From Herbaspirillum frisingense GSF30 (GTDB lineage Bacteria > Pseudomonadota > Gammaproteobacteria > Burkholderiales > Burkholderiaceae_D): DNA of 64,000 nt. Each line of letters begins with the position of its first letter. The stretch's first letter is position 1. The stretch spans positions 1 through 64,000 of the forward strand of contig NZ_AEEC02000019.1 of assembly GCF_000300975.2 (NCBI RefSeq), read 5' to 3'. A program made the translations under genes and the position numbers. Below the pieces are notes generated by a model that did not search any database, was not told the DNA's origin, and worked only from the letters and a program-made list of their open reading frames with translations. Shown here one piece after another: positions 1 to 64,000 of this stretch.

Positions 1-141
1 CCCGCCATGACCGAACTTGTCATCGCGATTGTTCAGACCTACCGAACAGTGTTGTTGGATTATATGTGTTTATTCGCGACCCTGCTGTGCCGCACAATTC
101 GCCACATTCTTGGACAAGTGGCTTCGGCCCGGGCGCACATC

Positions 142-1005
142 ATGCAAGCCTCGCATTCGCTGGATATCCGCAATTTCTTCGTTCCCGGCCCGCTGGGACG
201 CATCCCCGTGCGCCTCTACCAGCCGGTGCAGGCCGCCGCCAAAGGCGAGCAGCGGGCGCTGGTGATGTACTTCCACGGCGGCGGTTTCACCAGTGGTTCG
301 CTGGATGACGCCGACGCCCCCGCCAGCTTCATCGCCCATCACGGCCAGGCCGTGGTGCTGTCGGTAGGCTATGCGCTGGCACCGGCCAAACCCTTCCCGG
401 CCGCCCCGGAAGACGCCTTCGCCGCCGCCAGCTGGGCCTGCAAGCACGCCGACGAACTCAATGTCGACCTCGACCGCATGGTGGTGGCCGGCGACGATGC
501 CGGTGGCAGCCTGGCTGCCAGCCTCACCCTGATGACCCGCGACCGCTGCGGCAAGCCGCTGGCCGCGCAGGTCCTGATCAGCCCCATGCTGGACCCGAGC
601 ATGCGCCTGCTGGGCGATGCCGGCCGTCTGCAATCGGACCTCACTGCCGAAACCTGCGCCGCCAGCTATCGCCAGTACCTGCCGCAGACCATGCAGCGCC
701 TGCACCCCTATGCCGCACCGCTGGAGGTGAGCCGCCTAGCCGGCCTGCCGCCGGCCTTCATTGCCACTGCCGAGCGCGACGTGCTCTGCCCGGAGGCCGA
801 GAAGTACGCCTCCAGCCTGATCCGCGCCGGTGTGCCCACACAGGTCTCGCGCTTTGCCGGCATCACGCACGGCGCCCTGCGTACGCACCTGCCGCTGCTG
901 AAAGAAATCGTCAATTTCCTGCGCTGTCGCTTCGCCAGCCTGCAACGCGACGAATCCGGTCACGACTTCATGCCCTTCAAGCTCCACCCCTCCACTCCAT
1001 TCTGA
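142..1005 (+). CDS. alpha/beta hydrolase, HSL/LlpE-like, with Asp at the nucleophile position
   Basis: Hormone-sensitive-lipase type alpha/beta hydrolase, 287 residues. The oxyanion motif HGGG starts at His45, the nucleophile elbow follows, and the expected acid and base are Asp213 (in ERDVL) and His243 (in GITHG). The elbow reads GDDAGG instead of the family's GDSAGG, so residue 119 is Asp (codon GAT at 496-498), not Ser. The frame is open back to an ATG at 7, but the first 45 codons do not look like protein and overlap AT-rich, promoter-like DNA, so I prefer the ATG at 142; neither start has a clear ribosome site. It lies 10 bases before an RND efflux operon. In Burkholderia a lipase-like gene (llpE) heads the bpeEF-oprC/ceoAB-opcM operon, and this looks like its homologue. 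Whether it hydrolyses esters at all is doubtful. Confidence 0.8.
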   Translation: MQASHSLDIRNFFVPGPLGRIPVRLYQPVQAAAKGEQRALVMYFHGGGFTSGSLDDADAPASFIAHHGQAVVLSVGYALAPAKPFPAAPEDAFAAASWACKHADELNVDLDRMVVAGDDAGGSLAASLTLMTRDRCGKPLAAQVLISPMLDPSMRLLGDAGRLQSDLTAETCAASYRQYLPQTMQRLHPYAAPLEVSRLAGLPPAFIATAERDVLCPEAEKYASSLIRAGVPTQVSRFAGITHGALRTHLPLLKEIVNFLRCRFASLQRDESGHDFMPFKLHPSTPF

Positions 1006-1015
1006 GGATAAGAAC

Positions 1016-2215
1016 ATGCAAACTCCTGCTCCCCTGCGCAAGCGCTTCGCCCTTACTGCCACCGTCCTGGCCGTCATCGCCCTGTCGGTCGGCGGCGCCA
1101 TCTCGGTGGTCGGCCTGTCGGCCAATGCCTCCACCGCCCCCACTGCAACTGCTGCCGGCGCGCCGGTCGATGTGGCCGAAGTGGTCCAGCGCCAGATCAT
1201 CGACTGGCAGTCCTACTCCGGCCGTATCGAAGCGGTCGACCGCGTCGAAGTGCGCCCCCTGGTCGGCGGCACGCTGACCGCCGTGCATTTCAAGGATGGT
1301 GCGCTGGTCAAGAAGGGCGATGTGCTCTTCACCATCGACCCGCGTCCCTATGAAGCGGAAGTGGCCCGCGCCGAAGCCCAACTGGCCGGCGCCGAAGCCC
1401 GTGCCGGTTACACCGCCACCGACCTGGCACGCGGCCAGCGCCTGCTGGGCGACAACGCCATCGCCAAACGCGACTTCGAGGAAAAGCAGAACGCCGCCCG
1501 CGAAGCCTCGGCCAATGTCGCCGCCGCCCGCGCCGCCCTGCGCGCCGCCCGCCTGAACCTGGAATACACCCGCATCACCGCCCCGGTCTCGGGCCGCATC
1601 TCGCGCGCCGAAGTCACCCTGGGCAATGTGGTCACCCCGGGTGCGGCCAATGCCCCGCTGACCACGCTGGTTTCTGTGGCCAAGGTGTACGCCTCCTTCG
1701 ACGTCGATGAACAGAGCTTCCTGAAATACGTCAACCCGGCCCGCGCCGCCGGCACCACCGTCCCGGTGGAACTGGGCCTGGCCAATGAGGACGCCTACTC
1801 CCGCAAGGGCCGCGTGGGCTCGGTGGACAACCGGCTCGACACTGCCTCCGGCACCATCCGCGTGCGCGCCGTGTTCGACAACGCCGACGGCCAGCTGGTC
1901 CCCGGCCTGTACGCCCGCGTACGCCTGGGTGGCGGCGAGCCGCATGCGGCCGTGCTGATTGATGAAAAGGCCGTCGGCACCGATCAGGACAAGCGCTTCG
2001 TGATGGTGGCCGACAAGGACAACCACGCCAACTACCGCCAGGTGGTGGTGGGTGCCGGCCATGACGGTCTGGTGGTCATCGAGAAGGGTCTGCAGCCGGG
2101 CGAACGCATCGTGGTCAACGGACTGCAACGCATCCGTCCGGGTGACGCCATTACCCCGACCGTGGTGCCGATGCAGGCCCAGGCTGCCAAGGCTGCCGAC
2201 GCCGGCAAGGCCTGA
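1016..2215 (+). CDS. RND efflux periplasmic adaptor (BpeE/CeoA/MexE-like)
   Basis: Membrane fusion protein of 399 residues that links an inner-membrane RND pump to an outer-membrane channel. The N-terminus is a single hydrophobic anchor or signal segment (about residues 10-35). Then come the lipoyl half-motif (RVEVRPLVGGTLTAVHFKDG), an Ala-rich alpha-helical hairpin (about 110-190), the second lipoyl half (LEYTRITAPVSGRISR) and beta-barrel domains. A GAGGA ribosome site sits 8 bases before the ATG. It is followed by the RND transporter and the outer-membrane factor on the same strand, which matches bpeE-bpeF-oprC order. Substrates cannot be read from sequence; Burkholderia relatives export chloramphenicol, trimethoprim and fluoroquinolones. 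Confidence 0.93.
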   Translation: MQTPAPLRKRFALTATVLAVIALSVGGAISVVGLSANASTAPTATAAGAPVDVAEVVQRQIIDWQSYSGRIEAVDRVEVRPLVGGTLTAVHFKDGALVKKGDVLFTIDPRPYEAEVARAEAQLAGAEARAGYTATDLARGQRLLGDNAIAKRDFEEKQNAAREASANVAAARAALRAARLNLEYTRITAPVSGRISRAEVTLGNVVTPGAANAPLTTLVSVAKVYASFDVDEQSFLKYVNPARAAGTTVPVELGLANEDAYSRKGRVGSVDNRLDTASGTIRVRAVFDNADGQLVPGLYARVRLGGGEPHAAVLIDEKAVGTDQDKRFVMVADKDNHANYRQVVVGAGHDGLVVIEKGLQPGERIVVNGLQRIRPGDAITPTVVPMQAQAAKAADAGKA

Positions 2216-2316
2216 TCCCGCACGGACCTCTCTCGCATTCAAGGAAGAACAAGCCGCGGGGGCGCATCGCCCTCCCGCAAGGGCGGTTGCATCCCGACGG
2301 CTGACAAGGAACCTAC

Positions 2317-5300
2317 ATGAATATCTCTAAATTCTTCATCGACCGCCCGATCTTCGCGGGTGTGCTGTCGGTACTGCTCTTGCTGGGCGGCGTGCTGGCC
2401 ATGCTGCAGCTGCCCATCTCGGAATATCCCGAAGTGGTGCCGCCCTCGGTGGTGGTGCGCGCGCAGTATCCCGGCGCCAACCCCAAGGTGATCGCCGAAA
2501 CCGTGGCCTCGCCGCTGGAAGAGCAGATCAACGGCGTGGAAAACATGCTCTACATGCAGTCGCAGGCCAACAGCGACGGCAACCTCACCATCACCGTCAA
2601 CTTCCGCCTGGGCGTGGACCCCGACAAGGCGCAGCAGCTGGTGCAGAACCGCGTCTCGCAAGCCCTGCCGCGCCTGCCGGAAGACGTGCAGCGCCTGGGC
2701 GTGACCACGCTCAAGTCCTCGCCCACCCTGACCATGGTGGTGCACCTGACCTCGCCCGACAACCGCTATGACACCACCTACCTGCGCAACTACGCGGTCC
2801 TGAACGTCAAGGACCGCCTGGCACGCATCCAGGGCGTGGGTGAAGTGGGCCTGTTCGGCTCGGGCAACTACGCCATGCGCGTCTGGCTCGATCCCAACAA
2901 GGTGGCCCAGCGCGGCCTGACCGCCAGCGACGTGGTGCGCTCCATCCGCGAACAGAACGTGCAGGTGGCCGCCGGTGTGATCGGCGCCTCGCCCAGCGCG
3001 CCGGATACCCCGCTGCAGCTGTCGGTGAACGCGCAAGGCCGCCTGAAGACCGAAGGGGAATTCCGCGACATCATCCTGAAGGCCTCGCCGGACGGCGCCA
3101 CCACCCGCCTGGGCGATGTCGCCCGGGTGGAACTGGCCGCCTCCGAATACGGCCTGCGCTCGCTGCTGGACAACAAGCCGGCCGTCGCCATCCCCATCTT
3201 CCAGGCTCCCGGCGCCAACGCGCTGGATGTCTCGACCCAGGTGCGCGCAGCGATGAAGGAACTGTCGGCCGACTTCCCCAGCTCGGTCAGCTACAGCATC
3301 GTCTATGACCCGACCCAGTTCGTGCGTGCCTCCATCGAAGCGGTGGTCCACACCCTGCTGGAAGCGATCGCCCTGGTGGTGATCGTGGTGATCATCTTCC
3401 TGCAGACCTGGCGTGCTTCCATCATTCCGCTGTTGGCGGTGCCGGTGTCCATCATCGGTACCTTCTCGCTGATGCTGGGCTTCGGCTACACCATCAATGC
3501 GCTGTCGTTGTTCGGCATGGTGCTGGCCATCGGTATCGTGGTCGATGACGCCATCGTGGTGGTGGAAAACGTCGAACGCAACATCGGCGCCGGCCTCTCG
3601 CCGCGTGACGCCACCTATCGCGCCATGCAGGAAGTGTCCGGCCCCATCATCGCGATTGCCTTGACGCTGGTGGCGGTGTTCGTGCCGCTGGCCTTCATGA
3701 CCGGCCTGACCGGCCAGTTCTACAAGCAGTTCGCGATGACCATTGCGATCTCCACCGTCATCTCGGCCTTCAACTCGCTGACCCTGTCCCCGGCCCTGGC
3801 CGCCCTGCTGCTCAAGGGTCATGGTGACAAGCCGGACTGGCTGACGCGCCAGATGGACCGCTTCCTGGGTGGCTTCTTCATCCGCTTCAACCGCTTCTTC
3901 AACCGCGCCTCCGACAACTACGGCACCGGCGTGACCGGCGTGATCAAGCGCAAGGGTGCCACCATGGGTGTCTACGTGGTGCTGCTGGCCGCGACCCTGG
4001 GCGTTTCCTACATCGTCCCCGGCGGCTTCGTGCCGGGCCAGGACAAGCAATACCTGGTGGCCTTCGCGCAACTGCCCAACGGTGCTTCGATTGACCGCAG
4101 CGAAGAAGTGATGCGCAAGATGAGCGACATCATGTTGAAGGAACCCGGTGTAGCCAGCGCCATTGCCTTCCCCGGCCTGTCCATCAACGGCTTCACCAAC
4201 AGTTCCTCGGCCGGTATCGTCTTCGTGGGTCTGAAGCCCTTCGAAGAGCGCAAGAGCAAGGAGCTCTCGGGCAATGCCATCGCCGCGTCGCTGAACAAGA
4301 AGTTCGGCGGTATCAAGGAAGCCTTCACCGCCGTCTTCCCGCCGCCGCCGGTGATGGGCCTGGGTACCCTGGGTGGCTTCAAGATGCAGATCGAAGACCG
4401 TGACGCACTGGGCTACGCCGAACTGGACAAGGCCGCACAGGCCTTCATGAAGGCCGCCGCCAAGGAACCGGCGCTGGGTCCGATGTTCTCCAGCTACCAG
4501 ATCAACGTGCCGCAACTGGATGTGGAACTGGATCGCGTCAAGGCCAAGCAGCTCGGCATCCCGGTGACCGACGTCTTCAACACCATGCAGATCTACCTCG
4601 GTTCGCTGTATGTGAACGACTTCAACCGCTTCGGCCGTGTCTATCAGGTCCGTGCCCAGGCTGACGCACCCTTCCGCGCCAAGGCCGAGGACATCGCGCA
4701 ACTGAAGACCCGCAACACTGCCGGCGAAATGGTGCCGCTGTCCTCGGTGGTGAAGGTCAAGCAGACCTTCGGCCCGGAAATGGTGGTGCGCTACAACGGC
4801 TACACCGCCGCCGACATCAACGGCGGCCCGGCCCCGGGTTACTCCTCGGACCAGGCCCAGGCCGCCGCCGAACGCGTGGCTGCAGCAACCCTGCCACGTG
4901 GCATCAAGTTCGAATGGACCGACCTGACCTACCAGAAGATCCTCGCAGGCAATGCCGGCGTGTGGGTGTTCCCGATCAGCGTGCTGCTGGTGTTCCTGGT
5001 GCTGGCTGCCCTGTATGAAAGCCTGACCCTGCCGCTGGCCGTGATCCTGATCGTCCCCATGAGCATTCTGGCCGCCCTGACCGGCGTCTGGCTGACCCGT
5101 GGCGACAACAACATCTTCACCCAGATCGGCCTGATGGTCCTGGTGGGCCTGTCGGCCAAGAACGCCATCCTGATCGTGGAATTCGCCCGTGAACTGGAGA
5201 TGCAGGGCCGTACCGCCGTACAAGCCGCCATCGAAGCCAGCCGCCTGCGTCTGCGCCCGATCCTGATGACCTCGATCGCCTTCATCATGGGTGTGGTGCC

Positions 5301-5541
5301 GCTGGTGACCTCCTCTGGCGCCGGTTCGGAAATGCGCCATGCGATGGGCATCGCGGTGTTCTTCGGCATGCTGGGCGTGACCCTGTTCGGTCTGTTCCTG
5401 ACCCCGGTGTTCTACGTCCTGCTGCGCACCATCGACCGCCGCCAGCTGCACTCGGCCTCGCATCATGAAGCCCCGATGACCGCCGGTTCGCATGTGCCGC
5501 AGGTGAGCCACGCCGCCCCCGGCCCGCAGGATGATCGCTGA
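2317..5541 (+). CDS. RND multidrug efflux transporter (BpeF/CeoB/MexF-like)
   Basis: Proton-driven inner-membrane pump of 1074 residues, the usual length for hydrophobe/amphiphile efflux (HAE-1) RND proteins. It begins with the family signature NISKFFIDRPIFAGVLS. The TM4 proton-relay pair Asp410-Asp411 is in GIVVDDAIVVVEN and the TM10 lysine is Lys948 in VGLSAKNAILIVEFA. Two large periplasmic loops and twelve membrane segments are as expected. AAGGA lies 8 bases before the ATG. The 101-base gap after the adaptor gene contains no promoter I could recognise, so co-transcription is likely. The C-terminus is polar and His/Pro-rich. Confidence 0.95.
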   Translation: MNISKFFIDRPIFAGVLSVLLLLGGVLAMLQLPISEYPEVVPPSVVVRAQYPGANPKVIAETVASPLEEQINGVENMLYMQSQANSDGNLTITVNFRLGVDPDKAQQLVQNRVSQALPRLPEDVQRLGVTTLKSSPTLTMVVHLTSPDNRYDTTYLRNYAVLNVKDRLARIQGVGEVGLFGSGNYAMRVWLDPNKVAQRGLTASDVVRSIREQNVQVAAGVIGASPSAPDTPLQLSVNAQGRLKTEGEFRDIILKASPDGATTRLGDVARVELAASEYGLRSLLDNKPAVAIPIFQAPGANALDVSTQVRAAMKELSADFPSSVSYSIVYDPTQFVRASIEAVVHTLLEAIALVVIVVIIFLQTWRASIIPLLAVPVSIIGTFSLMLGFGYTINALSLFGMVLAIGIVVDDAIVVVENVERNIGAGLSPRDATYRAMQEVSGPIIAIALTLVAVFVPLAFMTGLTGQFYKQFAMTIAISTVISAFNSLTLSPALAALLLKGHGDKPDWLTRQMDRFLGGFFIRFNRFFNRASDNYGTGVTGVIKRKGATMGVYVVLLAATLGVSYIVPGGFVPGQDKQYLVAFAQLPNGASIDRSEEVMRKMSDIMLKEPGVASAIAFPGLSINGFTNSSSAGIVFVGLKPFEERKSKELSGNAIAASLNKKFGGIKEAFTAVFPPPPVMGLGTLGGFKMQIEDRDALGYAELDKAAQAFMKAAAKEPALGPMFSSYQINVPQLDVELDRVKAKQLGIPVTDVFNTMQIYLGSLYVNDFNRFGRVYQVRAQADAPFRAKAEDIAQLKTRNTAGEMVPLSSVVKVKQTFGPEMVVRYNGYTAADINGGPAPGYSSDQAQAAAERVAAATLPRGIKFEWTDLTYQKILAGNAGVWVFPISVLLVFLVLAALYESLTLPLAVILIVPMSILAALTGVWLTRGDNNIFTQIGLMVLVGLSAKNAILIVEFARELEMQGRTAVQAAIEASRLRLRPILMTSIAFIMGVVPLVTSSGAGSEMRHAMGIAVFFGMLGVTLFGLFLTPVFYVLLRTIDRRQLHSASHHEAPMTAGSHVPQVSHAAPGPQDDR

Positions 5542-5574
5542 TCCCCGGATCAGCCCATGAATGGAGCAAGAAAA

Positions 5575-7092
5575 ATGATGACTCAATCGATGACCCGCCT
5601 GCTGCGCCCCGTGCGCATCGGCTCGGCCCTGCTGGCCACCTTGCTGGTGCTGGCCGGCTGCTCGGTGGCGCCCACCTACGAGCGTCCCTCGGTGGATACC
5701 CCGGCTGCCTTCAAGGAAGCCGCCCCCACCACCCAGACCGGTGAAAACGGTAGCCAATGGAAGGCCGCCCAGCCCGCCGAAGACATCGCCCGTGGCGAAT
5801 GGTGGAAGATCTTCGGCGACGACCAGTTGAACGCCCTGGAAGACCGTGCCCAGCAAGCCAACCAGGACCTCAAGGCGGCCGCCGCGCGGCTGGGCCAGGC
5901 ACGCGCGCTGACCCGCGATGCACGCTCCGGCTACTTCCCGCAGATCGACGCCGGCCTGGGTGCCACGCGTCAACGGCCCTCGCCGGCCTCGCAAGGCTTG
6001 CCGGCCGATGCCAACACCCAGCCCAACACCCTGTACCGGGCGCAACTGGGTGTGTCCTATGAAGTGGACCTGTTCGGCCGCGTGGCCTCCACCGTGGACG
6101 CCGCCACTGCTGACGCCCAGCGCAGCGAAGCGCTGTTCCACTCGGTGCTGCTGGCCTTGCAGGCCGACGTCGCGCAACAGTATTTCCAGGTGCGTGAACT
6201 GGATGCCGCCGCCGAGCTCTATCGCGGCACCGTCGATCTGCGCCAGGAATCGCTGCGCCTGGTGCAGCGCCGTTTCGATGAGGGCGACATCAGCGAAGTC
6301 GACGTGGCCCGCGCCCGCACCGAACTGGCCTCGGCCCAATCGGAAGCGCTGGGCATTGCCCGCCAGCGCGCCACCGCCGAACACGCCCTGGCCATCCTCT
6401 TGGGCCGTACCCCGGCCGAGTTCGCTCTGCCGCCGCAACCGCTGAAGCGACTGGCGATCTCGGTTCCGGCCGGTCTGCCCTCGACCTTGCTGGAGCGCCG
6501 TCCCGACATCGCTGCCGCCGAACGTGCCATGGCCGCCGCCAATGCCCGCGTGGGCGTGGCCAAGTCGGCCTTCTTCCCAGCCCTTAACCTGACCGGTGGT
6601 CTGGGCTACGAGTCGGCCCAACTGGGTGATCTCTTCAACTGGTCCAGCCGCACCTTCCTGCTCGGCCCACTGGTGGGCACCGCCCTGACCATGCCGATCT
6701 TCGATGGCGGCCGTCGCCAGGCCGGCGTCGATCGCGCCCGCGCCAGCTATGAAGAACAGGTCGCCACCTATCGCGGCACGGTCCTGAATGCCTTCCGCGA
6801 AGTGGAAGACAACCTGGCCAACCTGCGCATCCTGGACGACCAGAACCGCGCCCAGGACGAAGCGGTCGCCTCGTCCTCGCGTGCGGCCCGGCTCTCGCAC
6901 ACCCAGTATCGCGAAGGCGCGGTCAGCTACTTCAACGTCATCGATGCCGACCGCACCGTGCTGCAACTGCAGCGCGCCTCGGTCACCCTCGATGGCGAGC
7001 GCGCCCGCTCCACGGTCAACCTGATCCGCGCCCTCGGCGGCGGCTGGAGCACGCCGCAGCCGGCTGCGACGCAGGTATCTTCACGCCAGTAA
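5575..7092 (+). CDS. RND outer-membrane factor lipoprotein, NodT family (OprC/OpcM/OprN-like)
   Basis: TolC-like outer-membrane channel of the NodT family, 505 residues. The lipobox LAGC puts the lipidated Cys at residue 29; two OEP repeats follow (about 100-290 and 310-490). The frame extends upstream to an ATG at 5557, but GGAG at 5563-5566 is 8 bases before the ATG at 5575, so I use that start. It is the third component of the tripartite pump and starts 33 bases after the transporter stop. The gene ends 52 bases before the DUF1993 gene. Confidence 0.93.
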   Translation: MMTQSMTRLLRPVRIGSALLATLLVLAGCSVAPTYERPSVDTPAAFKEAAPTTQTGENGSQWKAAQPAEDIARGEWWKIFGDDQLNALEDRAQQANQDLKAAAARLGQARALTRDARSGYFPQIDAGLGATRQRPSPASQGLPADANTQPNTLYRAQLGVSYEVDLFGRVASTVDAATADAQRSEALFHSVLLALQADVAQQYFQVRELDAAAELYRGTVDLRQESLRLVQRRFDEGDISEVDVARARTELASAQSEALGIARQRATAEHALAILLGRTPAEFALPPQPLKRLAISVPAGLPSTLLERRPDIAAAERAMAAANARVGVAKSAFFPALNLTGGLGYESAQLGDLFNWSSRTFLLGPLVGTALTMPIFDGGRRQAGVDRARASYEEQVATYRGTVLNAFREVEDNLANLRILDDQNRAQDEAVASSSRAARLSHTQYREGAVSYFNVIDADRTVLQLQRASVTLDGERARSTVNLIRALGGGWSTPQPAATQVSSRQ

Positions 7093-7144
7093 TGTTCCCG
7101 TCCCCGGTCTCCGGGGACGCTCATCCACTTTCATCCAGAAAAAA

Positions 7145-7648
7145 ATGTCCATCACCCTGCACGAAGTCGGCATCACCCCGCTGATCCGCGCCCTGCACAA
7201 TCTGTCTTCCCTGCTCGACAAGGCCGAGCAGCATGCCGACCAGCACAAGCTGGAACCGCAGCAGCTGCTCTCGGCACGCCTGTACGAAGACATGTATCCG
7301 CTGACCGCCCAGGTACAGCGCGCCAGCGACACCGCCAAGGCCACCGCCAGCCGCCTCTCGGGCGTGGCCGCGCCGGCCTTCAGCGATGACGAGACCAGCT
7401 TCGACGAACTGCAGGCCCGCATCAACAAGACCATCGTCTTCCTCGAATCCATTCCCGCCGATGCGGTCAACGGCCAGGAAGACCGTGTCATCACCATGAA
7501 GCTGCGCGGCGAAGAGCGCAGCATGAGCGCGCGCGAATACCTGCTGGTGTTCGGCCTGCCCAATTTCTTCTTCCACATCACCACCGCCTACGACATCCTG
7601 CGTCACCAGGGCGTCAAGCTGGGCAAGATGGATTTCCTGGGTCTGTAA
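7145..7648 (+). CDS. DUF1993 family protein
   Basis: Soluble 167-residue protein resembling DUF1993 (a DinB-like four-helix family). Visible family features are the N-terminal ITLHEVGITPLIRALHNLSSLLDKAE helix, the central FDELQARINKTIVFLESIP segment and the C-terminal FGLPNFFFHITTAYDILRHQGV stretch. There is no signal peptide. No function is established for the family. It sits 52 bases after the efflux operon on the same strand and before tandem terminators, so it may be the last gene of the operon. The upstream stretch is A-rich with no clear Shine-Dalgarno site. Confidence 0.85.
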   Translation: MSITLHEVGITPLIRALHNLSSLLDKAEQHADQHKLEPQQLLSARLYEDMYPLTAQVQRASDTAKATASRLSGVAAPAFSDDETSFDELQARINKTIVFLESIPADAVNGQEDRVITMKLRGEERSMSAREYLLVFGLPNFFFHITTAYDILRHQGVKLGKMDFLGL

Positions 7649-7670
7649 TCCCGACACACCCAGACAAAAA

Positions 7671-7702
7671 CGGCCCGCATCCTGCGATGCGAGCCGCTTT
7701 CC
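7671..7702 (+). terminator. imperfect stem-loop, first of two tandem terminators
   Basis: Arms 7671-7681 and 7686-7696 pair over ten bases with one mismatch around a CTGC loop and are followed by CTTTCC. The T-run is weak. It lies 22 bases after the DUF1993 stop. Confidence 0.5.
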
Positions 7703-7726
7703 AGACCAGTTTCCCGTGGTACTTTG

Positions 7727-7760
7727 GCCCGCCTCCTTATCGAGGGCGGGCGTTTTTTTT
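7727..7760 (+). terminator. Rho-independent terminator
   Basis: GCCCGCC (7727-7733) pairs with GGCGGGC (7745-7751) and is followed by G and eight T residues. It closes the rightward efflux/DUF1993 unit just before the convergent SulP gene. Confidence 0.9.
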
Positions 7761-7766
7761 CATGGC

Positions 7767-9251
7767 TCAGTCCACATGCGGCACGCCCGCCCGCTGCAGC
7801 AACTGGCGGCATCGCCGGGACAGTGCCACCACGCGCAAGTCCTTGCCCAACCGGACATAGCGCTCGGCCAGCGTCTGCACGGCGGCAATGGCCGAATGGT
7901 CGGCCAGGCGCAGGTGGCGGCAATCCAGCGTGACCTGTCGCGGGTCGTCCTGGGTCGCGAACAGTTCCAGGAAGCGTGTGGTCGAGGCAAAGAACAGGGT
8001 GCCATGCGGCAGGTAGGTACGGCTGCCATCCTCTTCATCGACCACCTCGGCACGCACTTCGCGTGCGTGTTCCCACGCGAAGTTGAGCGCGGCGATCACG
8101 ATGCCGCACAACACCGCCACCGCCAGGTCGGTCAAGACGGTAATGACGGTGACGGCGATGATGACCAGCGCATCGTTCCTCGGCACCTTGCCCAGCACCC
8201 GCAGCGAGCCCCAGGCAAAGGTCTCCTGCGCCACCACGAACATGACACCGGCCAGTGCCGCCAGCGGGATGCGCTCGATGGCCGGCGACAGGAACAGGAT
8301 GAACAGCAGGATCATCACCCCCGCCACCACACCCGAGAGTCGCGAACGGCCGCCGGAGCCGAGGTTGATCATGGTCTGACCGATCATGGCACAACCGCCC
8401 ATGCCGCCGAACAGGCCCGAGACCACATTGGCCGCGCCCAGCGTCAGGCATTCCCGGTTGGGCTGGCCACGGCTGGCGGTGATTTCGTCGGTCAGGTTGA
8501 AGGTCAGCAGTGTTTCCAGCAGGCCGACGATGGCCATGAGCACCGCATACGGTCCGACGATGCGCAGCGTCTCCAGGGTCAACGGCACGCTGGGCAGATG
8601 CAGCGGCGGCAAGCCACCGGCGATCTGCGCCATGTCGCCCAGGGTACGCGTGTGCAGGCCACTGACATAGGTCAGCAGACCCACTCCGAGAATGGCTGCC
8701 AGTGCAGGTGGAATGGCCTTGGTCACGCGGGGCAGGAGCCACACCACCAGCATGGTCGCCAGCGTCAGGCCGATCATGATCCACAGCGACGTCCCCTGCA
8801 GCCACTGCGGCCCGGACGGCGTACTGGTACGGAAATGTTCCAGCTGCGACAGCGCGATCACGATGGCCAGGCCATTGACGAAGCCCAGCATCACCGGATG
8901 CGGCACCATGCGCACCAGCTTGCCCAGCCTGAGCGCACCGAAGGCCAGCATGATCAGGCCTGACAACACCACCGTGGCCAGGAAATACTGCGCCCCGTGT
9001 TGCACCACCAGCGCCACGATCACCACCGCCATCGAACCGGCGGCCCCCGAGATCATCCCCGGCCGGCCACCGAACAGAGCGGTGATGGTGCAGATGAAGA
9101 ACGCGCCATACAGCCCCATGAGCGGATTCAACTGCGCCACCAGGGCGAAGGCGATGCATTCGGGCACCAGGGCGAAGGAAGTGGTGAGGCCGGCCAGCAC
9201 GTTCTGGCGGAGTTCGCGCAGGCGCGATGACGGAGGAGTGACGGTGGTCAT
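7767..9251 (-). CDS. SulP family anion permease with C-terminal STAS domain
   Basis: SLC26/SulP transporter of 494 residues. A hydrophobic core of about ten to twelve helices starts with LRQNVLAGLTTSFALVPECIAFALVAQLNPLMGLYGAFF. A short STAS domain (about 400-494; VTLDCRHLRLADHSAIAAVQTLAERYVRLG) follows. Such proteins carry sulfate, bicarbonate or dicarboxylates; the substrate is not evident. The frame continues upstream to a TTG codon at 9308, but ATG at 9251 gives the usual short N-terminus. It has no strong ribosome site. It is 90 bases downstream of the response regulator on the same strand, so it may be a target or partner of that two-component system. Confidence 0.9.
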   Translation of the reverse strand: MTTVTPPSSRLRELRQNVLAGLTTSFALVPECIAFALVAQLNPLMGLYGAFFICTITALFGGRPGMISGAAGSMAVVIVALVVQHGAQYFLATVVLSGLIMLAFGALRLGKLVRMVPHPVMLGFVNGLAIVIALSQLEHFRTSTPSGPQWLQGTSLWIMIGLTLATMLVVWLLPRVTKAIPPALAAILGVGLLTYVSGLHTRTLGDMAQIAGGLPPLHLPSVPLTLETLRIVGPYAVLMAIVGLLETLLTFNLTDEITASRGQPNRECLTLGAANVVSGLFGGMGGCAMIGQTMINLGSGGRSRLSGVVAGVMILLFILFLSPAIERIPLAALAGVMFVVAQETFAWGSLRVLGKVPRNDALVIIAVTVITVLTDLAVAVLCGIVIAALNFAWEHAREVRAEVVDEEDGSRTYLPHGTLFFASTTRFLELFATQDDPRQVTLDCRHLRLADHSAIAAVQTLAERYVRLGKDLRVVALSRRCRQLLQRAGVPHVD

Positions 9252-9341
9252 GAAAGGAACATGGAACAGAAAATGGACAGGCGCGCAGCTGCGCCGCAGG
9301 AACCGCAATGCGTCAGGGAGGGACGCGCCGACAGTCCCGCG

Positions 9342-10082
9342 CTAGCCCCACAGGGTCTCGATCTCGGCATCCAGGAAATAACCGGCGCCGCGCTCGGTGC
9401 GCAGCAGGGTCGGGTTCTTGGGATCGGCTTCCAGCTTGCGGCGCAGTCGCAGGATCTGGACATCGATGGCACGGTCGTAGACTTCGTCGAAGGCGCGCGT
9501 GCTCTCCAGCAGGTGCTCGCGCGAGACGATGCGCCCCGGCGCGCCCAGGAAGGCCACCAGCAGGCTGAATTCGGCATTGGTCAGGCTCACCTGGCGCTGG
9601 TCCGGCGCGGTCAGGCGACGGGTGTTCAGGTTCAGGTCCCAGCCGGCGAAGCGATAGGCACGCGGGTGCTTGCTACGGGTCACCGGCGCTGCGGGGGCGG
9701 CTGGCGTGGCGGTGCGGCGCAGTACGGCACGCATGCGGGCCAACACTTCGCGGGGCGAAAACGGCTTGGTGATGTAATCGTCGGCCCCCAGCTCCAGGCC
9801 CATCACCATGTCGGCCTCTTCATTGCGCCCGGTCACGCAGATGATGGACATGCTGCTCTCGGCCCGCCAGCGGCGCGCCAGTTCGGCGCCATCGATGTCG
9901 GGCAGGCCGAGGTCCAGCAGCACCATGTCATAGACCGATTCCTGCACGGCGCTTTGGGCCTGGGCACCGGTGGCGGCGCTGTCGACCGAGAGGCCGTGGC
10001 CGCTCAGGTAGTCGACCAGCAATTGGCGCATGGCCTGGTCGTCATCGACGACCAGCACCCGGATGGGAGGGGTAGTGCTCAT
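9342..10082 (-). CDS. OmpR-family response regulator
   Basis: DNA-binding response regulator of 246 residues. The receiver domain (1-120) has acidic residues Asp13-Asp15, phosphoacceptor Asp57 in VLLDLGLPDIDG and the conserved Lys in ITKPF. A winged-helix effector domain (about 145-240) carries the trans_reg_C pattern (LTNAEFSLLVAFLGAPGRIVSREHLLE ... VDVQILRLRRKLE-like). The start codon overlaps the kinase stop (ATGA), so the two are translationally coupled. It probably receives phosphate from the adjacent kinase. Confidence 0.95.
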   Translation of the reverse strand: MSTTPPIRVLVVDDDQAMRQLLVDYLSGHGLSVDSAATGAQAQSAVQESVYDMVLLDLGLPDIDGAELARRWRAESSMSIICVTGRNEEADMVMGLELGADDYITKPFSPREVLARMRAVLRRTATPAAPAAPVTRSKHPRAYRFAGWDLNLNTRRLTAPDQRQVSLTNAEFSLLVAFLGAPGRIVSREHLLESTRAFDEVYDRAIDVQILRLRRKLEADPKNPTLLRTERGAGYFLDAEIETLWG

Positions 10083-12148
10083 GGAGTTCCTTGTTCGGTA
10101 TCGGGCAGCGCGGTCATGATAGCGCGTCGCAATGCAGCTCGCTCAAGCGGCTTGGTCAGGCCGGCAACGCCCAGCGTCCTTGCCAGGTCCACCACGTGGG
10201 CCTGACCGGAGCACAACACCACCGGCAGATCGGCGCGCAGTTCGCGCAGGGCCGCGATGAGGGCATCACCCTGCATCTGCGGCATGTCCAGGTCGGTGAT
10301 CACCAGATCCACCGCCAGCGGCTCCAGGGCGAATTCCTCCAGCGCCAGCAGCGGGTCGTCGAAGACGATGGGCGCATAGCCCAGCGCATCCAGCCATTGC
10401 GCACACAGTGTGCGCTGGCCCGCATCGTCGTCGACCACGAAGATGCATTGGCCCTGCCCGCTGGCGACTTGTTCGTCGTGCAGCTGGTCGGCGTCGGACG
10501 TCGGTTCCGGTGTTGCCGCAGGCGACGGTAGATCAGCGGCGGCCGCAGCCGGCAGCAACAGCCGGAAGCGCGTGCCCCCGGCATCACTGGCAACGGCCAC
10601 GCCCCCTTCGTGTTCGATGGCGATGCCGGCCACGATGGCCAGACCCAGTCCGGTTCCCTTGCCGCCCGGACCGTCGCGCGTGGTGAAGAAGGGTTCGAAC
10701 AGCCGCGACAGGTGCTGCGGGGCGATGCCGCTGCCGTCATCCACCACCTCCAGCCACACCGCCTGCTGTTGCGGCAAGTCGCCGGCCAGGGGCGCTTCGG
10801 CTGGCGCCTCCCCGGCATGCAGGCTGACCATCACCCGGCTGCGCGCAGCCTGGCTGGCATTGCGGATCAGGTTCAGGGCCACGCGCGAGAGCTGCCCGGC
10901 ATGGCCTTGTACTGCCAGCGGCTGGGCCGGTGGCTGGAACTCGATCACCACGCCGGCCCGGCACAAGGGACGGGCCAGCCGCACCGCCTCGGCCACCGGC
11001 TCGCGCAGGTCCAGCAGGCTGCGCTGGCGATCTCCGCGACGTCCCGCCAGCAGGATCTGCTCCGTCAGTTCGCGCCCCCGACGCACTGCCGATACCACCT
11101 CCGACAGCGGGCGCTGGGCCGGCGCGGCCGGGTCCAGTTGTTCCTGGGCCAGTTCGGCATAGCCACCCGCTGCGCCCAACACGTTGTTGAAGTCATGGGC
11201 GATGCCGCCGGCCATCAACCCCAGCGATTCGAAGCGGCGCATCTGTTCCATCCGTGCCGCCAGCGCCTGCCGCTCGCGCATGGCCACGGCGATGAAGAAG
11301 GTCAGCATGGCCAGGCCGGCCAGGTCGACCTGCAGGCTCCAGGTGCTGTCCAGCCCTTCCTGGCGATAGGGGCCCATATCGTAGAGCGTGAGCAAAACCG
11401 CCATCACCGCGGCCAGGCTGGTCACCAGGGTGGCACTGCGCATGCCTCCGTACAGGGCGGCCCCGGCCAGCACCAGCGACAGCAGCACACGCTGCACCTC
11501 GCCCGACCAATCGCAGGCGGCACATGCCAGCAATACCGCCACCACGGCCGCGGCACCGAGCAAGGAGGGCCGGTCGCCGCGCAGGCTGCGCCAGTGCAGC
11601 TGCGACCAGACCAGCCAGGTCGGCGTCAGTACCAGGATTGCCAGGCCATTGCCCACCAGCAGCGTGCGCCATTCGGCCCACCAGCCGGCCGGCATCACAT
11701 CGGCCGCCAGGCTTGCCCCCAGGGCAGCCACCACCGCCACTACCAGCAAGGGTAGGAGCGCCACGAAGCGGCCCAGTTTGTAGAGACCGTCGAACTGCCC
11801 GTCGCGACTGACGAAGCGTCGTCCCAGCCAGATGCAGGCGACGATCTGCACCACGTTCAACAGCGCGAAACCGGCGTCGACCTGCACCGGCAGGCTATCC
11901 CGGTCACCCACCACCAGCATGGCCACGAACACCGCCAGCAGATACGGGAACCAGTCGCGCGCCGGCTTGCGCCACAGCAGCGCGATCATCAGCGCGGGGG
12001 CCGGGGCGGCAATCGGCGCCAGGGTGGTGCTGTCCTGCAGGTTGGCGGCAGGACTGGCCAGCAGCGTATAGACCACGCCACACAGCAGTGCCGACAGCAG
12101 GCTGCGGAACATGGCGGCCAGCGGACGTTGAGGGATAGATGGGGTCAT
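10079..12148 (-). CDS. MASE1-type hybrid sensor histidine kinase with C-terminal receiver
   Basis: Membrane hybrid kinase of 689 residues. Residues 15-295 hold about eight hydrophobic helices of MASE1 type. The HisKA dimerisation domain has phosphoacceptor His318 in GGIAHDFNN. The ATPase domain has the N box NLIRNASQA (about 427-435), G1 DDGSGIAP and G2 GKGTGLGLA. A second receiver (568-685) has Asp619 in VITDLDMPQMQG and Lys666. The GGIAHDFNN box and attached receiver are typical of kinases that relay or self-regulate through the receiver. It starts 8 bases after the ClpP-like membrane protein and overlaps the response regulator by 4 bases. The signal sensed is unknown. Confidence 0.93.
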   Translation of the reverse strand: MTPSIPQRPLAAMFRSLLSALLCGVVYTLLASPAANLQDSTTLAPIAAPAPALMIALLWRKPARDWFPYLLAVFVAMLVVGDRDSLPVQVDAGFALLNVVQIVACIWLGRRFVSRDGQFDGLYKLGRFVALLPLLVVAVVAALGASLAADVMPAGWWAEWRTLLVGNGLAILVLTPTWLVWSQLHWRSLRGDRPSLLGAAAVVAVLLACAACDWSGEVQRVLLSLVLAGAALYGGMRSATLVTSLAAVMAVLLTLYDMGPYRQEGLDSTWSLQVDLAGLAMLTFFIAVAMRERQALAARMEQMRRFESLGLMAGGIAHDFNNVLGAAGGYAELAQEQLDPAAPAQRPLSEVVSAVRRGRELTEQILLAGRRGDRQRSLLDLREPVAEAVRLARPLCRAGVVIEFQPPAQPLAVQGHAGQLSRVALNLIRNASQAARSRVMVSLHAGEAPAEAPLAGDLPQQQAVWLEVVDDGSGIAPQHLSRLFEPFFTTRDGPGGKGTGLGLAIVAGIAIEHEGGVAVASDAGGTRFRLLLPAAAAADLPSPAATPEPTSDADQLHDEQVASGQGQCIFVVDDDAGQRTLCAQWLDALGYAPIVFDDPLLALEEFALEPLAVDLVITDLDMPQMQGDALIAALRELRADLPVVLCSGQAHVVDLARTLGVAGLTKPLERAALRRAIMTALPDTEQGTP

Positions 12149-12156
12149 GGCCAGCC

Positions 12157-13731
12157 TCAGTTGCGCGAATACAGGACCCGTAGCGCCACCCTGCGCTCTT
12201 CCGGCGGCAGCTGGTTGACTGCGCGCAGGTAGGCGATGGAGGCATCACAGGTAGCATCCGGATCGGCCTGGCGACGCAGCGCCGAGGACAGCAGCTTCAA
12301 CTGTTCCTGCGTCAGCGGCGCCAGCGCCTTGCGGAAGACGCGGGTGCGCTCGGCCAGGGTGTAGCGACCGGCATTGGCCGGATCGGCATCGCGCAACAGG
12401 CGCTGGGTCATCTGCTGCTCGCGGTTGGCGAATTCCTGCGGCAGCACGGCCTGCGGCGCCTCGCGGCCGGCGGCGGCATCCGCGCGCGAGCGTGGATAGA
12501 TCAGTTCGGTACAGGCCGCCGTGCTGATGCCGCGCAGGGCGACCGCTTCATCCAGCAGCAGCTGCTGGAACTCGGCCAGGGATTCGTCGGAGGCGATCGG
12601 CAGCAGGCGGCGGCTCAACAGGCCGACCTGCTCGCGGCCGACCGCCAGGATGTCGGCGTCCGACGCATGCGCCTGGACCTTGGCCCAGGCCAGGTCGATG
12701 GTGTGGGCAAAGTCGGCAGGATGGTAGCGCGCCATGATGTCGAACAGCGCGCCCTTCTTGAACTCGGCTTCCAGGATGTCGCGCGAGCTGGCGATGGTGG
12801 CGATCTGCGCGGTCTCTCCCCCTGGCGCCAGCCGTGTCAGCACACCGGCCTGCAGCAACTGGCCCAGTTCCGGATACCAGCTGCGGGCGGCCGGGGTATC
12901 GGCAATGTGTTCGATGAAATCGTGCGGCAGACCCAGCTTGCCGTAGGTGTCGAAGGTCAGCTTGCGGTCGAAGCTCTTGTTGATGCGGTCGTCACCACCC
13001 ACCGTGTAGAGCGTATGAAAACCGATATGCGCACGCGGATCCATGGCACGGTCGCGGCCGGCCAGGAAGGCCAGCGTGCAGGAAGAGGAACACTCCTGCT
13101 CCACATAGGTATTGAGCCGGTGGCGACGGATCACCTCGCCCACCAGCTTGCCCTCGCGCACCCAGCCCCCGGCCGAATACAGCACCACGGTCTGCACCGA
13201 AGGATGCTGTTGCAGCAGGCGTTCCAGGCCATCGGCCGCGCCATCGTTCATGCCACCCTGCAGCAGCAGCGACTTGCCGTCCACTCTCAACTGATAGACC
13301 ACCGGCGGCCCCAGCTGCTTGCCCAGGGCGATCTCGAACTGCTCACGCAAGGAGGGCGCGGCGCGCCAGGTACTGGTGGCCATGCTGATGGCACCGCACA
13401 CGATGAGGAACTTGACCACCACCTCGGCCCAGCGGCGTCCGCCCCGCGCCACGTGCTTGCTGGCCGAACGCCAGCAGCCGCAGACGCCCCAGGTCCAGGC
13501 CAGGTAGCTGAAGGCGGCGATCCCCAGCACGCCGGCCATGCCATAGCGTGCCGGCATGTCATTGGTCAGGCGCGCCAGGACCGAGATGGCCAGCGCCGGC
13601 ACCAGCGAGGTCAGCAGGACGGTATGCAGCCAGTAGGAACGGCCCAGCGAATAATCGCCGCGCCAATGACGGCGCAGGAAACTGGCGGGCGGGCTGACGG
13701 GAGCGGAAGATCGGGTTACTGCCTGGGACAC
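12157..13731 (-). CDS. membrane protein with periplasmic ClpP/crotonase-like domain (COG3904-like)
   Basis: Protein of 524 residues with three hydrophobic segments near the N-terminus (about 35-55, 62-80, 102-120). A ClpP/crotonase-like domain follows. The strand and helix VVLYSAGGWVREGKLVGEVIRR (about 182-203), the CSSSCTLAFLAGRDR loop with candidate nucleophile Ser215-217, and GFH (His239) resemble the serine-dehydrogenase/ClpP-like proteins of COG3904. The C-terminal half is helical and unassigned. The frame opens at ATG 13761, but GTG at 13731 has GAGGAAAAG upstream, so I use GTG. Only 8 bases separate it from the hybrid kinase, which suggests an accessory role in signalling. Protease activity is inference. 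Confidence 0.75.
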   Translation of the reverse strand: MSQAVTRSSAPVSPPASFLRRHWRGDYSLGRSYWLHTVLLTSLVPALAISVLARLTNDMPARYGMAGVLGIAAFSYLAWTWGVCGCWRSASKHVARGGRRWAEVVVKFLIVCGAISMATSTWRAAPSLREQFEIALGKQLGPPVVYQLRVDGKSLLLQGGMNDGAADGLERLLQQHPSVQTVVLYSAGGWVREGKLVGEVIRRHRLNTYVEQECSSSCTLAFLAGRDRAMDPRAHIGFHTLYTVGGDDRINKSFDRKLTFDTYGKLGLPHDFIEHIADTPAARSWYPELGQLLQAGVLTRLAPGGETAQIATIASSRDILEAEFKKGALFDIMARYHPADFAHTIDLAWAKVQAHASDADILAVGREQVGLLSRRLLPIASDESLAEFQQLLLDEAVALRGISTAACTELIYPRSRADAAAGREAPQAVLPQEFANREQQMTQRLLRDADPANAGRYTLAERTRVFRKALAPLTQEQLKLLSSALRRQADPDATCDASIAYLRAVNQLPPEERRVALRVLYSRN

Positions 13732-13751
13732 GTGGTGCTTTTCCTCGATGC

Positions 13752-13774
13752 GAGCCCGCATGCGGCGGGCTCGT
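13752..13774. repeat. 9-base inverted repeat ahead of the ClpP-like gene
   Basis: CGAGCCCGC and GCGGGCTCG pair perfectly around a 5-base loop between the HD-GYP stop and the GTG at 13731. No T-run follows on either strand, so it is not a canonical terminator. It could be an mRNA structure in the leader of the kinase operon. Confidence 0.5.
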
Positions 13775-13837
13775 CTTCAATGACGGGTGACTTTATGCAG
13801 CCGTGAGCATAACCCAGCTTGGCCCGGGTGTCGGTTT

Positions 13838-15493
13838 TCAGCCACCGTGACCGGGAATGCGCGACAGGTCGACTTCGTCGATCTGGCTGGGATGCATGAA
13901 CTGCTCGGCGTACTTTTCGTAGATGCGTTCCCGCACGAAGAGGTCGAACAGGTCCGGGTCGATATGGTCGCGCGCCTTGAAGCCGGCCAGGATTTCCACC
14001 GCCTCGTTGAGGGTATTGCCGCGCTTGTAGGGACGGTCGGCGGCAGTGACGGCCTCGAAGATGTCGGCCACCGCCATGATGCGCGCCTGCACCGACATCT
14101 GGTCCCGCGTCAGTCCCTTGGGGTAGCCCTTGCCATCCATGCGCTCGTGGTGGCCGCCGGCAAATTCGGTGACCCGCGAGAGCTGCTTGGGCCAGGGCAG
14201 CGACTCCAGCATGCGGATGGTGATGACGATGTGGTTGTTGATGATGGCGCGCTCGGCGTCGTTGAGCGTCCCGGCGCGGATGCGCAGGTTGCCGGCCTCT
14301 TCGTCATCGAGCAGCTTGCGCAGCTGGCCATCCGGGCCGCGCCAGGTCCGCTCGGCGATATCCAGCACGCGCTGCTGGTCTTCGGCGCGCATGCCTTCGT
14401 TGCCATAGTTGATCTTGCGCAGGAAGGCCCGCTCCTCATCCATCTGCATCACGTCGGCCTGCAGGGCGGCTTCCAGCGCAGCCGACTTGTCCGCGCTCAG
14501 GTCCGCGCCCAGCGCCAGCTTTTCCTGCAGCATGCGGATTTCGGCATCGCGCTTCAGTACCTCGAAACGGGTATCGATCAGGTGGATACGGTCGAAGATG
14601 GTCTCCAGCTTGGTGGCCTTCTCGACGATATGGCTGGGCGAGCCGATCTTGCCGCAATCGTGCAACAGTGCCGCCAGCCACAGCTCGCGACGGTCGGCAT
14701 CGGTCATGCGGAAATCAGCCAGCGGGCCTTCGGTGGCATTGTGGGCCGCCTCGGCCAGCATCATCGCCAGCTGTGGCACCTGCTCGCAATGGCGGCCGGT
14801 ATGCGGGGATTTTTCGCCGATGCCGATGTTGATCAGCTTGATCAGGCTTTCGAACAGGTTTTCCAGGCGACCGATCAATTGCTGGTTGGTCATCGCCATG
14901 GCCGCCTGCGATGCCAGGGCCTCGATGAAGCGCTGGTCGGTCTCGGAGAAGGGGATCGGTTCACCACTGTCGGCATCGATGGCATTGATGAGCTGCAACA
15001 CGCCCACCAGTTCGCCCTCGTGGTCCTGCATCGGCACCGTCAGGATGGACTTGGACTGATAGCCATACTTCTCGTCGAACAGGCGCATGCCGTTGAAGTT
15101 GAAGCCACTGGCCTGGTAGACGTCCGGGATGTTGACCGAATTGCGGGTATTGGCGGAATAGGCCGCCACCGCCGCCAGGTTGGGCTGGCCGTCCGGCAGC
15201 GTCAGGGCGATATCGGGAATCGAGATCGGCTGACCGCTGCTGCCACCCTGGTGCATCTTGAGGGTCTGGTTGACCGAGATGTAGAAGCTCAGCGCGTCGC
15301 CATTTTCTGTCGTGCGGTAGAGGGTGCCGCCGTCGGCGCGGGTGATATCGCGCGCGGTCAGCAGGATGCGTTCAAGCAACAGTGGGATATCGCGATTGCT
15401 GCCCAGCTCGCGGCACAATTCGGTGAGCCGCTCCAGCCGGTGCGCGATGTCGCGATGCTGGCCGGCACTGGGACTGAGGTCGTGGATATTCAT
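13838..15493 (-). CDS. GAF/HD-GYP domain phosphodiesterase
   Basis: Predicted c-di-GMP phosphodiesterase of 551 residues. A GAF domain (about 40-200) holds the sequence around LLLERILLTARDITRADGGTLYR, followed by the HD-GYP domain. The HD pair is His278-Asp279 in LLHDCGKIG and the diagnostic HHExxDGxGYP motif is at 448-458. A roughly 120-residue insert lies between the HD and GYP halves. The frame is open to 15628, but GGGAG placed 8 bases before the ATG at 15493 and the Pro/Ser-rich upstream translation support the shorter start. It is cytoplasmic, with no membrane segment. It is upstream of the ClpP-like/kinase operon on the same strand, with 106 bases between them. Confidence 0.93.
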   Translation of the reverse strand: MNIHDLSPSAGQHRDIAHRLERLTELCRELGSNRDIPLLLERILLTARDITRADGGTLYRTTENGDALSFYISVNQTLKMHQGGSSGQPISIPDIALTLPDGQPNLAAVAAYSANTRNSVNIPDVYQASGFNFNGMRLFDEKYGYQSKSILTVPMQDHEGELVGVLQLINAIDADSGEPIPFSETDQRFIEALASQAAMAMTNQQLIGRLENLFESLIKLINIGIGEKSPHTGRHCEQVPQLAMMLAEAAHNATEGPLADFRMTDADRRELWLAALLHDCGKIGSPSHIVEKATKLETIFDRIHLIDTRFEVLKRDAEIRMLQEKLALGADLSADKSAALEAALQADVMQMDEERAFLRKINYGNEGMRAEDQQRVLDIAERTWRGPDGQLRKLLDDEEAGNLRIRAGTLNDAERAIINNHIVITIRMLESLPWPKQLSRVTEFAGGHHERMDGKGYPKGLTRDQMSVQARIMAVADIFEAVTAADRPYKRGNTLNEAVEILAGFKARDHIDPDLFDLFVRERIYEKYAEQFMHPSQIDEVDLSRIPGHGG

Positions 15494-15972
15494 GCTGCCA
15501 TCTCCCCAGCGCGGCAGTGGTGGCACGGGCCGTGGTGGCAGGCTCGGGCTGCTGGATGGACTGCTGGCGACATGCTGCTCCCTGATGCGTTGGCGTATGG
15601 ACATGACCCGGTGATTGCCGGCCGGCAAACCCGCGTTTTCTTCAGATGCTTTTCGGGCATCATGGCGATTCTAGAACGACGGCGCACGCCGTCTTGCAGC
15701 GAACTTGGGGGGATTTGGGCGCCAATTCTACGCTTGTCTCCGCCGCGCCGACGGCGTGCCGCGCATTTCCCAATGCCGCGCCGCAACTGCTGAGCTCAGG
15801 GATATCCTGATTGCACTACCGCGCTGAATCCCTTACCATCACAATCTGTTGCATTATTTGCCACATTTTCCGCAAAGTCAGTCCCGGCGCGGGTTTCCGG
15901 ACTGCAACGCGCATCCCTGACGAGCTTCCATGATCTTGCAGGGACCTTAACACCCTGAAAGCGGCAACGACG
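15494..15972. other. 479-base divergent intergenic region (HD-GYP / phosphodiesterase)
   Basis: No gene supported. It contains a perfect 7-base inverted repeat with a 2-base loop at 15678-15693 (GACGGCG/CGCCGTC) and the candidate promoter listed for the phosphodiesterase. The leftward part (15494-15628) is in frame with the HD-GYP gene but reads as low-complexity Pro/Ser, so I treat it as leader. Confidence 0.5.
15811..15839 (+). promoter_or_regulatory. candidate sigma-70 promoter for the phosphodiesterase
   Basis: TTGCAC (15811-15816) and TACCAT (15834-15839) are separated by 17 bases. This would give a 5' leader of roughly 125 bases before the ATG at 15973. Confidence 0.35.
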
Positions 15973-16746
15973 ATGCGTGTAGAAATTCTCGGCTGCAGTG
16001 GCGGCATCGGTGGCAACGGCATGCGCACCACCTCCCTGCTTATTGATGACGATATCCTGATCGACGCCGGCACCGGCGTGGGCGACCTGTCGCTGCAGCG
16101 ACTGGCCGCCATCGACCACGTCTTCATCACCCACGCCCATCTGGATCACATTGCCTGCCTGCCCCTGATGATCGACAGCGTCGGCGACATGCGCAGCACC
16201 CCGCTGACCATGCACGCCACGGCGCAGACCCTGGAGATCATCCGCAAGCACATCTTCAACTGGCATATCTGGCCCGACTTCAGCGTCATCCCGAATGCCG
16301 AGCAACCCTTCCTGCGCTTTGCCACCGTCGAGCAAGGCCAGGCCGTCCGCATCGGCCAGCGCAGCATCACGCCTCTGCCGGCCACGCACACCGTACCGGC
16401 AGTGGGTTATCACCTGCACAACGAACATAGCGGCGCCTCGCTTGCCTTCAGCGGCGATACGTCCATCTGCCCGGCGCTGTGGGAAGCCCTCAACCGCATC
16501 GACGCCCTGCGCTACCTGATCATCGAAGCCGCCTTCGCCAATCGCGACCGCGAGCTGGCGCTGCTCTCCAAGCACCTGTGTCCCAGCCTGCTGCTGCAGG
16601 AACTGCAACACCTGCAGAGCACGCCGGAAGTGCTGATCACCCACGCCAAACCCGGTCAGATCCAGGAGATCGCCAGCGAGATTGCCGCCGGCACCGGCAT
16701 GCACCGTCCGCGCATGCTGGCCACCGGGACCGTGCTCGACTTCTGA
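15973..16746 (+). CDS. class II 3',5'-cyclic-nucleotide phosphodiesterase (metallo-beta-lactamase fold)
   Basis: Metallo-hydrolase of 257 residues. It starts with the GCSGGIGGNGMRTTSLLIDDDILIDAGTG pattern of class II cyclic nucleotide phosphodiesterases. The metal-binding motif THAHLDH is at 53-59, with later ligands in AFSGDTS and LITHAKPGQ. There is no signal peptide, so it is likely cytoplasmic. The expected reaction is hydrolysis of cAMP (or cGMP) to the nucleoside monophosphate. It is convergent with the FecR/TPS/adenylate-cyclase set, which makes cAMP the plausible substrate. No clear Shine-Dalgarno site precedes the ATG. Confidence 0.85.
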   Translation: MRVEILGCSGGIGGNGMRTTSLLIDDDILIDAGTGVGDLSLQRLAAIDHVFITHAHLDHIACLPLMIDSVGDMRSTPLTMHATAQTLEIIRKHIFNWHIWPDFSVIPNAEQPFLRFATVEQGQAVRIGQRSITPLPATHTVPAVGYHLHNEHSGASLAFSGDTSICPALWEALNRIDALRYLIIEAAFANRDRELALLSKHLCPSLLLQELQHLQSTPEVLITHAKPGQIQEIASEIAAGTGMHRPRMLATGTVLDF

Positions 16747-16768
16747 AGCCGGCCGGCTTCAACAAAAA

Positions 16769-16801
16769 GGGCGCCGCACACAAGTGTCGGCGCCCTTTTT
16801 T
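16769..16801. terminator. bidirectional Rho-independent terminator
   Basis: GGGCGCCG (16769-16776) pairs with CGGCGCCC (16788-16795), extended by ACAC/GTGT inside with one bulged C. Six T follow on the plus strand; read on the minus strand the stem is followed by five T. It serves both the phosphodiesterase and the convergent FecR gene. Confidence 0.9.
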
Positions 16802-16823
16802 CAGGCTTGCTGCAGCGTATGCA

Positions 16824-17603
16824 TCACTGCACTACACAGGCATCCAGCTTGGCCGCACCAATCTTCTGCGTACCGTTGTTGCCATTGCTGCTGATGGCCG
16901 GCGGCATGGTCACCTGCACGCCCTGCGACTGCGGCACGATCACCGGCGGCACGATCCTCGACTGCACGAAACCGAACTGGCCGGCACTGAAGACCTGCGA
17001 ACCGGCCGGGTTGGTCACCACGATGGCGCCCGTCACCACATCCACGTGCAGACCATTGTCTGGCGGCTGGCCGCTGGGCGTCGGTACGCCACCGCAATCG
17101 TTCTGGCAGTACAGCGCGCCGAAGTGGGTGCCGCGAATGCCGATGGTGGCCGTGGGCGTATCGAAGTTGACGGCTTCGTGATTACGCTTGCCGACCAGTC
17201 CGGTCACGGCACGCAGGCCACCCTTGACCAGGCCGATGGCCACCGAGTCGTTCTTCGGTTCCTTCTCGTCGTAGATGTATTTGTTGACCGCCACTTCGGT
17301 CCCCGGACGCAGGACGATCTCGGCATTGTCCAGGAACTTGACGCGGGTATAGGTCTCCCGCTCGGTGATCAGGGTATCGCCCTGCAGGATGGCCGATTTC
17401 ACGGCCAGCACCACGCGCGAACCATCGGCATGACGCGCCGTGAGCACGCCCGACAGGTGGGTCACCTGGCCGACCACCGGCTGCGCCTGCGCATGAGCCG
17501 GGGCGGCCACGACCAGCAGCCACAGCGCCAGGCTCAACGCCAGCAGTTGCGCGGCCACTTGTTGCCGGACCAGTCCCGGCAGGTTTTGCTTGAAGGAGTT
17601 CAT
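16824..17603 (-). CDS. secreted FecR-domain protein
   Basis: Protein of 259 residues with a Sec signal peptide (AHA cleavage after about residue 38). A FecR domain follows (about 42-170: GVLTARHADGSRVVLAVKSAILQGDTLITERETYTRVKFLDNAEIVLRPGTEVAV, then TPTATIGIRGTHFGALYC). Unlike FecR anti-sigma regulators it has no cytoplasmic N-terminal domain, so it should act in the periplasm or at the surface. The tail (about 200-259) is Pro/Gln-rich with a terminal Cys. The longer frame (ATG-less extension to 17780) overlaps the tpsA coding end, so I start at the ATG at 17603, 22 bases after the TpsA stop. It is the last gene of the tpsB-tpsA-fecR set. Confidence 0.85.
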   Translation of the reverse strand: MNSFKQNLPGLVRQQVAAQLLALSLALWLLVVAAPAHAQAQPVVGQVTHLSGVLTARHADGSRVVLAVKSAILQGDTLITERETYTRVKFLDNAEIVLRPGTEVAVNKYIYDEKEPKNDSVAIGLVKGGLRAVTGLVGKRNHEAVNFDTPTATIGIRGTHFGALYCQNDCGGVPTPSGQPPDNGLHVDVVTGAIVVTNPAGSQVFSAGQFGFVQSRIVPPVIVPQSQGVQVTMPPAISSNGNNGTQKIGAAKLDACVVQ

Positions 17604-17625
17604 AGGCGTGATTTGATCCGGTTCA

Positions 17626-20600
17626 TCAGGTGCACATCGGCAGCGGTTTCTTGGCCTGCTTGCGATCGCCACCCTCATCGCCGAAATTGTCGGCGGTGCC
17701 GCCCACGGTCTGGCCGTTGGCATTGTTCTGCTGCAGGACATCACCGGTATGGTAGGCCGCCGAATCCGAGAGCTGCGCATTGTTCAGCGTAGCCTGCAGG
17801 TTCTGGCTCTGCTGGTTCTGCTGCTGCTGCACCGCCTGCGCAGTCTGGCTGTTGGCCGAGCTGCTACTGGTGCTGATACTGCTGGCCGCCACCGGCGTAC
17901 GGGTACCGTTGGCGTCGGTGATGGTCACCCCTTGCGCATAGCCGATCACCGCGCCGGAATCCACCGACAGCAGCGCCACGCCCGGCGGCGAGGTGGAGAT
18001 GTTGGCATTGATGGTCATCGAATCACCGGCCGAGAGCGTGATGTTGCCGCCGGTGGAGACCAGCACGCCATTGACGGTCAGCGTATCGTTGCTGCCCGAC
18101 GAGGCCCCGGCAGTCAGCGTGATACTGCCGGTGGCGCTCACCCCGCCCGAACCGATGGTCAGCGGGCTATGCGTGACCAGGCTCACGGATCCGTTGGAAC
18201 TCTTGACCTGGCCGGTGGTGTTGATGCCCAGCAGCGACAGCTTGCTGGCCGCGCTGGTGACCGTGCCATTGGCGCTGGTGGGCAGACTGCCGAGGAAATC
18301 GGCATTGCTGCCGATGGCCGTGGTCTGCGCACCGCCCGTATTGTCGATGCTGATATTGCCGCGCGTGGTGTTCACGCCATTGATGCTGACCACGCTGGCG
18401 TCGCTGGTATTGAGCGAATTGGTGAGGCTGATGTCACCCGTGCCGTTGTTGTTGGCCGCGAAGCCCGCCACCTGGTTACCCGAATTGCTGAGCTTGATGC
18501 CGGTGGTGGCCGCCGCGATCAACTGCCGCGTCACCCGCAGCGAAGTACCGCTGTTCTGGCTGACGTTGCCGCTCTGCGCTTCCAGTACCAGGTTGTTGGC
18601 GGTGATATTGCCCACGGCCAGAGCGCCGCTGGCCTGCGACAACGCTGCGTCGGCCAGGGTCAGGTTGCCACCGGTCTGGGTAAAGCCTTCGGCCACCACC
18701 AGGCGCGAGCCGGTATTGCCGGTCACGGTGCCGTTGGAGACGGTCAGGTTGGACAGGCGGACATCGCCACCCAGTGTCAGGTTACCGGCGGTCAGATTGA
18801 CCGTCATGCCGGACTGCGAGGCATTGGCGATGGTCACGCTGCCCTTCAGGAGCGTGGTCTCCCCCTCGATCATGTCAGTACCGCCGATGTTGAGGGTGCC
18901 ATTGCCGCTGGTGGTGCCATTGAGAATCAGGGCCGTCGTGGCATTGGCAGCCGCCGAACTGCCGACACTGACGTTGGCCGTCCCCTGGATGCTGGCACTG
19001 TTGCGGACCGTCAGGTTGCCGCTCTGCTGATACAGCTGGCCGCCCTGGGCGATCTGCAGGCTGCCGATCACGTCATCCCCGCTGTCATGCCGCAGGCTGG
19101 TGTTGGCCGCGATGATCACGGTATCGATCTGGGTCGGAAGATAGGTGTCGCTGGTGCTCTCCCCCTGGCTGTCGGCCCAGCTGTAGCGGCTGCCCCAACC
19201 ACCCTCGCTGTTAGCCGCGTAGAAGGTCTCGGCGCCCCTGAACTGCAGGCTGAGCGAGCCGCCGTCACCATAGACCGCCTTGATCATCTTCTCGTCGCTA
19301 CCGACTTTGACCACATCGCCAGTCACGTAGCGGAAATAGCTGTCCCCGACGCCGGATTCGCTGAAACCGAAATCGAAGACATCAAAGCTGGCGTTGCTCG
19401 TCGGAACATAGTTGCCGAGCAGTCGTGTCTTGAGGGTACCGTCCAGGTTGACCGAGCTGGTGTTGAGGGTGATGCGGTCATAGCTGCTTGGGCCGGCGAT
19501 GTCGACCAGCATTCTGCCGGCCGCATTCTGCGTGAAACTGTTGGCACTGATGGTGAGGCTGCCCACCATGCCATCGCCACCCGGCGCCAGGGTACCGTTG
19601 TTGATGACCGAACCATTGGCGGTGAGCGTGCCGTTTCCGGAAATGGTGCCGTTGGCCGCATTGGTGATCTGCTTGACACTGATCGTGGCGCCAGCCATGG
19701 TCAGCGTGCCGTTGTTGGTGAAGCTATTATTGCTGCCGCGGATGGCGGTCTGGTTGCCCAGGTTCATCTGACCATTGTTGACCAATCCGTTCGAACCATC
19801 CAGGCTCAGGTTCTGGCCCACGCCGCTGATGTTGAGCGTGCCATTGTTGGTCCAGGTGGCACTACCCGATGCGGTCAGGGCGGTACTGGCTGCATTGAGC
19901 AGTATCTTGCCGTTGGCATTGTTGACCACATCGCCACTGGAGGTGACCGAAGCGCTGGAATTGACGGTGATGGTGCCGTTGTTGCTGATCCCGCCGCTGC
20001 CCACGGACAGGCTGTTGCTGCCACCGGCCAACAGGTTCACGGTGCCATTGTTGTTCACCGAATCGACGTTGAGCTGGCTGCCGCTCATCGTCAATACGCC
20101 GGCACTGCCCAGCTCCAGGGCAGCGGCAGTCAGCAGCCCTCCCGTACCGAGATCGACCGTGCCATTGCTGATGAGCAGATTCCCTTTGCTGGAACCATCC
20201 TTGACGTCCATCGTGCCACCGTTGAGCACGACGCGCGCGTTATTTCCGATGGTCGTCTGGTGACTGGAACTGACCACCGCCACCCTGAAACTGTCCGTCT
20301 GCACTTCCTGGTAGCCGCTTTCGAGGTTCAGGTCCAGCTTGCCCGCCGTGCTGGTGATGTTGGCGTTGATGGTGATGTTGTTGGCCGCCTGCAGCGTCAA
20401 CGTCGCATCGTAATCACTGGTCTTTTCGATGGCGGCGCTGACGGTGATGTTGCCGGCCTGGTCGCCGCCATCCGTGCCTGTCCTCAGGCGCACGCTGGTG
20501 CCGTTGTTGAGCTGGTTGCTGATGGTACTGGCACTGATCTGCGAGCCGTCTTCACCGGAATACACGGCATAGGAGGTGCCACAGCTGCCACCACTGCCGG

Positions 20601-21828
20601 TCAGGGTGCCATTGGCCACCACCTCCAGGTCATATGGATCGATCAGCCAGGTGCCGCCCGAACCGACCGTGGGCACCTTCACCACGTCCAGTTGCTTCAG
20701 GCCCGATGTGTCGACGAAACCGCCCTGCCCCGGCGCGCCGGTGGCCGAGACATCGCCATCGATGAAGGCCTTGTTGCTGGCGAACAGCGTGACGTTGCCG
20801 CCCTTGGTGCCATCGGCGGTGATGCTGGAACTGGCGGTGGTGGTGAGGTCCTGCGAAGCCCGCAGGAAGATGCGACCACCTTCGCGCACCACGCTGGAGG
20901 CGCTGATGACGCCGCTGTTGGTGATCAGGCCCGCAGCCACGCCGATGCGCCCGGCTTCGGCGGTGATGCTGCCCAGGTTGGTGACGTTGCCGGCGCTACC
21001 GGTGACGTTGACCGTCACGCCCGGCGTAGCGGTGTCGGCCAGGGTCACGGTCTGGCCGGCGGCCAGGATCACCTCGCCCTGCGGGCTCTTGATGATGCCG
21101 CTGTTGGAGACACTGCTGCCGATCAGGTAGACGCTGCCACCGGTGGCCGATTCGATCTTGCCCTGGTTGTCCACCAGACCGGCCGTACCCTGCTTGGCGA
21201 AGTTGAGCTTGCCGGCCAGGAAATCACTGTCGCTGATGGCCAGCGAGGTGGCGATGAAACGCGCCGCATCGATGGTACCGCTGGGGCCGATCACCACGCC
21301 GTTGGGGTTGTATAACACCACGGTGCCGGTGGCGGACAGCTTGCCGTAGATCTGCGAGATATCCGCGCCGGTCACCTTGGCCAGCAGTGCTGCCGCTGCA
21401 TTGGGCTGGTTCACGTTGACCGCTGCATCGGCGCCGATGCTGAAGGAGGCGAACTTGGCGATGGCCTGCGGCGAGAGCTGGTTGATGTTGAGCGTGTTGC
21501 CGTTCTGGGTGAAGGTGACATTGCCATTGACCACGCTCCAGCCGTTGGGCAAGGTCCCCGGCGCGGGCGCCGCCGCCAGTACCGGTGCCTGCCACGCACC
21601 GCAGACGGCGGCCGCCGCCAGCGAGATGCGCAGCCCCGGCGCCAGCAGACGCTGCCAGGAGCGACGCAGCAGGCGCGACAGCAATTGCGGCAGCGGCTTG
21701 CTGGGACGCCAGGACAGCGTCAGCTTGCGCCTGCCCACCCGCACCGTGATCGACGGCGGCAGCAATTCGATGGCCGGCTGGACCGGACGTTGCGTGGAAG
21801 CAGAAGCGGAGGTGGATGTCGAAGTCAT
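17626..21828 (-). CDS. TpsA exoprotein with filamentous haemagglutinin N-terminal domain
   Basis: Secreted beta-helix protein of 1400 residues. It has a long signal region (1-86) with a basic n-region and a hydrophobic stretch ending VLAAAPAPG. The TPS/haemagglutination activity domain (about 90-330) contains the diagnostic NPNG at 174-177 in VLYNPNGVVIG. The remainder is a low-Cys passenger rich in NNGTL-like and SGNGTL-like repeats, consistent with a beta-helix. The C-terminus is Gln/Asn/Ser-rich and ends in a Cys two residues from the end, a pattern seen in other TpsA proteins. Its start lies one base after the stop of the partner transporter. The role is likely adhesion or biofilm; that is inference. 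Confidence 0.93.
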   Translation of the reverse strand: MTSTSTSASASTQRPVQPAIELLPPSITVRVGRRKLTLSWRPSKPLPQLLSRLLRRSWQRLLAPGLRISLAAAAVCGAWQAPVLAAAPAPGTLPNGWSVVNGNVTFTQNGNTLNINQLSPQAIAKFASFSIGADAAVNVNQPNAAAALLAKVTGADISQIYGKLSATGTVVLYNPNGVVIGPSGTIDAARFIATSLAISDSDFLAGKLNFAKQGTAGLVDNQGKIESATGGSVYLIGSSVSNSGIIKSPQGEVILAAGQTVTLADTATPGVTVNVTGSAGNVTNLGSITAEAGRIGVAAGLITNSGVISASSVVREGGRIFLRASQDLTTTASSSITADGTKGGNVTLFASNKAFIDGDVSATGAPGQGGFVDTSGLKQLDVVKVPTVGSGGTWLIDPYDLEVVANGTLTGSGGSCGTSYAVYSGEDGSQISASTISNQLNNGTSVRLRTGTDGGDQAGNITVSAAIEKTSDYDATLTLQAANNITINANITSTAGKLDLNLESGYQEVQTDSFRVAVVSSSHQTTIGNNARVVLNGGTMDVKDGSSKGNLLISNGTVDLGTGGLLTAAALELGSAGVLTMSGSQLNVDSVNNNGTVNLLAGGSNSLSVGSGGISNNGTITVNSSASVTSSGDVVNNANGKILLNAASTALTASGSATWTNNGTLNISGVGQNLSLDGSNGLVNNGQMNLGNQTAIRGSNNSFTNNGTLTMAGATISVKQITNAANGTISGNGTLTANGSVINNGTLAPGGDGMVGSLTISANSFTQNAAGRMLVDIAGPSSYDRITLNTSSVNLDGTLKTRLLGNYVPTSNASFDVFDFGFSESGVGDSYFRYVTGDVVKVGSDEKMIKAVYGDGGSLSLQFRGAETFYAANSEGGWGSRYSWADSQGESTSDTYLPTQIDTVIIAANTSLRHDSGDDVIGSLQIAQGGQLYQQSGNLTVRNSASIQGTANVSVGSSAAANATTALILNGTTSGNGTLNIGGTDMIEGETTLLKGSVTIANASQSGMTVNLTAGNLTLGGDVRLSNLTVSNGTVTGNTGSRLVVAEGFTQTGGNLTLADAALSQASGALAVGNITANNLVLEAQSGNVSQNSGTSLRVTRQLIAAATTGIKLSNSGNQVAGFAANNNGTGDISLTNSLNTSDASVVSINGVNTTRGNISIDNTGGAQTTAIGSNADFLGSLPTSANGTVTSAASKLSLLGINTTGQVKSSNGSVSLVTHSPLTIGSGGVSATGSITLTAGASSGSNDTLTVNGVLVSTGGNITLSAGDSMTINANISTSPPGVALLSVDSGAVIGYAQGVTITDANGTRTPVAASSISTSSSSANSQTAQAVQQQQNQQSQNLQATLNNAQLSDSAAYHTGDVLQQNNANGQTVGGTADNFGDEGGDRKQAKKPLPMCT

Positions 21829-21829
21829 G

Positions 21830-23506
21830 TCAGAACCCCAGGATTGCGCTCAGATGGGCGTTGAGATCGCCGCGTTGTTCGGTCACCGAATTGCCATTGA
21901 GCAGTACGCGCGCCACGTCCAGGCGCAGGCTGAAATCACGGCCCAGGGTGTAACGGACGCCGGCACCGAAGCTGGCCAGCGTCACGGTGGAAGGCAGCGT
22001 GGAAGCGGACGTCACGTTGTTATTGGCACCCCGGCCGGCATCGAAGAAGGCCAGCAGGCGCATGTTCCCGCGCACCTCCTGCTTGGCCAGCAGGTCGGGC
22101 GTATAGACTTCGCTGTTGAGGACCACGCCACTGTCGGCGGCCACTGCACGTTCGGTAAAGCCGCGCACGGTATTGGCACCCGCCATGCCGAACTGCTCCA
22201 CTGGCGGCAGGGCGTGCGGTGAAATCTGCAGGGCGCTGGCCAGGCGCACCTGCCAGTCGTTCTCGAAGCCCTTGAACCAGGACGCGCCGCCACGGATGGC
22301 GATGAAATTGTCCATCGACCGGCGCGAGCCGGTGAAGAGCGAATAGCGGTCCGTCACATTCAGGCTATCGTTGCGCCGTGCCTGGCCGGTAGCCAGGTTG
22401 CGGGCGATGCCCAGGTTGTAGTCGATGATCTGGCCCACGCTCTGGCGCTGCGCGCTGTAGCTGACCGACAGCGGCAGGGTGGAATAAGGCACGCAGGTGT
22501 TGATGTTGGCGCCATTGAGCAGACCGCCGGCGATGGCGCAGGACGACTCGACCTTCTTGTAGTCCGCCCCGAAGACCAGCTTGCTGCTCCACTCCCCGCT
22601 GCGGGCAAAGAAGTGGTTCCAGCGCAGTGCATAGACTTCGCCACGGCCGGTGATGTTGAGGGTGGAATTGAGCGCCAGCGTCTGACCCGAGCTGACGTTG
22701 GATTTACCGTAGATGAAATCCAGGCTGTCACCCAGCGCATACAGCGGCACCCGGTAACCCAGCGAATACAGGTCCACCTTGGCGCCCGAGGGCGAGTCCG
22801 GCGAGGTGGTGTAGGCCACCGTGGCCACATGATCGCGGTTGAACAGGTTGGAGTGCTGCAGGGCGACGCCGGTACGCCAGCGGCCGGTATCGCCGCTGCC
22901 GGTGTTATCGACGTTGAGCAACAGGCGCAGCGGATTTTCATCCTTGACGCCGACGGCGGCATCGATCTGGTTGCTGGTCTCGGAAGCCGTCAGGTTGACG
23001 TTGATCTGCTTGCCCGGATTGTCGTTGGCCAGTTGCACCGACTCCGAAATGCGGCGCAGGTTGGGGGCGCTGCCCTCGCGCAGGTCGGGAATGCTGGCGC
23101 GGATGTTCTGTTCGCTGAAGTAACGGTTGTCGCTCACCACCACCTTGCCGATGACCGCCTCGACCACCTGCAGGCGTACCACGCCGCCGGTCAGTTCCTG
23201 TTCCGGTACGCTGACCTGGACGGCGCTGTAACCGGCACTGCGGTAGGCGTTTTCCAGTGCCTCCAGGGCCTGCTGGATATCGCCGTAGACCCGGCCCGGG
23301 CCGGTGAAAGGCGCCACGACGGCATCGATGCGGGACTGCGACAAGAGGCTGTTGCCTTGCACGTCATAGCGGCGGATATCGAAGCGCTCATCCCTGGGCG
23401 CCGACATGGCCACACCCGGCGCGGGCGTGGCCGTTTGCGCCATGGCACCCGCGGCTGCGCCCAGCAGCGCCATCCCCATTACATAATGCGGCAAGCATCG
23501 TTTCAT
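21830..23506 (-). CDS. TpsB outer-membrane transporter (ShlB/FhaC/HecB family)
   Basis: Omp85-superfamily two-partner secretion transporter of 558 residues. It has a signal peptide cleaved after about Ala23 (AMA-Q), two POTRA domains (about 42-117 and 118-195) and a 16-strand barrel. The conserved L6 motif VRGF is at 447-450 in GANTVRGFTERA. It ends with Phe, as expected for a barrel protein. The frame extends to 23683, but that extension is Arg/Cys-rich and not signal-like, so I start at ATG 23506 (an in-frame ATG at 23521 is possible). It exports the adjacent TpsA. Confidence 0.93.
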   Translation of the reverse strand: MKRCLPHYVMGMALLGAAAGAMAQTATPAPGVAMSAPRDERFDIRRYDVQGNSLLSQSRIDAVVAPFTGPGRVYGDIQQALEALENAYRSAGYSAVQVSVPEQELTGGVVRLQVVEAVIGKVVVSDNRYFSEQNIRASIPDLREGSAPNLRRISESVQLANDNPGKQINVNLTASETSNQIDAAVGVKDENPLRLLLNVDNTGSGDTGRWRTGVALQHSNLFNRDHVATVAYTTSPDSPSGAKVDLYSLGYRVPLYALGDSLDFIYGKSNVSSGQTLALNSTLNITGRGEVYALRWNHFFARSGEWSSKLVFGADYKKVESSCAIAGGLLNGANINTCVPYSTLPLSVSYSAQRQSVGQIIDYNLGIARNLATGQARRNDSLNVTDRYSLFTGSRRSMDNFIAIRGGASWFKGFENDWQVRLASALQISPHALPPVEQFGMAGANTVRGFTERAVAADSGVVLNSEVYTPDLLAKQEVRGNMRLLAFFDAGRGANNNVTSASTLPSTVTLASFGAGVRYTLGRDFSLRLDVARVLLNGNSVTEQRGDLNAHLSAILGF

Positions 23507-24090
23507 CGTCTCAACAGCCATGCCTGCGGCAAGGCTCTCCCTGTTTTCTTGTTTGCGATGTGCATCGCCCGCGCGACGCACCCCTGCTCCCTCCCGCCAT
23601 GTCCTTACACCACTGATCACCCCGATCAATGGTGCAGGCGCGCAGGCACGCGCCCGTGGACGACACGACGATGCCCTGTCCACGGCGATGACGCCCCACA
23701 GCGAAATACGAATACGAGAAGGAACCCCTGAAGCAGAATCATCCGGACACCGATGTTCCCCTTCTTGCGGGAGGGATGGATCGCTGCCGGATACGCTGCC
23801 GCCTTTCCAGGCGGCACCGCTTATTGATGCTTGTAAAGTATACTGACTAGTCCTGACCGAGTCGACAATAATCGTCGTTTAACCGCCTCCAGTGGGCGTT
23901 TGCGCCACTTTTAGCCGAAACAAATTTCCACACGGAAATGAATTTCCCCGGCCAGATGTAAAGAATTTCAAGCCGCCTCAGGGGGTGAGAGCAACTGTCC
24001 ATTGCACCTTCAAATCCGGTTCGCACCCCACCCGACAACGACCGCCAGGATGCCATGGTCACCCCGGATGTCGTCGTCCTTCAGGCGCGT
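23507..24090. other. 584-base intergenic region between adenylate cyclase and tpsB
   Basis: No gene supported. It contains ATTTCC-acac-GGAAAT (near 23926-23941) followed by a further ATTTCC, a possible operator. On the minus strand TATACT near 23838-23843 could be a -10 box for tpsB with a leader of about 320 bases. The length argues that tpsBA-fecR has its own promoter separate from the cyclase gene. Confidence 0.4.
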
Positions 24091-26364
24091 CTATTTGGTC
24101 TCGAAGGTGGTCACGCCATCCCAGTCTGCTGCCGGCGGCGTGACACGATAGTGGGCGATGCGCTCCAGGTAGAGCGTGTACAGACCACGCGGCTTCTCCT
24201 GCTGCAGGGCCAGCAAGGCGGGCTCGGCCTCGTCCCAGCGTTGGGCGCGCACCAGCGCCAGTGCCGCATGCCAGCGTTCGACCTCGGCGCGCAGGACGGC
24301 GTCGAGTTCGTTTTCCGGTGCCAGCGGTTCATAGATGGGGACCGGCTCGTTCTTGCCCTTGACCCGCACCCGGTCCAGCTCGCGGTAGGCGAACTGCGGC
24401 GCCGCCTGGCGCGTGGCCTGGCCCACCAGCACGCCCACGCCATAGACCTTGGTGATCGATTCCAGCCGCGAGGACAGGTTCACCGCGTCGCCCATGACGG
24501 TATACGCCTTGCGGATCTTCGAGCCCATGTCGCCCACGCGCATCTGCCCGCTGTTGAGGCCGATACCGATCTTCAGCGGCGGCCAGTTGCGACGGATGAA
24601 TTCCTCGTTGAGCAGCAGCGTGGTCTGCTGCATCTTCAGCGCCGTGGCGACCGCCCGGGCGGCGTGGTCGGGCAGTTCCAGGGGCGCGCCCCAGAAGGCC
24701 ATGACGGCGTCGCCGATGTACTTGTCCAGGGTGCCGCGATTGCCGCGGATGTCTTCCGACATCGCCGTGAGATAGACGTTGATGTATTCGCGCAGCTCAT
24801 TGGGCTGCAGGCTCTCGGAGATGGTGGTGAAACCGCGCACGTCGGAAAACATCACGGTCAGCTCGCGGATCTCGCCCTCCATGTTGTAGCTTTCCGGATT
24901 GGCGGCCATTTCGGCCACCAGTTCCGGCGCCACATATTCACCGAACAGGTTGACGATGGCCTTGCGGTTGCGATACTCGAACAGGTAGCCCCAGGCCAGA
25001 TTGCTGATGAACAGCATGGCCACCAGCAGCAGCGCGGTGGCCAGTGGCAACACCATGCCGGCACTGTCGTAGAGCCAGAAGTTGAGCCCGCCCAGGGCAG
25101 CCGCTGCCCCCACGGTGAGCAGCATCGATGCCAGCGGACCCAGCATCGGCAACAGCAGACCCAGCAGCAGGCCCACCAGCAGCACCTGCAGGGCATCGTA
25201 ACCCTGCGCGAAATCGGGCCGGGCCTTGAAATCATCATCGATGATGGAGGCGATCAGGTTGGCATGGATTTCCACCCCCGGATAGACCGGGTTGACCGGC
25301 GTGGCCCGCAGGTCGTTCAAGCCCGGCACGGTGGTGCCGACCAGCATGATGCGGCCATCCAGCTGGTCATGCGGATAGGTGCCGCGGATCACGTCCACTG
25401 CCGGCACGTAGCGGAAGGCGCCGCCCTTGGGGCCGCCCGCGCCGCGATAGGTGACCAGCGTGGTCAGGTGCCGCTCCACCGGGATGAACAGGGGCTGCGG
25501 CCTGGCTTCCACGGCAATGCCGGCCAGTGCGCCATAGTCGCGCAACTGCCCCTCGAACAGCACATCCTGGCGCTGCAGGAAGACCGGCTTGATGCGCCTG
25601 CCACCCAGCGCCACGCGCGAGGTCGCCAGTGCCAGCGATTCGTAGAAATGATCACCCACCTGCGCAATGAGCGGCACGGCGCGGATCAGGCCGTCGTCAT
25701 CCGGGATGGGATTGAAGAAGCCGCCCGCGCGGGCCGCTGCCTGTAACTGCGGCAGATTGGCGCCGTAGGCCTGCCAGTGGGTCACATCCAGTGCACGACC
25801 GCCCAGGTCGGCCACGCTGAAGGCCGGCGGTGGCAACTGCCCCTTGGCAATGGCACCCGACTCATTGGAGAGGTTGTAGCCCATCACCACCGGTTGTCCC
25901 TGCAGGGCCTCGGCCAGGCGGGCGTCGTAGTCCATCTGCGGCTTGAGCACCTGCAGCTGTCGCGCCAGCTGCGGCACATCCTTCAGCGGTCCCTGCGCCA
26001 GCTGTTCCAGGCGACCATAACCGGAGCTGGTATCAGGCTCGGCGAACACCACGTCAAAGCCCACCGATTGCGCCTGGTAGGTCTGCGTCATCTGCCGCAC
26101 CAGTTGCGCCACCACGTCCCGGCTCCAGGGCCAGCGGCCGATCTCGGCGATGCTTTTCTCGTCGATGTCGATGATGACGATGCGCGGGTCCAGATCGGGC
26201 TTGGCCACCCGCATGCGCAAGTCATAGAAGAACAGGTCCAGTCGCTCCACCAGGCGGTTGGGCAGCATGCCCATGACCTGAGCACCCGCCACGCCGGTCA
26301 GTACCAGCGCCAGCAACCAGCGCGCCCAGTATTTGCCAAAGGCGGTACGCAAACGACGCAGCAT
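24091..26364 (-). CDS. CHASE2-domain adenylate/guanylate cyclase
   Basis: Membrane class III nucleotide cyclase of 757 residues. It has an N-terminal membrane segment and an extracytoplasmic CHASE2 sensor domain (about 35-360; YVPAVDVIRGTYPHDQLDGRIMLVGTT ... PVYPGVEIHANLI). About three further helices (365-440) and a cyclase domain (about 490-670) follow. Metal-binding Asp508 lies in FSDVRGFTT; LDKYIGDAVMAFWG supplies Asp552 and the substrate-contact Lys548. A GGGGGAAAG ribosome site precedes the ATG at 26364; the longer frame to 26502 lacks one. It is upstream of tpsBA-fecR on the same strand, with the cyclic-nucleotide phosphodiesterase at the far end. Adenylate rather than guanylate cyclase is likely but not proven by sequence. 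Confidence 0.9.
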   Translation of the reverse strand: MLRRLRTAFGKYWARWLLALVLTGVAGAQVMGMLPNRLVERLDLFFYDLRMRVAKPDLDPRIVIIDIDEKSIAEIGRWPWSRDVVAQLVRQMTQTYQAQSVGFDVVFAEPDTSSGYGRLEQLAQGPLKDVPQLARQLQVLKPQMDYDARLAEALQGQPVVMGYNLSNESGAIAKGQLPPPAFSVADLGGRALDVTHWQAYGANLPQLQAAARAGGFFNPIPDDDGLIRAVPLIAQVGDHFYESLALATSRVALGGRRIKPVFLQRQDVLFEGQLRDYGALAGIAVEARPQPLFIPVERHLTTLVTYRGAGGPKGGAFRYVPAVDVIRGTYPHDQLDGRIMLVGTTVPGLNDLRATPVNPVYPGVEIHANLIASIIDDDFKARPDFAQGYDALQVLLVGLLLGLLLPMLGPLASMLLTVGAAAALGGLNFWLYDSAGMVLPLATALLLVAMLFISNLAWGYLFEYRNRKAIVNLFGEYVAPELVAEMAANPESYNMEGEIRELTVMFSDVRGFTTISESLQPNELREYINVYLTAMSEDIRGNRGTLDKYIGDAVMAFWGAPLELPDHAARAVATALKMQQTTLLLNEEFIRRNWPPLKIGIGLNSGQMRVGDMGSKIRKAYTVMGDAVNLSSRLESITKVYGVGVLVGQATRQAAPQFAYRELDRVRVKGKNEPVPIYEPLAPENELDAVLRAEVERWHAALALVRAQRWDEAEPALLALQQEKPRGLYTLYLERIAHYRVTPPAADWDGVTTFETK

Positions 26365-26524
26365 GGACTTTCCCCCGGATTCCCTTTTTGATTGGCTGCG
26401 ATCATGCCAGTAGTTGGACGCCGCCACAATCGGCGCAATGCGGCGATATTGCCTGGCAGCATCAGTAGCTCTCGGCCGGGCATGGATGAGCCCCATTGGC
26501 ACGGCGCGATGAACCGATGGCGAA

Positions 26525-26548
26525 AATGGGTTCTAATGTTTTCCCATT
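26525..26548. promoter_or_regulatory. candidate operator upstream of the aldo/keto reductase
   Basis: AATGGG and CCCATT form a 6-base inverted repeat separated by 12 bases, ending 32 bases before the reductase ATG. It lies in the divergent region shared with the cyclase gene. Confidence 0.35.
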
Positions 26549-26580
26549 CATTCTTTCCACCCCTCTTGCTGGAGCCACAG

Positions 26581-27423
26581 ATGAAGCCCATCCCGCTGAT
26601 CACGCTGCGCAATGGCGCGCAGGTCCCCGTTCTCGGACAAGGTACCTGGAACATGGGCGAATCCCGCGCCGCTGCCGCCACCGAGGTACGCGCCCTGCAG
26701 GCCGGCATCGACTTGGGCCTGACCCTGATCGATACGGCCGAGATGTACGCCGACGGCAATGCCGAGCGCATCGTGGCGCAGGCCATCGCCGGCCGGCGCG
26801 AACAGGTCTATCTGGTCAGCAAGGTCTTGCCGCACAACGCCAGCAAGCGCGGCACCATCGCCGCCTGCGAAGCCAGCCTCAAGCGCCTGGGCACCGGGCA
26901 TATCGATCTCTACCTGCTGCATTGGCGCGGCTCCCATCCACTGGCCGCCACCATCGAAGGCATGCAGGCCCTGGTGGCGCAAGGCAAGATCGGTGGCTGG
27001 GGGGTGAGCAACCTGGATAGCGACGACATCGCGGAATTGCTGGAGCAACCGGAGGGCGAGCACACCCTGTGCAACCAGGTGCTCTACAACCTGTCCCGTC
27101 GCGGCATCGAATACGACCTGCTGCCGCAGGCGCAGGAAAGCGGGATGGCCGTCATGGCCTATTCGCCCATCGAACAGGGCCGCATCCTGAAGAACCCGGC
27201 CTTGCACGCCGTAGCGCAACGTCACGGCGCGACACCGGCACAGGTGGCGCTGGCCTGGGTAGTGCGACAACCGGGCGTGATCGCCATTCCCAAGGCGGCC
27301 GACGTCGCCCACGTCGAGGCCAACCGCGCCTGCCTGGCGCTGGCCCTGGACGAGACCGACCTCAAGGAACTGGACGCCGCCTTTCCGCCGCCCCGCCGCA
27401 AGGTGCCGCTGGCGATGCTGTGA
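26581..27423 (+). CDS. aldo/keto reductase
   Basis: NADPH-dependent aldo/keto reductase of 280 residues with a TIM-barrel pattern. The catalytic tetrad is Asp51 (LIDTAEMY), Tyr56 (MYADG), Lys81 (LVSKVLP) and His114 (LYLLHW). The cofactor-binding region near AIPKAADVAHVEAN is present. GGAG lies 8 bases before the ATG; upstream in-frame codons are non-coding in character. It resembles the YeaE group of methylglyoxal/aldehyde reductases. It stands alone, divergent from the cyclase and convergent with the racemase-like gene. Confidence 0.93.
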   Translation: MKPIPLITLRNGAQVPVLGQGTWNMGESRAAAATEVRALQAGIDLGLTLIDTAEMYADGNAERIVAQAIAGRREQVYLVSKVLPHNASKRGTIAACEASLKRLGTGHIDLYLLHWRGSHPLAATIEGMQALVAQGKIGGWGVSNLDSDDIAELLEQPEGEHTLCNQVLYNLSRRGIEYDLLPQAQESGMAVMAYSPIEQGRILKNPALHAVAQRHGATPAQVALAWVVRQPGVIAIPKAADVAHVEANRACLALALDETDLKELDAAFPPPRRKVPLAML

Positions 27424-27445
27424 GCGCTGCGGCGATCGGGGGCTG

Positions 27446-27484
27446 TCAGGCAATACTCAGGAATACTCAGGCAATAGTCAGGCA
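27446..27484. repeat. short tandem repeat across the racemase-like stop codon
   Basis: Units TCAGGCAATAC (27446), TCAGGAATAC (27457), TCAGGCAATAG (27467) and TCAGGCA (27478) follow one another. The last overlaps the minus-strand stop codon. The array fills most of the gap between two convergent genes. Confidence 0.8.
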
Positions 27485-28143
27485 GCCGCCTCCAGCGCCT
27501 GCAAGGACTTCAGCAGATGACGCACCGCCGCCGGGATCGGTGCGATCACCGGCACCGTGAATCGCCGTGCCAGGGCAATGGCCGCCTGGCCCAGCGGGCC
27601 GCCACCGATCACCACGGCCTGCGCGCCATCGATCTCCACGCATTCGCGCACGGCCTGGGCCAGGGCCTCTTCCAGTGCCTGCGGATCGGTCGCCAGCACA
27701 CGCGGATCGCCCGCCGTCAGGCGGATACCGGTATAGAGTCCACCTACCCCGGCCTGCACCGCCTTCTCGCCGATCACCCCGGCCAGTTCCGGCGTGACGG
27801 TGGCGATGCCGAAACGGCGACCGCCCTGGGCGGCCTCCAGCATCGAGGCTTCGCACAGGCCTGCCACCGGGCGTCCATCCAGCGCGCGCAGGCGTTCGAT
27901 ACCCGGATCACCGAAGGCGCTGATGATCGCGCCCACGCTATGCCGACCGGCCTCGCGCCAGTTGCGTTCCACCTCGGGCGCAGCCGCCGCCAGCTCGTCG
28001 GCATTGACGATCATCCCCGGCCCCTGCCCGGCACTGACGCCACTGATGCCATAAGCGGCCGGCAGCTCGGCGCGGGCGATGGCCACCATCATGTCGGTGG
28101 TGGCACGGGAAGCGTTGGGGTTGATCAGCAGGATATGCGGCAT
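27478..28143 (-). CDS. Asp/Glu/hydantoin racemase-family protein lacking both catalytic cysteines
   Basis: Protein of 221 residues with the aspartate/glutamate-hydantoin racemase fold pattern: HILLINPNAS start, AIISAFGDPGIERLRAL and AVVIGGGPLGQAA. Hydantoin and allantoin racemases use two Cys, one in an IACFGDPG-type motif and one in a GCAG-type motif. Here the corresponding residues appear to be Ala76 and Gly181. The remaining Cys97 and Cys168 are elsewhere. The frame is open to 28284, but the extension is Arg/Pro-rich, so I use ATG 28143. It starts 22 bases after the MFS transporter stop, so the two form an operon. A decarboxylase-like or binding role is possible; racemisation is doubtful. 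Confidence 0.82.
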   Translation of the reverse strand: MPHILLINPNASRATTDMMVAIARAELPAAYGISGVSAGQGPGMIVNADELAAAAPEVERNWREAGRHSVGAIISAFGDPGIERLRALDGRPVAGLCEASMLEAAQGGRRFGIATVTPELAGVIGEKAVQAGVGGLYTGIRLTAGDPRVLATDPQALEEALAQAVRECVEIDGAQAVVIGGGPLGQAAIALARRFTVPVIAPIPAAVRHLLKSLQALEAAA

Positions 28144-28165
28144 GCCAGTCTCGACAGAAAATGCA

Positions 28166-29614
28166 TCAGCTACGCGCGGCCACCGCCTGCACCGGCGCTT
28201 CGGGGGCGTCGTCCTGCAGCGGCGCATCGGGCGACTTGCCATAGGTTTCAGGAACGGTGCGCACGGCCAGCGTGAAGATGCCATACATGGCCGCGATCAT
28301 GCCGAACACGCCGGCCAGGCCGAAGGCGTCGAACAGGCGTCCGGCCACCAGCGGCATGAAGGCGCCGGCAGCGGTGCCGGTGGCCAGGATGAAGGCGGTG
28401 CCGAAGGCGCGCACCCGGGTGGGATAGAGTTCCGGCGCAAAGATCCAGATGGTGGTGTTGAGCAGCAGCACGAAGAACTGGAATACCGCACCGGCCGCCA
28501 GGATCAGCACGATGTTCTTGGCCAGGAAACCGATGGTCAGCGCCGCCAGGCAGGCGCCGATGGCGCCTGCCGTCAGCACGCGCTTGCGCGGCAGGTGGAA
28601 GCCGAAGGCCGAGGCCGCAATTGCACCCAGCAGGCTGCCGCTCTGCATCACCATGGTAAACAACAGGCTCTTGGACATGGTGTAACCCAGGCTCACCAGG
28701 ATGGTCGGCATGAGCGTCAACACCGAGATCTGCGCGCCATAGGTCATCCAGATGGCAATGCACAGTGGCAGCGTGCGGCGGGCCAGCGCCCCCTGGAAGA
28801 TTTCCATCGAGCGTACCTTCACCGGTGCCGCCTGCTCGCGCTTGCCATCATCGCTGATCCAGGCCTGGCCCTGCGGCGCCGGGCCGGACAGCTTGCCGCT
28901 GGCCAGGCGCGCCAGCACCTGATTGGCCTCGGCGATCTTGTGGCGCGACAGCAGGAAGCGCGGGGTCTCCGGGATGTAACGACGGTAGAAGGCCCCCAGC
29001 AGGGCCGGCAGCATCAGGCAGAAGAACAGCCAGCGCCAGCTGTTCTCGCCCGGGAACAGGGTGAAGACCAGCAAGCCGAAGGCCGGCGCCAGGAAGTTGC
29101 CCATGCCGCCGGCACCGACGTTGACCAGCCCCACCGCCGTACCACGGAACTTGCTGGAGCAGAACTCGGCCAGCATGGTGACCGCAATGGCGATCTCCCC
29201 GCCCAGGCCAAAGCCGACGATGGCGCGACCGATGGCCATGACCGTCAGGTCCGGTGCCAGCGCACAGATGCCCGCACCCAGCGTGAACAGCAGCAGATCC
29301 AGGCTCAGCATGACACGACGGCCATAGCGGTCCGCCACCAGCCCGGAGACGATGCGACCGATGGCCGCGCTGGCGAAGGTGATGGTATTGAGCAGGCCGA
29401 TATCGGTGGCGGACAGCCCCCACTGCTGCTTGAGCAGGGGACCGACCAGGCCGATGGCGTTCTGTTCGAAACTGTCGAACAGGCAACCAATCAGGATCAG
29501 GAAGATGATGGTGTGGTGCGAACGGGTCACGCCGATCTTGTCCAGCGCGCCGTCCAGCTCGGCTACGCGCGGCGAATTCGGGATGTCCGGCGACGAAAGT
29601 GTGGGTCCAGCCAT
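28166..29614 (-). CDS. MFS transporter, metabolite:H+ symporter type
   Basis: Major facilitator with 12 predicted membrane segments, 482 residues. The MFS signature DRYGRRVMLSLDLLLF follows TM2, and the second conserved motif PETPRFLLSRHKIAEANQVL lies after TM6, as in sugar- and organic-acid porters. GAGGAG is 6 bases before the ATG at 29614; the extension to 29785 crosses promoter-like DNA. It is co-transcribed with the racemase-like gene. The nearby RpiR regulator and three palindromes in the upstream region suggest shared control. The substrate is probably a small organic or amino-acid-like compound. Confidence 0.9.
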   Translation of the reverse strand: MAGPTLSSPDIPNSPRVAELDGALDKIGVTRSHHTIIFLILIGCLFDSFEQNAIGLVGPLLKQQWGLSATDIGLLNTITFASAAIGRIVSGLVADRYGRRVMLSLDLLLFTLGAGICALAPDLTVMAIGRAIVGFGLGGEIAIAVTMLAEFCSSKFRGTAVGLVNVGAGGMGNFLAPAFGLLVFTLFPGENSWRWLFFCLMLPALLGAFYRRYIPETPRFLLSRHKIAEANQVLARLASGKLSGPAPQGQAWISDDGKREQAAPVKVRSMEIFQGALARRTLPLCIAIWMTYGAQISVLTLMPTILVSLGYTMSKSLLFTMVMQSGSLLGAIAASAFGFHLPRKRVLTAGAIGACLAALTIGFLAKNIVLILAAGAVFQFFVLLLNTTIWIFAPELYPTRVRAFGTAFILATGTAAGAFMPLVAGRLFDAFGLAGVFGMIAAMYGIFTLAVRTVPETYGKSPDAPLQDDAPEAPVQAVAARS

Positions 29615-29768
29615 GGTCTGCTCCTCGTGCGTAGGGATGGCAAATGAATGCTGCTCGGTCTGCGGTCGAATCAAGGCTGTGGAACCACGGGTACTGCATG
29701 TCACCGTTTGGATACTGTAGTCCAGCATGCCCGCAAATGGAAGTTTGATTTCAATAAATAGTATTTTA

Positions 29769-29784
29769 TGAAATTTAAATTTCA
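29769..29784. promoter_or_regulatory. perfect 16-base palindrome, candidate RpiR operator 1
   Basis: TGAAATTTAAATTTCA is a perfect palindrome about 155 bases upstream of the MFS start, next to AT-rich promoter-like sequence. Confidence 0.65.
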
Positions 29785-29831
29785 CTCACGCCAGGCTATT
29801 AGCAATCTGCATGCCAGCAATGCTGAATGTA

Positions 29832-29847
29832 TGAAATCCAGCTTTCA
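29832..29847. promoter_or_regulatory. candidate RpiR operator 2
   Basis: TGAAATCCAGCTTTCA has perfect five-base arms (TGAAA/TTTCA) with the same spacing as operator 1, 63 bases away start to start, close to six helical turns. Confidence 0.55.
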
Positions 29848-30048
29848 GGAACATCGGCGTAGCCGACAAAGCCGCCAGGAGTGGGGATGTCGGAAGAGAT
29901 AGGAAGCCAGGCCGCCCGTTGGCGGCACCCTTTCAGGTGTGCCATCGGGTGCGCCCCGCCGGGGCAGCGACAGGCGGCGCGACAGTCACCGCGCACCGTA
30001 CCAGTGCGGCACCCGCATGAAAACAGGGAGTCAAGCCGGTGGATTCCC

Positions 30049-30064
30049 TGAAATCACTATTTCG
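30049..30064. promoter_or_regulatory. candidate RpiR operator 3
   Basis: TGAAATCACTATTTCG matches the same pattern with one arm mismatch, 17 bases beyond the RpiR stop codon on the side of the MFS promoter. Confidence 0.4.
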
Positions 30065-30081
30065 AACCGGCAAGCCGGGGA

Positions 30082-30930
30082 TTACTCGAAATCCCCCAGC
30101 TCCTCATGCTCCTGCTCCACCGCCGCCAGCCGCTTGCGCCCGGCGGCACCGCTGGCGTCGATGACCAGGGTGGCCAGCAGGTCGCACAAGGCCATCACGC
30201 CGACATGGTTGTCCAGCGGGCCGGGACCGCGACACTGGGCCTGCAGCGACCAGCGGGCCTGGGTGCAATCCGGCGAGGCATGGTCGCTGATGTAGAGGAT
30301 AGGGGCAGCGGCGCGCACGGCCGCCTGCAGCAGGCGGTCCATCTGGCTGGTCTGCCGACGGGTACCGAAGACGATGACGCAATCGCGCTCGGACAGGCCG
30401 GCGGTGTATTCGGCCAGGGTCTCGCCGGGACCGGGGATGACCGTCACCCGCGGCAGCACCTGGATGATCTGCCAGCGCAGGTACAGCGCAAAGGCCTGGC
30501 TGCTGCGGCTGCCGAAGATCAGCACCTGCGGGGCGCCGACGATGGCGCGGGCGATCTCGGCCATGGTGGCGTCGGACAGGCGCTCGAAGGTGGCTGCCAG
30601 ATTGGCCTGCGACTGCTGGAAGTGCGCCGTCACCGAGCGCACCTGGCGTGCCGCACCGGCACTGCTGCCGTGGAACAGGGGCGAGCCGACTTCCTGCTCT
30701 TCGCGCACGTGACGGCGGGCTTCTTCGTAGCTGTCATAGCCGATACGACGGATGAACCGGCTCACCGTGGAGGGCGACACGCCGGCCAGCTGCGCCAGCT
30801 CGTTGCCGGCGTAGCTGGCCAGTTCACCCGGGAATTCCAGCAGGAAGTCCGCCAGCAGGCGCTCGGTGCTCGACAACTCGTCCAGCTTGCTGCGCACCCG
30901 GCGCACGAAGGATTCGGAAGAAGGTCTCAT
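30082..30930 (-). CDS. RpiR/MurR-family transcriptional regulator
   Basis: Regulator of 282 residues. The N-terminal HTH_6 domain (1-77; ELAQLAGVSPSTVSRFIRRIGYDSYEEARRHV) is followed by a C-terminal SIS domain (about 115-250; VLIFGSRSSQAFALYLRWQI ... DCVIVFGTRRQTSQMDRL) that binds phosphosugars or related ligands in the family. It lies upstream of the MFS/racemase operon on the same strand, and the 467-base gap between them contains repeated palindromes. It is likely the local regulator. Confidence 0.92.
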   Translation of the reverse strand: MRPSSESFVRRVRSKLDELSSTERLLADFLLEFPGELASYAGNELAQLAGVSPSTVSRFIRRIGYDSYEEARRHVREEQEVGSPLFHGSSAGAARQVRSVTAHFQQSQANLAATFERLSDATMAEIARAIVGAPQVLIFGSRSSQAFALYLRWQIIQVLPRVTVIPGPGETLAEYTAGLSERDCVIVFGTRRQTSQMDRLLQAAVRAAAPILYISDHASPDCTQARWSLQAQCRGPGPLDNHVGVMALCDLLATLVIDASGAAGRKRLAAVEQEHEELGDFE

Positions 30931-31011
30931 GGTGGCGCGGGCCGGGCCCGCTGCGGTGCTATCAGGATCGCCGCATTGTATAGCAGCTATCGCGACACGA
31001 AAGGCCGCAGT

Positions 31012-32274
31012 TCAACCAAACTTGCGCGCCGCGTCGATGGCCAGGCCACTGCCGATGCTGCCGAACAGGTCACCTTCCACATGGCGTGCCTTGGGCGCCA
31101 GTGCCGCGATGCGTTCGCGCAGCAGGCGCACGCCGCTGGAGCCACCGGTGAAGAACACGCTGTCGATATCGTCGGCGCGCAGGCCGGCCTGCTTCAAGAG
31201 CGCCAGCACGGTCTGCTCCACCGTCTGCACCAGGTGGTCGACGGCGGCATCGAAATCGCTGCGCTGCAATTGCAGCTGCTCTGGATTGCGCAGGCGCTCC
31301 AGGTCCAGCACGGTCTGCTCCGCCGAGGACAGCGCGATCTTGCCGGCTTCCACCTGCAGGGCCAGCCAGTGGCCGCAGCGCTGCTCCACCACATCGAGCA
31401 GGCGGGAGAAGCGCTCGCGGTCGGCCACCTCGCGCCCCACGTCCTGCAATTGCTGCCAGGCCTTGCGGGTGTAGAGCTGGTTGATGGTGTGCCAGGTGGC
31501 CAGGTTGAAGTAATAGCTGGAGGGGATCTCGGCATTGCCCTGCAGGCGGCCGCCCAGGCCGAGCAGCGGCATGACGCAGGCCAGGCTGAAATACTTGTCG
31601 AAGTCGGTGCCGCCGATGTGCACGCCGCCATTGGCCAGGATGTCATCACGGCGCTCGCTGCGCTGCGCCCGCTGCGGCGACAGGCGTACCAGCGAAAAGT
31701 CGGAGGTACCCCCGCCGATGTCGACGATCAGGACCAGCTCTTCCCGGTCGATGCGCGACTCGTAGTCGAAGGCGGCGGCGATCGGTTCGAACTGGAAGGC
31801 GATGTCCTTGAAACCGACGTCACGCGCGATCTCTTCCAGCGTATCCTGCGCCAGCTGGTCGGCAGCCGCATCGTCGTCCACGAAATGCACCGGACGACCC
31901 AGCACCACGCTGGAGAACGAGGTGCCGGCGGCCCGCTGGGCGCGCTGCTTCAATTCACCGATGAACTGCGACAGCAGGCCGCGATACGGCAGCGCCCGGC
32001 CGCCGACCTCGGTCTGACCATCAATGGCACCGGAGCCCAGCAGGCTCTTGAGCGAGCGCATCAGGCGGCCTTCATAGCCCGCCAGGTATTCACCCAGTCC
32101 GGCGCGACCATAGCTGAAGCTGTTCTCGTCGGCGTTGAAGAACACGACCGATGGCAGCGTCGCACGGCCTTCTTCCAGCGGCAGCAGCAGGGAATCCCCG
32201 GCATCCGGGCGCAGCCAGCCGACGGTGGAATTGGAGGTGCCGAAATCCACACCGCACGCGTTCGCCATCGCCAT
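31012..32274 (-). CDS. yegD: Hsp70-family protein YegD-like
   Basis: Actin-fold Hsp70-like ATPase of 420 residues without the usual substrate-binding domain. The phosphate-1 motif GVDFGTSNSTVG is at 8-19, the phosphate-2 motif VDIGGGTSDFSLVRL about 200-215, and the adenosine motif FFTGGSSGVRLLRE near 370. Length and architecture match YegD. AAGGAG lies 6-7 bases before the ATG at 32274. It is a single-gene unit; the chaperone-like role is not established. Confidence 0.9.
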   Translation of the reverse strand: MAMANACGVDFGTSNSTVGWLRPDAGDSLLLPLEEGRATLPSVVFFNADENSFSYGRAGLGEYLAGYEGRLMRSLKSLLGSGAIDGQTEVGGRALPYRGLLSQFIGELKQRAQRAAGTSFSSVVLGRPVHFVDDDAAADQLAQDTLEEIARDVGFKDIAFQFEPIAAAFDYESRIDREELVLIVDIGGGTSDFSLVRLSPQRAQRSERRDDILANGGVHIGGTDFDKYFSLACVMPLLGLGGRLQGNAEIPSSYYFNLATWHTINQLYTRKAWQQLQDVGREVADRERFSRLLDVVEQRCGHWLALQVEAGKIALSSAEQTVLDLERLRNPEQLQLQRSDFDAAVDHLVQTVEQTVLALLKQAGLRADDIDSVFFTGGSSGVRLLRERIAALAPKARHVEGDLFGSIGSGLAIDAARKFG

Positions 32275-32406
32275 CGATCACTCCTTGTTTTTTCGGCCGG
32301 CAATCATATAGAAAAGCACCGTGCTTGTCTGCACGGATGTCCGGCAGCGTTTGAAGCAAGCAACATGCCGTGCGCATTTCCTTGCCGTGGCGACAATGTC
32401 AGGACG

Positions 32407-32446
32407 ACAAAAGGCGCCGGGCGGCATGTCTGCCGTCCCGGCGCCT
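32407..32446 (-). terminator. Rho-independent terminator of the SDR gene
   Basis: A long GC stem (AAGGCGCCGGG pairing with CCCGGCGCCTT, extended by CGGCA/TGCCG) ends in TTTT on the minus strand, 37 bases beyond the SDR stop. Confidence 0.8.
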
Positions 32447-32482
32447 TCTATGGCAGCGGATCGCCTGAGGCCTGTGGAAAAC

Positions 32483-33229
32483 TTAGAATTCCTGGGCCAC
32501 CGGACGCAGCACCACTTCACTGATGTCCACATTCTCCGGCTGCTCGATGGCATAGGCGATGGCACGGGCCACCGAATCGGCGGGAATCTGGTTGGCTTCG
32601 TACCAGGCTTGCACGGCGGCCGAGGTTTCCTGGTCGCTGCTATGCGTCTTCAGTTCGGAATCCACCGCCCCCGGGGAAATGATGGTGGTGCGCACGCCCT
32701 CCGGTGCTTCGGTACGCAGGCCCTCGGAAAGTGCACGCACGGCAAATTTGGTGGCGCTATACACGGTTCCCATACCGGCGAAGACCTTGATCCCGGCCAC
32801 CGAGGCCACATTGATGATGTGACCCGAGCCCTGGGCGGAGAAACGCGGCAGTGCAGCGGCCACGCCGTAGAGCACACCCTTGATGTTGACGTCGATCATG
32901 CGGTCCCATTCCTCGACCTTGAGCTTGGCAATGGGTGCCAGCGGCATGATGCCGGCATTGTTGACCAGCACATCGATGCGGCCGAAGTGCTGCACGCCCT
33001 GCGCCACCAGCGCTTCCACATCGGCGCGGCGGGCGACGTCGGTGGTCACCGCAATGGCCTCGCCACCGGCGGCGGTGATGTCGGCCACCAATTTCTGCAG
33101 GCGCTCGGTGCGACGCGCGCCCAGTACCAGCCGTGCGCCCAGGGAGGCCAGATGGCGCGCCGTGGTTTCGCCCAATCCACTGCTGGCGCCGGTGATGACG
33201 ATGACCTTGTTCTTGATGTTGTTGCTCAT
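32483..33229 (-). CDS. short-chain dehydrogenase/reductase
   Basis: Classical SDR of 248 residues. TGASSGLG at 13-20 binds NAD(P), NNAG at 90-93 stabilises the fold, and the catalytic residues are Ser143, Tyr157 and Lys161 in YSATK. It resembles YdfG-like oxidoreductases; the substrate is unknown. AAGGG lies 7 bases before the ATG. It is divergent from a LysR gene that is the natural candidate regulator. Confidence 0.93.
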
Positions 33230-33281
33230 GATGAATCCCTTTCCATGGATAGTGTGAATGCCTGCCTATGTGTGTTGCTGA

Positions 33282-33317
33282 TGCTGTCGGTGCTGCGGAT
33301 GCTGTGGTTGCTGCGGT
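33282..33317. repeat. four imperfect 9-base tandem units
   Basis: TGCTGTCGG, TGCTGCGGA, TGCTGTGGT and TGCTGCGGT follow one another in the leader between the SDR and LysR genes. I see no coding role. Confidence 0.7.
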
Positions 33318-33387
33318 TACTGCATATCGATGGAAGGATTATGGTCACGGCGACTATGCCAAACAATGGAAATGATAAGATTACAGA

Positions 33388-33404
33388 ATTCCAATTCAAG
33401 GAAT
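33388..33404. promoter_or_regulatory. LysR-type box overlapping the LysR ribosome site
   Basis: ATTCC-N7-GGAAT is an inverted repeat fitting the LysR T-N11-A rule. Its right arm overlaps the AAGGAA ribosome site of the lysR gene, which suggests autoregulation. Confidence 0.5.
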
Positions 33405-33408
33405 CATC

Positions 33409-34299
33409 ATGCTCAACCGACTGGAGATGCTGCGTATCTTCTGTGCAGCCGCCGACGCCGGCAGCTTCAAGGATGCCGCCATCCATCTCGGCATTTCGCC
33501 GCAGGCGGTCACCCGCGCGATCCAGGAGCTGGAGCGGCTGCAAGGCGAGATGCTGTTCCACCGCAACACCCGCCAGGTGCGCATCACCAGCTTCGGCGAA
33601 CAACTGGCCGAACGCGCCCGCACCAGCCTGCAGCAGCTTGATGGCCTGTTCGCCCCGGATCCGGCCAGCCCGCCGGACGACATGAGTGGCGTGGTGCGAC
33701 TGGCCGCACCCTCGGCACTGGGGCGCAGTCGCCTGTTGCCCATCGTGGAAAGGCTGGCCAACGCCCATCCCGGCCTGCGCTTCGACCTGCGCCTGACCGA
33801 CCAGCGCGCCGACGTGGTCGGAGAAAAGATCGACATCGGCATACGCGTGGGGGCGTTGCGCGACAACCGCTTCGTGGTGCGCCGGCTGGGCAAGACCCGC
33901 TTTCATGTCGTGGCCACCCCGCGCTTCCTGCGCCGCCACGGCACCCCCGCCGGGCTGGAAGACCTGCCCGCCCTGCCCTGTACCGGCATTCTCGATCGCG
34001 ACACCGGCCGGCTGTGGCCATGGATGTTTGCCGGGGATCGCCAGATGAACGCCGACCATGCGCGCTTCGTCTGCGATGACTCGGAAGCGGAATACCTGCT
34101 GGTCAGGGATGGCATGGCCATCGGTCAGATTGCTGGCTTCCTGTGCGATGACGATATCGCCGCCGGACGCCTGGTGCCGGTACTGGGGGAACATGAACCG
34201 GAACCCTGGGATACCTATCTGTACCGCCCGCAGCGCGGCCCGGTGCCGCCACGGCTGCGCCTGGTGTTCGATACGCTGGTACAGGAGCTGTCCGACTGA
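33409..34299 (+). CDS. LysR-family transcriptional regulator
   Basis: LysR regulator of 296 residues. The N-terminal HTH (1-60; MLRIFCAAADAGSFKDAAIHLGISPQAVTRAIQELE) is followed by a substrate-binding domain (about 90-290). AAGGAA precedes the ATG. It is divergent from the SDR gene and 179 bases away, the classic arrangement for control of the neighbour. The stop codon lies in a tandem repeat. Confidence 0.93.
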   Translation: MLNRLEMLRIFCAAADAGSFKDAAIHLGISPQAVTRAIQELERLQGEMLFHRNTRQVRITSFGEQLAERARTSLQQLDGLFAPDPASPPDDMSGVVRLAAPSALGRSRLLPIVERLANAHPGLRFDLRLTDQRADVVGEKIDIGIRVGALRDNRFVVRRLGKTRFHVVATPRFLRRHGTPAGLEDLPALPCTGILDRDTGRLWPWMFAGDRQMNADHARFVCDDSEAEYLLVRDGMAIGQIAGFLCDDDIAAGRLVPVLGEHEPEPWDTYLYRPQRGPVPPRLRLVFDTLVQELSD

Positions 34300-34318
34300 G
34301 GAACTGAGGAACTGAGGG
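34295..34318. repeat. triple 8-base tandem repeat at the LysR stop
   Basis: ACTGAGGA, ACTGAGGA and ACTGAGGG are contiguous. The first contains the stop codon and, because the unit is 8 bases, the three TGA triplets close all three frames. Confidence 0.85.
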
Positions 34319-34339
34319 CTGGGGGAGTGATCTGCTCCG

Positions 34340-35083
34340 CTACCAGCGGCAGTCGTGGTCCATCAGGACTTCGGCGCTGCCCGGTTCCTGCAGGTCGAAG
34401 TTGACCGGCATGTTGACCAGGAAGAAGCCGGCACTGCCGTCGGCCAGGCGCGCCCCGGTCAGCAGCAAGGACTGCGAGGCCATGTTGGCGGCTGCATAGG
34501 CGCTGCCGGCGGCGGCCAGCCGGAAGGGATCATCCTGCTGCAGCGCATCGGCAGGCAGACGCATGACCCAATAACGATGGCCCTCGAAATGCCAGGGCAG
34601 CCACTGCTTCAACGGATCGTCGCGATGCCCGGCCAGGCTGACGGCAACGTCGCGCCGCATGCAGTCCATGTGCAGATGCAGGTGCAATTGCGAACGCGCG
34701 GCGGCGGAGTTGATTTCCACGCCCAATTGCTCATCTTCCAGCGGGCGCCCCAGCTTCTGCGCCACGCGCCACCGCTGTTCCCAGGCATAGGCCCAGTAGC
34801 GGGGCGCATCCTCCCTTAACAGTTCCGGACTTTCGATACCGGTCAGGCGCCGGGTCGGCATCAGCAGGTACTGGGCCGGACCCACCAGATCCTTGAGGAT
34901 CACGAAGCCGCGTTGCAGGTCCACCATGGCGCAGGGCTGCGGCTGTTCCCGCCCCTGCATGGATGGCACACATTGCTGGCTGGTGATTTCCCACAGCTTG
35001 TGGGGATCGGCGGCTGCGGTGGCGGACGGGCTGCACAGGAGCATGAGAGGGCAGATCAGGAGCAGGCAAGAGAATGGTCGCAT
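34340..35083 (-). CDS. cdh: CDP-diacylglycerol diphosphatase
   Basis: Exported CDP-diacylglycerol pyrophosphatase of 247 residues, which releases CMP and phosphatidate from CDP-diacylglycerol. It has a signal peptide (about 1-24) and the family landmarks LWEITSQQCVP, PCAMVDLQRGFVILKDLVGPAQYLLMPTRRLTGIESPELL, YWAYAWEQR and the HIT-like SQLHLHLHMDC. An upstream ATG at 35092 is in frame, but GGGA sits 9 bases before the ATG at 35083. It is monocistronic, convergent with the LysR gene and divergent from lrp. Confidence 0.9.
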   Translation of the reverse strand: MRPFSCLLLICPLMLLCSPSATAAADPHKLWEITSQQCVPSMQGREQPQPCAMVDLQRGFVILKDLVGPAQYLLMPTRRLTGIESPELLREDAPRYWAYAWEQRWRVAQKLGRPLEDEQLGVEINSAAARSQLHLHLHMDCMRRDVAVSLAGHRDDPLKQWLPWHFEGHRYWVMRLPADALQQDDPFRLAAAGSAYAAANMASQSLLLTGARLADGSAGFFLVNMPVNFDLQEPGSAEVLMDHDCRW

Positions 35084-35294
35084 CGATGTCATTCCCGGCA
35101 GTAGGGCCGCGGCGGCCCGGTTGCAGTGGGTGGCAGGCTGCGTAGATTAACACCTCGGCATGTCGGCACCATGACAGCGACCATGGCAGGTATGTGGGCC
35201 GGCTCCTCACCCATCTCATCCTGGACTACACTGACGCTCTGTAGCGCCATTTCGTCATTGTGTCGTATCCATCAACAGGACAGGAGAACCGGAA

Positions 35295-35759
35295 ATGATC
35301 AGGCTGGACCACCTCGACAACATCGACCGGCAACTGCTCTCCATCCTGCAACTGAATGCCCGGGAACCGGTGGCCGAGATTGCCCGCCGTCTGGGCGTGG
35401 CGCGCACCACCGTGATTGCACGCATCGCCCGGCTGGAGCAGGCCGGCGTGATCGGCGGCTATACCCTCAAGCTCGGGAACGACGTGGTCGATCCCAGTCT
35501 GCAGGCCTATGTGGGCGTCACGGTGCAGCCGCGCGCCGGGCGCGATGTGGTCCGCCGCTTCGGGCGCATCGCCGAGGTCCAGCAATTGTGTGCCGTCAGC
35601 GGCGAGTTCGATTACGTCGCCTGGCTGCGCGTGAGCACTCCCGAACAACTGGACAAGATCCTTGACCAGATCGGCGAGATGGAAGGCGTCATCAAGACCA
35701 CGACCTCGGTGGTGCTGGCGCGCAAGATCGACCGGGGCGATGTGGCCAAGACCCGCTGA
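35295..35759 (+). CDS. Lrp/AsnC-family transcriptional regulator
   Basis: Feast/famine regulator of 154 residues. The N-terminal HTH (about 5-60; LDNIDRQLLSILQLNAREPVAEIARRLGVARTTVIARIARLEQ) is followed by a RAM ligand-binding domain (65-145). AGGAG lies upstream of the ATG. It precedes, on the same strand, a saccharopine-dehydrogenase-like gene, with direct repeats in between. An amino acid such as lysine may be the effector (inference). Confidence 0.93.
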   Translation: MIRLDHLDNIDRQLLSILQLNAREPVAEIARRLGVARTTVIARIARLEQAGVIGGYTLKLGNDVVDPSLQAYVGVTVQPRAGRDVVRRFGRIAEVQQLCAVSGEFDYVAWLRVSTPEQLDKILDQIGEMEGVIKTTTSVVLARKIDRGDVAKTR

Positions 35760-35789
35760 CGCTACATAGTGACTAATTGACGCTACATA
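35757..35789. promoter_or_regulatory. direct repeats, candidate Lrp-type binding sites
   Basis: TGACGCTACATA occurs at 35757-35768 and again at 35778-35789, 21 bases apart start to start (two helical turns). The first overlaps the lrp stop codon. A related TGACGGCTACCTAG is at 35839-35852, and TGACGCT also occurs upstream of lrp at 35232-35238. Confidence 0.55.
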
Positions 35790-35890
35790 TCGTCTGCAAA
35801 CTTGCTGCTTTCTGACGATCTGCCAATGTATTCTGTCGTGACGGCTACCTAGAATGAATCATCCGTTCACCTTCATTCTGGAGAGTCATC

Positions 35891-36985
35891 ATGCGTACCG
35901 TCCTCCTCGGCTCCGGCCACATCGGCCAGACCATCGCCCGCCTGCTGGCCACTGCCGGTGATGGTCGCACTGGTCACCACACCCACGACTACAGCGTCAC
36001 CATCGCCGACCGCGACGCCCACGCCTTGCAGGCGGTCTCAGGCCTGAATGTCGAAAAGACGGTAGTCGATTCCACCGACCCACAGGCACTGGCTGCACTG
36101 CTGCGTCAGGCCGATGTGGTCATCAATGCCCTGCCCTATCACATGGCGGTGCCGGTGGCGACGGTGGCGCGCCAGACCGGCACCCACTATTTCGACCTGA
36201 CCGAAGATGTGCAGGCGACCGCAGCGATTGCAGCGCTGGCGACGGATGCCCCCACCGTCTTCATGCCGCAATGCGGACTGGCGCCGGGCTTCATCGGCAT
36301 CGCCGCGCATCACCTGGCGGCCGGTTTCGACGAGGTACACGACATCAAGATGCGGGTGGGCGCCCTGCCGCAGTTCCCCACCAATGAATTGAAGTACAAC
36401 CTGACCTGGAGCGTGGACGGTCTCATCAACGAATACTGCCATCCTTGCGCGGCGCTGCGCGATGGCGAGCGGGTCAGCGTCGACGCCCTGGCCGACCTCG
36501 AACATTTTTCACTGGACGGTGTGGAGTACGAAGCCTTCAATACTTCCGGCGGCCTGGGCAGCCTGTGCGAGACGCTGGCCGGCAAGGTGCGCAATCTGGA
36601 CTACAAGTCGGTACGCTATCCCGGTCACCAGCAGCGCATGAAATTCCTGCTGGGCGATCTTGGCCTGCGCCATGACCAGGCCTTGCTCAAGGACATCCTG
36701 CGCAAGAGCGTGCCGGCCACCATGCAGGACGTGGTACTGGTGTTCGTCACCGTGAGCGGGCTGCGCGATGGCAAGCTGATGCAAGAGGTCTTCACCCGCA
36801 AGATCTTTGCGCGGCAGTCCGATGGCCGCTGGCAGAGCGCCATCCAGGCCAGCACCGCAGCCGGTGTCTGTGCGGCGCTGGACCTGTTCCGCGAAGGCAG
36901 GCTGCCGGCCCGGGGCTTCATCCGGCAGGAGCAGATCGCCCTGCCGGATCTACTGGCCAACCGGTTCGGCGCGGTCTATGCCTGA
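35891..36985 (+). CDS. saccharopine dehydrogenase-like amino acid dehydrogenase
   Basis: NAD(P)-dependent enzyme of 364 residues with an N-terminal Rossmann fold (GSGHIGQT at 7-14) and the family pattern DVVINALPYHMAVPVATVARQTGTHYFDLTED. The C-terminal domain includes GLAPGFIGIAAHHLA and FNTSGGLGSLCETLAGKVRNLDYKSVRYPGH. Relatives include lysine 6-dehydrogenase, saccharopine reductases and carboxynorspermidine synthases. GGAGAG lies 6 bases before the ATG. The adjacent Lrp regulator favours an amino acid catabolic role, perhaps lysine. Confidence 0.88.
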   Translation: MRTVLLGSGHIGQTIARLLATAGDGRTGHHTHDYSVTIADRDAHALQAVSGLNVEKTVVDSTDPQALAALLRQADVVINALPYHMAVPVATVARQTGTHYFDLTEDVQATAAIAALATDAPTVFMPQCGLAPGFIGIAAHHLAAGFDEVHDIKMRVGALPQFPTNELKYNLTWSVDGLINEYCHPCAALRDGERVSVDALADLEHFSLDGVEYEAFNTSGGLGSLCETLAGKVRNLDYKSVRYPGHQQRMKFLLGDLGLRHDQALLKDILRKSVPATMQDVVLVFVTVSGLRDGKLMQEVFTRKIFARQSDGRWQSAIQASTAAGVCAALDLFREGRLPARGFIRQEQIALPDLLANRFGAVYA

Positions 36986-37001
36986 GGCAGTGGCCGGCGG
37001 C

Positions 37002-37763
37002 TCACTTGCCGCCGGTGACATCAAGAAAGGTGCCGGTGATGAACGATGCTTCTTCGCTGGCCAGCCACAGCACGGCGCGCGCCACCTCTTCGGGCTGGCC
37101 GCCCCGGCCCATCGGGATACTTTCCCTGACCCGGTTGACCCGATCCGGCTCGCCGCCACTGGCATGCATCTCGGTATAGATGTGTCCCGGCCGGACACAG
37201 TTCACGCGGATGCCTTCGCGAGCCACTTCCTTGGCGAAGCCGGTGGTGAAGGTCTCCAGCGCGCCCTTGGACGCAGCGTAGTCGACATATTCATTGGGGC
37301 TGCCGAGCCGGGCAGAGGCCGAGGAAATATTGACCACCGCGCCGCCGCGTCCCTGGTAGCGATAGGCCATGCGCCGCAGCGCCTGCTGGGCGCACAGCAT
37401 GGGACCGATGGCGTTGACCGCGAAGACACGCTGCATGCGCGCGTAGCCCAGGTCTTCCAGCCGTGACTGGCGGTCCAGCATCGCTGCGTTGTTGACCAGC
37501 ACATCGATGCGTCCGAAGCTGTCATCGATGGCGGCGAAGAGCCTGGCCACCTGCTCCGGATCAGCGCTGTCGGCCTGCATCGCCAGGGCGCGCTGGCCCA
37601 GCCTGCGCACGTCGTCTGCGACGGATTGCGCCGCCTGCTCGTTGGCGAGGTAGCTCAGCGCGACATCGTAGCCGCGTGCAGCCGCCAGCCGGGCCGTGGC
37701 GGCGCCCATGCCACGGCTGCCGCCGGTGATGAGGATCAGAGGGGATGAGGAAGGGACGGACAT
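37002..37763 (-). CDS. short-chain dehydrogenase/reductase
   Basis: Classical SDR of 253 residues. The cofactor motif TGGSRGMG is at 13-20, NNAA at 91-94, Ser in NISSAS about 146-150, and the catalytic Tyr162 and Lys166 lie in YAASK. The C-terminal PEEVARAVLWLASEEASFITGTFLDVTGG is typical of glucose/3-oxoacyl-ACP reductase-like SDRs. GGAG precedes the ATG at 37763; the longer frame to 37817 has no such support. It ends 16 bases from the convergent dehydrogenase gene. Confidence 0.92.
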   Translation of the reverse strand: MSVPSSSPLILITGGSRGMGAATARLAAARGYDVALSYLANEQAAQSVADDVRRLGQRALAMQADSADPEQVARLFAAIDDSFGRIDVLVNNAAMLDRQSRLEDLGYARMQRVFAVNAIGPMLCAQQALRRMAYRYQGRGGAVVNISSASARLGSPNEYVDYAASKGALETFTTGFAKEVAREGIRVNCVRPGHIYTEMHASGGEPDRVNRVRESIPMGRGGQPEEVARAVLWLASEEASFITGTFLDVTGGK

Positions 37764-37826
37764 GGTCGTTCTCCGAAAGGGTAAAACGGGAAACCTGTCT
37801 GGCAGTGCCTGAGGCACATGTCGGCT

Positions 37827-38663
37827 TCAGCCGATCAGGACCGTGCCGGCAGCGATGGCGGCGCACGCCAGCAGGCGCGCCAGGCCCAGGGATTCACCCA
37901 GGAACAGGTAGCCGATCAGCGCCGCGAACAGCACGCTGGTCTCGCGCAGTGCCGAGACCGCGCCCATCGGTGCCAGGTCCATGGCGTAGATGACGATGCC
38001 GTAGGCCAGCAGCGAGACCAGTCCACCGGCAAAGGCGCGAGCGAATCCCGGCTGCAACATGAAGATCACACGCAGGCCGCGTGGGCGGCGCAGCGCGAGG
38101 TAGACCAGCGGCATGAGCAGTCCCCAGCCCGCTGACATCCACGCGGTATAGGCCAGCGGCGCCCCCGAAAGACGCACGCCGATGCCATCGACCACGCTGT
38201 AGGCAGCAATGAAACAACCGGTCGCCAGCGCATAAGGCAGGCCCGGCAGCGCCAGCCCGCCTCGGCGAAACGCCAGGGCTACGATGCCACCCGACACCAG
38301 TACGATACCCAGCAGAACGACCGCGCTCATCTGTTCACCTGCGAAGATAGCGGCACCCAGGGTCACCAGCACCGGCGAACATCCGCGTGCGATCGGGTAG
38401 GTCTGGCCCAGCTCACCGGCCCGGTAGCTGCGCACCAGGAACAGGTTGTAGCCCACATGCAGCAGCGCCGAGCCGGCTGCATAGGGCCAGCTGGCCGCTA
38501 GCGGCGAAGCCAGGAAGGGCATGGCAGCGAGGCTGGCCAGCGCCACTGCCATGCACATCACGGTCATCGACCAGAGGCGGTCGCCGCCGGCACGCAGCAA
38601 GGCGTTCCAGGCGGCATGCAGGAAGGCGGCGAGGAGGATGAGCAATACGATAGGCAGGGACAT
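37827..38663 (-). CDS. EamA/DMT-superfamily transporter
   Basis: Inner-membrane transporter of 278 residues with about ten hydrophobic helices and two EamA repeats (LLAAFLHAAWNALLRAGGD ... and the second half from about residue 140). It probably exports or imports small metabolites; the substrate is unknown. No strong Shine-Dalgarno site is seen. A 20-base palindrome lies 54 bases upstream, between this gene and a LysR gene on the same strand. Confidence 0.9.
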   Translation of the reverse strand: MSLPIVLLILLAAFLHAAWNALLRAGGDRLWSMTVMCMAVALASLAAMPFLASPLAASWPYAAGSALLHVGYNLFLVRSYRAGELGQTYPIARGCSPVLVTLGAAIFAGEQMSAVVLLGIVLVSGGIVALAFRRGGLALPGLPYALATGCFIAAYSVVDGIGVRLSGAPLAYTAWMSAGWGLLMPLVYLALRRPRGLRVIFMLQPGFARAFAGGLVSLLAYGIVIYAMDLAPMGAVSALRETSVLFAALIGYLFLGESLGLARLLACAAIAAGTVLIG

Positions 38664-38716
38664 GCGCCATGGTAAGCACGACCGGGCGCGGACCCAAGCG
38701 AAGTCTCCTCATCCCG

Positions 38717-38736
38717 GCATGAGCAATTGCTCATGC
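38717..38736. promoter_or_regulatory. perfect 20-base palindrome upstream of the EamA gene
   Basis: GCATGAGCAATTGCTCATGC is perfectly symmetrical. Its core ATGA-N8-TCAT recurs at 39702-39717 upstream of the LysR gene, so both may be sites for that regulator. Confidence 0.6.
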
Positions 38737-38746
38737 TACGCGGCCA

Positions 38747-39655
38747 TCAAGGTCCATAGCCTTGTGCAGCCTGCAGGGATTGCGCCATCATCCACGCGCG
38801 GAAGCTGGCCACATGCGGCTGCACCTCCACGCCCTGGGGACAGACGAAGTAGTAGGCCAGGGGCGAAGGCAGGGCCAGCGTGAACAGCCTGACCAGGCTA
38901 CCGCTGGCCAGCTCCTGCTCCACATGGCCGCTGCGGGCCAGGGCCACGCCCTGGCCCAGCAGGGCTGCTTCGATGGTCATGTTGGTATCGGCCAGCCGTA
39001 CGTTCTCGCGCAAGGCCGGTGCCGTCACGCCGGCTTGCTGGAACCACAGGTCCCACTTGGGCACCATGTCGGCGCCGGCACGGGTGAGCAGGGGATAGCG
39101 CAGCAGGTCGGCCGGCTTGTGCGGCTTGCCCAGGCGCTGCAGCAAGCCCGGGCTGACCACCGGGAAGATCTGTTCGCGGAACAGGAACTCCGAGAACAGG
39201 CCCGGGTAGGGTCCGGTACCAAAGCGGATGGCCACGTCCGGCTCGCCGGGCATGAAGCGGATGGCGGCGTCGGTGGTCTCCAGCGTGACCAGGATGTCGG
39301 GATGGTCCTGCGCCAGATCGGGAAGGCGCGGCAACAGCCACTTGAGCGCGAAGGAATAGGTGGTGCTGACCTTGAGCCTGACGCGTCCATTCTGCTCACG
39401 CAGTTCGCCCAGGGTGGATTCCAGCTTCATGAAGAACTCCCGCACCACCGGCGCCAGCGCCGCGCCGGCCGGGGTCAGCGTGAGCGACTTGCCACGCTGG
39501 AACAACTGCACACCCCAGAGTTCTTCCAGATGCCGCAGCTGGTGGCTGACCGCGCTCTGGGTGACGTGCAATTCCTCGGAGGCGGCGGTGAAGGTGGCGT
39601 GCCGGGTCGCGACTTCGAAGGCGCGCAAGGTGGCGGTGGGGGGCAGGTCTCGCAT
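38747..39655 (-). CDS. LysR-family regulator, GcvA-like
   Basis: LysR regulator of 302 residues. The HTH (1-62; ATLRAFEVATRHATFTAASEELHVTQSAVSHQLRHLEE) has the GcvA-type SAVSHQLRHLE pattern, and the effector domain (about 90-295) contains PDVAIRFGTGPYPGL. It is upstream of the EamA gene on the same strand with 83 bases between, including a 20-base palindrome. It probably controls that transporter and itself. Confidence 0.93.
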   Translation of the reverse strand: MRDLPPTATLRAFEVATRHATFTAASEELHVTQSAVSHQLRHLEELWGVQLFQRGKSLTLTPAGAALAPVVREFFMKLESTLGELREQNGRVRLKVSTTYSFALKWLLPRLPDLAQDHPDILVTLETTDAAIRFMPGEPDVAIRFGTGPYPGLFSEFLFREQIFPVVSPGLLQRLGKPHKPADLLRYPLLTRAGADMVPKWDLWFQQAGVTAPALRENVRLADTNMTIEAALLGQGVALARSGHVEQELASGSLVRLFTLALPSPLAYYFVCPQGVEVQPHVASFRAWMMAQSLQAAQGYGP

Positions 39656-39701
39656 GGGCCGGACTCTCGGAACGGGAGGTCGTCAGCATCGCCAACCTCG
39701 T

Positions 39702-39717
39702 ATGAACGGATGCTCAT
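39702..39717. promoter_or_regulatory. second ATGA-N8-TCAT site upstream of the GcvA-like gene
   Basis: ATGAACGGATGCTCAT shares both outer arms and the right-hand GCTCAT of the 20-base palindrome at 38717. It lies 47 bases upstream of the LysR start. Confidence 0.45.
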
Positions 39718-39790
39718 GATAGCAAGCGCCTGCCCGGGCTGCGCAAGGCAAGCTACGGCGGAGTATACGTAAAGTCTAATTTTAGATAAT

Positions 39791-40453
39791 ATGTATTGCA
39801 TGACTTCACGCTCCCGCAAAAAGAAACCCGACCGTCCCGACCATGCCCTGCTGCTGTCGCAATTGCAGCAGGTTGCCCTTGGGCTGGGCGAGACCTTCGC
39901 CCCCTTCTGCGAAGTGGTGCTGCACGACCTGCGCGATGCGGACCATTCCATCGTGGCCTTGCACAACAACCTGTCCGGGCGCGAAGTGGGCGACGCCACC
40001 ACCGAACTGGGCCTGGCACGCATCGCCGACGAAAGCTATCCGCAAGTGCTGACCAACTACGCCAACACCCTGCCCGACGGGCGCCAGGCCAAGAGCACGT
40101 CGATCGGTATCAAAGACGCTGATGGCAAGTACGTGGCGGCGCTGTGCATGAACATCGACCTGACGCTGTTCGGCGCCTTGCAGGGCATGCTGCGCCAGTT
40201 CGGCGGCATCGATGGCGCGGTGCGCGTGGCCGAGACGCTGGAGCCGGCCGGCGCGGACGCCCTGCGCAGTCGTATCGACGATTTTGCGACGCGCCTGTCG
40301 ACCACGCCGCGCAGCCTCAAGGCCGAGGACCGCCGCCAGTTGATGCGCGAGCTGCGCCAGAGCGGCTGCATGGATGTGCGCCGGGCGGCCGAGATCGTGG
40401 CAGCGCACCTGGGCGTCTCACGTGCGACGGTCTACAACGACGAGAAGGACTGA
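39791..40453 (+). CDS. YheO/DauR-like regulator (PAS-like plus C-terminal HTH)
   Basis: Regulator of 220 residues. The N-terminal YheO-like PAS domain (about 20-140; LGETFAPFCEVVLHDLRDADHSIVALHNN, SIGIKDADGKYVAALCMNID) is followed by a C-terminal HTH_22 domain (about 175-220; DVRRAAEIVAAHLGVSRATVYNDEK), as in DauR. A second ATG at 39800 would give MTSRSRKKK. No ribosome site is visible, and a TAATAT-like box overlaps the start, so a very short leader is possible. It is followed 82 bases later by the dehydratase gene it probably regulates. TCTAATTTTAGA at 39775-39786 may be an operator. Confidence 0.88.
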   Translation: MYCMTSRSRKKKPDRPDHALLLSQLQQVALGLGETFAPFCEVVLHDLRDADHSIVALHNNLSGREVGDATTELGLARIADESYPQVLTNYANTLPDGRQAKSTSIGIKDADGKYVAALCMNIDLTLFGALQGMLRQFGGIDGAVRVAETLEPAGADALRSRIDDFATRLSTTPRSLKAEDRRQLMRELRQSGCMDVRRAAEIVAAHLGVSRATVYNDEKD

Positions 40454-40535
40454 CCCGCCCCGCACCGACGCCGGCTCCTCCTTCTGATTGCGCTATCGAA
40501 TCCCTCCGACTCCACCCTGCCTCCAAAGGAAAATC

Positions 40536-41516
40536 ATGATCCCCGTTTCCAGCGCCACCGAATTGCCCAGCTTCGCCGATGTCCTGCTGGCCGCCGAACG
40601 CATCAAGCCCTGGGCGCACAGGACGCCGGTGTTGCGCTCGCGTACCGCCGATGCCGAGCTTGGCGCGCAACTGTTCTTCAAGTGCGAAAACTTCCAGCGC
40701 ATGGGCGCCTTCAAGTTCCGCGGAGCGATGAATGCGCTGTCGCAATTCGATGCAGACCAGCGCCGCCACGGGGTGATCACCTTCTCTTCCGGCAATCACG
40801 CGCAGGGGACGGCGCTGGCCGCGCAGTTGCTGGGCATCCCCGCAGTGATCGTGATGCCGCAGGATGCGCCGGCGGCCAAGGTCGCCGCCACCCGTGGCTA
40901 TGGCGCCGAAGTGGTCACCTATGACCGCTACACCGAAGACCGCGAAGCCATCGGTGCGCGCCTGGCGGCCGAGCGCAAGATGACGCTGATCCCGCCCTAC
41001 GATCATCCGCACGTGATGGCCGGCCAGGGCACGGCCACGCTGGAATTGCTGCAGGAGACCGGACCGCTGGATGCGCTGTTCGTCTGTGTCGGCGGTGGCG
41101 GCCTGCTGTCGGGTGCGGCACTGGCGGCCCGCGCGCTGGCGCCGGACTGCAAGATCTACGGCGTGGAACCGGAGGCCGGCAATGATGGCCAGCAATCGCT
41201 GCGCGCCGGTCATGTGGTCCACATCGATACCCCGAAGACCATCGCCGATGGTGCGCAGACCCAGCACCTGGGCAAGTACACCTTCGAGGTGATCCGCCAG
41301 CTGGTGGACGACATCCACACCGTCAGCGACGCAGAACTGATTGCCGGCCTGCGCTTCTTCGCCGAACGCATGAAGATGGTAGTGGAGCCGACCGGCTGCC
41401 TGGGCTTTGCTGCCGCCCGCAAGTTAAAGGACCAGTTGCAGGGCAAGCGGGTGGGCGTGATCATCAGCGGCGGCAATGTGGACCTGGGCAAGCTTTCCGC
41501 TTACCTGGCCAGCTAA
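40536..41516 (+). CDS. PLP-dependent threonine/serine dehydratase family, hydroxyaspartate ammonia-lyase-like
   Basis: Fold-type II PLP enzyme of 326 residues. The cofactor Schiff-base Lys60 lies in GAFKFRGA, the substrate loop SSGNHAQG about 83-90, and the phosphate-binding glycine loop CVGGGGLLSG about 181-190. The single-domain length without an ACT domain fits serine racemase or threo-3-hydroxyaspartate ammonia-lyase rather than biosynthetic IlvA. AAGGA lies 7 bases before the ATG at 40536; the longer frame starts in non-coding-like sequence. It is paired with the upstream DauR-like regulator. Confidence 0.9.
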   Translation: MIPVSSATELPSFADVLLAAERIKPWAHRTPVLRSRTADAELGAQLFFKCENFQRMGAFKFRGAMNALSQFDADQRRHGVITFSSGNHAQGTALAAQLLGIPAVIVMPQDAPAAKVAATRGYGAEVVTYDRYTEDREAIGARLAAERKMTLIPPYDHPHVMAGQGTATLELLQETGPLDALFVCVGGGGLLSGAALAARALAPDCKIYGVEPEAGNDGQQSLRAGHVVHIDTPKTIADGAQTQHLGKYTFEVIRQLVDDIHTVSDAELIAGLRFFAERMKMVVEPTGCLGFAAARKLKDQLQGKRVGVIISGGNVDLGKLSAYLAS

Positions 41517-41614
41517 TCGTTTACACCAATATCATCGTCGGCGGTTTTGGCTTACAGTCGCAGGCAGCCTTAGCCCGCACACCCCTCATCTACCTAACAA
41601 GGATTGGAACCACC

Positions 41615-41974
41615 ATGCCCCATCTCGTTGTGGAATACACCGGCAATCTCACCCTCGACGTACAGCCCACCCTGCTCAAGCTCAACCAGGCACTGGTGGC
41701 CAGCGGACACTTTGACGAAAACGCCATCAAGGCGCGCGCCGTGCGTCTGGATGACTACCTCGTCGGCACCGCCGCCGATGCCAAGCGAGCCTTCGTGGCA
41801 CTGCGCCTGTCCATCCTGACCGGCCGCACGCTGGAAGAAAAGAAGCAGGTCGCCGACCTGCTGGGCGCGGCCATCCAGAAGGACCAGAGCTGGCCGGCAC
41901 AGACCCAGGTGCAGATCACGGTGGACGTGGTGGACATGCAGCGCGAGACCTACTTCAAGCTTGCCGCGCAGTAA
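41615..41974 (+). CDS. 5-carboxymethyl-2-hydroxymuconate delta-isomerase family protein
   Basis: Small tautomerase-superfamily enzyme of 119 residues. The start MPHLVVEYTGN gives the catalytic N-terminal Pro after Met removal, and the CHMI pattern continues with VRLDDYLVGT and FVALRLSILTGRTLEEKKQVADLLG. CHMI acts in homoprotocatechuate (4-hydroxyphenylacetate) breakdown, but no other gene of that pathway is nearby, so the substrate is open. A terminator follows. Confidence 0.88.
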   Translation: MPHLVVEYTGNLTLDVQPTLLKLNQALVASGHFDENAIKARAVRLDDYLVGTAADAKRAFVALRLSILTGRTLEEKKQVADLLGAAIQKDQSWPAQTQVQITVDVVDMQRETYFKLAAQ

Positions 41975-42050
41975 GCGCGGCAGCGCCCACAGCACGCGAG
42001 GGGAAGCGTTCCCTTGATCTGCGTGGGTGCTGGAACGCAGGAACGAAAAA

Positions 42051-42083
42051 GCCGTCCGGTATTTGCCGGACGGCTTCTTTTTT
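42051..42083 (+). terminator. Rho-independent terminator
   Basis: GCCGTCCGG (42051-42059) pairs with CCGGACGGC (42066-42074), followed by TTC and six T. It ends the dehydratase/CHMI region. Confidence 0.92.
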
Positions 42084-42145
42084 GGTGCTGTCGATGGGGG
42101 TGCGCTGACCGGTATTGTTCTTCTGCAAGGTCAGCAGCAATGTCC

Positions 42146-42556
42146 TCAGGAGGCCAGCGCCGGCTCGCGTGCGACTTCGCGGAACTGCACCACATTGCCT
42201 TCCGGATCGAAGCCATCGCAGGCACGGAAGTCCGGCCCGCTCCATTCGGCGTCGGCGGGCTTCATGCCACCGCCGAGCTGTTGCGTGCTCAACCTGGCCT
42301 GGGCCAGCGAGCGCACCGGCAGGAACAGCTTGACCGGCACGTTCTCACGCAACACCGGTGGCGCGCTGATTTCCAACGTGGCTGCTGCGGCGGGCGGAAT
42401 GGCATGGATCACCAACAGGAAATCCTCGGCCTCGATCACTACCTTTTCTGCATGGGCATGCTTGGGAACCACCGCCAGCACCTGCGCATAGAACGCGGCG
42501 AGGCGGGCTACATCTTTGGCGAACAGGACTGCGCCTGCTTTGGGCTGGGTCGACAT
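42146..42556 (-). CDS. glyoxalase/VOC superfamily protein
   Basis: VOC-fold protein of 136 residues with one beta-alpha-beta-beta-beta pattern from VLFAKDVARLAAFYAQVLAV to CDGFDPEGNVVQFREV, where the terminal Glu/Gln positions usually bind metal. The frame extends to a TTG codon at 42568, but ATG 42556 with GCAGAG upstream is preferred. Whether it binds a drug, acts on a metabolite or is a fosfomycin-type enzyme cannot be told. Confidence 0.85.
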   Translation of the reverse strand: MSTQPKAGAVLFAKDVARLAAFYAQVLAVVPKHAHAEKVVIEAEDFLLVIHAIPPAAAATLEISAPPVLRENVPVKLFLPVRSLAQARLSTQQLGGGMKPADAEWSGPDFRACDGFDPEGNVVQFREVAREPALAS

Positions 42557-42645
42557 CTCTGCTTTCAAAAACGTTGATCGGATCTACGGAACGGCAGAGT
42601 TTATTTAGGACCAAGCAGCTTTGCAAGCATTAATCGTCACCTTGT

Positions 42646-42695
42646 GGCGACATGATTTTGTCGCCTCATGGCGACGCCTGAATGTCGCCTTTTTT
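42646..42695 (+). terminator. orphan double hairpin with T-run
   Basis: Hairpin 1 is GGCGACA (42646-42652) with TGTCGCC (42659-42665). Hairpin 2 is GGCGAC (42670-42675) with GTCGCC (42684-42689), followed by six T. It looks like a rightward terminator, but no rightward protein gene lies within 550 bases upstream after the terminator at 42051, so it may end a small RNA or act as an attenuator. Confidence 0.55.
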
Positions 42696-42867
42696 CGCTC
42701 TATTGCAGAGCAATATAAGAATCCGCTGACACGCGAAAGTGGCGCTGTCCGATGGGCATTTCCGAGGGCGCAATTTATTGTTACGCATCGCCGTGAAGAC
42801 ACTGGCAAAACGTCAATTGTCGGCATGATCAGCGAAGCTGTTCTTATGTGATCGGAATGGCATCGTT

Positions 42868-42899
42868 TCCGCTACAACGAGGTATAAATTGTAAGCGGA
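42868..42899. promoter_or_regulatory. inverted repeat around TATAAA upstream of the GGDEF gene
   Basis: TCCGCTACAA and TTGTAAGCGGA pair with one bulged base around an 11-base loop containing TATAAA. It is about 215 bases upstream of the diguanylate cyclase start. Confidence 0.4.
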
Positions 42900-43112
42900 T
42901 GTTCCAAAGCGGTTTACTTCGGGACGTGATCTGCTACCTTGATGTCGCAGGGCAACATGATGTGCGGTGATGTACGGTTGATGAAGAAGAAAAATATTTC
43001 CGTCCGCGCACCAGACCACCAGAACATCCTGCACCGTCCTCCCCACTGCCTCACACGAAGCACCGACGGTGAATCAAATAAAACGAAACCCAACCCTCAC
43101 GAGTATCACGCC

Positions 43113-44207
43113 ATGAACATTCGAGATTTGCACGCCCAGTACACTCCCGAACGCTCCCTCTTCCAGCGTACCCAAGGCCGCCAGCGCGGACTGACCGACA
43201 CCCGCGTCGAACTGGCGCACACCGACAGCGACGCCGACGCCTGGCTGGAACCGGCACTCTCCGACTTCATCTCGCTGGCCTCCAGCGTGTGCGGTACTCC
43301 CATGGGCATGTTCAGCCAGCTGCACCCCGACATCGGCCTGCAACAACCCTATCTGTCGGTGATCAACGGCCGTGGCGACAGCCGCAACCAGTGGTGGCAC
43401 TTCCCCGGCCAGACAGGCGTGCTGCGCAATGCAGTGGACTTTTCCTTGTGCGACATGGCGGCCCGCACGCCGGGCGTGGTGACCGAAATCACCGATCTGC
43501 GTACTGTCGAACGTTTTGCTGTCAGCGCCCTGGCCAATGGCACCCCACCGGTGCGGTTCTACGCCGCCGTGCCGCTGGTGTCGGGCAATGGCGACATCAT
43601 GGGCACGCTGTGCGTGATGGACCGCGAACCACGCGCCCTGTCCGCTACGCAACGTGATGCCTTCCTGAAGCTGGGCCGCCAGCTCGAAGCCCTGCTCGAC
43701 AGCCATCGCGCCATGCAGAAGCTGGAGCAGCAGACCATGACCGACTCCTTGACCGGCATCGGCAATCGTCGCAGCTTCGATTCGCGCCTGCGCGAAGAAT
43801 GGACCCGCCACCTGCGTAACGCGCGACCGCTGTCGATGCTGATGGTGGACGTGGATTATTTCAAGCAGTACAACGACACCTACGGTCACCCGGCAGGCGA
43901 TGCCATGCTGCAGCAACTGGCAAGGGTGCTGCGTTCACCGCTGCGTGCCAGCGATTTCCTGGCCCGCTACGGTGGCGACGAGTTTTCGCTGATCCTGCCC
44001 GATACCGACGAGACCGGCGCACAGCAGGTTGCCGATCGCATCAAGCAGGCGGTGGCGCGGGTGAAGTGGCCGCATACCGATATCGAGATCAGCCTGGGCG
44101 CAGCCACCGTAACGCCCTCTGAAATGTGCGACTTCAGCGCACTGCTGCATGCGGCCGACCAGGCCATGTACCAACGCAAGCACGGCCGCAATCCACGCAA
44201 CGCCTGA
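43113..44207 (+). CDS. GAF-GGDEF diguanylate cyclase
   Basis: Predicted soluble diguanylate cyclase of 364 residues. The GAF-like sensor domain (about 35-195) is followed by the GGDEF domain (205-360). The catalytic motif GGDEF at 287-291 is intact and is preceded at the right spacing by an RxxD inhibitory site, RASD at 278-281. It should make c-di-GMP with product feedback. The frame is open to 42939, but the domain start supports ATG 43113. Its ribosome site is weak. The GAF ligand is unknown. Confidence 0.92.
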   Translation: MNIRDLHAQYTPERSLFQRTQGRQRGLTDTRVELAHTDSDADAWLEPALSDFISLASSVCGTPMGMFSQLHPDIGLQQPYLSVINGRGDSRNQWWHFPGQTGVLRNAVDFSLCDMAARTPGVVTEITDLRTVERFAVSALANGTPPVRFYAAVPLVSGNGDIMGTLCVMDREPRALSATQRDAFLKLGRQLEALLDSHRAMQKLEQQTMTDSLTGIGNRRSFDSRLREEWTRHLRNARPLSMLMVDVDYFKQYNDTYGHPAGDAMLQQLARVLRSPLRASDFLARYGGDEFSLILPDTDETGAQQVADRIKQAVARVKWPHTDIEISLGAATVTPSEMCDFSALLHAADQAMYQRKHGRNPRNA

Positions 44208-44236
44208 AGTCTGCAGGACCCGCTGCAAACGAATGA

Positions 44237-44262
44237 CGCCGCTGCACAGACAGCGGCGTTTT
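44237..44262 (+). terminator. terminator of the diguanylate cyclase gene
   Basis: CGCCGCTG (44237-44244) pairs with CAGCGGCG (44251-44258), followed by four T. Confidence 0.75.
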
Positions 44263-44303
44263 CATGTCAGCGCCCTAGCACCTGACGCGCTACCCGACGG
44301 TGC

Positions 44304-45530
44304 TCATGTGCCTTCGCCGGGTGAGCGCATCAGATGCAGCGCCACCAGCATCGACAATCCCACCAGGACCGCTCCCGCCAGATACACGCCCTGCACCCCC
44401 ACCTGGCTGGCCAATGCGCCGGCCAGGGGGCTGGTGATGCCCAGCGACAGATCAAGGAAGGCCACGTAGGCGCCCATGGCCAGGCCACGGGTCTGGGGTG
44501 GTGCGCGACGCATCGCCTCCACGCCGAAGCCGGGGAAGGCCAGCGAATAGCCGAAGCCGGTCAGGGCTGCACCGGCATAGGCCAACGCGCTGGCATCAGC
44601 CTGCCAGATCAGCAACTGACCCAGGGCTTCGATCAGCACGCAGACCAGTGCCACCCTGGCGCCACCGATGCGATCAGGCAGATGCGAAAACAGCAGGCGG
44701 GCGATGATGAAGGCCACGCCGAAGCTGGTAAAGGCCAGCGAAGAATCGCCCCAGCCACGCGCAGCGAACAGCAGCGCGATGAACGCCGTGATGACACCGA
44801 ATCCGACACTGGACAGGGCCAGCCCCAGCCCAGGCTGCCATACCGCGCCCAACACCTTGTAGAAGGGCGTGCGACGACTGGCGCCGGGTGCCACCGGGCG
44901 CAGGCCGGCGATGAGCGCCAGTGCCAGCAGGGCAATGGCCAGGCTCACCATGCAGATGCCGGCAAATCCATACACATGGCTGACCGCCACCCCCAGCGGC
45001 GCCCCGCAAGCCATGGCGGCATAGATGGCGATACCCAGCCAGGCCATGACCTTGCCGCCATGCTGCGGGCCGACCAGCGCAATGCCCCAGCTCATGGTGC
45101 CGGTGACCACCAGGCTCTCGCCCAGGGCCAGCACCACGCGGCCGACGAGCAGGACCAGCACCGACAGCGCAGGTCGATCCAGCAGGGCCAGGGAAGCAAG
45201 ATAGATCAGCGCCGAAACCGCAGCGGCGATGAAGCCCATGACCACCGCGCGCTTGGCCCCGTGCATGTCGGCCTGGTTGCCGGCCCAGGCACGGGACAGC
45301 AGGGCTGCCGCGAACTGTGCGCCGACCACCACGCCGACCATGGTGGCATTCATGCCCAGGGCATCCTTCAGATGCAGGGGCAGTACCGGCAACTGCAGGC
45401 CGATGGTGAGAAAGGCGATGAAGACCGCCAGCGTCAGCGGGGCGAGCCTGAGAAAGACGATGAAGGACGCCGCGCCGGGGCTGGCCAGCGGCGTCAGGGA
45501 AGCAGGCTTGTCAGCCGGTTTGATAGTCAT
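44304..45530 (-). CDS. MFS transporter, YhhS/YfcJ type
   Basis: Major facilitator of 408 residues with 12 membrane segments. LPVLPLHLKDALGMNATMVGVVVGAQFAAALLSRAWAG, RVVLALGESLVVTGTMSWGIALVG and the middle segment resemble the YhhS/YfcJ (UPF0226) exporters. AAGGA lies upstream of the ATG at 45530; the longer frame to 45632 crosses regulatory DNA. It is divergent from a TetR gene, so it is probably a drug or metabolite exporter under its repression. Confidence 0.9.
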   Translation of the reverse strand: MTIKPADKPASLTPLASPGAASFIVFLRLAPLTLAVFIAFLTIGLQLPVLPLHLKDALGMNATMVGVVVGAQFAAALLSRAWAGNQADMHGAKRAVVMGFIAAAVSALIYLASLALLDRPALSVLVLLVGRVVLALGESLVVTGTMSWGIALVGPQHGGKVMAWLGIAIYAAMACGAPLGVAVSHVYGFAGICMVSLAIALLALALIAGLRPVAPGASRRTPFYKVLGAVWQPGLGLALSSVGFGVITAFIALLFAARGWGDSSLAFTSFGVAFIIARLLFSHLPDRIGGARVALVCVLIEALGQLLIWQADASALAYAGAALTGFGYSLAFPGFGVEAMRRAPPQTRGLAMGAYVAFLDLSLGITSPLAGALASQVGVQGVYLAGAVLVGLSMLVALHLMRSPGEGT

Positions 45531-45641
45531 GGTATGTCCTTGGAGATAGACGAGGTGAGGATGCCTGCCGGGCCTGCACCGTTCCGATTGAAGGTCGCGA
45601 CCACCCAGGCTAGAATGCGACGAATCCGTCACATCCTGTCG

Positions 45642-45659
45642 ATACGCAGTATGCGATCA
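45642..45659. promoter_or_regulatory. candidate TetR operator between MFS and tetR
   Basis: GAT-a-CGCA-gta-TGCG-ATC is an inverted repeat with one extra base in the left arm, 48 bases before the tetR start. A shorter GACG-N4-CGTC lies at 45620-45631. Confidence 0.4.
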
Positions 45660-45706
45660 TTTCGTCAGGTTTTCCATTCGCATTCCCTACGACCACTTCC
45701 TGCACC

Positions 45707-46339
45707 ATGCCCAAGCCCCGCCGCCCCCAGATTTCCCTGCGCAAGACGCCGCAGCAGGCCCGCTCGACCGAGCTGGTCGCCGCCATTCTCGAAGCGGCTG
45801 TTCAGGTTTTGCTACGCGAGGGGGCGCAACGGTTCACGACCGCGCGGGTGGCCGAGCGGGCCGGTGTGAGCGTGGGATCGGTGTACCAGTATTTCCCCAA
45901 CAAGGCAGCCATCCTGTTCCGTCTGCAGGCCGACGAATGGCAGCAGACCACCGGGATGGTGCGCCAGTTGCTGCAGGACCAGCGCAAGCCGCCGACCAGA
46001 CGGCTGCGGGAACTGGTACATGCCTTCATCCGCAGCGAATTCGAGGAAGCCCAGGTCCGGCTGGCGCTGGCCGATGCGGCGCCGCTCTATCGCGATGCGG
46101 TGGAGTCCGAAGCCTTGATCCAGGAATGGGATGCGATCATCGCCACCTTCATGCGCGAGGCCCTGCCGGGCGTGCCGACACCGCGACGCAAGCGCGCCGG
46201 CGAACTGGTGATGACCACGCTCTCTTCGGTGGGTGAACATCTCTCGCGCAGCGCGCAACAGCCCAGGGCCGTCCGCGCCTATGGCGAAGCCATAGCCGAC
46301 ATGTTCTGTGCGTATCTGGAGAGCCTGCAGGTGCGCTGA
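45707..46339 (+). CDS. TetR-family transcriptional regulator
   Basis: TetR repressor of 210 residues. The HTH (about 20-68; AAILEAAVQVLLREGAQRFTTARVAERAGVSVGSVYQYFPNKAAIL) is followed by an alpha-helical ligand domain. It is divergent from the MFS gene. Its stop codon abuts the convergent LacI stop codon exactly (TGATCA at 46337-46342). No Shine-Dalgarno site is seen. Confidence 0.93.
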   Translation: MPKPRRPQISLRKTPQQARSTELVAAILEAAVQVLLREGAQRFTTARVAERAGVSVGSVYQYFPNKAAILFRLQADEWQQTTGMVRQLLQDQRKPPTRRLRELVHAFIRSEFEEAQVRLALADAAPLYRDAVESEALIQEWDAIIATFMREALPGVPTPRRKRAGELVMTTLSSVGEHLSRSAQQPRAVRAYGEAIADMFCAYLESLQVR

Positions 46340-47362
46340 TCAGCCCTTGCGCTTGCGTGGCGCTGCGGTCGAGGCGCGCTCCACCAGTTGCGGCGTGGCG
46401 GTCACCCGCATCACCGGCGAAGGACTGCGGCGCTCGATCAGCGCCAGCAGCAGATCGATGGACATGCGCGCCGCCTCTTCGGTCGGCACTGCCACCGTGG
46501 TCAAGGCCGGACGCGAGACCCGCGCCCACTGGATATCGGTGATGCCGGTGACGGAAATGTCACGCGGTACGTTCAGCCCGAGATCGGCGATGGCATTCAT
46601 CGCGCCCAGTGCCGGCAGGTCATTGCTGGCAAAGATGGCGGTCACCTGTGGATGTTCCTTGAGCAATTCCATGGTGGCGCGATAGCCGGCCTCGACGGTG
46701 TCGTTGATGTAACGGGTGCGCTGCAGCGGGTGCTTGTGACCGGCCTGCGCGCAGGCGCTGGAAAATCCGCGATAGCGTTCGGCATGGATGCCGCTTTTCT
46801 TGCTGCCCACCAGCGCGGCGAAACACTGGTGACCCAGCCCCAGCAGATGACGTGCGGCGATTGCGCCGGCCTCATGGAAGTCCACTGCGATGCAGGGCAG
46901 TTCCGGCGGCGCATCGGGCTTTTCCCACATGCATAGCACGACCGGTGCACCGCGCTGTTCGGTCTTGCGCAGCTCATCCATGGGCAGGTTGGCATTCATG
47001 ATCAGCACACCATCGGACAAGGTGCCGGCGATCTGGTCGAGATAGGCGCGGCCAATATCGGGATCGTCATTGGTGTTGCAGACGATCAGGAAGCGGCCAC
47101 GATCACGCGCGGCACGTTCAGCGGCCAGGGCGAACTCGGGATAGAAGGGGTTGGCGATGCTGGAGACCACCAGCGCCAGCGTCGGCGCCCGTCCCTCGGC
47201 CAGTGCGCGCGCTGTCAGGTGCGGCCGATAGCCGAGCTGGGCAACTGCGTCCAGCACACGCTGGCGCGTCTGCTCGCCGACCTTGCCGCGCTGGCGCAGG
47301 ACGTTGGAGACGGTGGCCGAGGTGACACCGGCCAGACGGGCGACTTCGGATAAGGTGGTCAT
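46340..47362 (-). CDS. LacI-family transcriptional regulator
   Basis: LacI/GalR regulator of 340 residues. The HTH plus hinge (1-58; TTLSEVARLAGVTSATVSNVLRQRGKVGEQTRQRVLDAVAQLGYRP) is followed by a periplasmic-binding-protein-like sugar domain (60-330). It is divergent from the beta-galactoside ABC/GH42 operon. A perfect TTAAGCGCTTAA palindrome in the shared region is the expected operator. Confidence 0.94.
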   Translation of the reverse strand: MTTLSEVARLAGVTSATVSNVLRQRGKVGEQTRQRVLDAVAQLGYRPHLTARALAEGRAPTLALVVSSIANPFYPEFALAAERAARDRGRFLIVCNTNDDPDIGRAYLDQIAGTLSDGVLIMNANLPMDELRKTEQRGAPVVLCMWEKPDAPPELPCIAVDFHEAGAIAARHLLGLGHQCFAALVGSKKSGIHAERYRGFSSACAQAGHKHPLQRTRYINDTVEAGYRATMELLKEHPQVTAIFASNDLPALGAMNAIADLGLNVPRDISVTGITDIQWARVSRPALTTVAVPTEEAARMSIDLLLALIERRSPSPVMRVTATPQLVERASTAAPRKRKG

Positions 47363-47723
47363 GGCTGCATGGAGTTGGAAGCCCTCGCATTCAATCCGCT
47401 TATGTCGGGCTTGTCAACGCAGTCCACCATCACGGCGCGTGCCAATCCCGCGGCGGCTGACAAATTCCTGTCGGCCTGCGGTTACAGGATTGTTGTTGCA
47501 GGGCCGATTCAAGATGGGTATGATCGACCGAAATTATTTGCCGCCACCAAGGCGGCAACGCGATCAGAACAACGACGTGGAGACAACCCCGATTGCACAC
47601 AGGAAACTCAGGCGATCTTTTTTTTGGATAGTTTGATTAAGCGCTTAACCTTAGGCTCGACCTGACGTCCGCCCTGCCCTTGCGGCGTCCTGCCCTGCAA
47701 TCCATTTCTGTAAGGAAGACGTG
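47363..47723. other. 361-base divergent regulatory region (lacI / beta-galactoside operon)
   Basis: No gene supported. It includes an 8-base inverted repeat TTGCCGCC/GGCGGCAA at 47538-47558, TTGCAC at 47594-47599, an eight-T run near 47619-47626 and the operator palindrome at 47638-47649. Confidence 0.6.
47638..47649. promoter_or_regulatory. LacI-type operator palindrome
   Basis: TTAAGCGCTTAA is a perfect palindrome with the central CG and flanking AA/TT typical of LacI-family sites. It lies 74 bases before the ABC ATPase start, where bound repressor would block transcription. Confidence 0.7.
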
Positions 47724-48887
47724 ATGGCCAGCATCAGCTTGCGTGCAGCACAAAAAGCCTACGGCGATGCGCCGCCGGTGATCCGCAATGTGGACCTCGA
47801 CATTGGCGAGCATGAATTCTGTGTCTTCCTCGGCCCTTCCGGCTGTGGCAAGTCGACCCTGCTGCGGGTGATCGCGGGGCTGGAAGACCTCTCCTCCGGT
47901 GATCTCTTCATCGGCGGGCGCCGTGTCAACGATGTGCCCTCGGCACAGCGCTCGGTGGCCATGGTGTTCCAGAGCTATGCGCTGTTCCCGCACATGACGG
48001 TGTTCGAGAACATGAGCTTCGGGCTGACCCTGGCCAAGCTGCCCAAGGTCGAGATCGAGCAGAAGGTGCGCGAGGCCGCACGCATCCTGCAGCTGGAAGA
48101 ACTGCTGCAGCGCAAGCCCAAGGAATTGTCGGGCGGCCAGCGCCAGCGGGTGGCGATCGGACGTGCCATCGTGCGACGTCCGGGCGTGTTCCTGTTCGAC
48201 GAACCGCTGTCCAACCTGGATGCCACGCTGCGCAGCCAGACCCGCATCGAGATCGCCCGCCTGCACCGCCAGTTCGAACAGGCCAGCGTGGTCTATGTCA
48301 CGCACGATCAGGTCGAGGCCATGACCCTGGCAGATCGCATCGTGCTGCTGCATGCCGGAGCCGACACGCAACGCTTCGGCAGCATCGCCCAGGTCGGTAC
48401 ACCCATGGAGCTGTACCACCATCCGCGTAACCGCTTCGTGGCCGGCTTCATCGGTTCGCCGCGCATGAACTTCCTGCCGGTGCAGGTGGTTGGCGTGCAG
48501 GACCAGGGCATCCTGGTGCGCCTGACCAGCAGCGACGAGACCGTGCTGGTGGCCGCGCAGGGCGCCGTACAGCCGGGCCAGATGCTGACGCTGGGCGTGC
48601 GTCCCGAACATATGGAGATCGGCCATGGCAGCCCTGGTGGCCAGCAGAGCCCGTACGGCATCACCCGTGAGGTGGTGTTGGTGGAACGCCTGGGCGAGCA
48701 GACCTACGTGCATCTGGATGAGCCAGCCGGCCAACCCCTGGTCGCCAAGGCGGCGGGGGATGCCCACATCGCCCGTGGCGAACGCCTGCGCGTCTCGGTG
48801 TCTCCCGACTGCACCTATCTCTTCGACCAGGACGGCGTGGCGCTGGCGCGCAGGCAGCCTGCTCCCGGTCTGGCTGCGGCGGCCTGA
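47724..48887 (+). CDS. sugar ABC transporter ATP-binding protein (MalK/UgpC type)
   Basis: ATPase of 387 residues that drives sugar import. Walker A GPSGCGKST is at 37-45, followed by a Q-loop (VFQSYALFPHMTV), the signature LSGGQRQRVAIGRA, Walker B VFLFDEPLSNLDA and the H-loop THDQ. The C-terminal TOBE/MD domain (about 240-375) is typical of MalK/UgpC. The GTG at 47721 is also in frame, but AAGGA is 7 bases before the ATG at 47724. It is the first gene of the operon. Confidence 0.95.
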   Translation: MASISLRAAQKAYGDAPPVIRNVDLDIGEHEFCVFLGPSGCGKSTLLRVIAGLEDLSSGDLFIGGRRVNDVPSAQRSVAMVFQSYALFPHMTVFENMSFGLTLAKLPKVEIEQKVREAARILQLEELLQRKPKELSGGQRQRVAIGRAIVRRPGVFLFDEPLSNLDATLRSQTRIEIARLHRQFEQASVVYVTHDQVEAMTLADRIVLLHAGADTQRFGSIAQVGTPMELYHHPRNRFVAGFIGSPRMNFLPVQVVGVQDQGILVRLTSSDETVLVAAQGAVQPGQMLTLGVRPEHMEIGHGSPGGQQSPYGITREVVLVERLGEQTYVHLDEPAGQPLVAKAAGDAHIARGERLRVSVSPDCTYLFDQDGVALARRQPAPGLAAAA

Positions 48888-48959
48888 ACCACGGGCTGCG
48901 GCCGCGACCACTGCCGCACCTCTCCTTCCACGCTTCACTACCGCTAAGGAATCACGACC

Positions 48960-50936
48960 ATGTCGTTACGATTGGGAGTCTGTTACTACCCTGAACATTG
49001 GCCCGAGGCCATGTGGGAAAGCGATGCGCAACGCATGCAGGCGCTGGGCATCAAGCAGGTGCGCATCGGCGAATTCGCCTGGAGCCGCATCGAACCGTCG
49101 CCGGGCGACCTGCGCTGGGACTGGCTGGACCGCGCCATCGACGTGCTGGCCCGGCATGGTCTGGAGGTGGTGATGTGCACCCCGACTGCGACGCCACCCA
49201 AGTGGCTCATCGACCGTCATGACGATGTGCTGGCAGTCGATGCCCATGGCCGCGAGCGCGCCTTTGGCTCCCGTCGTCACTACGATTTCTCGTCCGACTC
49301 CTATTACGAAGAATCGCAACGCATCGTACGCCTGCTGGGCGAGCGTTATGGCCAGCACCCGGCCGTGACCGCCTGGCAACTGGACAACGAATACGGCTGC
49401 CACCAGACCGTGGTCAGCTATTCACCGTCGGCGCAGCGCCGCTTCCGCCAGTGGCTGCGCCAGCGCTACGGCAGCATCGACGCGCTCAACAGCGCCTGGG
49501 GTACGGTGTTTTGGAGCATGGAATATCGCAGCTTCGATGAGATCGATGCGCCCATCGGCACGGTGACCGAAGCCCATCCTTCCCATCGCCTGGACTACCG
49601 CCGCTTCGCCTCCGACGAGGTGGTGCGCTACAACCGCATGCAGGTCGAGATTTTGCGTCCGCTCTCGCCGGGTCGCTTGATGGTGCACAACTTCATGCAG
49701 ATGTTCCTGGAGTTCGATCACTATCCGGTCGCGGCCGACCTGGACGTGGCCACCTGGGATAGCTATCCGCTGGGCGCGCTGGAGGTGATGTGGTTCGACC
49801 AGGACACCAAGGCGCGCTGGCTGCGCACCGGTCATCCGGATTTCGCCAGCTTCAACCATGACCTCTATCGCGGCATGTCGGCCCAGCCCTTCTGGGTGAT
49901 GGAGCAGCAGCCGGGGCCGGTGAACTGGGCACATTGGAACCCGCATCCGCTGCCGGGCATGGTGCGTCTGTGGAGCTGGGAAGCCTTCGCCCACGGCGCC
50001 GGCTGCGTGTCCTACTTCCGCTGGCGCCAGTGCCCGTTCGCGCAGGAACAGTTGCATGCCGGCCTGAACCGTCCCGACAATCGCCTCGACGTGGGCGGCG
50101 CGGAGGCCGAGCGCGTGGCGCAGGAAATCCTCGCGGTCGAAGCCAGCCATGGTGCGCTGGCACAGCCACGCGGCAAGGTGGCGCTACTGTTCGACTATGA
50201 CGCCAAGTGGCTCTTCGAGATCCATTTCCAGGGTATCGACTTCGAATATGCGCACTTCGCCTTCGACTATTACTCCACCCTGCGTGCGCTGGGGCTGGAT
50301 GTGGACATCGTGCCGCTGCACGCGAACCTCGATGGCTACGCCATGATCGTGGTGCCGCCGCTGCCCATCGTGCCGGACGACCTGCCGGGTCGCATCGCGA
50401 AAAGCGGCGCGCAGGTGGTGTTCGGTCCGCGCAGCGGTTCCAAGACCGGCTCGCTGCAGATTCCCGACACGCTGCCGCCGGGCTCCCTGCAAGAGTTGCT
50501 GCCGATGCGCGTCTGGCGCGTGGAATCGATGCGTCCCAACGTCAGCGAGCCGGTGCAATGGGGTAGCGAACAAGGACAGGGCCGCTACTGGCGCGACCTG
50601 ATCGAAGCCGATGGCGATGGTCTGCAGACCATCGCCCGCTTCGGGGATGGCCACCCCGCCATCGTGCGCAAGGAACGGGCCCATTATCTTGCCGGCATCT
50701 TCGATAGCGGGTTGACCACGCGCTATTTCGAAGAGGTCGCACGCGCCGCCGGGTTGACACCCCAGCGTCTGCCAGAAGGCCTGCGCCTGCAGCAGCGCGG
50801 CGGCCTGCAATTCGCTTTCAACTACAGCGATGCGCCGATACAGCTGCCGCAGACCGATACCGCACAGTTCCTGGTGGGACAGGCCCGCCTGGAACCGCAG
50901 GGCGTGGCGATCTACCGCAGCAGCAAACCCGATTAG
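48960..50936 (+). CDS. GH42 beta-galactosidase
   Basis: Glycoside hydrolase family 42 enzyme of 658 residues. It starts with the family pattern LGVCYYPEHWPEAMWESDAQRMQALGIKQVRIGEFAWSRIEP. The acid/base Glu144 is in LDNEYGC and the nucleophile Glu315 in WVMEQQPGPVNW. The trimerisation and C-terminal beta domains follow. No signal peptide is present, so galactosides must be imported first, which fits the surrounding ABC transporter genes. AAGGA precedes the ATG. Confidence 0.94.
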   Translation: MSLRLGVCYYPEHWPEAMWESDAQRMQALGIKQVRIGEFAWSRIEPSPGDLRWDWLDRAIDVLARHGLEVVMCTPTATPPKWLIDRHDDVLAVDAHGRERAFGSRRHYDFSSDSYYEESQRIVRLLGERYGQHPAVTAWQLDNEYGCHQTVVSYSPSAQRRFRQWLRQRYGSIDALNSAWGTVFWSMEYRSFDEIDAPIGTVTEAHPSHRLDYRRFASDEVVRYNRMQVEILRPLSPGRLMVHNFMQMFLEFDHYPVAADLDVATWDSYPLGALEVMWFDQDTKARWLRTGHPDFASFNHDLYRGMSAQPFWVMEQQPGPVNWAHWNPHPLPGMVRLWSWEAFAHGAGCVSYFRWRQCPFAQEQLHAGLNRPDNRLDVGGAEAERVAQEILAVEASHGALAQPRGKVALLFDYDAKWLFEIHFQGIDFEYAHFAFDYYSTLRALGLDVDIVPLHANLDGYAMIVVPPLPIVPDDLPGRIAKSGAQVVFGPRSGSKTGSLQIPDTLPPGSLQELLPMRVWRVESMRPNVSEPVQWGSEQGQGRYWRDLIEADGDGLQTIARFGDGHPAIVRKERAHYLAGIFDSGLTTRYFEEVARAAGLTPQRLPEGLRLQQRGGLQFAFNYSDAPIQLPQTDTAQFLVGQARLEPQGVAIYRSSKPD

Positions 50937-50965
50937 GCAGGACGCCGGCCTCACTCTGGAAGAAC

Positions 50966-50989
50966 GCACGGCAGCCGCGGCTGCCGTGC
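50966..50989. repeat. perfect 24-base GC-rich palindrome inside the operon
   Basis: The 24 bases from 50966 (GCACGGCAGCCG) read identically on both strands. It lies 29 bases after the GH42 stop and 123 bases before the binding-protein gene. No T-run follows. Confidence 0.8.
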
Positions 50990-51112
50990 ACAAGCAGGCA
51001 AGAGACCTGCGCAAGATGGGCAAAGAACCTGGCAGAACTGAAAAAGAAGCTGCGCAGGTCGGTCACAGCATCGACAACGCAGCTGTTTTGAAACCAACAT
51101 TCGGAGACGACA

Positions 51113-52357
51113 ATGAACAAGATGATTCGCATGACCGTGATCGCCGGCTGCCTGGCCGCATCCGCCTGGAGCAGCGCCGCCATGGCCGGCACCCTGGCCG
51201 TCAACATCGCCTACAAGGGGGCGGTCCAGCGCGCGGTATGGCAATCGACGATGGATGAATTCAAGAAGGCCAACCCGGACGTGGACATCAAGGCCTCCTT
51301 CATCGAGGAAGAAGCCTACAAGGTGCAATTGCCGGGCTGGCTGTCGACCCAGGCGCCGGACATCATCAACTGGCACAACGGCGAGCGCATGGCCTTCTAC
51401 GCCAGCCGCGGCCTGCTGGAAGACCTGAGCGAAGACTGGAAGAAGAACGGCTGGGACAGCACCTATGCTTCCACCAAGGAAGCCTCGTCCTGGCAGGGCA
51501 AGCAGTATTCGGCACCGACCGTCTACTACTCCTGGGGCATGTTCTACCGCAAGGACCTGTTCAAGAAGGTCGGCATCGCCAGCGAACCCAAGACCTGGGA
51601 TGAATTCCTGGAAGCCTGCAAGAAACTCAAGGCCGCCGGCATCGCCCCGGTCGCCGTCGGTGGTCGCGACGCCTGGACCCTGGCCGGCTGGTTCGATTAC
51701 CTCGACCTGCGCATCAACGGCAATGCCTTCCACCAGCAGCTGATGGCCGGCGACGTCGCCTACACCGACCCTCGGGTGAAAAAGGTCTATACCGCCTGGA
51801 AGAGCCTGATCGACAACAAGGTCTTCATCGACAACGCCCTGTCCTACGACCTGGACGGCGCCCAGCCCTTCCTGTTCCAGGGCAAGGCCGCCATGATGCT
51901 CATGGGCACCTTCATCGCCAAGGGCTTCCCGGCCAAGCTGGCACCGGAGATGGGTTACTTCCAGTTCCCCATCATCGATGCCGCCGTGCCGACGGCCGAG
52001 GAAGGTCCGACCGAATCGATCCACATCCCGGCCAAGGCACGCAACAAGGCCGATGCGCACCGCTTCATCGCCTTCGTGGGAACACCCGCCATCAGCGCCA
52101 AGCTGGCCGAGGGCCTGGGATCGCTGCCGGCCAACAGCAAGTCGCCGGCACCGAGCGACCCGATCTCGCGCATCGGCTTCGAGATCCTGTCCAATGCCAA
52201 GGGCGGCATCTCGCAGTTCTATGATCGCGACATGACCAAGGAAATGGCCGATGAAGGCATGAAGGGCATGCAGAAGTTCGTCAGCGATCCGAACAAGCTC
52301 GATGATGTCCTCAACGATCTGGAACAGGCCCGCAAGCGCATCTACAAGAAGTCCTGA
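51113..52357 (+). CDS. sugar ABC transporter substrate-binding protein
   Basis: Periplasmic family 1 extracellular solute-binding protein of 414 residues with a Sec signal peptide cleaved after about Ala25 (AMA-G). It has the lobed pattern of oligosaccharide binders (INWHNGERMAFYASRGLLEDLSEDWKKNGW, SAPTVYYSWGMFYRKDLFKKVGI, GKAAMMLMGTFI). GGAG lies 8 bases before the ATG. By context it binds a beta-galactoside. Confidence 0.94.
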   Translation: MNKMIRMTVIAGCLAASAWSSAAMAGTLAVNIAYKGAVQRAVWQSTMDEFKKANPDVDIKASFIEEEAYKVQLPGWLSTQAPDIINWHNGERMAFYASRGLLEDLSEDWKKNGWDSTYASTKEASSWQGKQYSAPTVYYSWGMFYRKDLFKKVGIASEPKTWDEFLEACKKLKAAGIAPVAVGGRDAWTLAGWFDYLDLRINGNAFHQQLMAGDVAYTDPRVKKVYTAWKSLIDNKVFIDNALSYDLDGAQPFLFQGKAAMMLMGTFIAKGFPAKLAPEMGYFQFPIIDAAVPTAEEGPTESIHIPAKARNKADAHRFIAFVGTPAISAKLAEGLGSLPANSKSPAPSDPISRIGFEILSNAKGGISQFYDRDMTKEMADEGMKGMQKFVSDPNKLDDVLNDLEQARKRIYKKS

Positions 52358-52442
52358 GCGCTGGCAGATAGAGACCCACCCGGGCCATTCCGGTCGCCGA
52401 CGGCGGCGGGAATGGCCCGCAGAAATTGAAGGAGACCCAGCC

Positions 52443-53393
52443 ATGCTCGCGCCCACTTCCGCCGCGCAGCCGCCTGCGACCGATGCAACGGCCACATCTG
52501 CCACATCTGCGGTATCAGCCACCCCGGCCAGCAGCCCGCAGCGCAGAGCCGCCCGTCGCAACCGTGCCGCCTTCTGGTTCCTGGCGCCGGCCTGCGTGAT
52601 GACGCTGGTCTATGTGCTCTATCCGATCCTGTACACCATCTATCTCAGCTTCTTCAGCTGGGATGGCATGACCGATCCCAGGTTCGTCGGCCTGGCCAAC
52701 TACGTCGAACTGTTCCACGCGCCGACCTTCTACACGGCGCTCAAGAACAATGTGCTATGGCTGCTGATGTTCCTGCTGGCGCCGCCCATGGGGCTGGCCA
52801 TCGCGCTCTACCTGAACCAGAAGATGCGTGGCATGCGCGTGGTGAAGTCGCTGTTCTTCGCGCCCTTCGTGCTCTCGGGGGTGGTGGTGGGACTGATCTA
52901 CAGCTGGTTCTACGATCCCAGCTTCGGCCTGCTGTCGTTGATCCTGGGCCAAGGCGTGCCGGTGCTGGGCGACGCCCGCTACGCCACCTTCGGCATCATC
53001 TTCGCGGCGCTGTGGCCGCAGACTGCCTATTGCATGATCCTCTATCTCACCGGGCTGACGGCACTGAACCACGACCAGGTAGAAGCGGCGCGCATGGAAG
53101 GCGCCAAGGGCTGGAGCATGCTGCGCTACGTGATCCTGCCGCAGCTGCGCTCGACCACCTTCATGGCCTTCGTGGTCAGCATCATCGGCGCGTTGCGCAG
53201 CTTCGACCTGATCTCGGTGATGACCAGCGGCGGACCTTACGAGAGTTCGACCGTGCTGGCCTACTACGCCTACGACCAGGCCATCAAGTATTACCGCCAG
53301 GGTTACTCGGCCGCGGTGGCAGTGACGCTGTTCGCCATCATGCTGGTCTACATCATCTACCAACTGCGCCGCATGCTGCGCGCCGAACGCTAA
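52443..53393 (+). CDS. sugar ABC transporter permease (MalF/UgpA type)
   Basis: Inner-membrane permease of 316 residues with six membrane segments after an Ala/Thr/Pro-rich cytoplasmic tail (1-35). The EAA loop EAARMEGAKGWSMLRYVILPQL contacts the ATPase. AAGGAG lies upstream of the ATG at 52443; the longer frame reads into the previous gene's end. Confidence 0.94.
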   Translation: MLAPTSAAQPPATDATATSATSAVSATPASSPQRRAARRNRAAFWFLAPACVMTLVYVLYPILYTIYLSFFSWDGMTDPRFVGLANYVELFHAPTFYTALKNNVLWLLMFLLAPPMGLAIALYLNQKMRGMRVVKSLFFAPFVLSGVVVGLIYSWFYDPSFGLLSLILGQGVPVLGDARYATFGIIFAALWPQTAYCMILYLTGLTALNHDQVEAARMEGAKGWSMLRYVILPQLRSTTFMAFVVSIIGALRSFDLISVMTSGGPYESSTVLAYYAYDQAIKYYRQGYSAAVAVTLFAIMLVYIIYQLRRMLRAER

Positions 53394-53413
53394 CGAAGAA
53401 AAGAGGGATCGCC

Positions 53414-54265
53414 ATGTTTCCCATGCCGATAGAAAAATGGAAGCCGTTCAATCGGGCGCTGTACCGTATCTCGGTGCCGGTGGCCCTGCTGATCTGGCTG
53501 CTGCCGATGCTGACCGCGCTGGTGACCTCGGTGCGCTCCAACGATGAACTGATGGCCGGCAACTACTGGGGCTGGCCGCAGGACTTCGCCATGCTGGAGA
53601 ACTACCGCGAAGCGCTGACCGCCTCGCCCATGCTGCATTACTTCTGGAACAGCTGCCTGATCACCATTCCCTCGGTGATCGGTGCGATCTCGCTGGCGGC
53701 GATGGCCGGCTTTGCGCTGTCGACCTACCAGTTCCGGGGCAATACGGTGCTCTTCGCCACCTTCGTGGCCTGCAACTTCGTGCCGCAGCAGATCCTGATG
53801 ATCCCGGTGCGGGACCTGTCGCTGTCGCTGGGCCTGTTCAACACCATCACCGGGATGATGCTGTTCCACATCGCCATGCAGACCGGCTTCTGCACGCTGT
53901 TCCTGCGCAATTTCATCAAGCAGCTGCCCTTCGAGATGATCGAGGCTGCACGCATCGAAGGCGCCAGCGAGTGGACCGTGTTCTACCGCATCGTGCTGCC
54001 GCTGATCCGGCCCGCGCTGGCGGCCCTGGCGGTGCTGGTCTTCACCTTCGTCTGGAACGATTACTTCTGGGCGCTGGTGCTGACCCAGGGGGACGACGTG
54101 GCGCCCATCACGGTGGGCGTGGCGGCCCTGCGCGGACAGTGGACCACCGCCTGGAACCTGGTCTCGGCCGGTTCCATCCTGGCGGCACTGCCCTCGGTGA
54201 TCCTGTTCTTCGTGATGCAGAAGCAATTCGTGGCCGGCCTCACCTTCGGGGCCAGCAAGGGCTGA
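53414..54265 (+). CDS. sugar ABC transporter permease (MalG/UgpE type)
   Basis: Second permease, 283 residues and six membrane segments, with the EAA loop EAARIEGASEWTVFYRIVLPLI. It starts 20 bases after the first permease with AGAGGG as ribosome site; the much longer open frame upstream is a shadow of the first permease gene. It is the last gene of the beta-galactoside operon. Confidence 0.94.
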   Translation: MFPMPIEKWKPFNRALYRISVPVALLIWLLPMLTALVTSVRSNDELMAGNYWGWPQDFAMLENYREALTASPMLHYFWNSCLITIPSVIGAISLAAMAGFALSTYQFRGNTVLFATFVACNFVPQQILMIPVRDLSLSLGLFNTITGMMLFHIAMQTGFCTLFLRNFIKQLPFEMIEAARIEGASEWTVFYRIVLPLIRPALAALAVLVFTFVWNDYFWALVLTQGDDVAPITVGVAALRGQWTTAWNLVSAGSILAALPSVILFFVMQKQFVAGLTFGASKG

Positions 54266-54276
54266 GCCCGCTGCGC

Positions 54277-55125
54277 CTATTGGGCGGCAGCAGGCGTCGC
54301 GGCCACCTCGGGTGGCCCGTTCTTGGGCGGTGGCGGCGGCACATCGGTGTGGATCATCAATACCGTGCACTGTCGCGCCACCATGCCATTCTTGGCAAGT
54401 TGCGGCCCCTTGCCGTTATAGATCTTGGCATTGCCCATGAAGACGCCATCGATCTTGAAGGTCCAAGTGTTGGCGGGATTCTCAAAGCGGTAACCCATGC
54501 CATCCAGGCTCAGCGATTCGCCCATGATGGTGCCGGACATCACCTCCTCTGCAATCTTGGTACGGCGCTTGAGGCTCACACGGTTACCATCGACCTCGGC
54601 GATGAAATTTGCCTGGAAAGGCTTGGAATCCTTGTTGAAGCGGTTAGCATCGCAGGACATGACGGCACGCCAGCGGCCATCAGGCGGGGTCGGATCGGGA
54701 CTGGCCGTACCGCCCGCGACGCCAGCCGAAGGCAGGACCCCGAGACGGCTGCCCAGCGTCACCGTAACCGAGTCAGGATAATCGAAACCGGCACCGCTGC
54801 TGCGATCGACCACATAGCCGATCGGGCCACCCAGCAGCAGGTTTCCCCACACATTGGTGTTGGCGCGCGAGACCACGTTCTGCTGACCGCTCACACCGTC
54901 CTTGGCGCATTCCACCAGCAAATCACCCGTGCTCTTCTTGATGGCCACGCTGCCTGGGGTCTTGACGTACCACTTGCCGACGTCGTTGCTCAGCGTGCAG
55001 CTGGCACCCGAGATGATCTGGCTGCCCTGGTTGGCAATGACTGAAATGGGTTGCGTCTGCGTGCCCGTGATGGAGGCACAACCACCCAGCAGCAGTGCTG
55101 CAAGGCATACCGGCATTCTCGACAT
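54277..55125 (-). CDS. hypothetical lipoprotein
   Basis: Predicted lipoprotein of 282 residues with lipobox LGGC (Cys16). The N-terminal half (TQPISVIANQGSQIISGASCTLSNDVGKWYVKTPGSVAIKKSTGDLLVEC) resembles a family of small envelope lipoproteins with a PEGA-like beta domain. The second half (about 150-265) is a beta-rich domain I do not recognise, and the tail is Pro-rich. GGGGA precedes the ATG. It is convergent with the ABC operon, 11 bases away. No function assigned. Confidence 0.8.
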   Translation of the reverse strand: MSRMPVCLAALLLGGCASITGTQTQPISVIANQGSQIISGASCTLSNDVGKWYVKTPGSVAIKKSTGDLLVECAKDGVSGQQNVVSRANTNVWGNLLLGGPIGYVVDRSSGAGFDYPDSVTVTLGSRLGVLPSAGVAGGTASPDPTPPDGRWRAVMSCDANRFNKDSKPFQANFIAEVDGNRVSLKRRTKIAEEVMSGTIMGESLSLDGMGYRFENPANTWTFKIDGVFMGNAKIYNGKGPQLAKNGMVARQCTVLMIHTDVPPPPPKNGPPEVAATPAAAQ

Positions 55126-55385
55126 GGATTCCCCGATTCTCTTCTGTCCGCTCGCGCGGATTTCATTGTTGTTGTAGTTCGCGGCGGCGATAACGCTGCC
55201 CCTGAAGACCTACCACCACGTGAGAATATAGCTGAGCTGTTTGCCGCTTGACTGACGAATAACTGACAGCGGAGAAAAATTATTTCAACTGAAATGCGGG
55301 CGTCGCTTTTTGACATCCGGGCATGACCGGACCGGTGCAAGATGACTCCATCGACACAGCAATCCGCCACCACAAGGAGCCCATC

Positions 55386-55532
55386 ATGCACACCACCACC
55401 CTGCGCCTGGCCGTCTTCATCGGTACGATGAGCATCGCGTTCGAAGCCCACGCCGGTCGCGGCGGGGCGATGCTGATGAAGGACCTGACCCGGCTGTTCA
55501 GCCACCTGTTCCAGCAGTACATGGGCGGTTGA
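55386..55532 (+). CDS. small secreted peptide, 48 residues
   Basis: Short gene with a good ribosome site (AAGGAG, 7 bases before ATG 55386). It encodes a signal peptide (1-23, EAHA-G) and a mature part of about 25 residues (GRGGAMLMKDLTRLFSHLFQQYMGG). The mature part could form an amphipathic helix. I do not recognise it. It is followed by a stem-loop and is convergent with the second efflux operon. Confidence 0.6.
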   Translation: MHTTTLRLAVFIGTMSIAFEAHAGRGGAMLMKDLTRLFSHLFQQYMGG

Positions 55533-55557
55533 CGAGAGAATGGGATAGGAAAGGGAC

Positions 55558-55580
55558 GGGAGCGCCCGCTGGGTGCTCCC
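55558..55580. terminator. stem-loop between convergent genes
   Basis: GGGAGC-g-CCC-gct-GGG-t-GCTCCC forms a strong stem. There is no T-run on the plus strand and only a broken one (CCCTTTCC) on the minus strand, so terminator function is uncertain. Confidence 0.45.
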
Positions 55581-55591
55581 GCCCTGTCCGT

Positions 55592-57064
55592 TCAGGGCTT
55601 GGCCGCTGCCTGCTGGGCAGGTGCTTCGATGCCCACGCCCATGGCCTGGAACAGGGTGGCGGTATCGCTCATGCGGTTGGCCGTGGCACGCACTTCGCCC
55701 AGCCTGGCATTGAGATACTGGCGCTCGCCTGCGCGTGCGGCACTGGCCGGGTAGGCGCCCAGCTGGGCGCGTCGCTGGGCATTGCGCCAGCCCTGCTCGC
55801 TGGCCGCGCGCGCCGCCGTGGAGGCTTGCAGGGCATCAGCATCCTGGGTCAGCGCCACCAGGCTATCGGCCACGTTCTGGAAGGCATTCAACACGGTCTG
55901 GCGATAATTGGCCTCGGCCGCGAGATAGGCCTCCTTGGAAGCATCACGCCGGGCGCTGAGAGCGCCGCCGTGGAACAGCGGCTGCGTCAACGAAGCCCCC
56001 AGTCCCCACACCGCACCCGCCCCACTGGTCGCCTTGGCCCAGGAAAAACCGGACTGGCCGAAGGAGGCGCTGATGGACAGACTGGGGAACATCTCGGCCG
56101 TGGCCAGCGCCTGCTCGGCGGCAGCCACCTTCAATGCGGCGTCGGCAGCCAGGATATCGGGCCGCTGGCGCAGCAGTTCCGAAGGCAAGGCCAGCGGCAC
56201 TTCGCCGGGTAGTTGCAGGCGGGTGATATCCAGATCGGCCGGCGCAGCGTCCGGGGTGCGTCCCATCAACACCGCCAGCGCATGGCGCGAGGCCTGCCAC
56301 TGCGCTTTCATGGCGGGCAGGCTGGCGCGCAGCGACTGCGCGCTGGCCTGCGCCGACAGCAACTCATCCTGTGACACCGCACCCAGCGCCAGCCGGCGCT
56401 GCATCTCCTCGACATCGGCATCGGCCAGCGCCACCAGGCGTTCGGTATGCATCACCTGCGCGTGCAGGGAAGCCGCATTGATGGCCGTGATCACTACATT
56501 GGCCGCCACCGAGCGGCGTGCCGCGTCGAACTGGTAGGACTGCGCATCCACCTGGGCTGCAGCCGCCGAGTTGGCGAAGCGCTCCACGCCAAACAGGTCG
56601 AAGGTATAGCTGGCGCGAATCTGGCCGGCGAAGACGTTGTACAGGTTGGTGGTCGGCCCCAGATTGGGCAGCCCCAGGGCGCGCTGGCGCTGGGCCTGGC
56701 CGACCGCATCGATGGTGGGCCACAGCGATTCATCGATCTGGGCGCGCAACTGGAGGCGGGCGGCGGCCAGATTGCGATCAGCCTGGGCCAGGGAATGGTT
56801 GCTGCGCAGGGCCTCCTCCACCCATGCGGACAGTTCCGGCGAGCCATAGGCACGCCACCACTGCGGTACGGCGCGCTGGCCGAGCACGAATTTCTGACGC
56901 GCCTCCTGCGGCCCCAGGGTGGCGGGTGTGGCATCGACGGCGTAGTGGGCCGGCTGGGGCGAGGCCGGTGCCTCGCCGGTCGGACCCAGGGCGCAACCGG
57001 AGACCAGCAGCGCTGCGGCCAGCGCCAGGGTGCGCGGGGCGGGGGGAAAACGGACGGCGCTCAT
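55592..57064 (-). CDS. RND outer-membrane factor lipoprotein, NodT family (second pump)
   Basis: TolC-like lipoprotein of 490 residues with lipobox VSGC (Cys24) and two OEP domains (about 75-265 and 285-475). Its start overlaps the stop of the RND transporter by one base, so it is translationally coupled. It forms the outer-membrane channel of the second pump in the window. Confidence 0.93.
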   Translation of the reverse strand: MSAVRFPPAPRTLALAAALLVSGCALGPTGEAPASPQPAHYAVDATPATLGPQEARQKFVLGQRAVPQWWRAYGSPELSAWVEEALRSNHSLAQADRNLAAARLQLRAQIDESLWPTIDAVGQAQRQRALGLPNLGPTTNLYNVFAGQIRASYTFDLFGVERFANSAAAAQVDAQSYQFDAARRSVAANVVITAINAASLHAQVMHTERLVALADADVEEMQRRLALGAVSQDELLSAQASAQSLRASLPAMKAQWQASRHALAVLMGRTPDAAPADLDITRLQLPGEVPLALPSELLRQRPDILAADAALKVAAAEQALATAEMFPSLSISASFGQSGFSWAKATSGAGAVWGLGASLTQPLFHGGALSARRDASKEAYLAAEANYRQTVLNAFQNVADSLVALTQDADALQASTAARAASEQGWRNAQRRAQLGAYPASAARAGERQYLNARLGEVRATANRMSDTATLFQAMGVGIEAPAQQAAAKP

Positions 57065-60000
57065 CAGTGGCTCCCTTGCGCGGCGTTGTCGCGATGATGG
57101 GTTTCATCCGGCTTGACCCGGTAGCACAGCGCATACAGGGCCGGCAGGTAGAACAGGGTCAGGATGGTGGCGATGGTGATGCCGCCCATCAGGGCGGTGG
57201 CCATCGGGCCGAAGAAGTTGCTGCGCAACAGCGGGATCAGCGCCAGCACGGCGGCGGCCGCAGTCAGCGTGATCGGGCGGAAGCGACGCACGGTGGCACC
57301 GACGATGGCGTCGAAGCGGCCACGGCCGGCAGCGATGTCCTGCTCGATCTGGTCCACCAGGATCACCGAGTTGCGCATGATGATGCCCAGCATGGCGATG
57401 GTCCCCAGCATGGCGACGAAGCCGAAGGGCTGGCCGAACAGCAGCAACGCACCGACCACGCCGATCAGACCCAGCGGGGCGGTCATCACCACCATCAGGG
57501 TACGGCCGAAGCTTTGCAGCTGCACCATGAGCAACAGCAGTACGGCGATGAACATCAGCGGCATCTGTGCCGAGATCGAGGACTGCGCCTTGGCGTTTTC
57601 TTCCACCGGGCCGCCGACGTCGATACGGTAGCCCACCGGCAGCTCGGCGCGCAGCGCGTCGAGCTTCTGGTTGACATCGTTGGTCACGTCGATACCCTGC
57701 ACGCCTGCTCGCACATCGGCCAGCACGGTGATGGTGGGCTGGCGATTGCGTTCCCAGATGACGCCGTATTCCAGCGTGTTGTGGAACTTGCCCAGGGTCG
57801 CCAGCGGCACCGGGCCGTTAGGGGTGGGCATGGACAGCGTGGCCAGGCGCGAGGGGTCGACGCGTTCGCTGCGCGGCGCGCGCAGATCGACGCTGATGAG
57901 CTTGTCGCGCTCGCGGTACTGGGTGATGGTGTAGCCCGACAGTTGCATGGCCAGGAAGTTGGAAATCTGCTGGCTGCTCAGGCCGAGCTCACCGGCGCGT
58001 TTCTGGTCGATCTCGAAGGAGACCGAACGCTGCGCCGGTTCATCCCAGTCGAACTGGATGTTGGTGGCACGGGTCTCCTTGCGCATTTCGGCGGCAACCT
58101 GTTCGGCGATGGCGCGCACCTTGGGAATCTGCTCGCCACTGATGCGGAACTGCACCGGGAAGCCGACCGGCGGACCGTTTTCCAGGCGCGTCATGCGGGT
58201 GCGCACGCCGCTGAACTGCTTGCGCAGCGGCTCTTCCAGCGCCTTTGCCAGGGCTTCCCGATCTTCCACCGACTTGGCGGTGACCACGAACTGGGCAAAG
58301 TTGGGGCTGGCCAGTTGCTGGTCCAGCGGCAGGTAGAAGCGCGGTGCACCGACACCGACGAAGCTGATGTAGTGATCGATCTGCGGCCGGTCCTTGAGCA
58401 GGGCTTCCATGCGGATGGCTTCGCGCTGGGTGGCCTCGAAGGAGGCGCGCTCGGGCAGGTGCATGTCGATCAGCAGTTCGGGCCGGTCGGAGCTGGGGAA
58501 GAACTGTTGCGGCACCAGCGCGAAGGCGGCCAGCGAACCGATGAAGAGCAGTGTGGTGGCGATCACCACGCGGCCACGGAAGGCCACGCACCAGGACACC
58601 GAGCGCCGCAGCAGGGTGTAGATGCGGGTCTGGTAGATGGGGTGATCGTGGTCTTCCTCGTCATGGCCGGCATGTGGATTGGCGGCGATCTGTTCGTCAG
58701 TGAGCGCACCCGGCTTTTCCTTGAGCATGTGGTAGCCCAGCAGCGGGATCAGCACCACCGCCGCCAGCCACGACAGCAGCAGCGCGATGGCCGAGACTTC
58801 GAAGATGGAACGGGTGTATTCGCCGGTCCCGGACTTGGCCAGGGCGATCGGCAGGAAGCCGGCCACCGTCACCAGGGTGCCGGTGAGCATCGGGAAAGCG
58901 GTGCTGGTGTAGGCGAAGGCGGCGGCGCGGCGGCGGTTCCAGCCCTGCTCCAGCTTCACCGCCATCATCTCGACGGCGATGATGGCGTCATCCACCAGCA
59001 GGCCCAATGCCAGCACCAGGGTGCCCAGCGAGACCTTGTGCAGGCCGATGTCGAACATGTACATGAACAGTGAGGTCACCGCCAGCACGATGGGAATCGA
59101 GATCACCACCACCATGCCGGTGCGGATGCCCAACGAGACCAGGCTCACCACCAGCACGATGGCGACAGCCTCGGCCACGGCTTCGAGGAAATCGTCGACC
59201 GATTTTTCCACGGCGTGCGGCATGCTGGAGACCGCCGTCAGGGTCAGGCCGGCCGGCAGGCGCTTGCGCAATTCTTCGGTACGCTCATCCAGGGCCTTGC
59301 CCAGGCGGATGACGTCGCCACCGGGCTGCATGGTCACGCCGATGCCCAGCACCGGCTGGCCGTTGGCGCGCATTTCCTGTTCCTGGGGTTCGTCGTAGCC
59401 ACGGTGGATGGTGGCGATGTCACCCAGCCGGAAATTGCGGTTGTTGAGGTGGATGACCTTGTCTTCCAGTGCCCGCAGGTTGTCGAACTGGCCGGTAGGA
59501 CGCACATAGACGCGGTCGTTGCCGGTGGTGATCAGGCCGCCCGGCACCACGGCGTTCTGGCCGCCGATGGCATCGGCCAGTTGCTGCGGGCTGATGCCCA
59601 GGCGCGTCATGCGGGCATTGCCGATGTCGATGTAGATGTGTTCCTGGCGCTCGCCGAAGTAATCGATCTTGGCCACACCCGGCACGTGCAACAGTTCGCC
59701 GCGCAACTGGTCGGCATAGTCGCGCAGTTGTGCGGGCGTGAAGCCGTCGCCGGCCAGTGCATAGATGTTGGTGTAGACGTCGCCGAATTCGTCATTGAAG
59801 TAAGGTCCCTTGACGCCTTGCGGCAGGGTGGCGGCGACGTCGCCGACCTTCTTGCGTACCTGGTACCAGGTCTGCGGCACCTGCGAAGCGGGCGCGGTGT
59901 CCTTGATGGTGAAGAACAGCTGCGACTGGCCGGCACGGGAATAGCTGCGCAGGAAGTCCACATCCGGCGTTTCCTGCAGCTTGCGGGCGATGCGGTCGGT

Positions 60001-60207
60001 AATCTGCTCCTGTACCTGACGCGCGGTGGCACCGGGCCAGTCGGTCTGGATCACCATGACCTTGAAGGTGAAGGGCGGGTCTTCGGACTGCGAGAGCCGG
60101 TTATAGGAGCCCATGCCCAGCAGCGTCACCAGCGCCAGGATGAAGGTCACCAGCGCCTGGTGCTGCAGCGTCCAGGCGGAGAGATTGAAACGGCCGGGCG
60201 CGCTCAT
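57064..60207 (-). CDS. RND efflux transporter (second pump)
   Basis: Inner-membrane RND transporter of 1047 residues. It begins FNLSAWTLQHQALVTFILALVTLLGMGSYNRLSQSEDPPFTFKVMVI, a pattern of the TriC/VmeI-like branch rather than MexF. The proton-relay pair Asp406-Asp407 is in LLVDDAIIAVEM. A His/Glu/Asp-rich cytoplasmic loop (AGHDEEDHDHP, about 518-528) lies between the two halves and might bind metal. It overlaps the adaptor gene by 4 bases and the outer-membrane factor by 1. Confidence 0.94.
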   Translation of the reverse strand: MSAPGRFNLSAWTLQHQALVTFILALVTLLGMGSYNRLSQSEDPPFTFKVMVIQTDWPGATARQVQEQITDRIARKLQETPDVDFLRSYSRAGQSQLFFTIKDTAPASQVPQTWYQVRKKVGDVAATLPQGVKGPYFNDEFGDVYTNIYALAGDGFTPAQLRDYADQLRGELLHVPGVAKIDYFGERQEHIYIDIGNARMTRLGISPQQLADAIGGQNAVVPGGLITTGNDRVYVRPTGQFDNLRALEDKVIHLNNRNFRLGDIATIHRGYDEPQEQEMRANGQPVLGIGVTMQPGGDVIRLGKALDERTEELRKRLPAGLTLTAVSSMPHAVEKSVDDFLEAVAEAVAIVLVVSLVSLGIRTGMVVVISIPIVLAVTSLFMYMFDIGLHKVSLGTLVLALGLLVDDAIIAVEMMAVKLEQGWNRRRAAAFAYTSTAFPMLTGTLVTVAGFLPIALAKSGTGEYTRSIFEVSAIALLLSWLAAVVLIPLLGYHMLKEKPGALTDEQIAANPHAGHDEEDHDHPIYQTRIYTLLRRSVSWCVAFRGRVVIATTLLFIGSLAAFALVPQQFFPSSDRPELLIDMHLPERASFEATQREAIRMEALLKDRPQIDHYISFVGVGAPRFYLPLDQQLASPNFAQFVVTAKSVEDREALAKALEEPLRKQFSGVRTRMTRLENGPPVGFPVQFRISGEQIPKVRAIAEQVAAEMRKETRATNIQFDWDEPAQRSVSFEIDQKRAGELGLSSQQISNFLAMQLSGYTITQYRERDKLISVDLRAPRSERVDPSRLATLSMPTPNGPVPLATLGKFHNTLEYGVIWERNRQPTITVLADVRAGVQGIDVTNDVNQKLDALRAELPVGYRIDVGGPVEENAKAQSSISAQMPLMFIAVLLLLMVQLQSFGRTLMVVMTAPLGLIGVVGALLLFGQPFGFVAMLGTIAMLGIIMRNSVILVDQIEQDIAAGRGRFDAIVGATVRRFRPITLTAAAAVLALIPLLRSNFFGPMATALMGGITIATILTLFYLPALYALCYRVKPDETHHRDNAAQGSH

Positions 60208-61355
60208 AGGGCGAAGTCCTCGGCGTGCAGCGGGGCGACCGGCTTGACCTTCTCGCCTGCGGTCAGGGTATGGACGCCCTGCACCACCACCTTGTCAGCC
60301 GCGGCCACGCCCTGCGACAGCGAAATGCTGCGCTCGCCATAGGCCGATACCGTCACCGGACGCAGTTCCAGCTTGCCTTCGCCGCCGACGATCCAGACCG
60401 CCGGCTTGCCGCCTTGATGGAACAGCGCAGTCGCCGGCAGCAGCAATACCTTGGCCTGGCCGGAGGGAACGGCGGGCGTGATCACGACATCGCCGGTCAT
60501 GCCCAGGCGCACGCTGGCGTCGGGTTGTTCCAGGGTGACCTTGACGCGGTAGGTGCGGCTCTGCAGGTCGGCGGCGGGACTGACTTCGCGCACCTTGCCC
60601 TTGAAGGTCTTGCCCGGCAACGCGGCCAGGGTGACGGTAGCGGGCTGGCCAGGTTGCAGGCCGGCCAGTTGGCGGTCGGCGACATCGGTGACCACATCCA
60701 CCGCGCCCGACCAGGCCAGCGAATAGACCGGCTGACCGGGGTTGAGCACGTCACCGGTATTGGCCTGTTCGGCGCTGATGACACCGTCATGCTGGGCCAC
60801 CAGGGTGGTGTAGTCGCGCTGGTTGCCGGCCACCGAGGCACGTGCCTGGGCCGCCTGGAACTGCGCCAGTGCAGCGGCGCGGGCATCCTGGCTCTGTTCC
60901 AGTTGCTGGGCGCTGATCAGCTGTTCGCGGGCCTGGGCGGTATCGCGCTGCAACTGTTTCTCGGCGGCGTCCAGGTGCTGGCGTGCCGAGGCCAGTTCGG
61001 CGCGGGCGGAGGCGGCATTCTGATCGGCATCCGACGGGTCCAGGCGGGCCAGCACCTGGCCCTTGCGCACCACGTCGCCCAGGTGCACGCGGCGCTCCAC
61101 CAGCTGGCCGGCGACACGGAAGGACATCGAGGTCACATAGCGCGACTGCACCTCGGCCGGGAGATGCAAAGGCTGTCCGCCGTCCCGTTCCTGCGGCTGC
61201 AGGATCACCACTTCGCGCGGGGCGTCGGCCACCGGCGCCGGCTTGCTGCAGGCCGACAGGGTCAGTACCAGGGCCGCCGCGGCCAGGCCGAGCGGTACGC
61301 GCCGGGGTAGAGACAGATGCAGGGGAAGGACACGGGGACGCGGATCGGGCTTCAC
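60204..61355 (-). CDS. RND periplasmic adaptor lipoprotein (second pump)
   Basis: Membrane fusion protein of 383 residues with lipobox LSAC (Cys36), a lipoyl/hairpin region (about 70-210; VAGQLVERRVHLGDVVRKGQVLARLDPSDADQN) and beta-barrel and membrane-proximal domains. The start codon is GTG, supported by AAGGA 5 bases upstream. It is the first gene of the adaptor-transporter-channel operon, divergent from a TetR gene. Confidence 0.93.
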   Translation of the reverse strand: MKPDPRPRVLPLHLSLPRRVPLGLAAAALVLTLSACSKPAPVADAPREVVILQPQERDGGQPLHLPAEVQSRYVTSMSFRVAGQLVERRVHLGDVVRKGQVLARLDPSDADQNAASARAELASARQHLDAAEKQLQRDTAQAREQLISAQQLEQSQDARAAALAQFQAAQARASVAGNQRDYTTLVAQHDGVISAEQANTGDVLNPGQPVYSLAWSGAVDVVTDVADRQLAGLQPGQPATVTLAALPGKTFKGKVREVSPAADLQSRTYRVKVTLEQPDASVRLGMTGDVVITPAVPSGQAKVLLLPATALFHQGGKPAVWIVGGEGKLELRPVTVSAYGERSISLSQGVAAADKVVVQGVHTLTAGEKVKPVAPLHAEDFAL

Positions 61356-61433
61356 AGCTTTCCTTTCAGGAAGGTAGGGTCGGATCGCCGGGCGCTCCGC
61401 ATCCTCGAGGGTGGTCTTTACAAAAGTTCAGCG

Positions 61434-61463
61434 ATTCTAATGCAGATATGAATTCAGATGCAA
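61434..61463 (-). promoter_or_regulatory. candidate promoter of the second efflux operon
   Basis: On the minus strand TTGCAT (61463-61458) and TAGAAT (61439-61434) are separated by 18 bases, giving a leader of about 70 bases. Confidence 0.5.
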
Positions 61464-61466
61464 TCC

Positions 61467-61480
61467 TGTATTTGAATACA
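61467..61480. promoter_or_regulatory. candidate TetR operator of the second efflux operon
   Basis: TGTATT-tg-AATACA is an inverted repeat between the divergent genes. It covers the -35/spacer region of the putative tetR promoter and lies just upstream of the pump promoter. Confidence 0.55.
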
Positions 61481-61487
61481 ACAGTGT

Positions 61488-61493
61488 TAGAAT
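61488..61493 (+). promoter_or_regulatory. candidate -10 box of tetR
   Basis: TAGAAT ends 8 bases before the tetR ATG. The same TTAGAATC octamer is present in inverted orientation at 61433-61440 as the -10 region of the pump operon. Transcription would begin at or next to the start codon. Confidence 0.4.
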
Positions 61494-61501
61494 CCTGCCC
61501 C

Positions 61502-62212
61502 ATGACACGCGAACCAAGCCCACCACGCCAACGACTGAGCCGCGAACAAAGTCGCGAGCAGACCCGCGCAAGGCTGCTGGAGGCGGCGCACGCGGTCTTC
61601 ATGCAAAAGGGATATGCGCTTACCAGCGTGGAGGATATCAGCACGGCGGCGGGCTACTCGCGGGGCGCGTTCTATTCCAACTTCGACGACAAGACCGAGC
61701 TGTTCTTCGAGTTGCTCCGGCGCGAGGGCGAGAGCATCGACCGTGGCTTCCAGCGCCTGCTCGATGGTGGAGTGACCGATCCCGATGCCCTGCGCGATGC
61801 GCTGGCCGAGCAGTATTCGGCGCTCTATCGCGACGACAAGTGCAGCCTGCTGTGGATGGAGGCGCGCATCGTGGCCCTGCGCGACGAGAAGTTCCGCCTG
61901 CAGCTCGATGTCTACCTGGAAGAGCGTTACCGCCAGATCACCTGTTTCGTGCAGGCCTATTGCGACCTGACCGGGGTCACCCCCGCCGCACCGGCGCGCG
62001 AGATCGCCATCGGCCTGATGGCGCTGTGCGAGGGCGTCAGTTTCTCCTACCGCTGTGTGCCGCACATCGTGGACGGCAAGACCGCCGAGTCGGTACTGGC
62101 GTGGTTCATGAAGGCCTCAGTGGCGGTGACCGCCACCACGGCCGCTCCATCCGCTGTCGCTGCAAAGAAGCCGCCCCGTCCCCGCAAGAAAGCAGCAGCG
62201 GCCGGCGACTAG
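61502..62212 (+). CDS. TetR-family transcriptional regulator of the second efflux pump
   Basis: TetR/AcrR regulator of 236 residues. The HTH (about 22-70; RARLLEAAHAVFMQKGYALTSVEDISTAAGYSRGAFYSNFDDKTELF) is followed by a ligand domain, and the tail is Lys/Pro/Ala-rich (210-236). The frame is open far upstream, but that part is antisense to the adaptor gene; ATG 61502 starts the domain. It lacks a ribosome site, consistent with a leaderless or near-leaderless mRNA. Confidence 0.92.
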   Translation: MTREPSPPRQRLSREQSREQTRARLLEAAHAVFMQKGYALTSVEDISTAAGYSRGAFYSNFDDKTELFFELLRREGESIDRGFQRLLDGGVTDPDALRDALAEQYSALYRDDKCSLLWMEARIVALRDEKFRLQLDVYLEERYRQITCFVQAYCDLTGVTPAAPAREIAIGLMALCEGVSFSYRCVPHIVDGKTAESVLAWFMKASVAVTATTAAPSAVAAKKPPRPRKKAAAAGD

Positions 62213-62261
62213 CGCGCCGTCGCTGTCGACGCCATTGGCTCCGCGCCTTGCGCGAACACCC

Positions 62262-63443
62262 TCATCGCTCCTTCCCCATCAGCAGTCTGGCCGCGTCGTC
62301 GGCAATGACCTGTTCCTCATTGGTCGGGATCACCAGCACCCGCAGGCGGCTGGCCTGGCTGCTGATGCATTCCAGATGCTGTTCATTGGCGGCCGGGTCC
62401 AGCCTGATGCCCAGCCAGCCAAGCCGGCGGCAGATGGCGGTGCGCATGCGGGCGTCATGCTCGCCGATGCCGGCGGTGAAGACCAGTGCATCCATGCCGC
62501 CCAGGGTGGTGGCCAGCCGTGCCGCCTCGCCGGCGCAGCGCAACGCGAACAGCTCCAATGCTTCACGGGCCGGGATGGACTCGCTCTGCTGCAGCGTGCG
62601 CACATCGGCGCTCACGCCGGATACCCCCAGCAGGCCGCTCTGGTGATACAGCAGGTCTTCCAGCGCGGCCGGGGTCATCCCCTGCTGCAACAGGTACAGC
62701 AACACGCCGGGATCAAGCGCACCGCAACGCGTGCCCATGGGGACGCCTTCCAGCGTGGAGAAACCGGTGCTGGCATCGACACTGCGACCGTTCTGGAGCG
62801 CACACAGACTGGCGCCATTGCCCAGGTGCGCGACCACCACGTTGCCGTGTGCCTCGGGCAGGCCGCGCCGACGCAGCTCATCGGCGATATAGCTGTAGGA
62901 AATACCGTGGAAACCGTAACGCAGCACACCTTCGTCATGCAGCTTGCGTGGCAGGGCAAAGCGGCGCGCCAGCGCGTCCTGGGTGGCGTGGAACGCGGTG
63001 TCGAAGGTGGCGGTCTGCGGCAATCCGGGACGCAAACGCTCGATGGCGCGGATCAGCCGCAGGTTCTGGGGCTGGTGCAAAGGGGCCAGCGGCGCCAGGG
63101 CTTCCAGCGTGGCTTCGATGGCGGGGTCCAGCAGCACCGGGCGCGACAGGTGCAGGCCGCCATGCACCACGCGATGCCCGACCGCGCACAGGGCGCCCTG
63201 CTCATGGCCGACTTCCAGCTGGTGCAGCACTTCTTCCAGCACCTTGTCCATCGATGCTATCGGGTCGGCCTTGATCTCGATGGCCGAACGTACGCCATCG
63301 ATCTCCAGACGCAATTGCAGCGGCGTCAGGTGCAGGTCCAGTTGCCCCTGCCCGATCTTGGTGGCGCGGGCCTGGTCGAGGCGAAACACGCCCAGCTTGA
63401 TCGAAGACGAGCCTGCATTGAAGGTGAGCAGCCAGCGGTTCAT
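62262..63443 (-). CDS. ackA: acetate kinase
   Basis: Acetate/propionate-family kinase of 393 residues that converts acetyl phosphate and ADP to acetate and ATP, or the reverse. Landmarks are FNAGSSSIKLGVF near the start, the Arg of GHRVVHGG, APLHQPQN, TFDTAFH, YGFHGISY, VVAHLGNGASL, STGFSTLEGVPMGTRCGALDPG and FTAGIGEH. GAGGA lies 4 bases before the ATG. It overlaps the phosphate acyltransferase gene by 4 bases, so the two form an acetyl-CoA to acetate module. Confidence 0.94.
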   Translation of the reverse strand: MNRWLLTFNAGSSSIKLGVFRLDQARATKIGQGQLDLHLTPLQLRLEIDGVRSAIEIKADPIASMDKVLEEVLHQLEVGHEQGALCAVGHRVVHGGLHLSRPVLLDPAIEATLEALAPLAPLHQPQNLRLIRAIERLRPGLPQTATFDTAFHATQDALARRFALPRKLHDEGVLRYGFHGISYSYIADELRRRGLPEAHGNVVVAHLGNGASLCALQNGRSVDASTGFSTLEGVPMGTRCGALDPGVLLYLLQQGMTPAALEDLLYHQSGLLGVSGVSADVRTLQQSESIPAREALELFALRCAGEAARLATTLGGMDALVFTAGIGEHDARMRTAICRRLGWLGIRLDPAANEQHLECISSQASRLRVLVIPTNEEQVIADDAARLLMGKER

Positions 63444-64000
63444 GCGTCCTCCTGAGGGGATACCTGCACGGCGGCCCGTGCCGCCACCAGCCGGGCCAGC
63501 GCGGACGATGCCAGGCGCACCCGCAGGCTGTCGGCGCGACTGGTGAGAATCACGGGCACGCGTGCGCCCAGCACCAGGCCTGCGGCATCGGCCTGCGCCA
63601 GGTAGATCAGTTGCTTGGCCAGCATGTTGCCGGCCTCCAGGTCCGGCACCAGCAGGATGTCCACACTGCCGGCCACCGGTGAGGCTATCCCCTTGATGGT
63701 GGCGGCCTCCAGGCTGATGGCATTGTCAAAGGCCAGCGGGCCATCCACCAGCGCGCCGGTGATCTGGTGGCGCGTCGCCATCACCGTCAGCGCGGCGGCA
63801 TCCAGTGTGGAGGGCATGGCCGGATTGACGGTCTCCACCGCCGCCAGCACCGCCACATGGGGACGGGGCACGCCCATCACGTGCAGCAGGTCGATGGCGT
63901 TCTGGCAGATGTCGCGCTTGTGCGCCAGCGTGGGCGCGATGTTGATGGCGGCGTCGGTGATGACCAGCGGTTTGGAATAGGTGGGGATGGCCATCGCGTA
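63440..64000 (-). CDS. phosphate acetyl/butyryltransferase domain protein, 3' part only
   Basis: Partial gene: the last 187 codons are present and the frame stays open to the window edge. The ATG at 63994 is probably internal, because the preceding codons (Tyr-Ala) and the following VITDAAINIAPTLAHKRDICQNAIDLLHVMGV belong to the middle of the PTA_PTB fold. Further motifs are GALVDGPLAFDNAISLEAATIKGI and VDILLVPDLEAGNMLAKQLIYLAQADAAGLVLGARVPVILTSRADS. It may be the C-terminal half of a bifunctional enoyl-CoA hydratase/phosphate acetyltransferase. It is co-transcribed with ackA. Confidence 0.9.
   Translation of the reverse strand, partial: YAMAIPTYSKPLVITDAAINIAPTLAHKRDICQNAIDLLHVMGVPRPHVAVLAAVETVNPAMPSTLDAAALTVMATRHQITGALVDGPLAFDNAISLEAATIKGIASPVAGSVDILLVPDLEAGNMLAKQLIYLAQADAAGLVLGARVPVILTSRADSLRVRLASSALARLVAARAAVQVSPQEDA

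Follow-up and report, generated by a model that had tools for sequence, protein, structure and literature searches.

A conserved doublet of candidate RpiR operators at a sigma54-type promoter in Herbaspirillum and related genera

In the window, i.e. the whole stretch of 64,000 nucleotides analysed here, the intergenic gap between a gene encoding an RpiR-family regulator and an MFS transporter gene carries a real and conserved operator system, in which a regulator of an ordinary kind is associated with an unusual promoter setting. The core of this system is a palindrome and a second site located three helical turns further, both just past the predicted start of a sigma54-type promoter. RpiR very likely binds these palindromes, judging from the sequences, and would act, with a probability of about 0.7, as a local repressor that gates an NtrC/sigma54 nitrogen-response promoter of the operon formed by the MFS gene and a racemase-like gene. 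This uncharacterised RpiR gains a precise predicted operator (TGAAAT-N4-ATTTCA, N15, TGAAAT), as well as a predicted regulon of one operon and a predicted promoter class. Sugar metabolism is the best-known context of RpiR proteins; here, a sugar-type regulator seems to gate a nitrogen-starvation promoter. Among the titles and abstract openings listed for the open-access literature, none describes an RpiR repressor acting on a sigma54 promoter, which is weak evidence of absence.

Palindromic sites of the rpiR-MFS gap and their conservation

The window belongs to a 5.4-Mb genome whose closest relatives found are Herbaspirillum. The genes of the locus are all encoded by the - strand, in the order Hsp70-like gene, rpiR (30930-30082), gap of 467 bp, MFS gene and racemase-like gene, so that rpiR and the operon are in tandem and not divergent. 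The gap extends from the rpiR stop (30082) to the MFS start (29614). The features of the locus are as follows, positions relative to the transcription start being predicted:

27478..28143, - strand: Asp/Glu/hydantoin-racemase-like gene, two conserved cysteines missing
28166..29614, - strand: MFS transporter gene, with which the target operon begins
29738..29753, - strand: O2, candidate operator TGAAATCAAACTTCCA, exactly 31 bp from O1, predicted +38 to +53
29769..29784, - strand: O1, candidate main operator, perfect 16-bp palindrome TGAAATTTAAATTTCA, predicted +7 to +22, in 24/24 MFS promoters
29801..29816, - strand: sigma54-type -24/-12 element TGGCATGCAGATTGCT (GG-N10-GC), 11/13 consensus positions
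29832..29847, - strand: O3, candidate operator TGAAAGCTGGATTTCA, 63 bp from O1, directly upstream of the -24 element, predicted -57 to -42
29993..30007, - strand: NtrC-like box GCACTGGTACGGTGC, predicted -217 to -203
30018..30033, - strand: O5, candidate weak distal partner TGACTCCCTGTTTTCA, 31 bp from O4
30049..30064, - strand: O4, candidate distal operator CGAAATAGTGATTTCA, predicted -274 to -259
30082..30930, - strand: rpiR, presumed regulator of 282 aa with an RpiR-type HTH and a SIS domain

The initial annotation had reported three TGAAA-N6-TTTCA palindromes in this gap, at 29769 (TGAAATTTAAATTTCA), 29832 (TGAAATCCAGCTTTCA) and 30049 (TGAAATCACTATTTCG). All three are in place, the first is indeed a perfect 16-bp palindrome, and both the length given for the gap and the 63-bp spacing of the first two sites are correct. 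The count itself was too low, as it missed a fourth site with one mismatch at 29738-29753 (reading TGGAAGTTTGATTTCA) and a weak fifth one at 30018-30033. Four sites of this type with at most one mismatch are found in the window, all of them in the gap (0.36 expected, maximum 2 in 100 shuffles); for the gap alone, 2000 shuffles gave 0.015 sites on average and never more than 2. A motif-blind test, which considers any repetition of the same 5-nt arm and spacer, revealed two copies, a result reached in a fraction 0.006 of 500 shuffles.

Conservation was studied in 24 MFS promoters, that of the window and 23 from genomes of Herbaspirillum, Variovorax, Burkholderia and Comamonas that have an RpiR orthologue. 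The 24 loci were gathered by this orthologue; L031, L034 and L041, which lack an MFS gene, were replaced by L093, L094 and L092, L035 was left out since it has no MFS at E<=1e-100, and the start codons of L029 and L030 were set 3 bases late. The main palindrome (at most one mismatch) is present in 24/24 promoters, 81-209 bp ahead of the MFS start codon, a conservation that is partly due to construction since the main site was chosen by match in each locus. The site at +31 and the sigma54 element played no part in this choice, and TGAAAT, located exactly 31 bp downstream of the main palindrome, is invariant in all 24 promoters. The main arms have a mean information of 1.96 bits and the second left half one of 2.00 bits, versus 0.55 bits in the 15-bp linker and 0.42 bits in the 20 bases upstream.

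The doublet follows the MFS gene where rpiR is located elsewhere. In four Comamonas loci (L041-L044), more than 3 kb separate rpiR from the MFS gene, and the doublet still precedes the latter. In Variovorax, two 10.8-kb loci around rpiR (L031 and L034) contain neither an MFS gene nor a site, the doublet being found before the MFS gene in L093 and L094. The sites are therefore part of the MFS promoter rather than of the end of rpiR.

These sites could be regarded as AT-rich palindromes arisen by chance or as terminator debris, as the main palindrome is AT-rich and a stop codon precedes the gap. However, the shuffles of the gap, the absence of any terminator-like site in it and, above all, the conservation with exact spacing over four genera, which by itself already refutes this explanation, leave it a negligible probability. 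A known RNA element was also rejected, as 29500-30200 does not have any Rfam match.

The palindromes would rather be operators of the adjacent RpiR-family regulator. The proposal that they form a binding array for this protein is strongly supported, on sequence grounds, by phylogenetic footprinting, the sites being kept in 24/24 MFS promoters from four genera while the spacer DNA diverges. It can be refined, since it is the 31-bp doublet, placed on a sigma54-type promoter, that would be the functional unit, and since a single operon seems to make up the regulon. As 31 bp correspond to three helical turns, two dimers would lie on the same face of the DNA. The other sites have a narrower distribution: an O3-type site at 62-63 bp was found in 5/24 loci, whereas the distal site (at most two mismatches) is present in 12/12 Herbaspirillum loci with an MFS gene, 10 of which also have its weak partner 30-31 bp away. 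A strict 31-bp grid over all sites was rejected: it fits the window and fails in L022 and L023.

The sigma54-type promoter and its putative control

Upstream of the main palindrome, the alignment contains a second conserved block, TGGCAYG-N4-TTGCT, which is the -24/-12 pattern of sigma54 promoters. In the 64 kb of the window, TGGCAYRNNNNTTGCW matches at 29801-29816 only, for 0.20 matches expected. An element with at least 10 of the 13 consensus positions, which precedes the main palindrome by 15-18 bp, was found in 22/24 loci (shuffle mean 0.09, maximum 3). The two promoters without a recognisable element, from Variovorax (L039) and Burkholderia (L040), keep the operators. The position of the element places the predicted start at about 29790 and the doublet near +7 and +38. 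The source genome encodes RpoN (PF04552, one match, E 2.2e-66) and NtrC (TIGR01818, 686.8 bits with the neighbour in frame, cut-off 558.6).

Further upstream lies a sequence of the type GCAC-N7-GTGC, which is the core of the NtrC box (PMC8743547). Exact copies are found upstream in 10/24 loci versus 0.23 in shuffles, 14/24 having no exact box; when one mismatch is allowed, the box is found in 20/24 loci versus 4.65 in shuffles and is missing in 4/24. The whole resembles the nitrogen-response promoters that depend on NtrC and RpoN, which have a -24/-12 element near TGGCACnnTTnTTGC and boxes near TGCACCAnnnTGGTGCA (PMC8743547). It differs from them by the additional conserved operator doublet located just past the start, presumably devoted to a substrate-specific repression.

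The following scenario can be proposed for the control of the operon. Under nitrogen limitation, NtrC or a similar enhancer-binding protein would act at GCAC-N7-GTGC and turn the promoter on. Two RpiR dimers would occupy O1 and O2, just past the sigma54 start site, and would hinder transcription of the MFS/racemase-like operon at initiation, promoter clearance or early elongation. RpiR would leave O1 and O2 once its SIS domain binds a ligand derived from the substrate. Since expression would require both activation by NtrC/sigma54 and release by the ligand, the operon would behave as an AND gate that responds to nitrogen hunger and to the substrate. In Herbaspirillum, O3 (upstream of the promoter) and O4/O5 (near the rpiR stop) may strengthen the repression.

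The proposed repression has a counterpart in HexR of Pseudomonas, an RpiR-family protein that also associates an HTH with a SIS domain, and whose palindromic operators lie near or downstream of the start, de-repression being caused by a ligand (PMC5902321). At some P. putida promoters, HexR sites are located at +1/+30 and +16/+41 (PMC5902321). However, HexR recognizes TTGT-N7/8-ACAA, whereas the sites described here are TGAAAT-N4-ATTTCA, are arranged in a 31-bp doublet and are associated with a sigma54-type promoter.

Alternatively, RpiR might bind these sites and activate the operon, or might repress a sigma70 promoter, the likeness to a sigma54 element being only superficial. Some RpiR regulators are indeed activators rather than repressors (PMC5902321), and the operators are kept in the two promoters without sigma54 element. 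Such alternatives are nevertheless unlikely: the location of O1 and O2 downstream of the predicted start is that of repressor sites, as for the HexR sites of P. putida (PMC5902321), and GG-N10-GC is found in 22/24 promoters at a near-constant distance. A sigma70 promoter was rejected, as a simple scan of 29500-31100 did not detect any sigma70-like site.

An elaboration of the repressor model can be put forward tentatively, although it is rather doubtful. RpiR tetramers would join O1/O2 to O4/O5, thus enclosing the sigma54 promoter and its NtrC enhancer in a loop and barring the activator from the polymerase until the substrate is present. The weak distal doublet and the helical phasing give a hint of such looping in Herbaspirillum. 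The distances between the distal and the main site, which take 9 distinct values, tend to be multiples of about 10.5 bp (R 0.73, P about 0.005 with jitter). This is no more than a hint of phasing, as the test was post hoc and done in related genomes. If true, this would be a case of a repressor acting via enhancer looping at a sigma54 promoter.

Size of the regulon and identity of the regulator

A genome-wide scan of the 5.4 Mb found five perfect-arm sites, two of which are in the gap, and one match to the reversed control pattern. One further perfect-arm site lies upstream of a gene encoding a 34%-identical RpiR paralogue on contig C61. Among 34 Herbaspirillum genomes, rpiR (orthologue threshold E<=1e-40) is present in 13 and the MFS gene in 12, every genome with the MFS gene (12/12) having rpiR. 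Exact TGAAAT-N4-ATTTCA sites were found in 19/34 genomes, and their reversed control did not match in any of the 34. The 12 genomes that have both genes carry 22 exact sites, 22/22 being located between the two genes; the predicted regulon is therefore a single operon, and a broad regulon was rejected since these genomes do not contain any exact site elsewhere. Two exact sites are found in the genome that has rpiR and no MFS gene (G015). The 21 genomes without rpiR orthologue carry seven exact sites, distributed in six genomes, and the 3-kb loci examined for six of these sites do not contain any RpiR-type gene. Autoregulation through the motif was also rejected, as no site (at most one mismatch) is found upstream of rpiR in the window. 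The claim that the palindromes define the regulon motif of RpiR has to be qualified, given the TGAAA-type palindromes located beside other RpiR paralogues and the seven exact sites of the genomes without orthologue.

On a broader scale, 399 genomes sampled evenly across the order were searched for the doublet pattern, and the genome of origin alone had a match (1/399), a result that reflects the low number of genomes of the relevant genera drawn and only shows specificity. Within the family, 13 genomes out of 392 have the composite pattern combining the sigma54 element and the operator; 12 of them are all the genomes of the genus with rpiR and MFS. The thirteenth match (L112 from G549, another genus) includes an imperfect palindrome, precedes a phage-tail-collar-like gene (judged by eye) and has no site at +31; it is probably due to chance.

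The sites might also be bound by another regulator, either of the LacI type or another RpiR paralogue, the linkage to rpiR being incidental. PtxS, a LacI-family regulator, binds TGAAACCGGTTTCA, which is also a TGAAA...TTTCA palindrome (PMC5902321). However, the PtxS palindrome has a spacer of 4 and a GC-rich centre, whereas the spacer is N6 here and the linked gene is of the RpiR type with a SIS domain. Furthermore, the source genome contains six other RpiR-type HTH genes, and the C61 paralogue has its own TGAAAC-type array. This explanation is nonetheless very unlikely, as this RpiR was the sole criterion for collecting the loci and yet the doublet is present in 24/24 MFS promoters, and as the 12 genomes with rpiR and MFS have no exact site outside the gap; in addition, an RpiR-type gene is lacking around six of the seven sites of the orthologue-less genomes, as mentioned above.

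The adjacent RpiR, the preferred candidate, carries an N-terminal HTH (PF01418, 40.3 bits, above the cut-off of 28.3) and a C-terminal SIS domain (PF01380, 37.8 bits, above the cut-off of 25). It does not reach any of the named RpiR equivalogs of NCBIfam (HexR, MurR/RpiR, AlsR, SapR), the best score being 43.7 bits for a cut-off of 500 and that for the HexR model 43.2 bits for a cut-off of 296. The orthologues encoded by the loci of Herbaspirillum, Variovorax, Burkholderia and Comamonas share 63-96% identity. Two weaker palindromes, 32 bp apart, are found upstream of a gene encoding another RpiR paralogue (L047 1921-1968, G000 contig C80); pairs separated by about three turns may be a wider theme among RpiR regulators.

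Related arrangements and products of the operon

A natural swap is found in Herbaspirillum RV1423 (L035, G015), which does not have any MFS gene. Its module comprises GCACCGTCGAGGTGC, TGGCACGCACCTTGCA and TGAAATTTAAATTTCA, then TGAAAT 30 bp further. This NtrC/sigma54/doublet module (L035 2690-2954) precedes a gene encoding an amino-acid-type ABC solute-binding protein; after this gene come a porin gene, the rpiR orthologue and a racemase-like gene. The gap before the latter contains a single site, with neither a 31-bp partner nor a sigma54 element. A more distant RpiR-type gene is divergent at the module, so that there are two candidate regulators at this locus.

Another arrangement was found in the source genome itself, beside the 34%-identical RpiR paralogue:

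L049 1868-1971 (G000 contig C61): array of the C61 paralogue, preceding a solute-binding protein gene and a DUF1989 gene

This array, examined in its own genome only, includes four TGAAAC/GTTTCA-type sites with spacings of 29, 30 and 29 bp, one of which overlaps a sigma54-like element (11/13 positions).

The second protein of the operon has the Asp/Glu/hydantoin racemase fold (PF01177, 90.7 bits), and its predicted structure is close to 3qvk and 5lg5 (Foldseek TM about 0.9). Two cysteines are catalytic in allantoin/hydantoin racemase. The racemase-like protein would share its fold with allantoin racemase (3qvk/3qvj, 5lg5) but not the cysteines of 3qvj, both positions being occupied by Ala and Gly in 22/22 orthologues (SAFGDPG, IGGGPLGQAA). 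In the alignment, the allantoin racemase of P. fluorescens (5lfd) lacks the first cysteine and keeps the second one. The label "racemase" is doubtful for this protein, which probably has a different activity. Hydantoin racemase (COG4126) is among the genes predicted to be regulated by sigma54 in Proteobacteria (PMC12316311), in an article whose main text does not contain the word RpiR.

Upstream of rpiR, the Hsp70-like gene (31012-32274, - strand) encodes a protein that scores 256 against PRK11678, below the cut-off of 331. L028, which begins 96 bases before rpiR, is uninformative for this gene. The Hsp70-like gene is present in the window and in 10/10 other Herbaspirillum MFS loci that include the upstream side, at about 0.85 kb from rpiR in L026 and L027.
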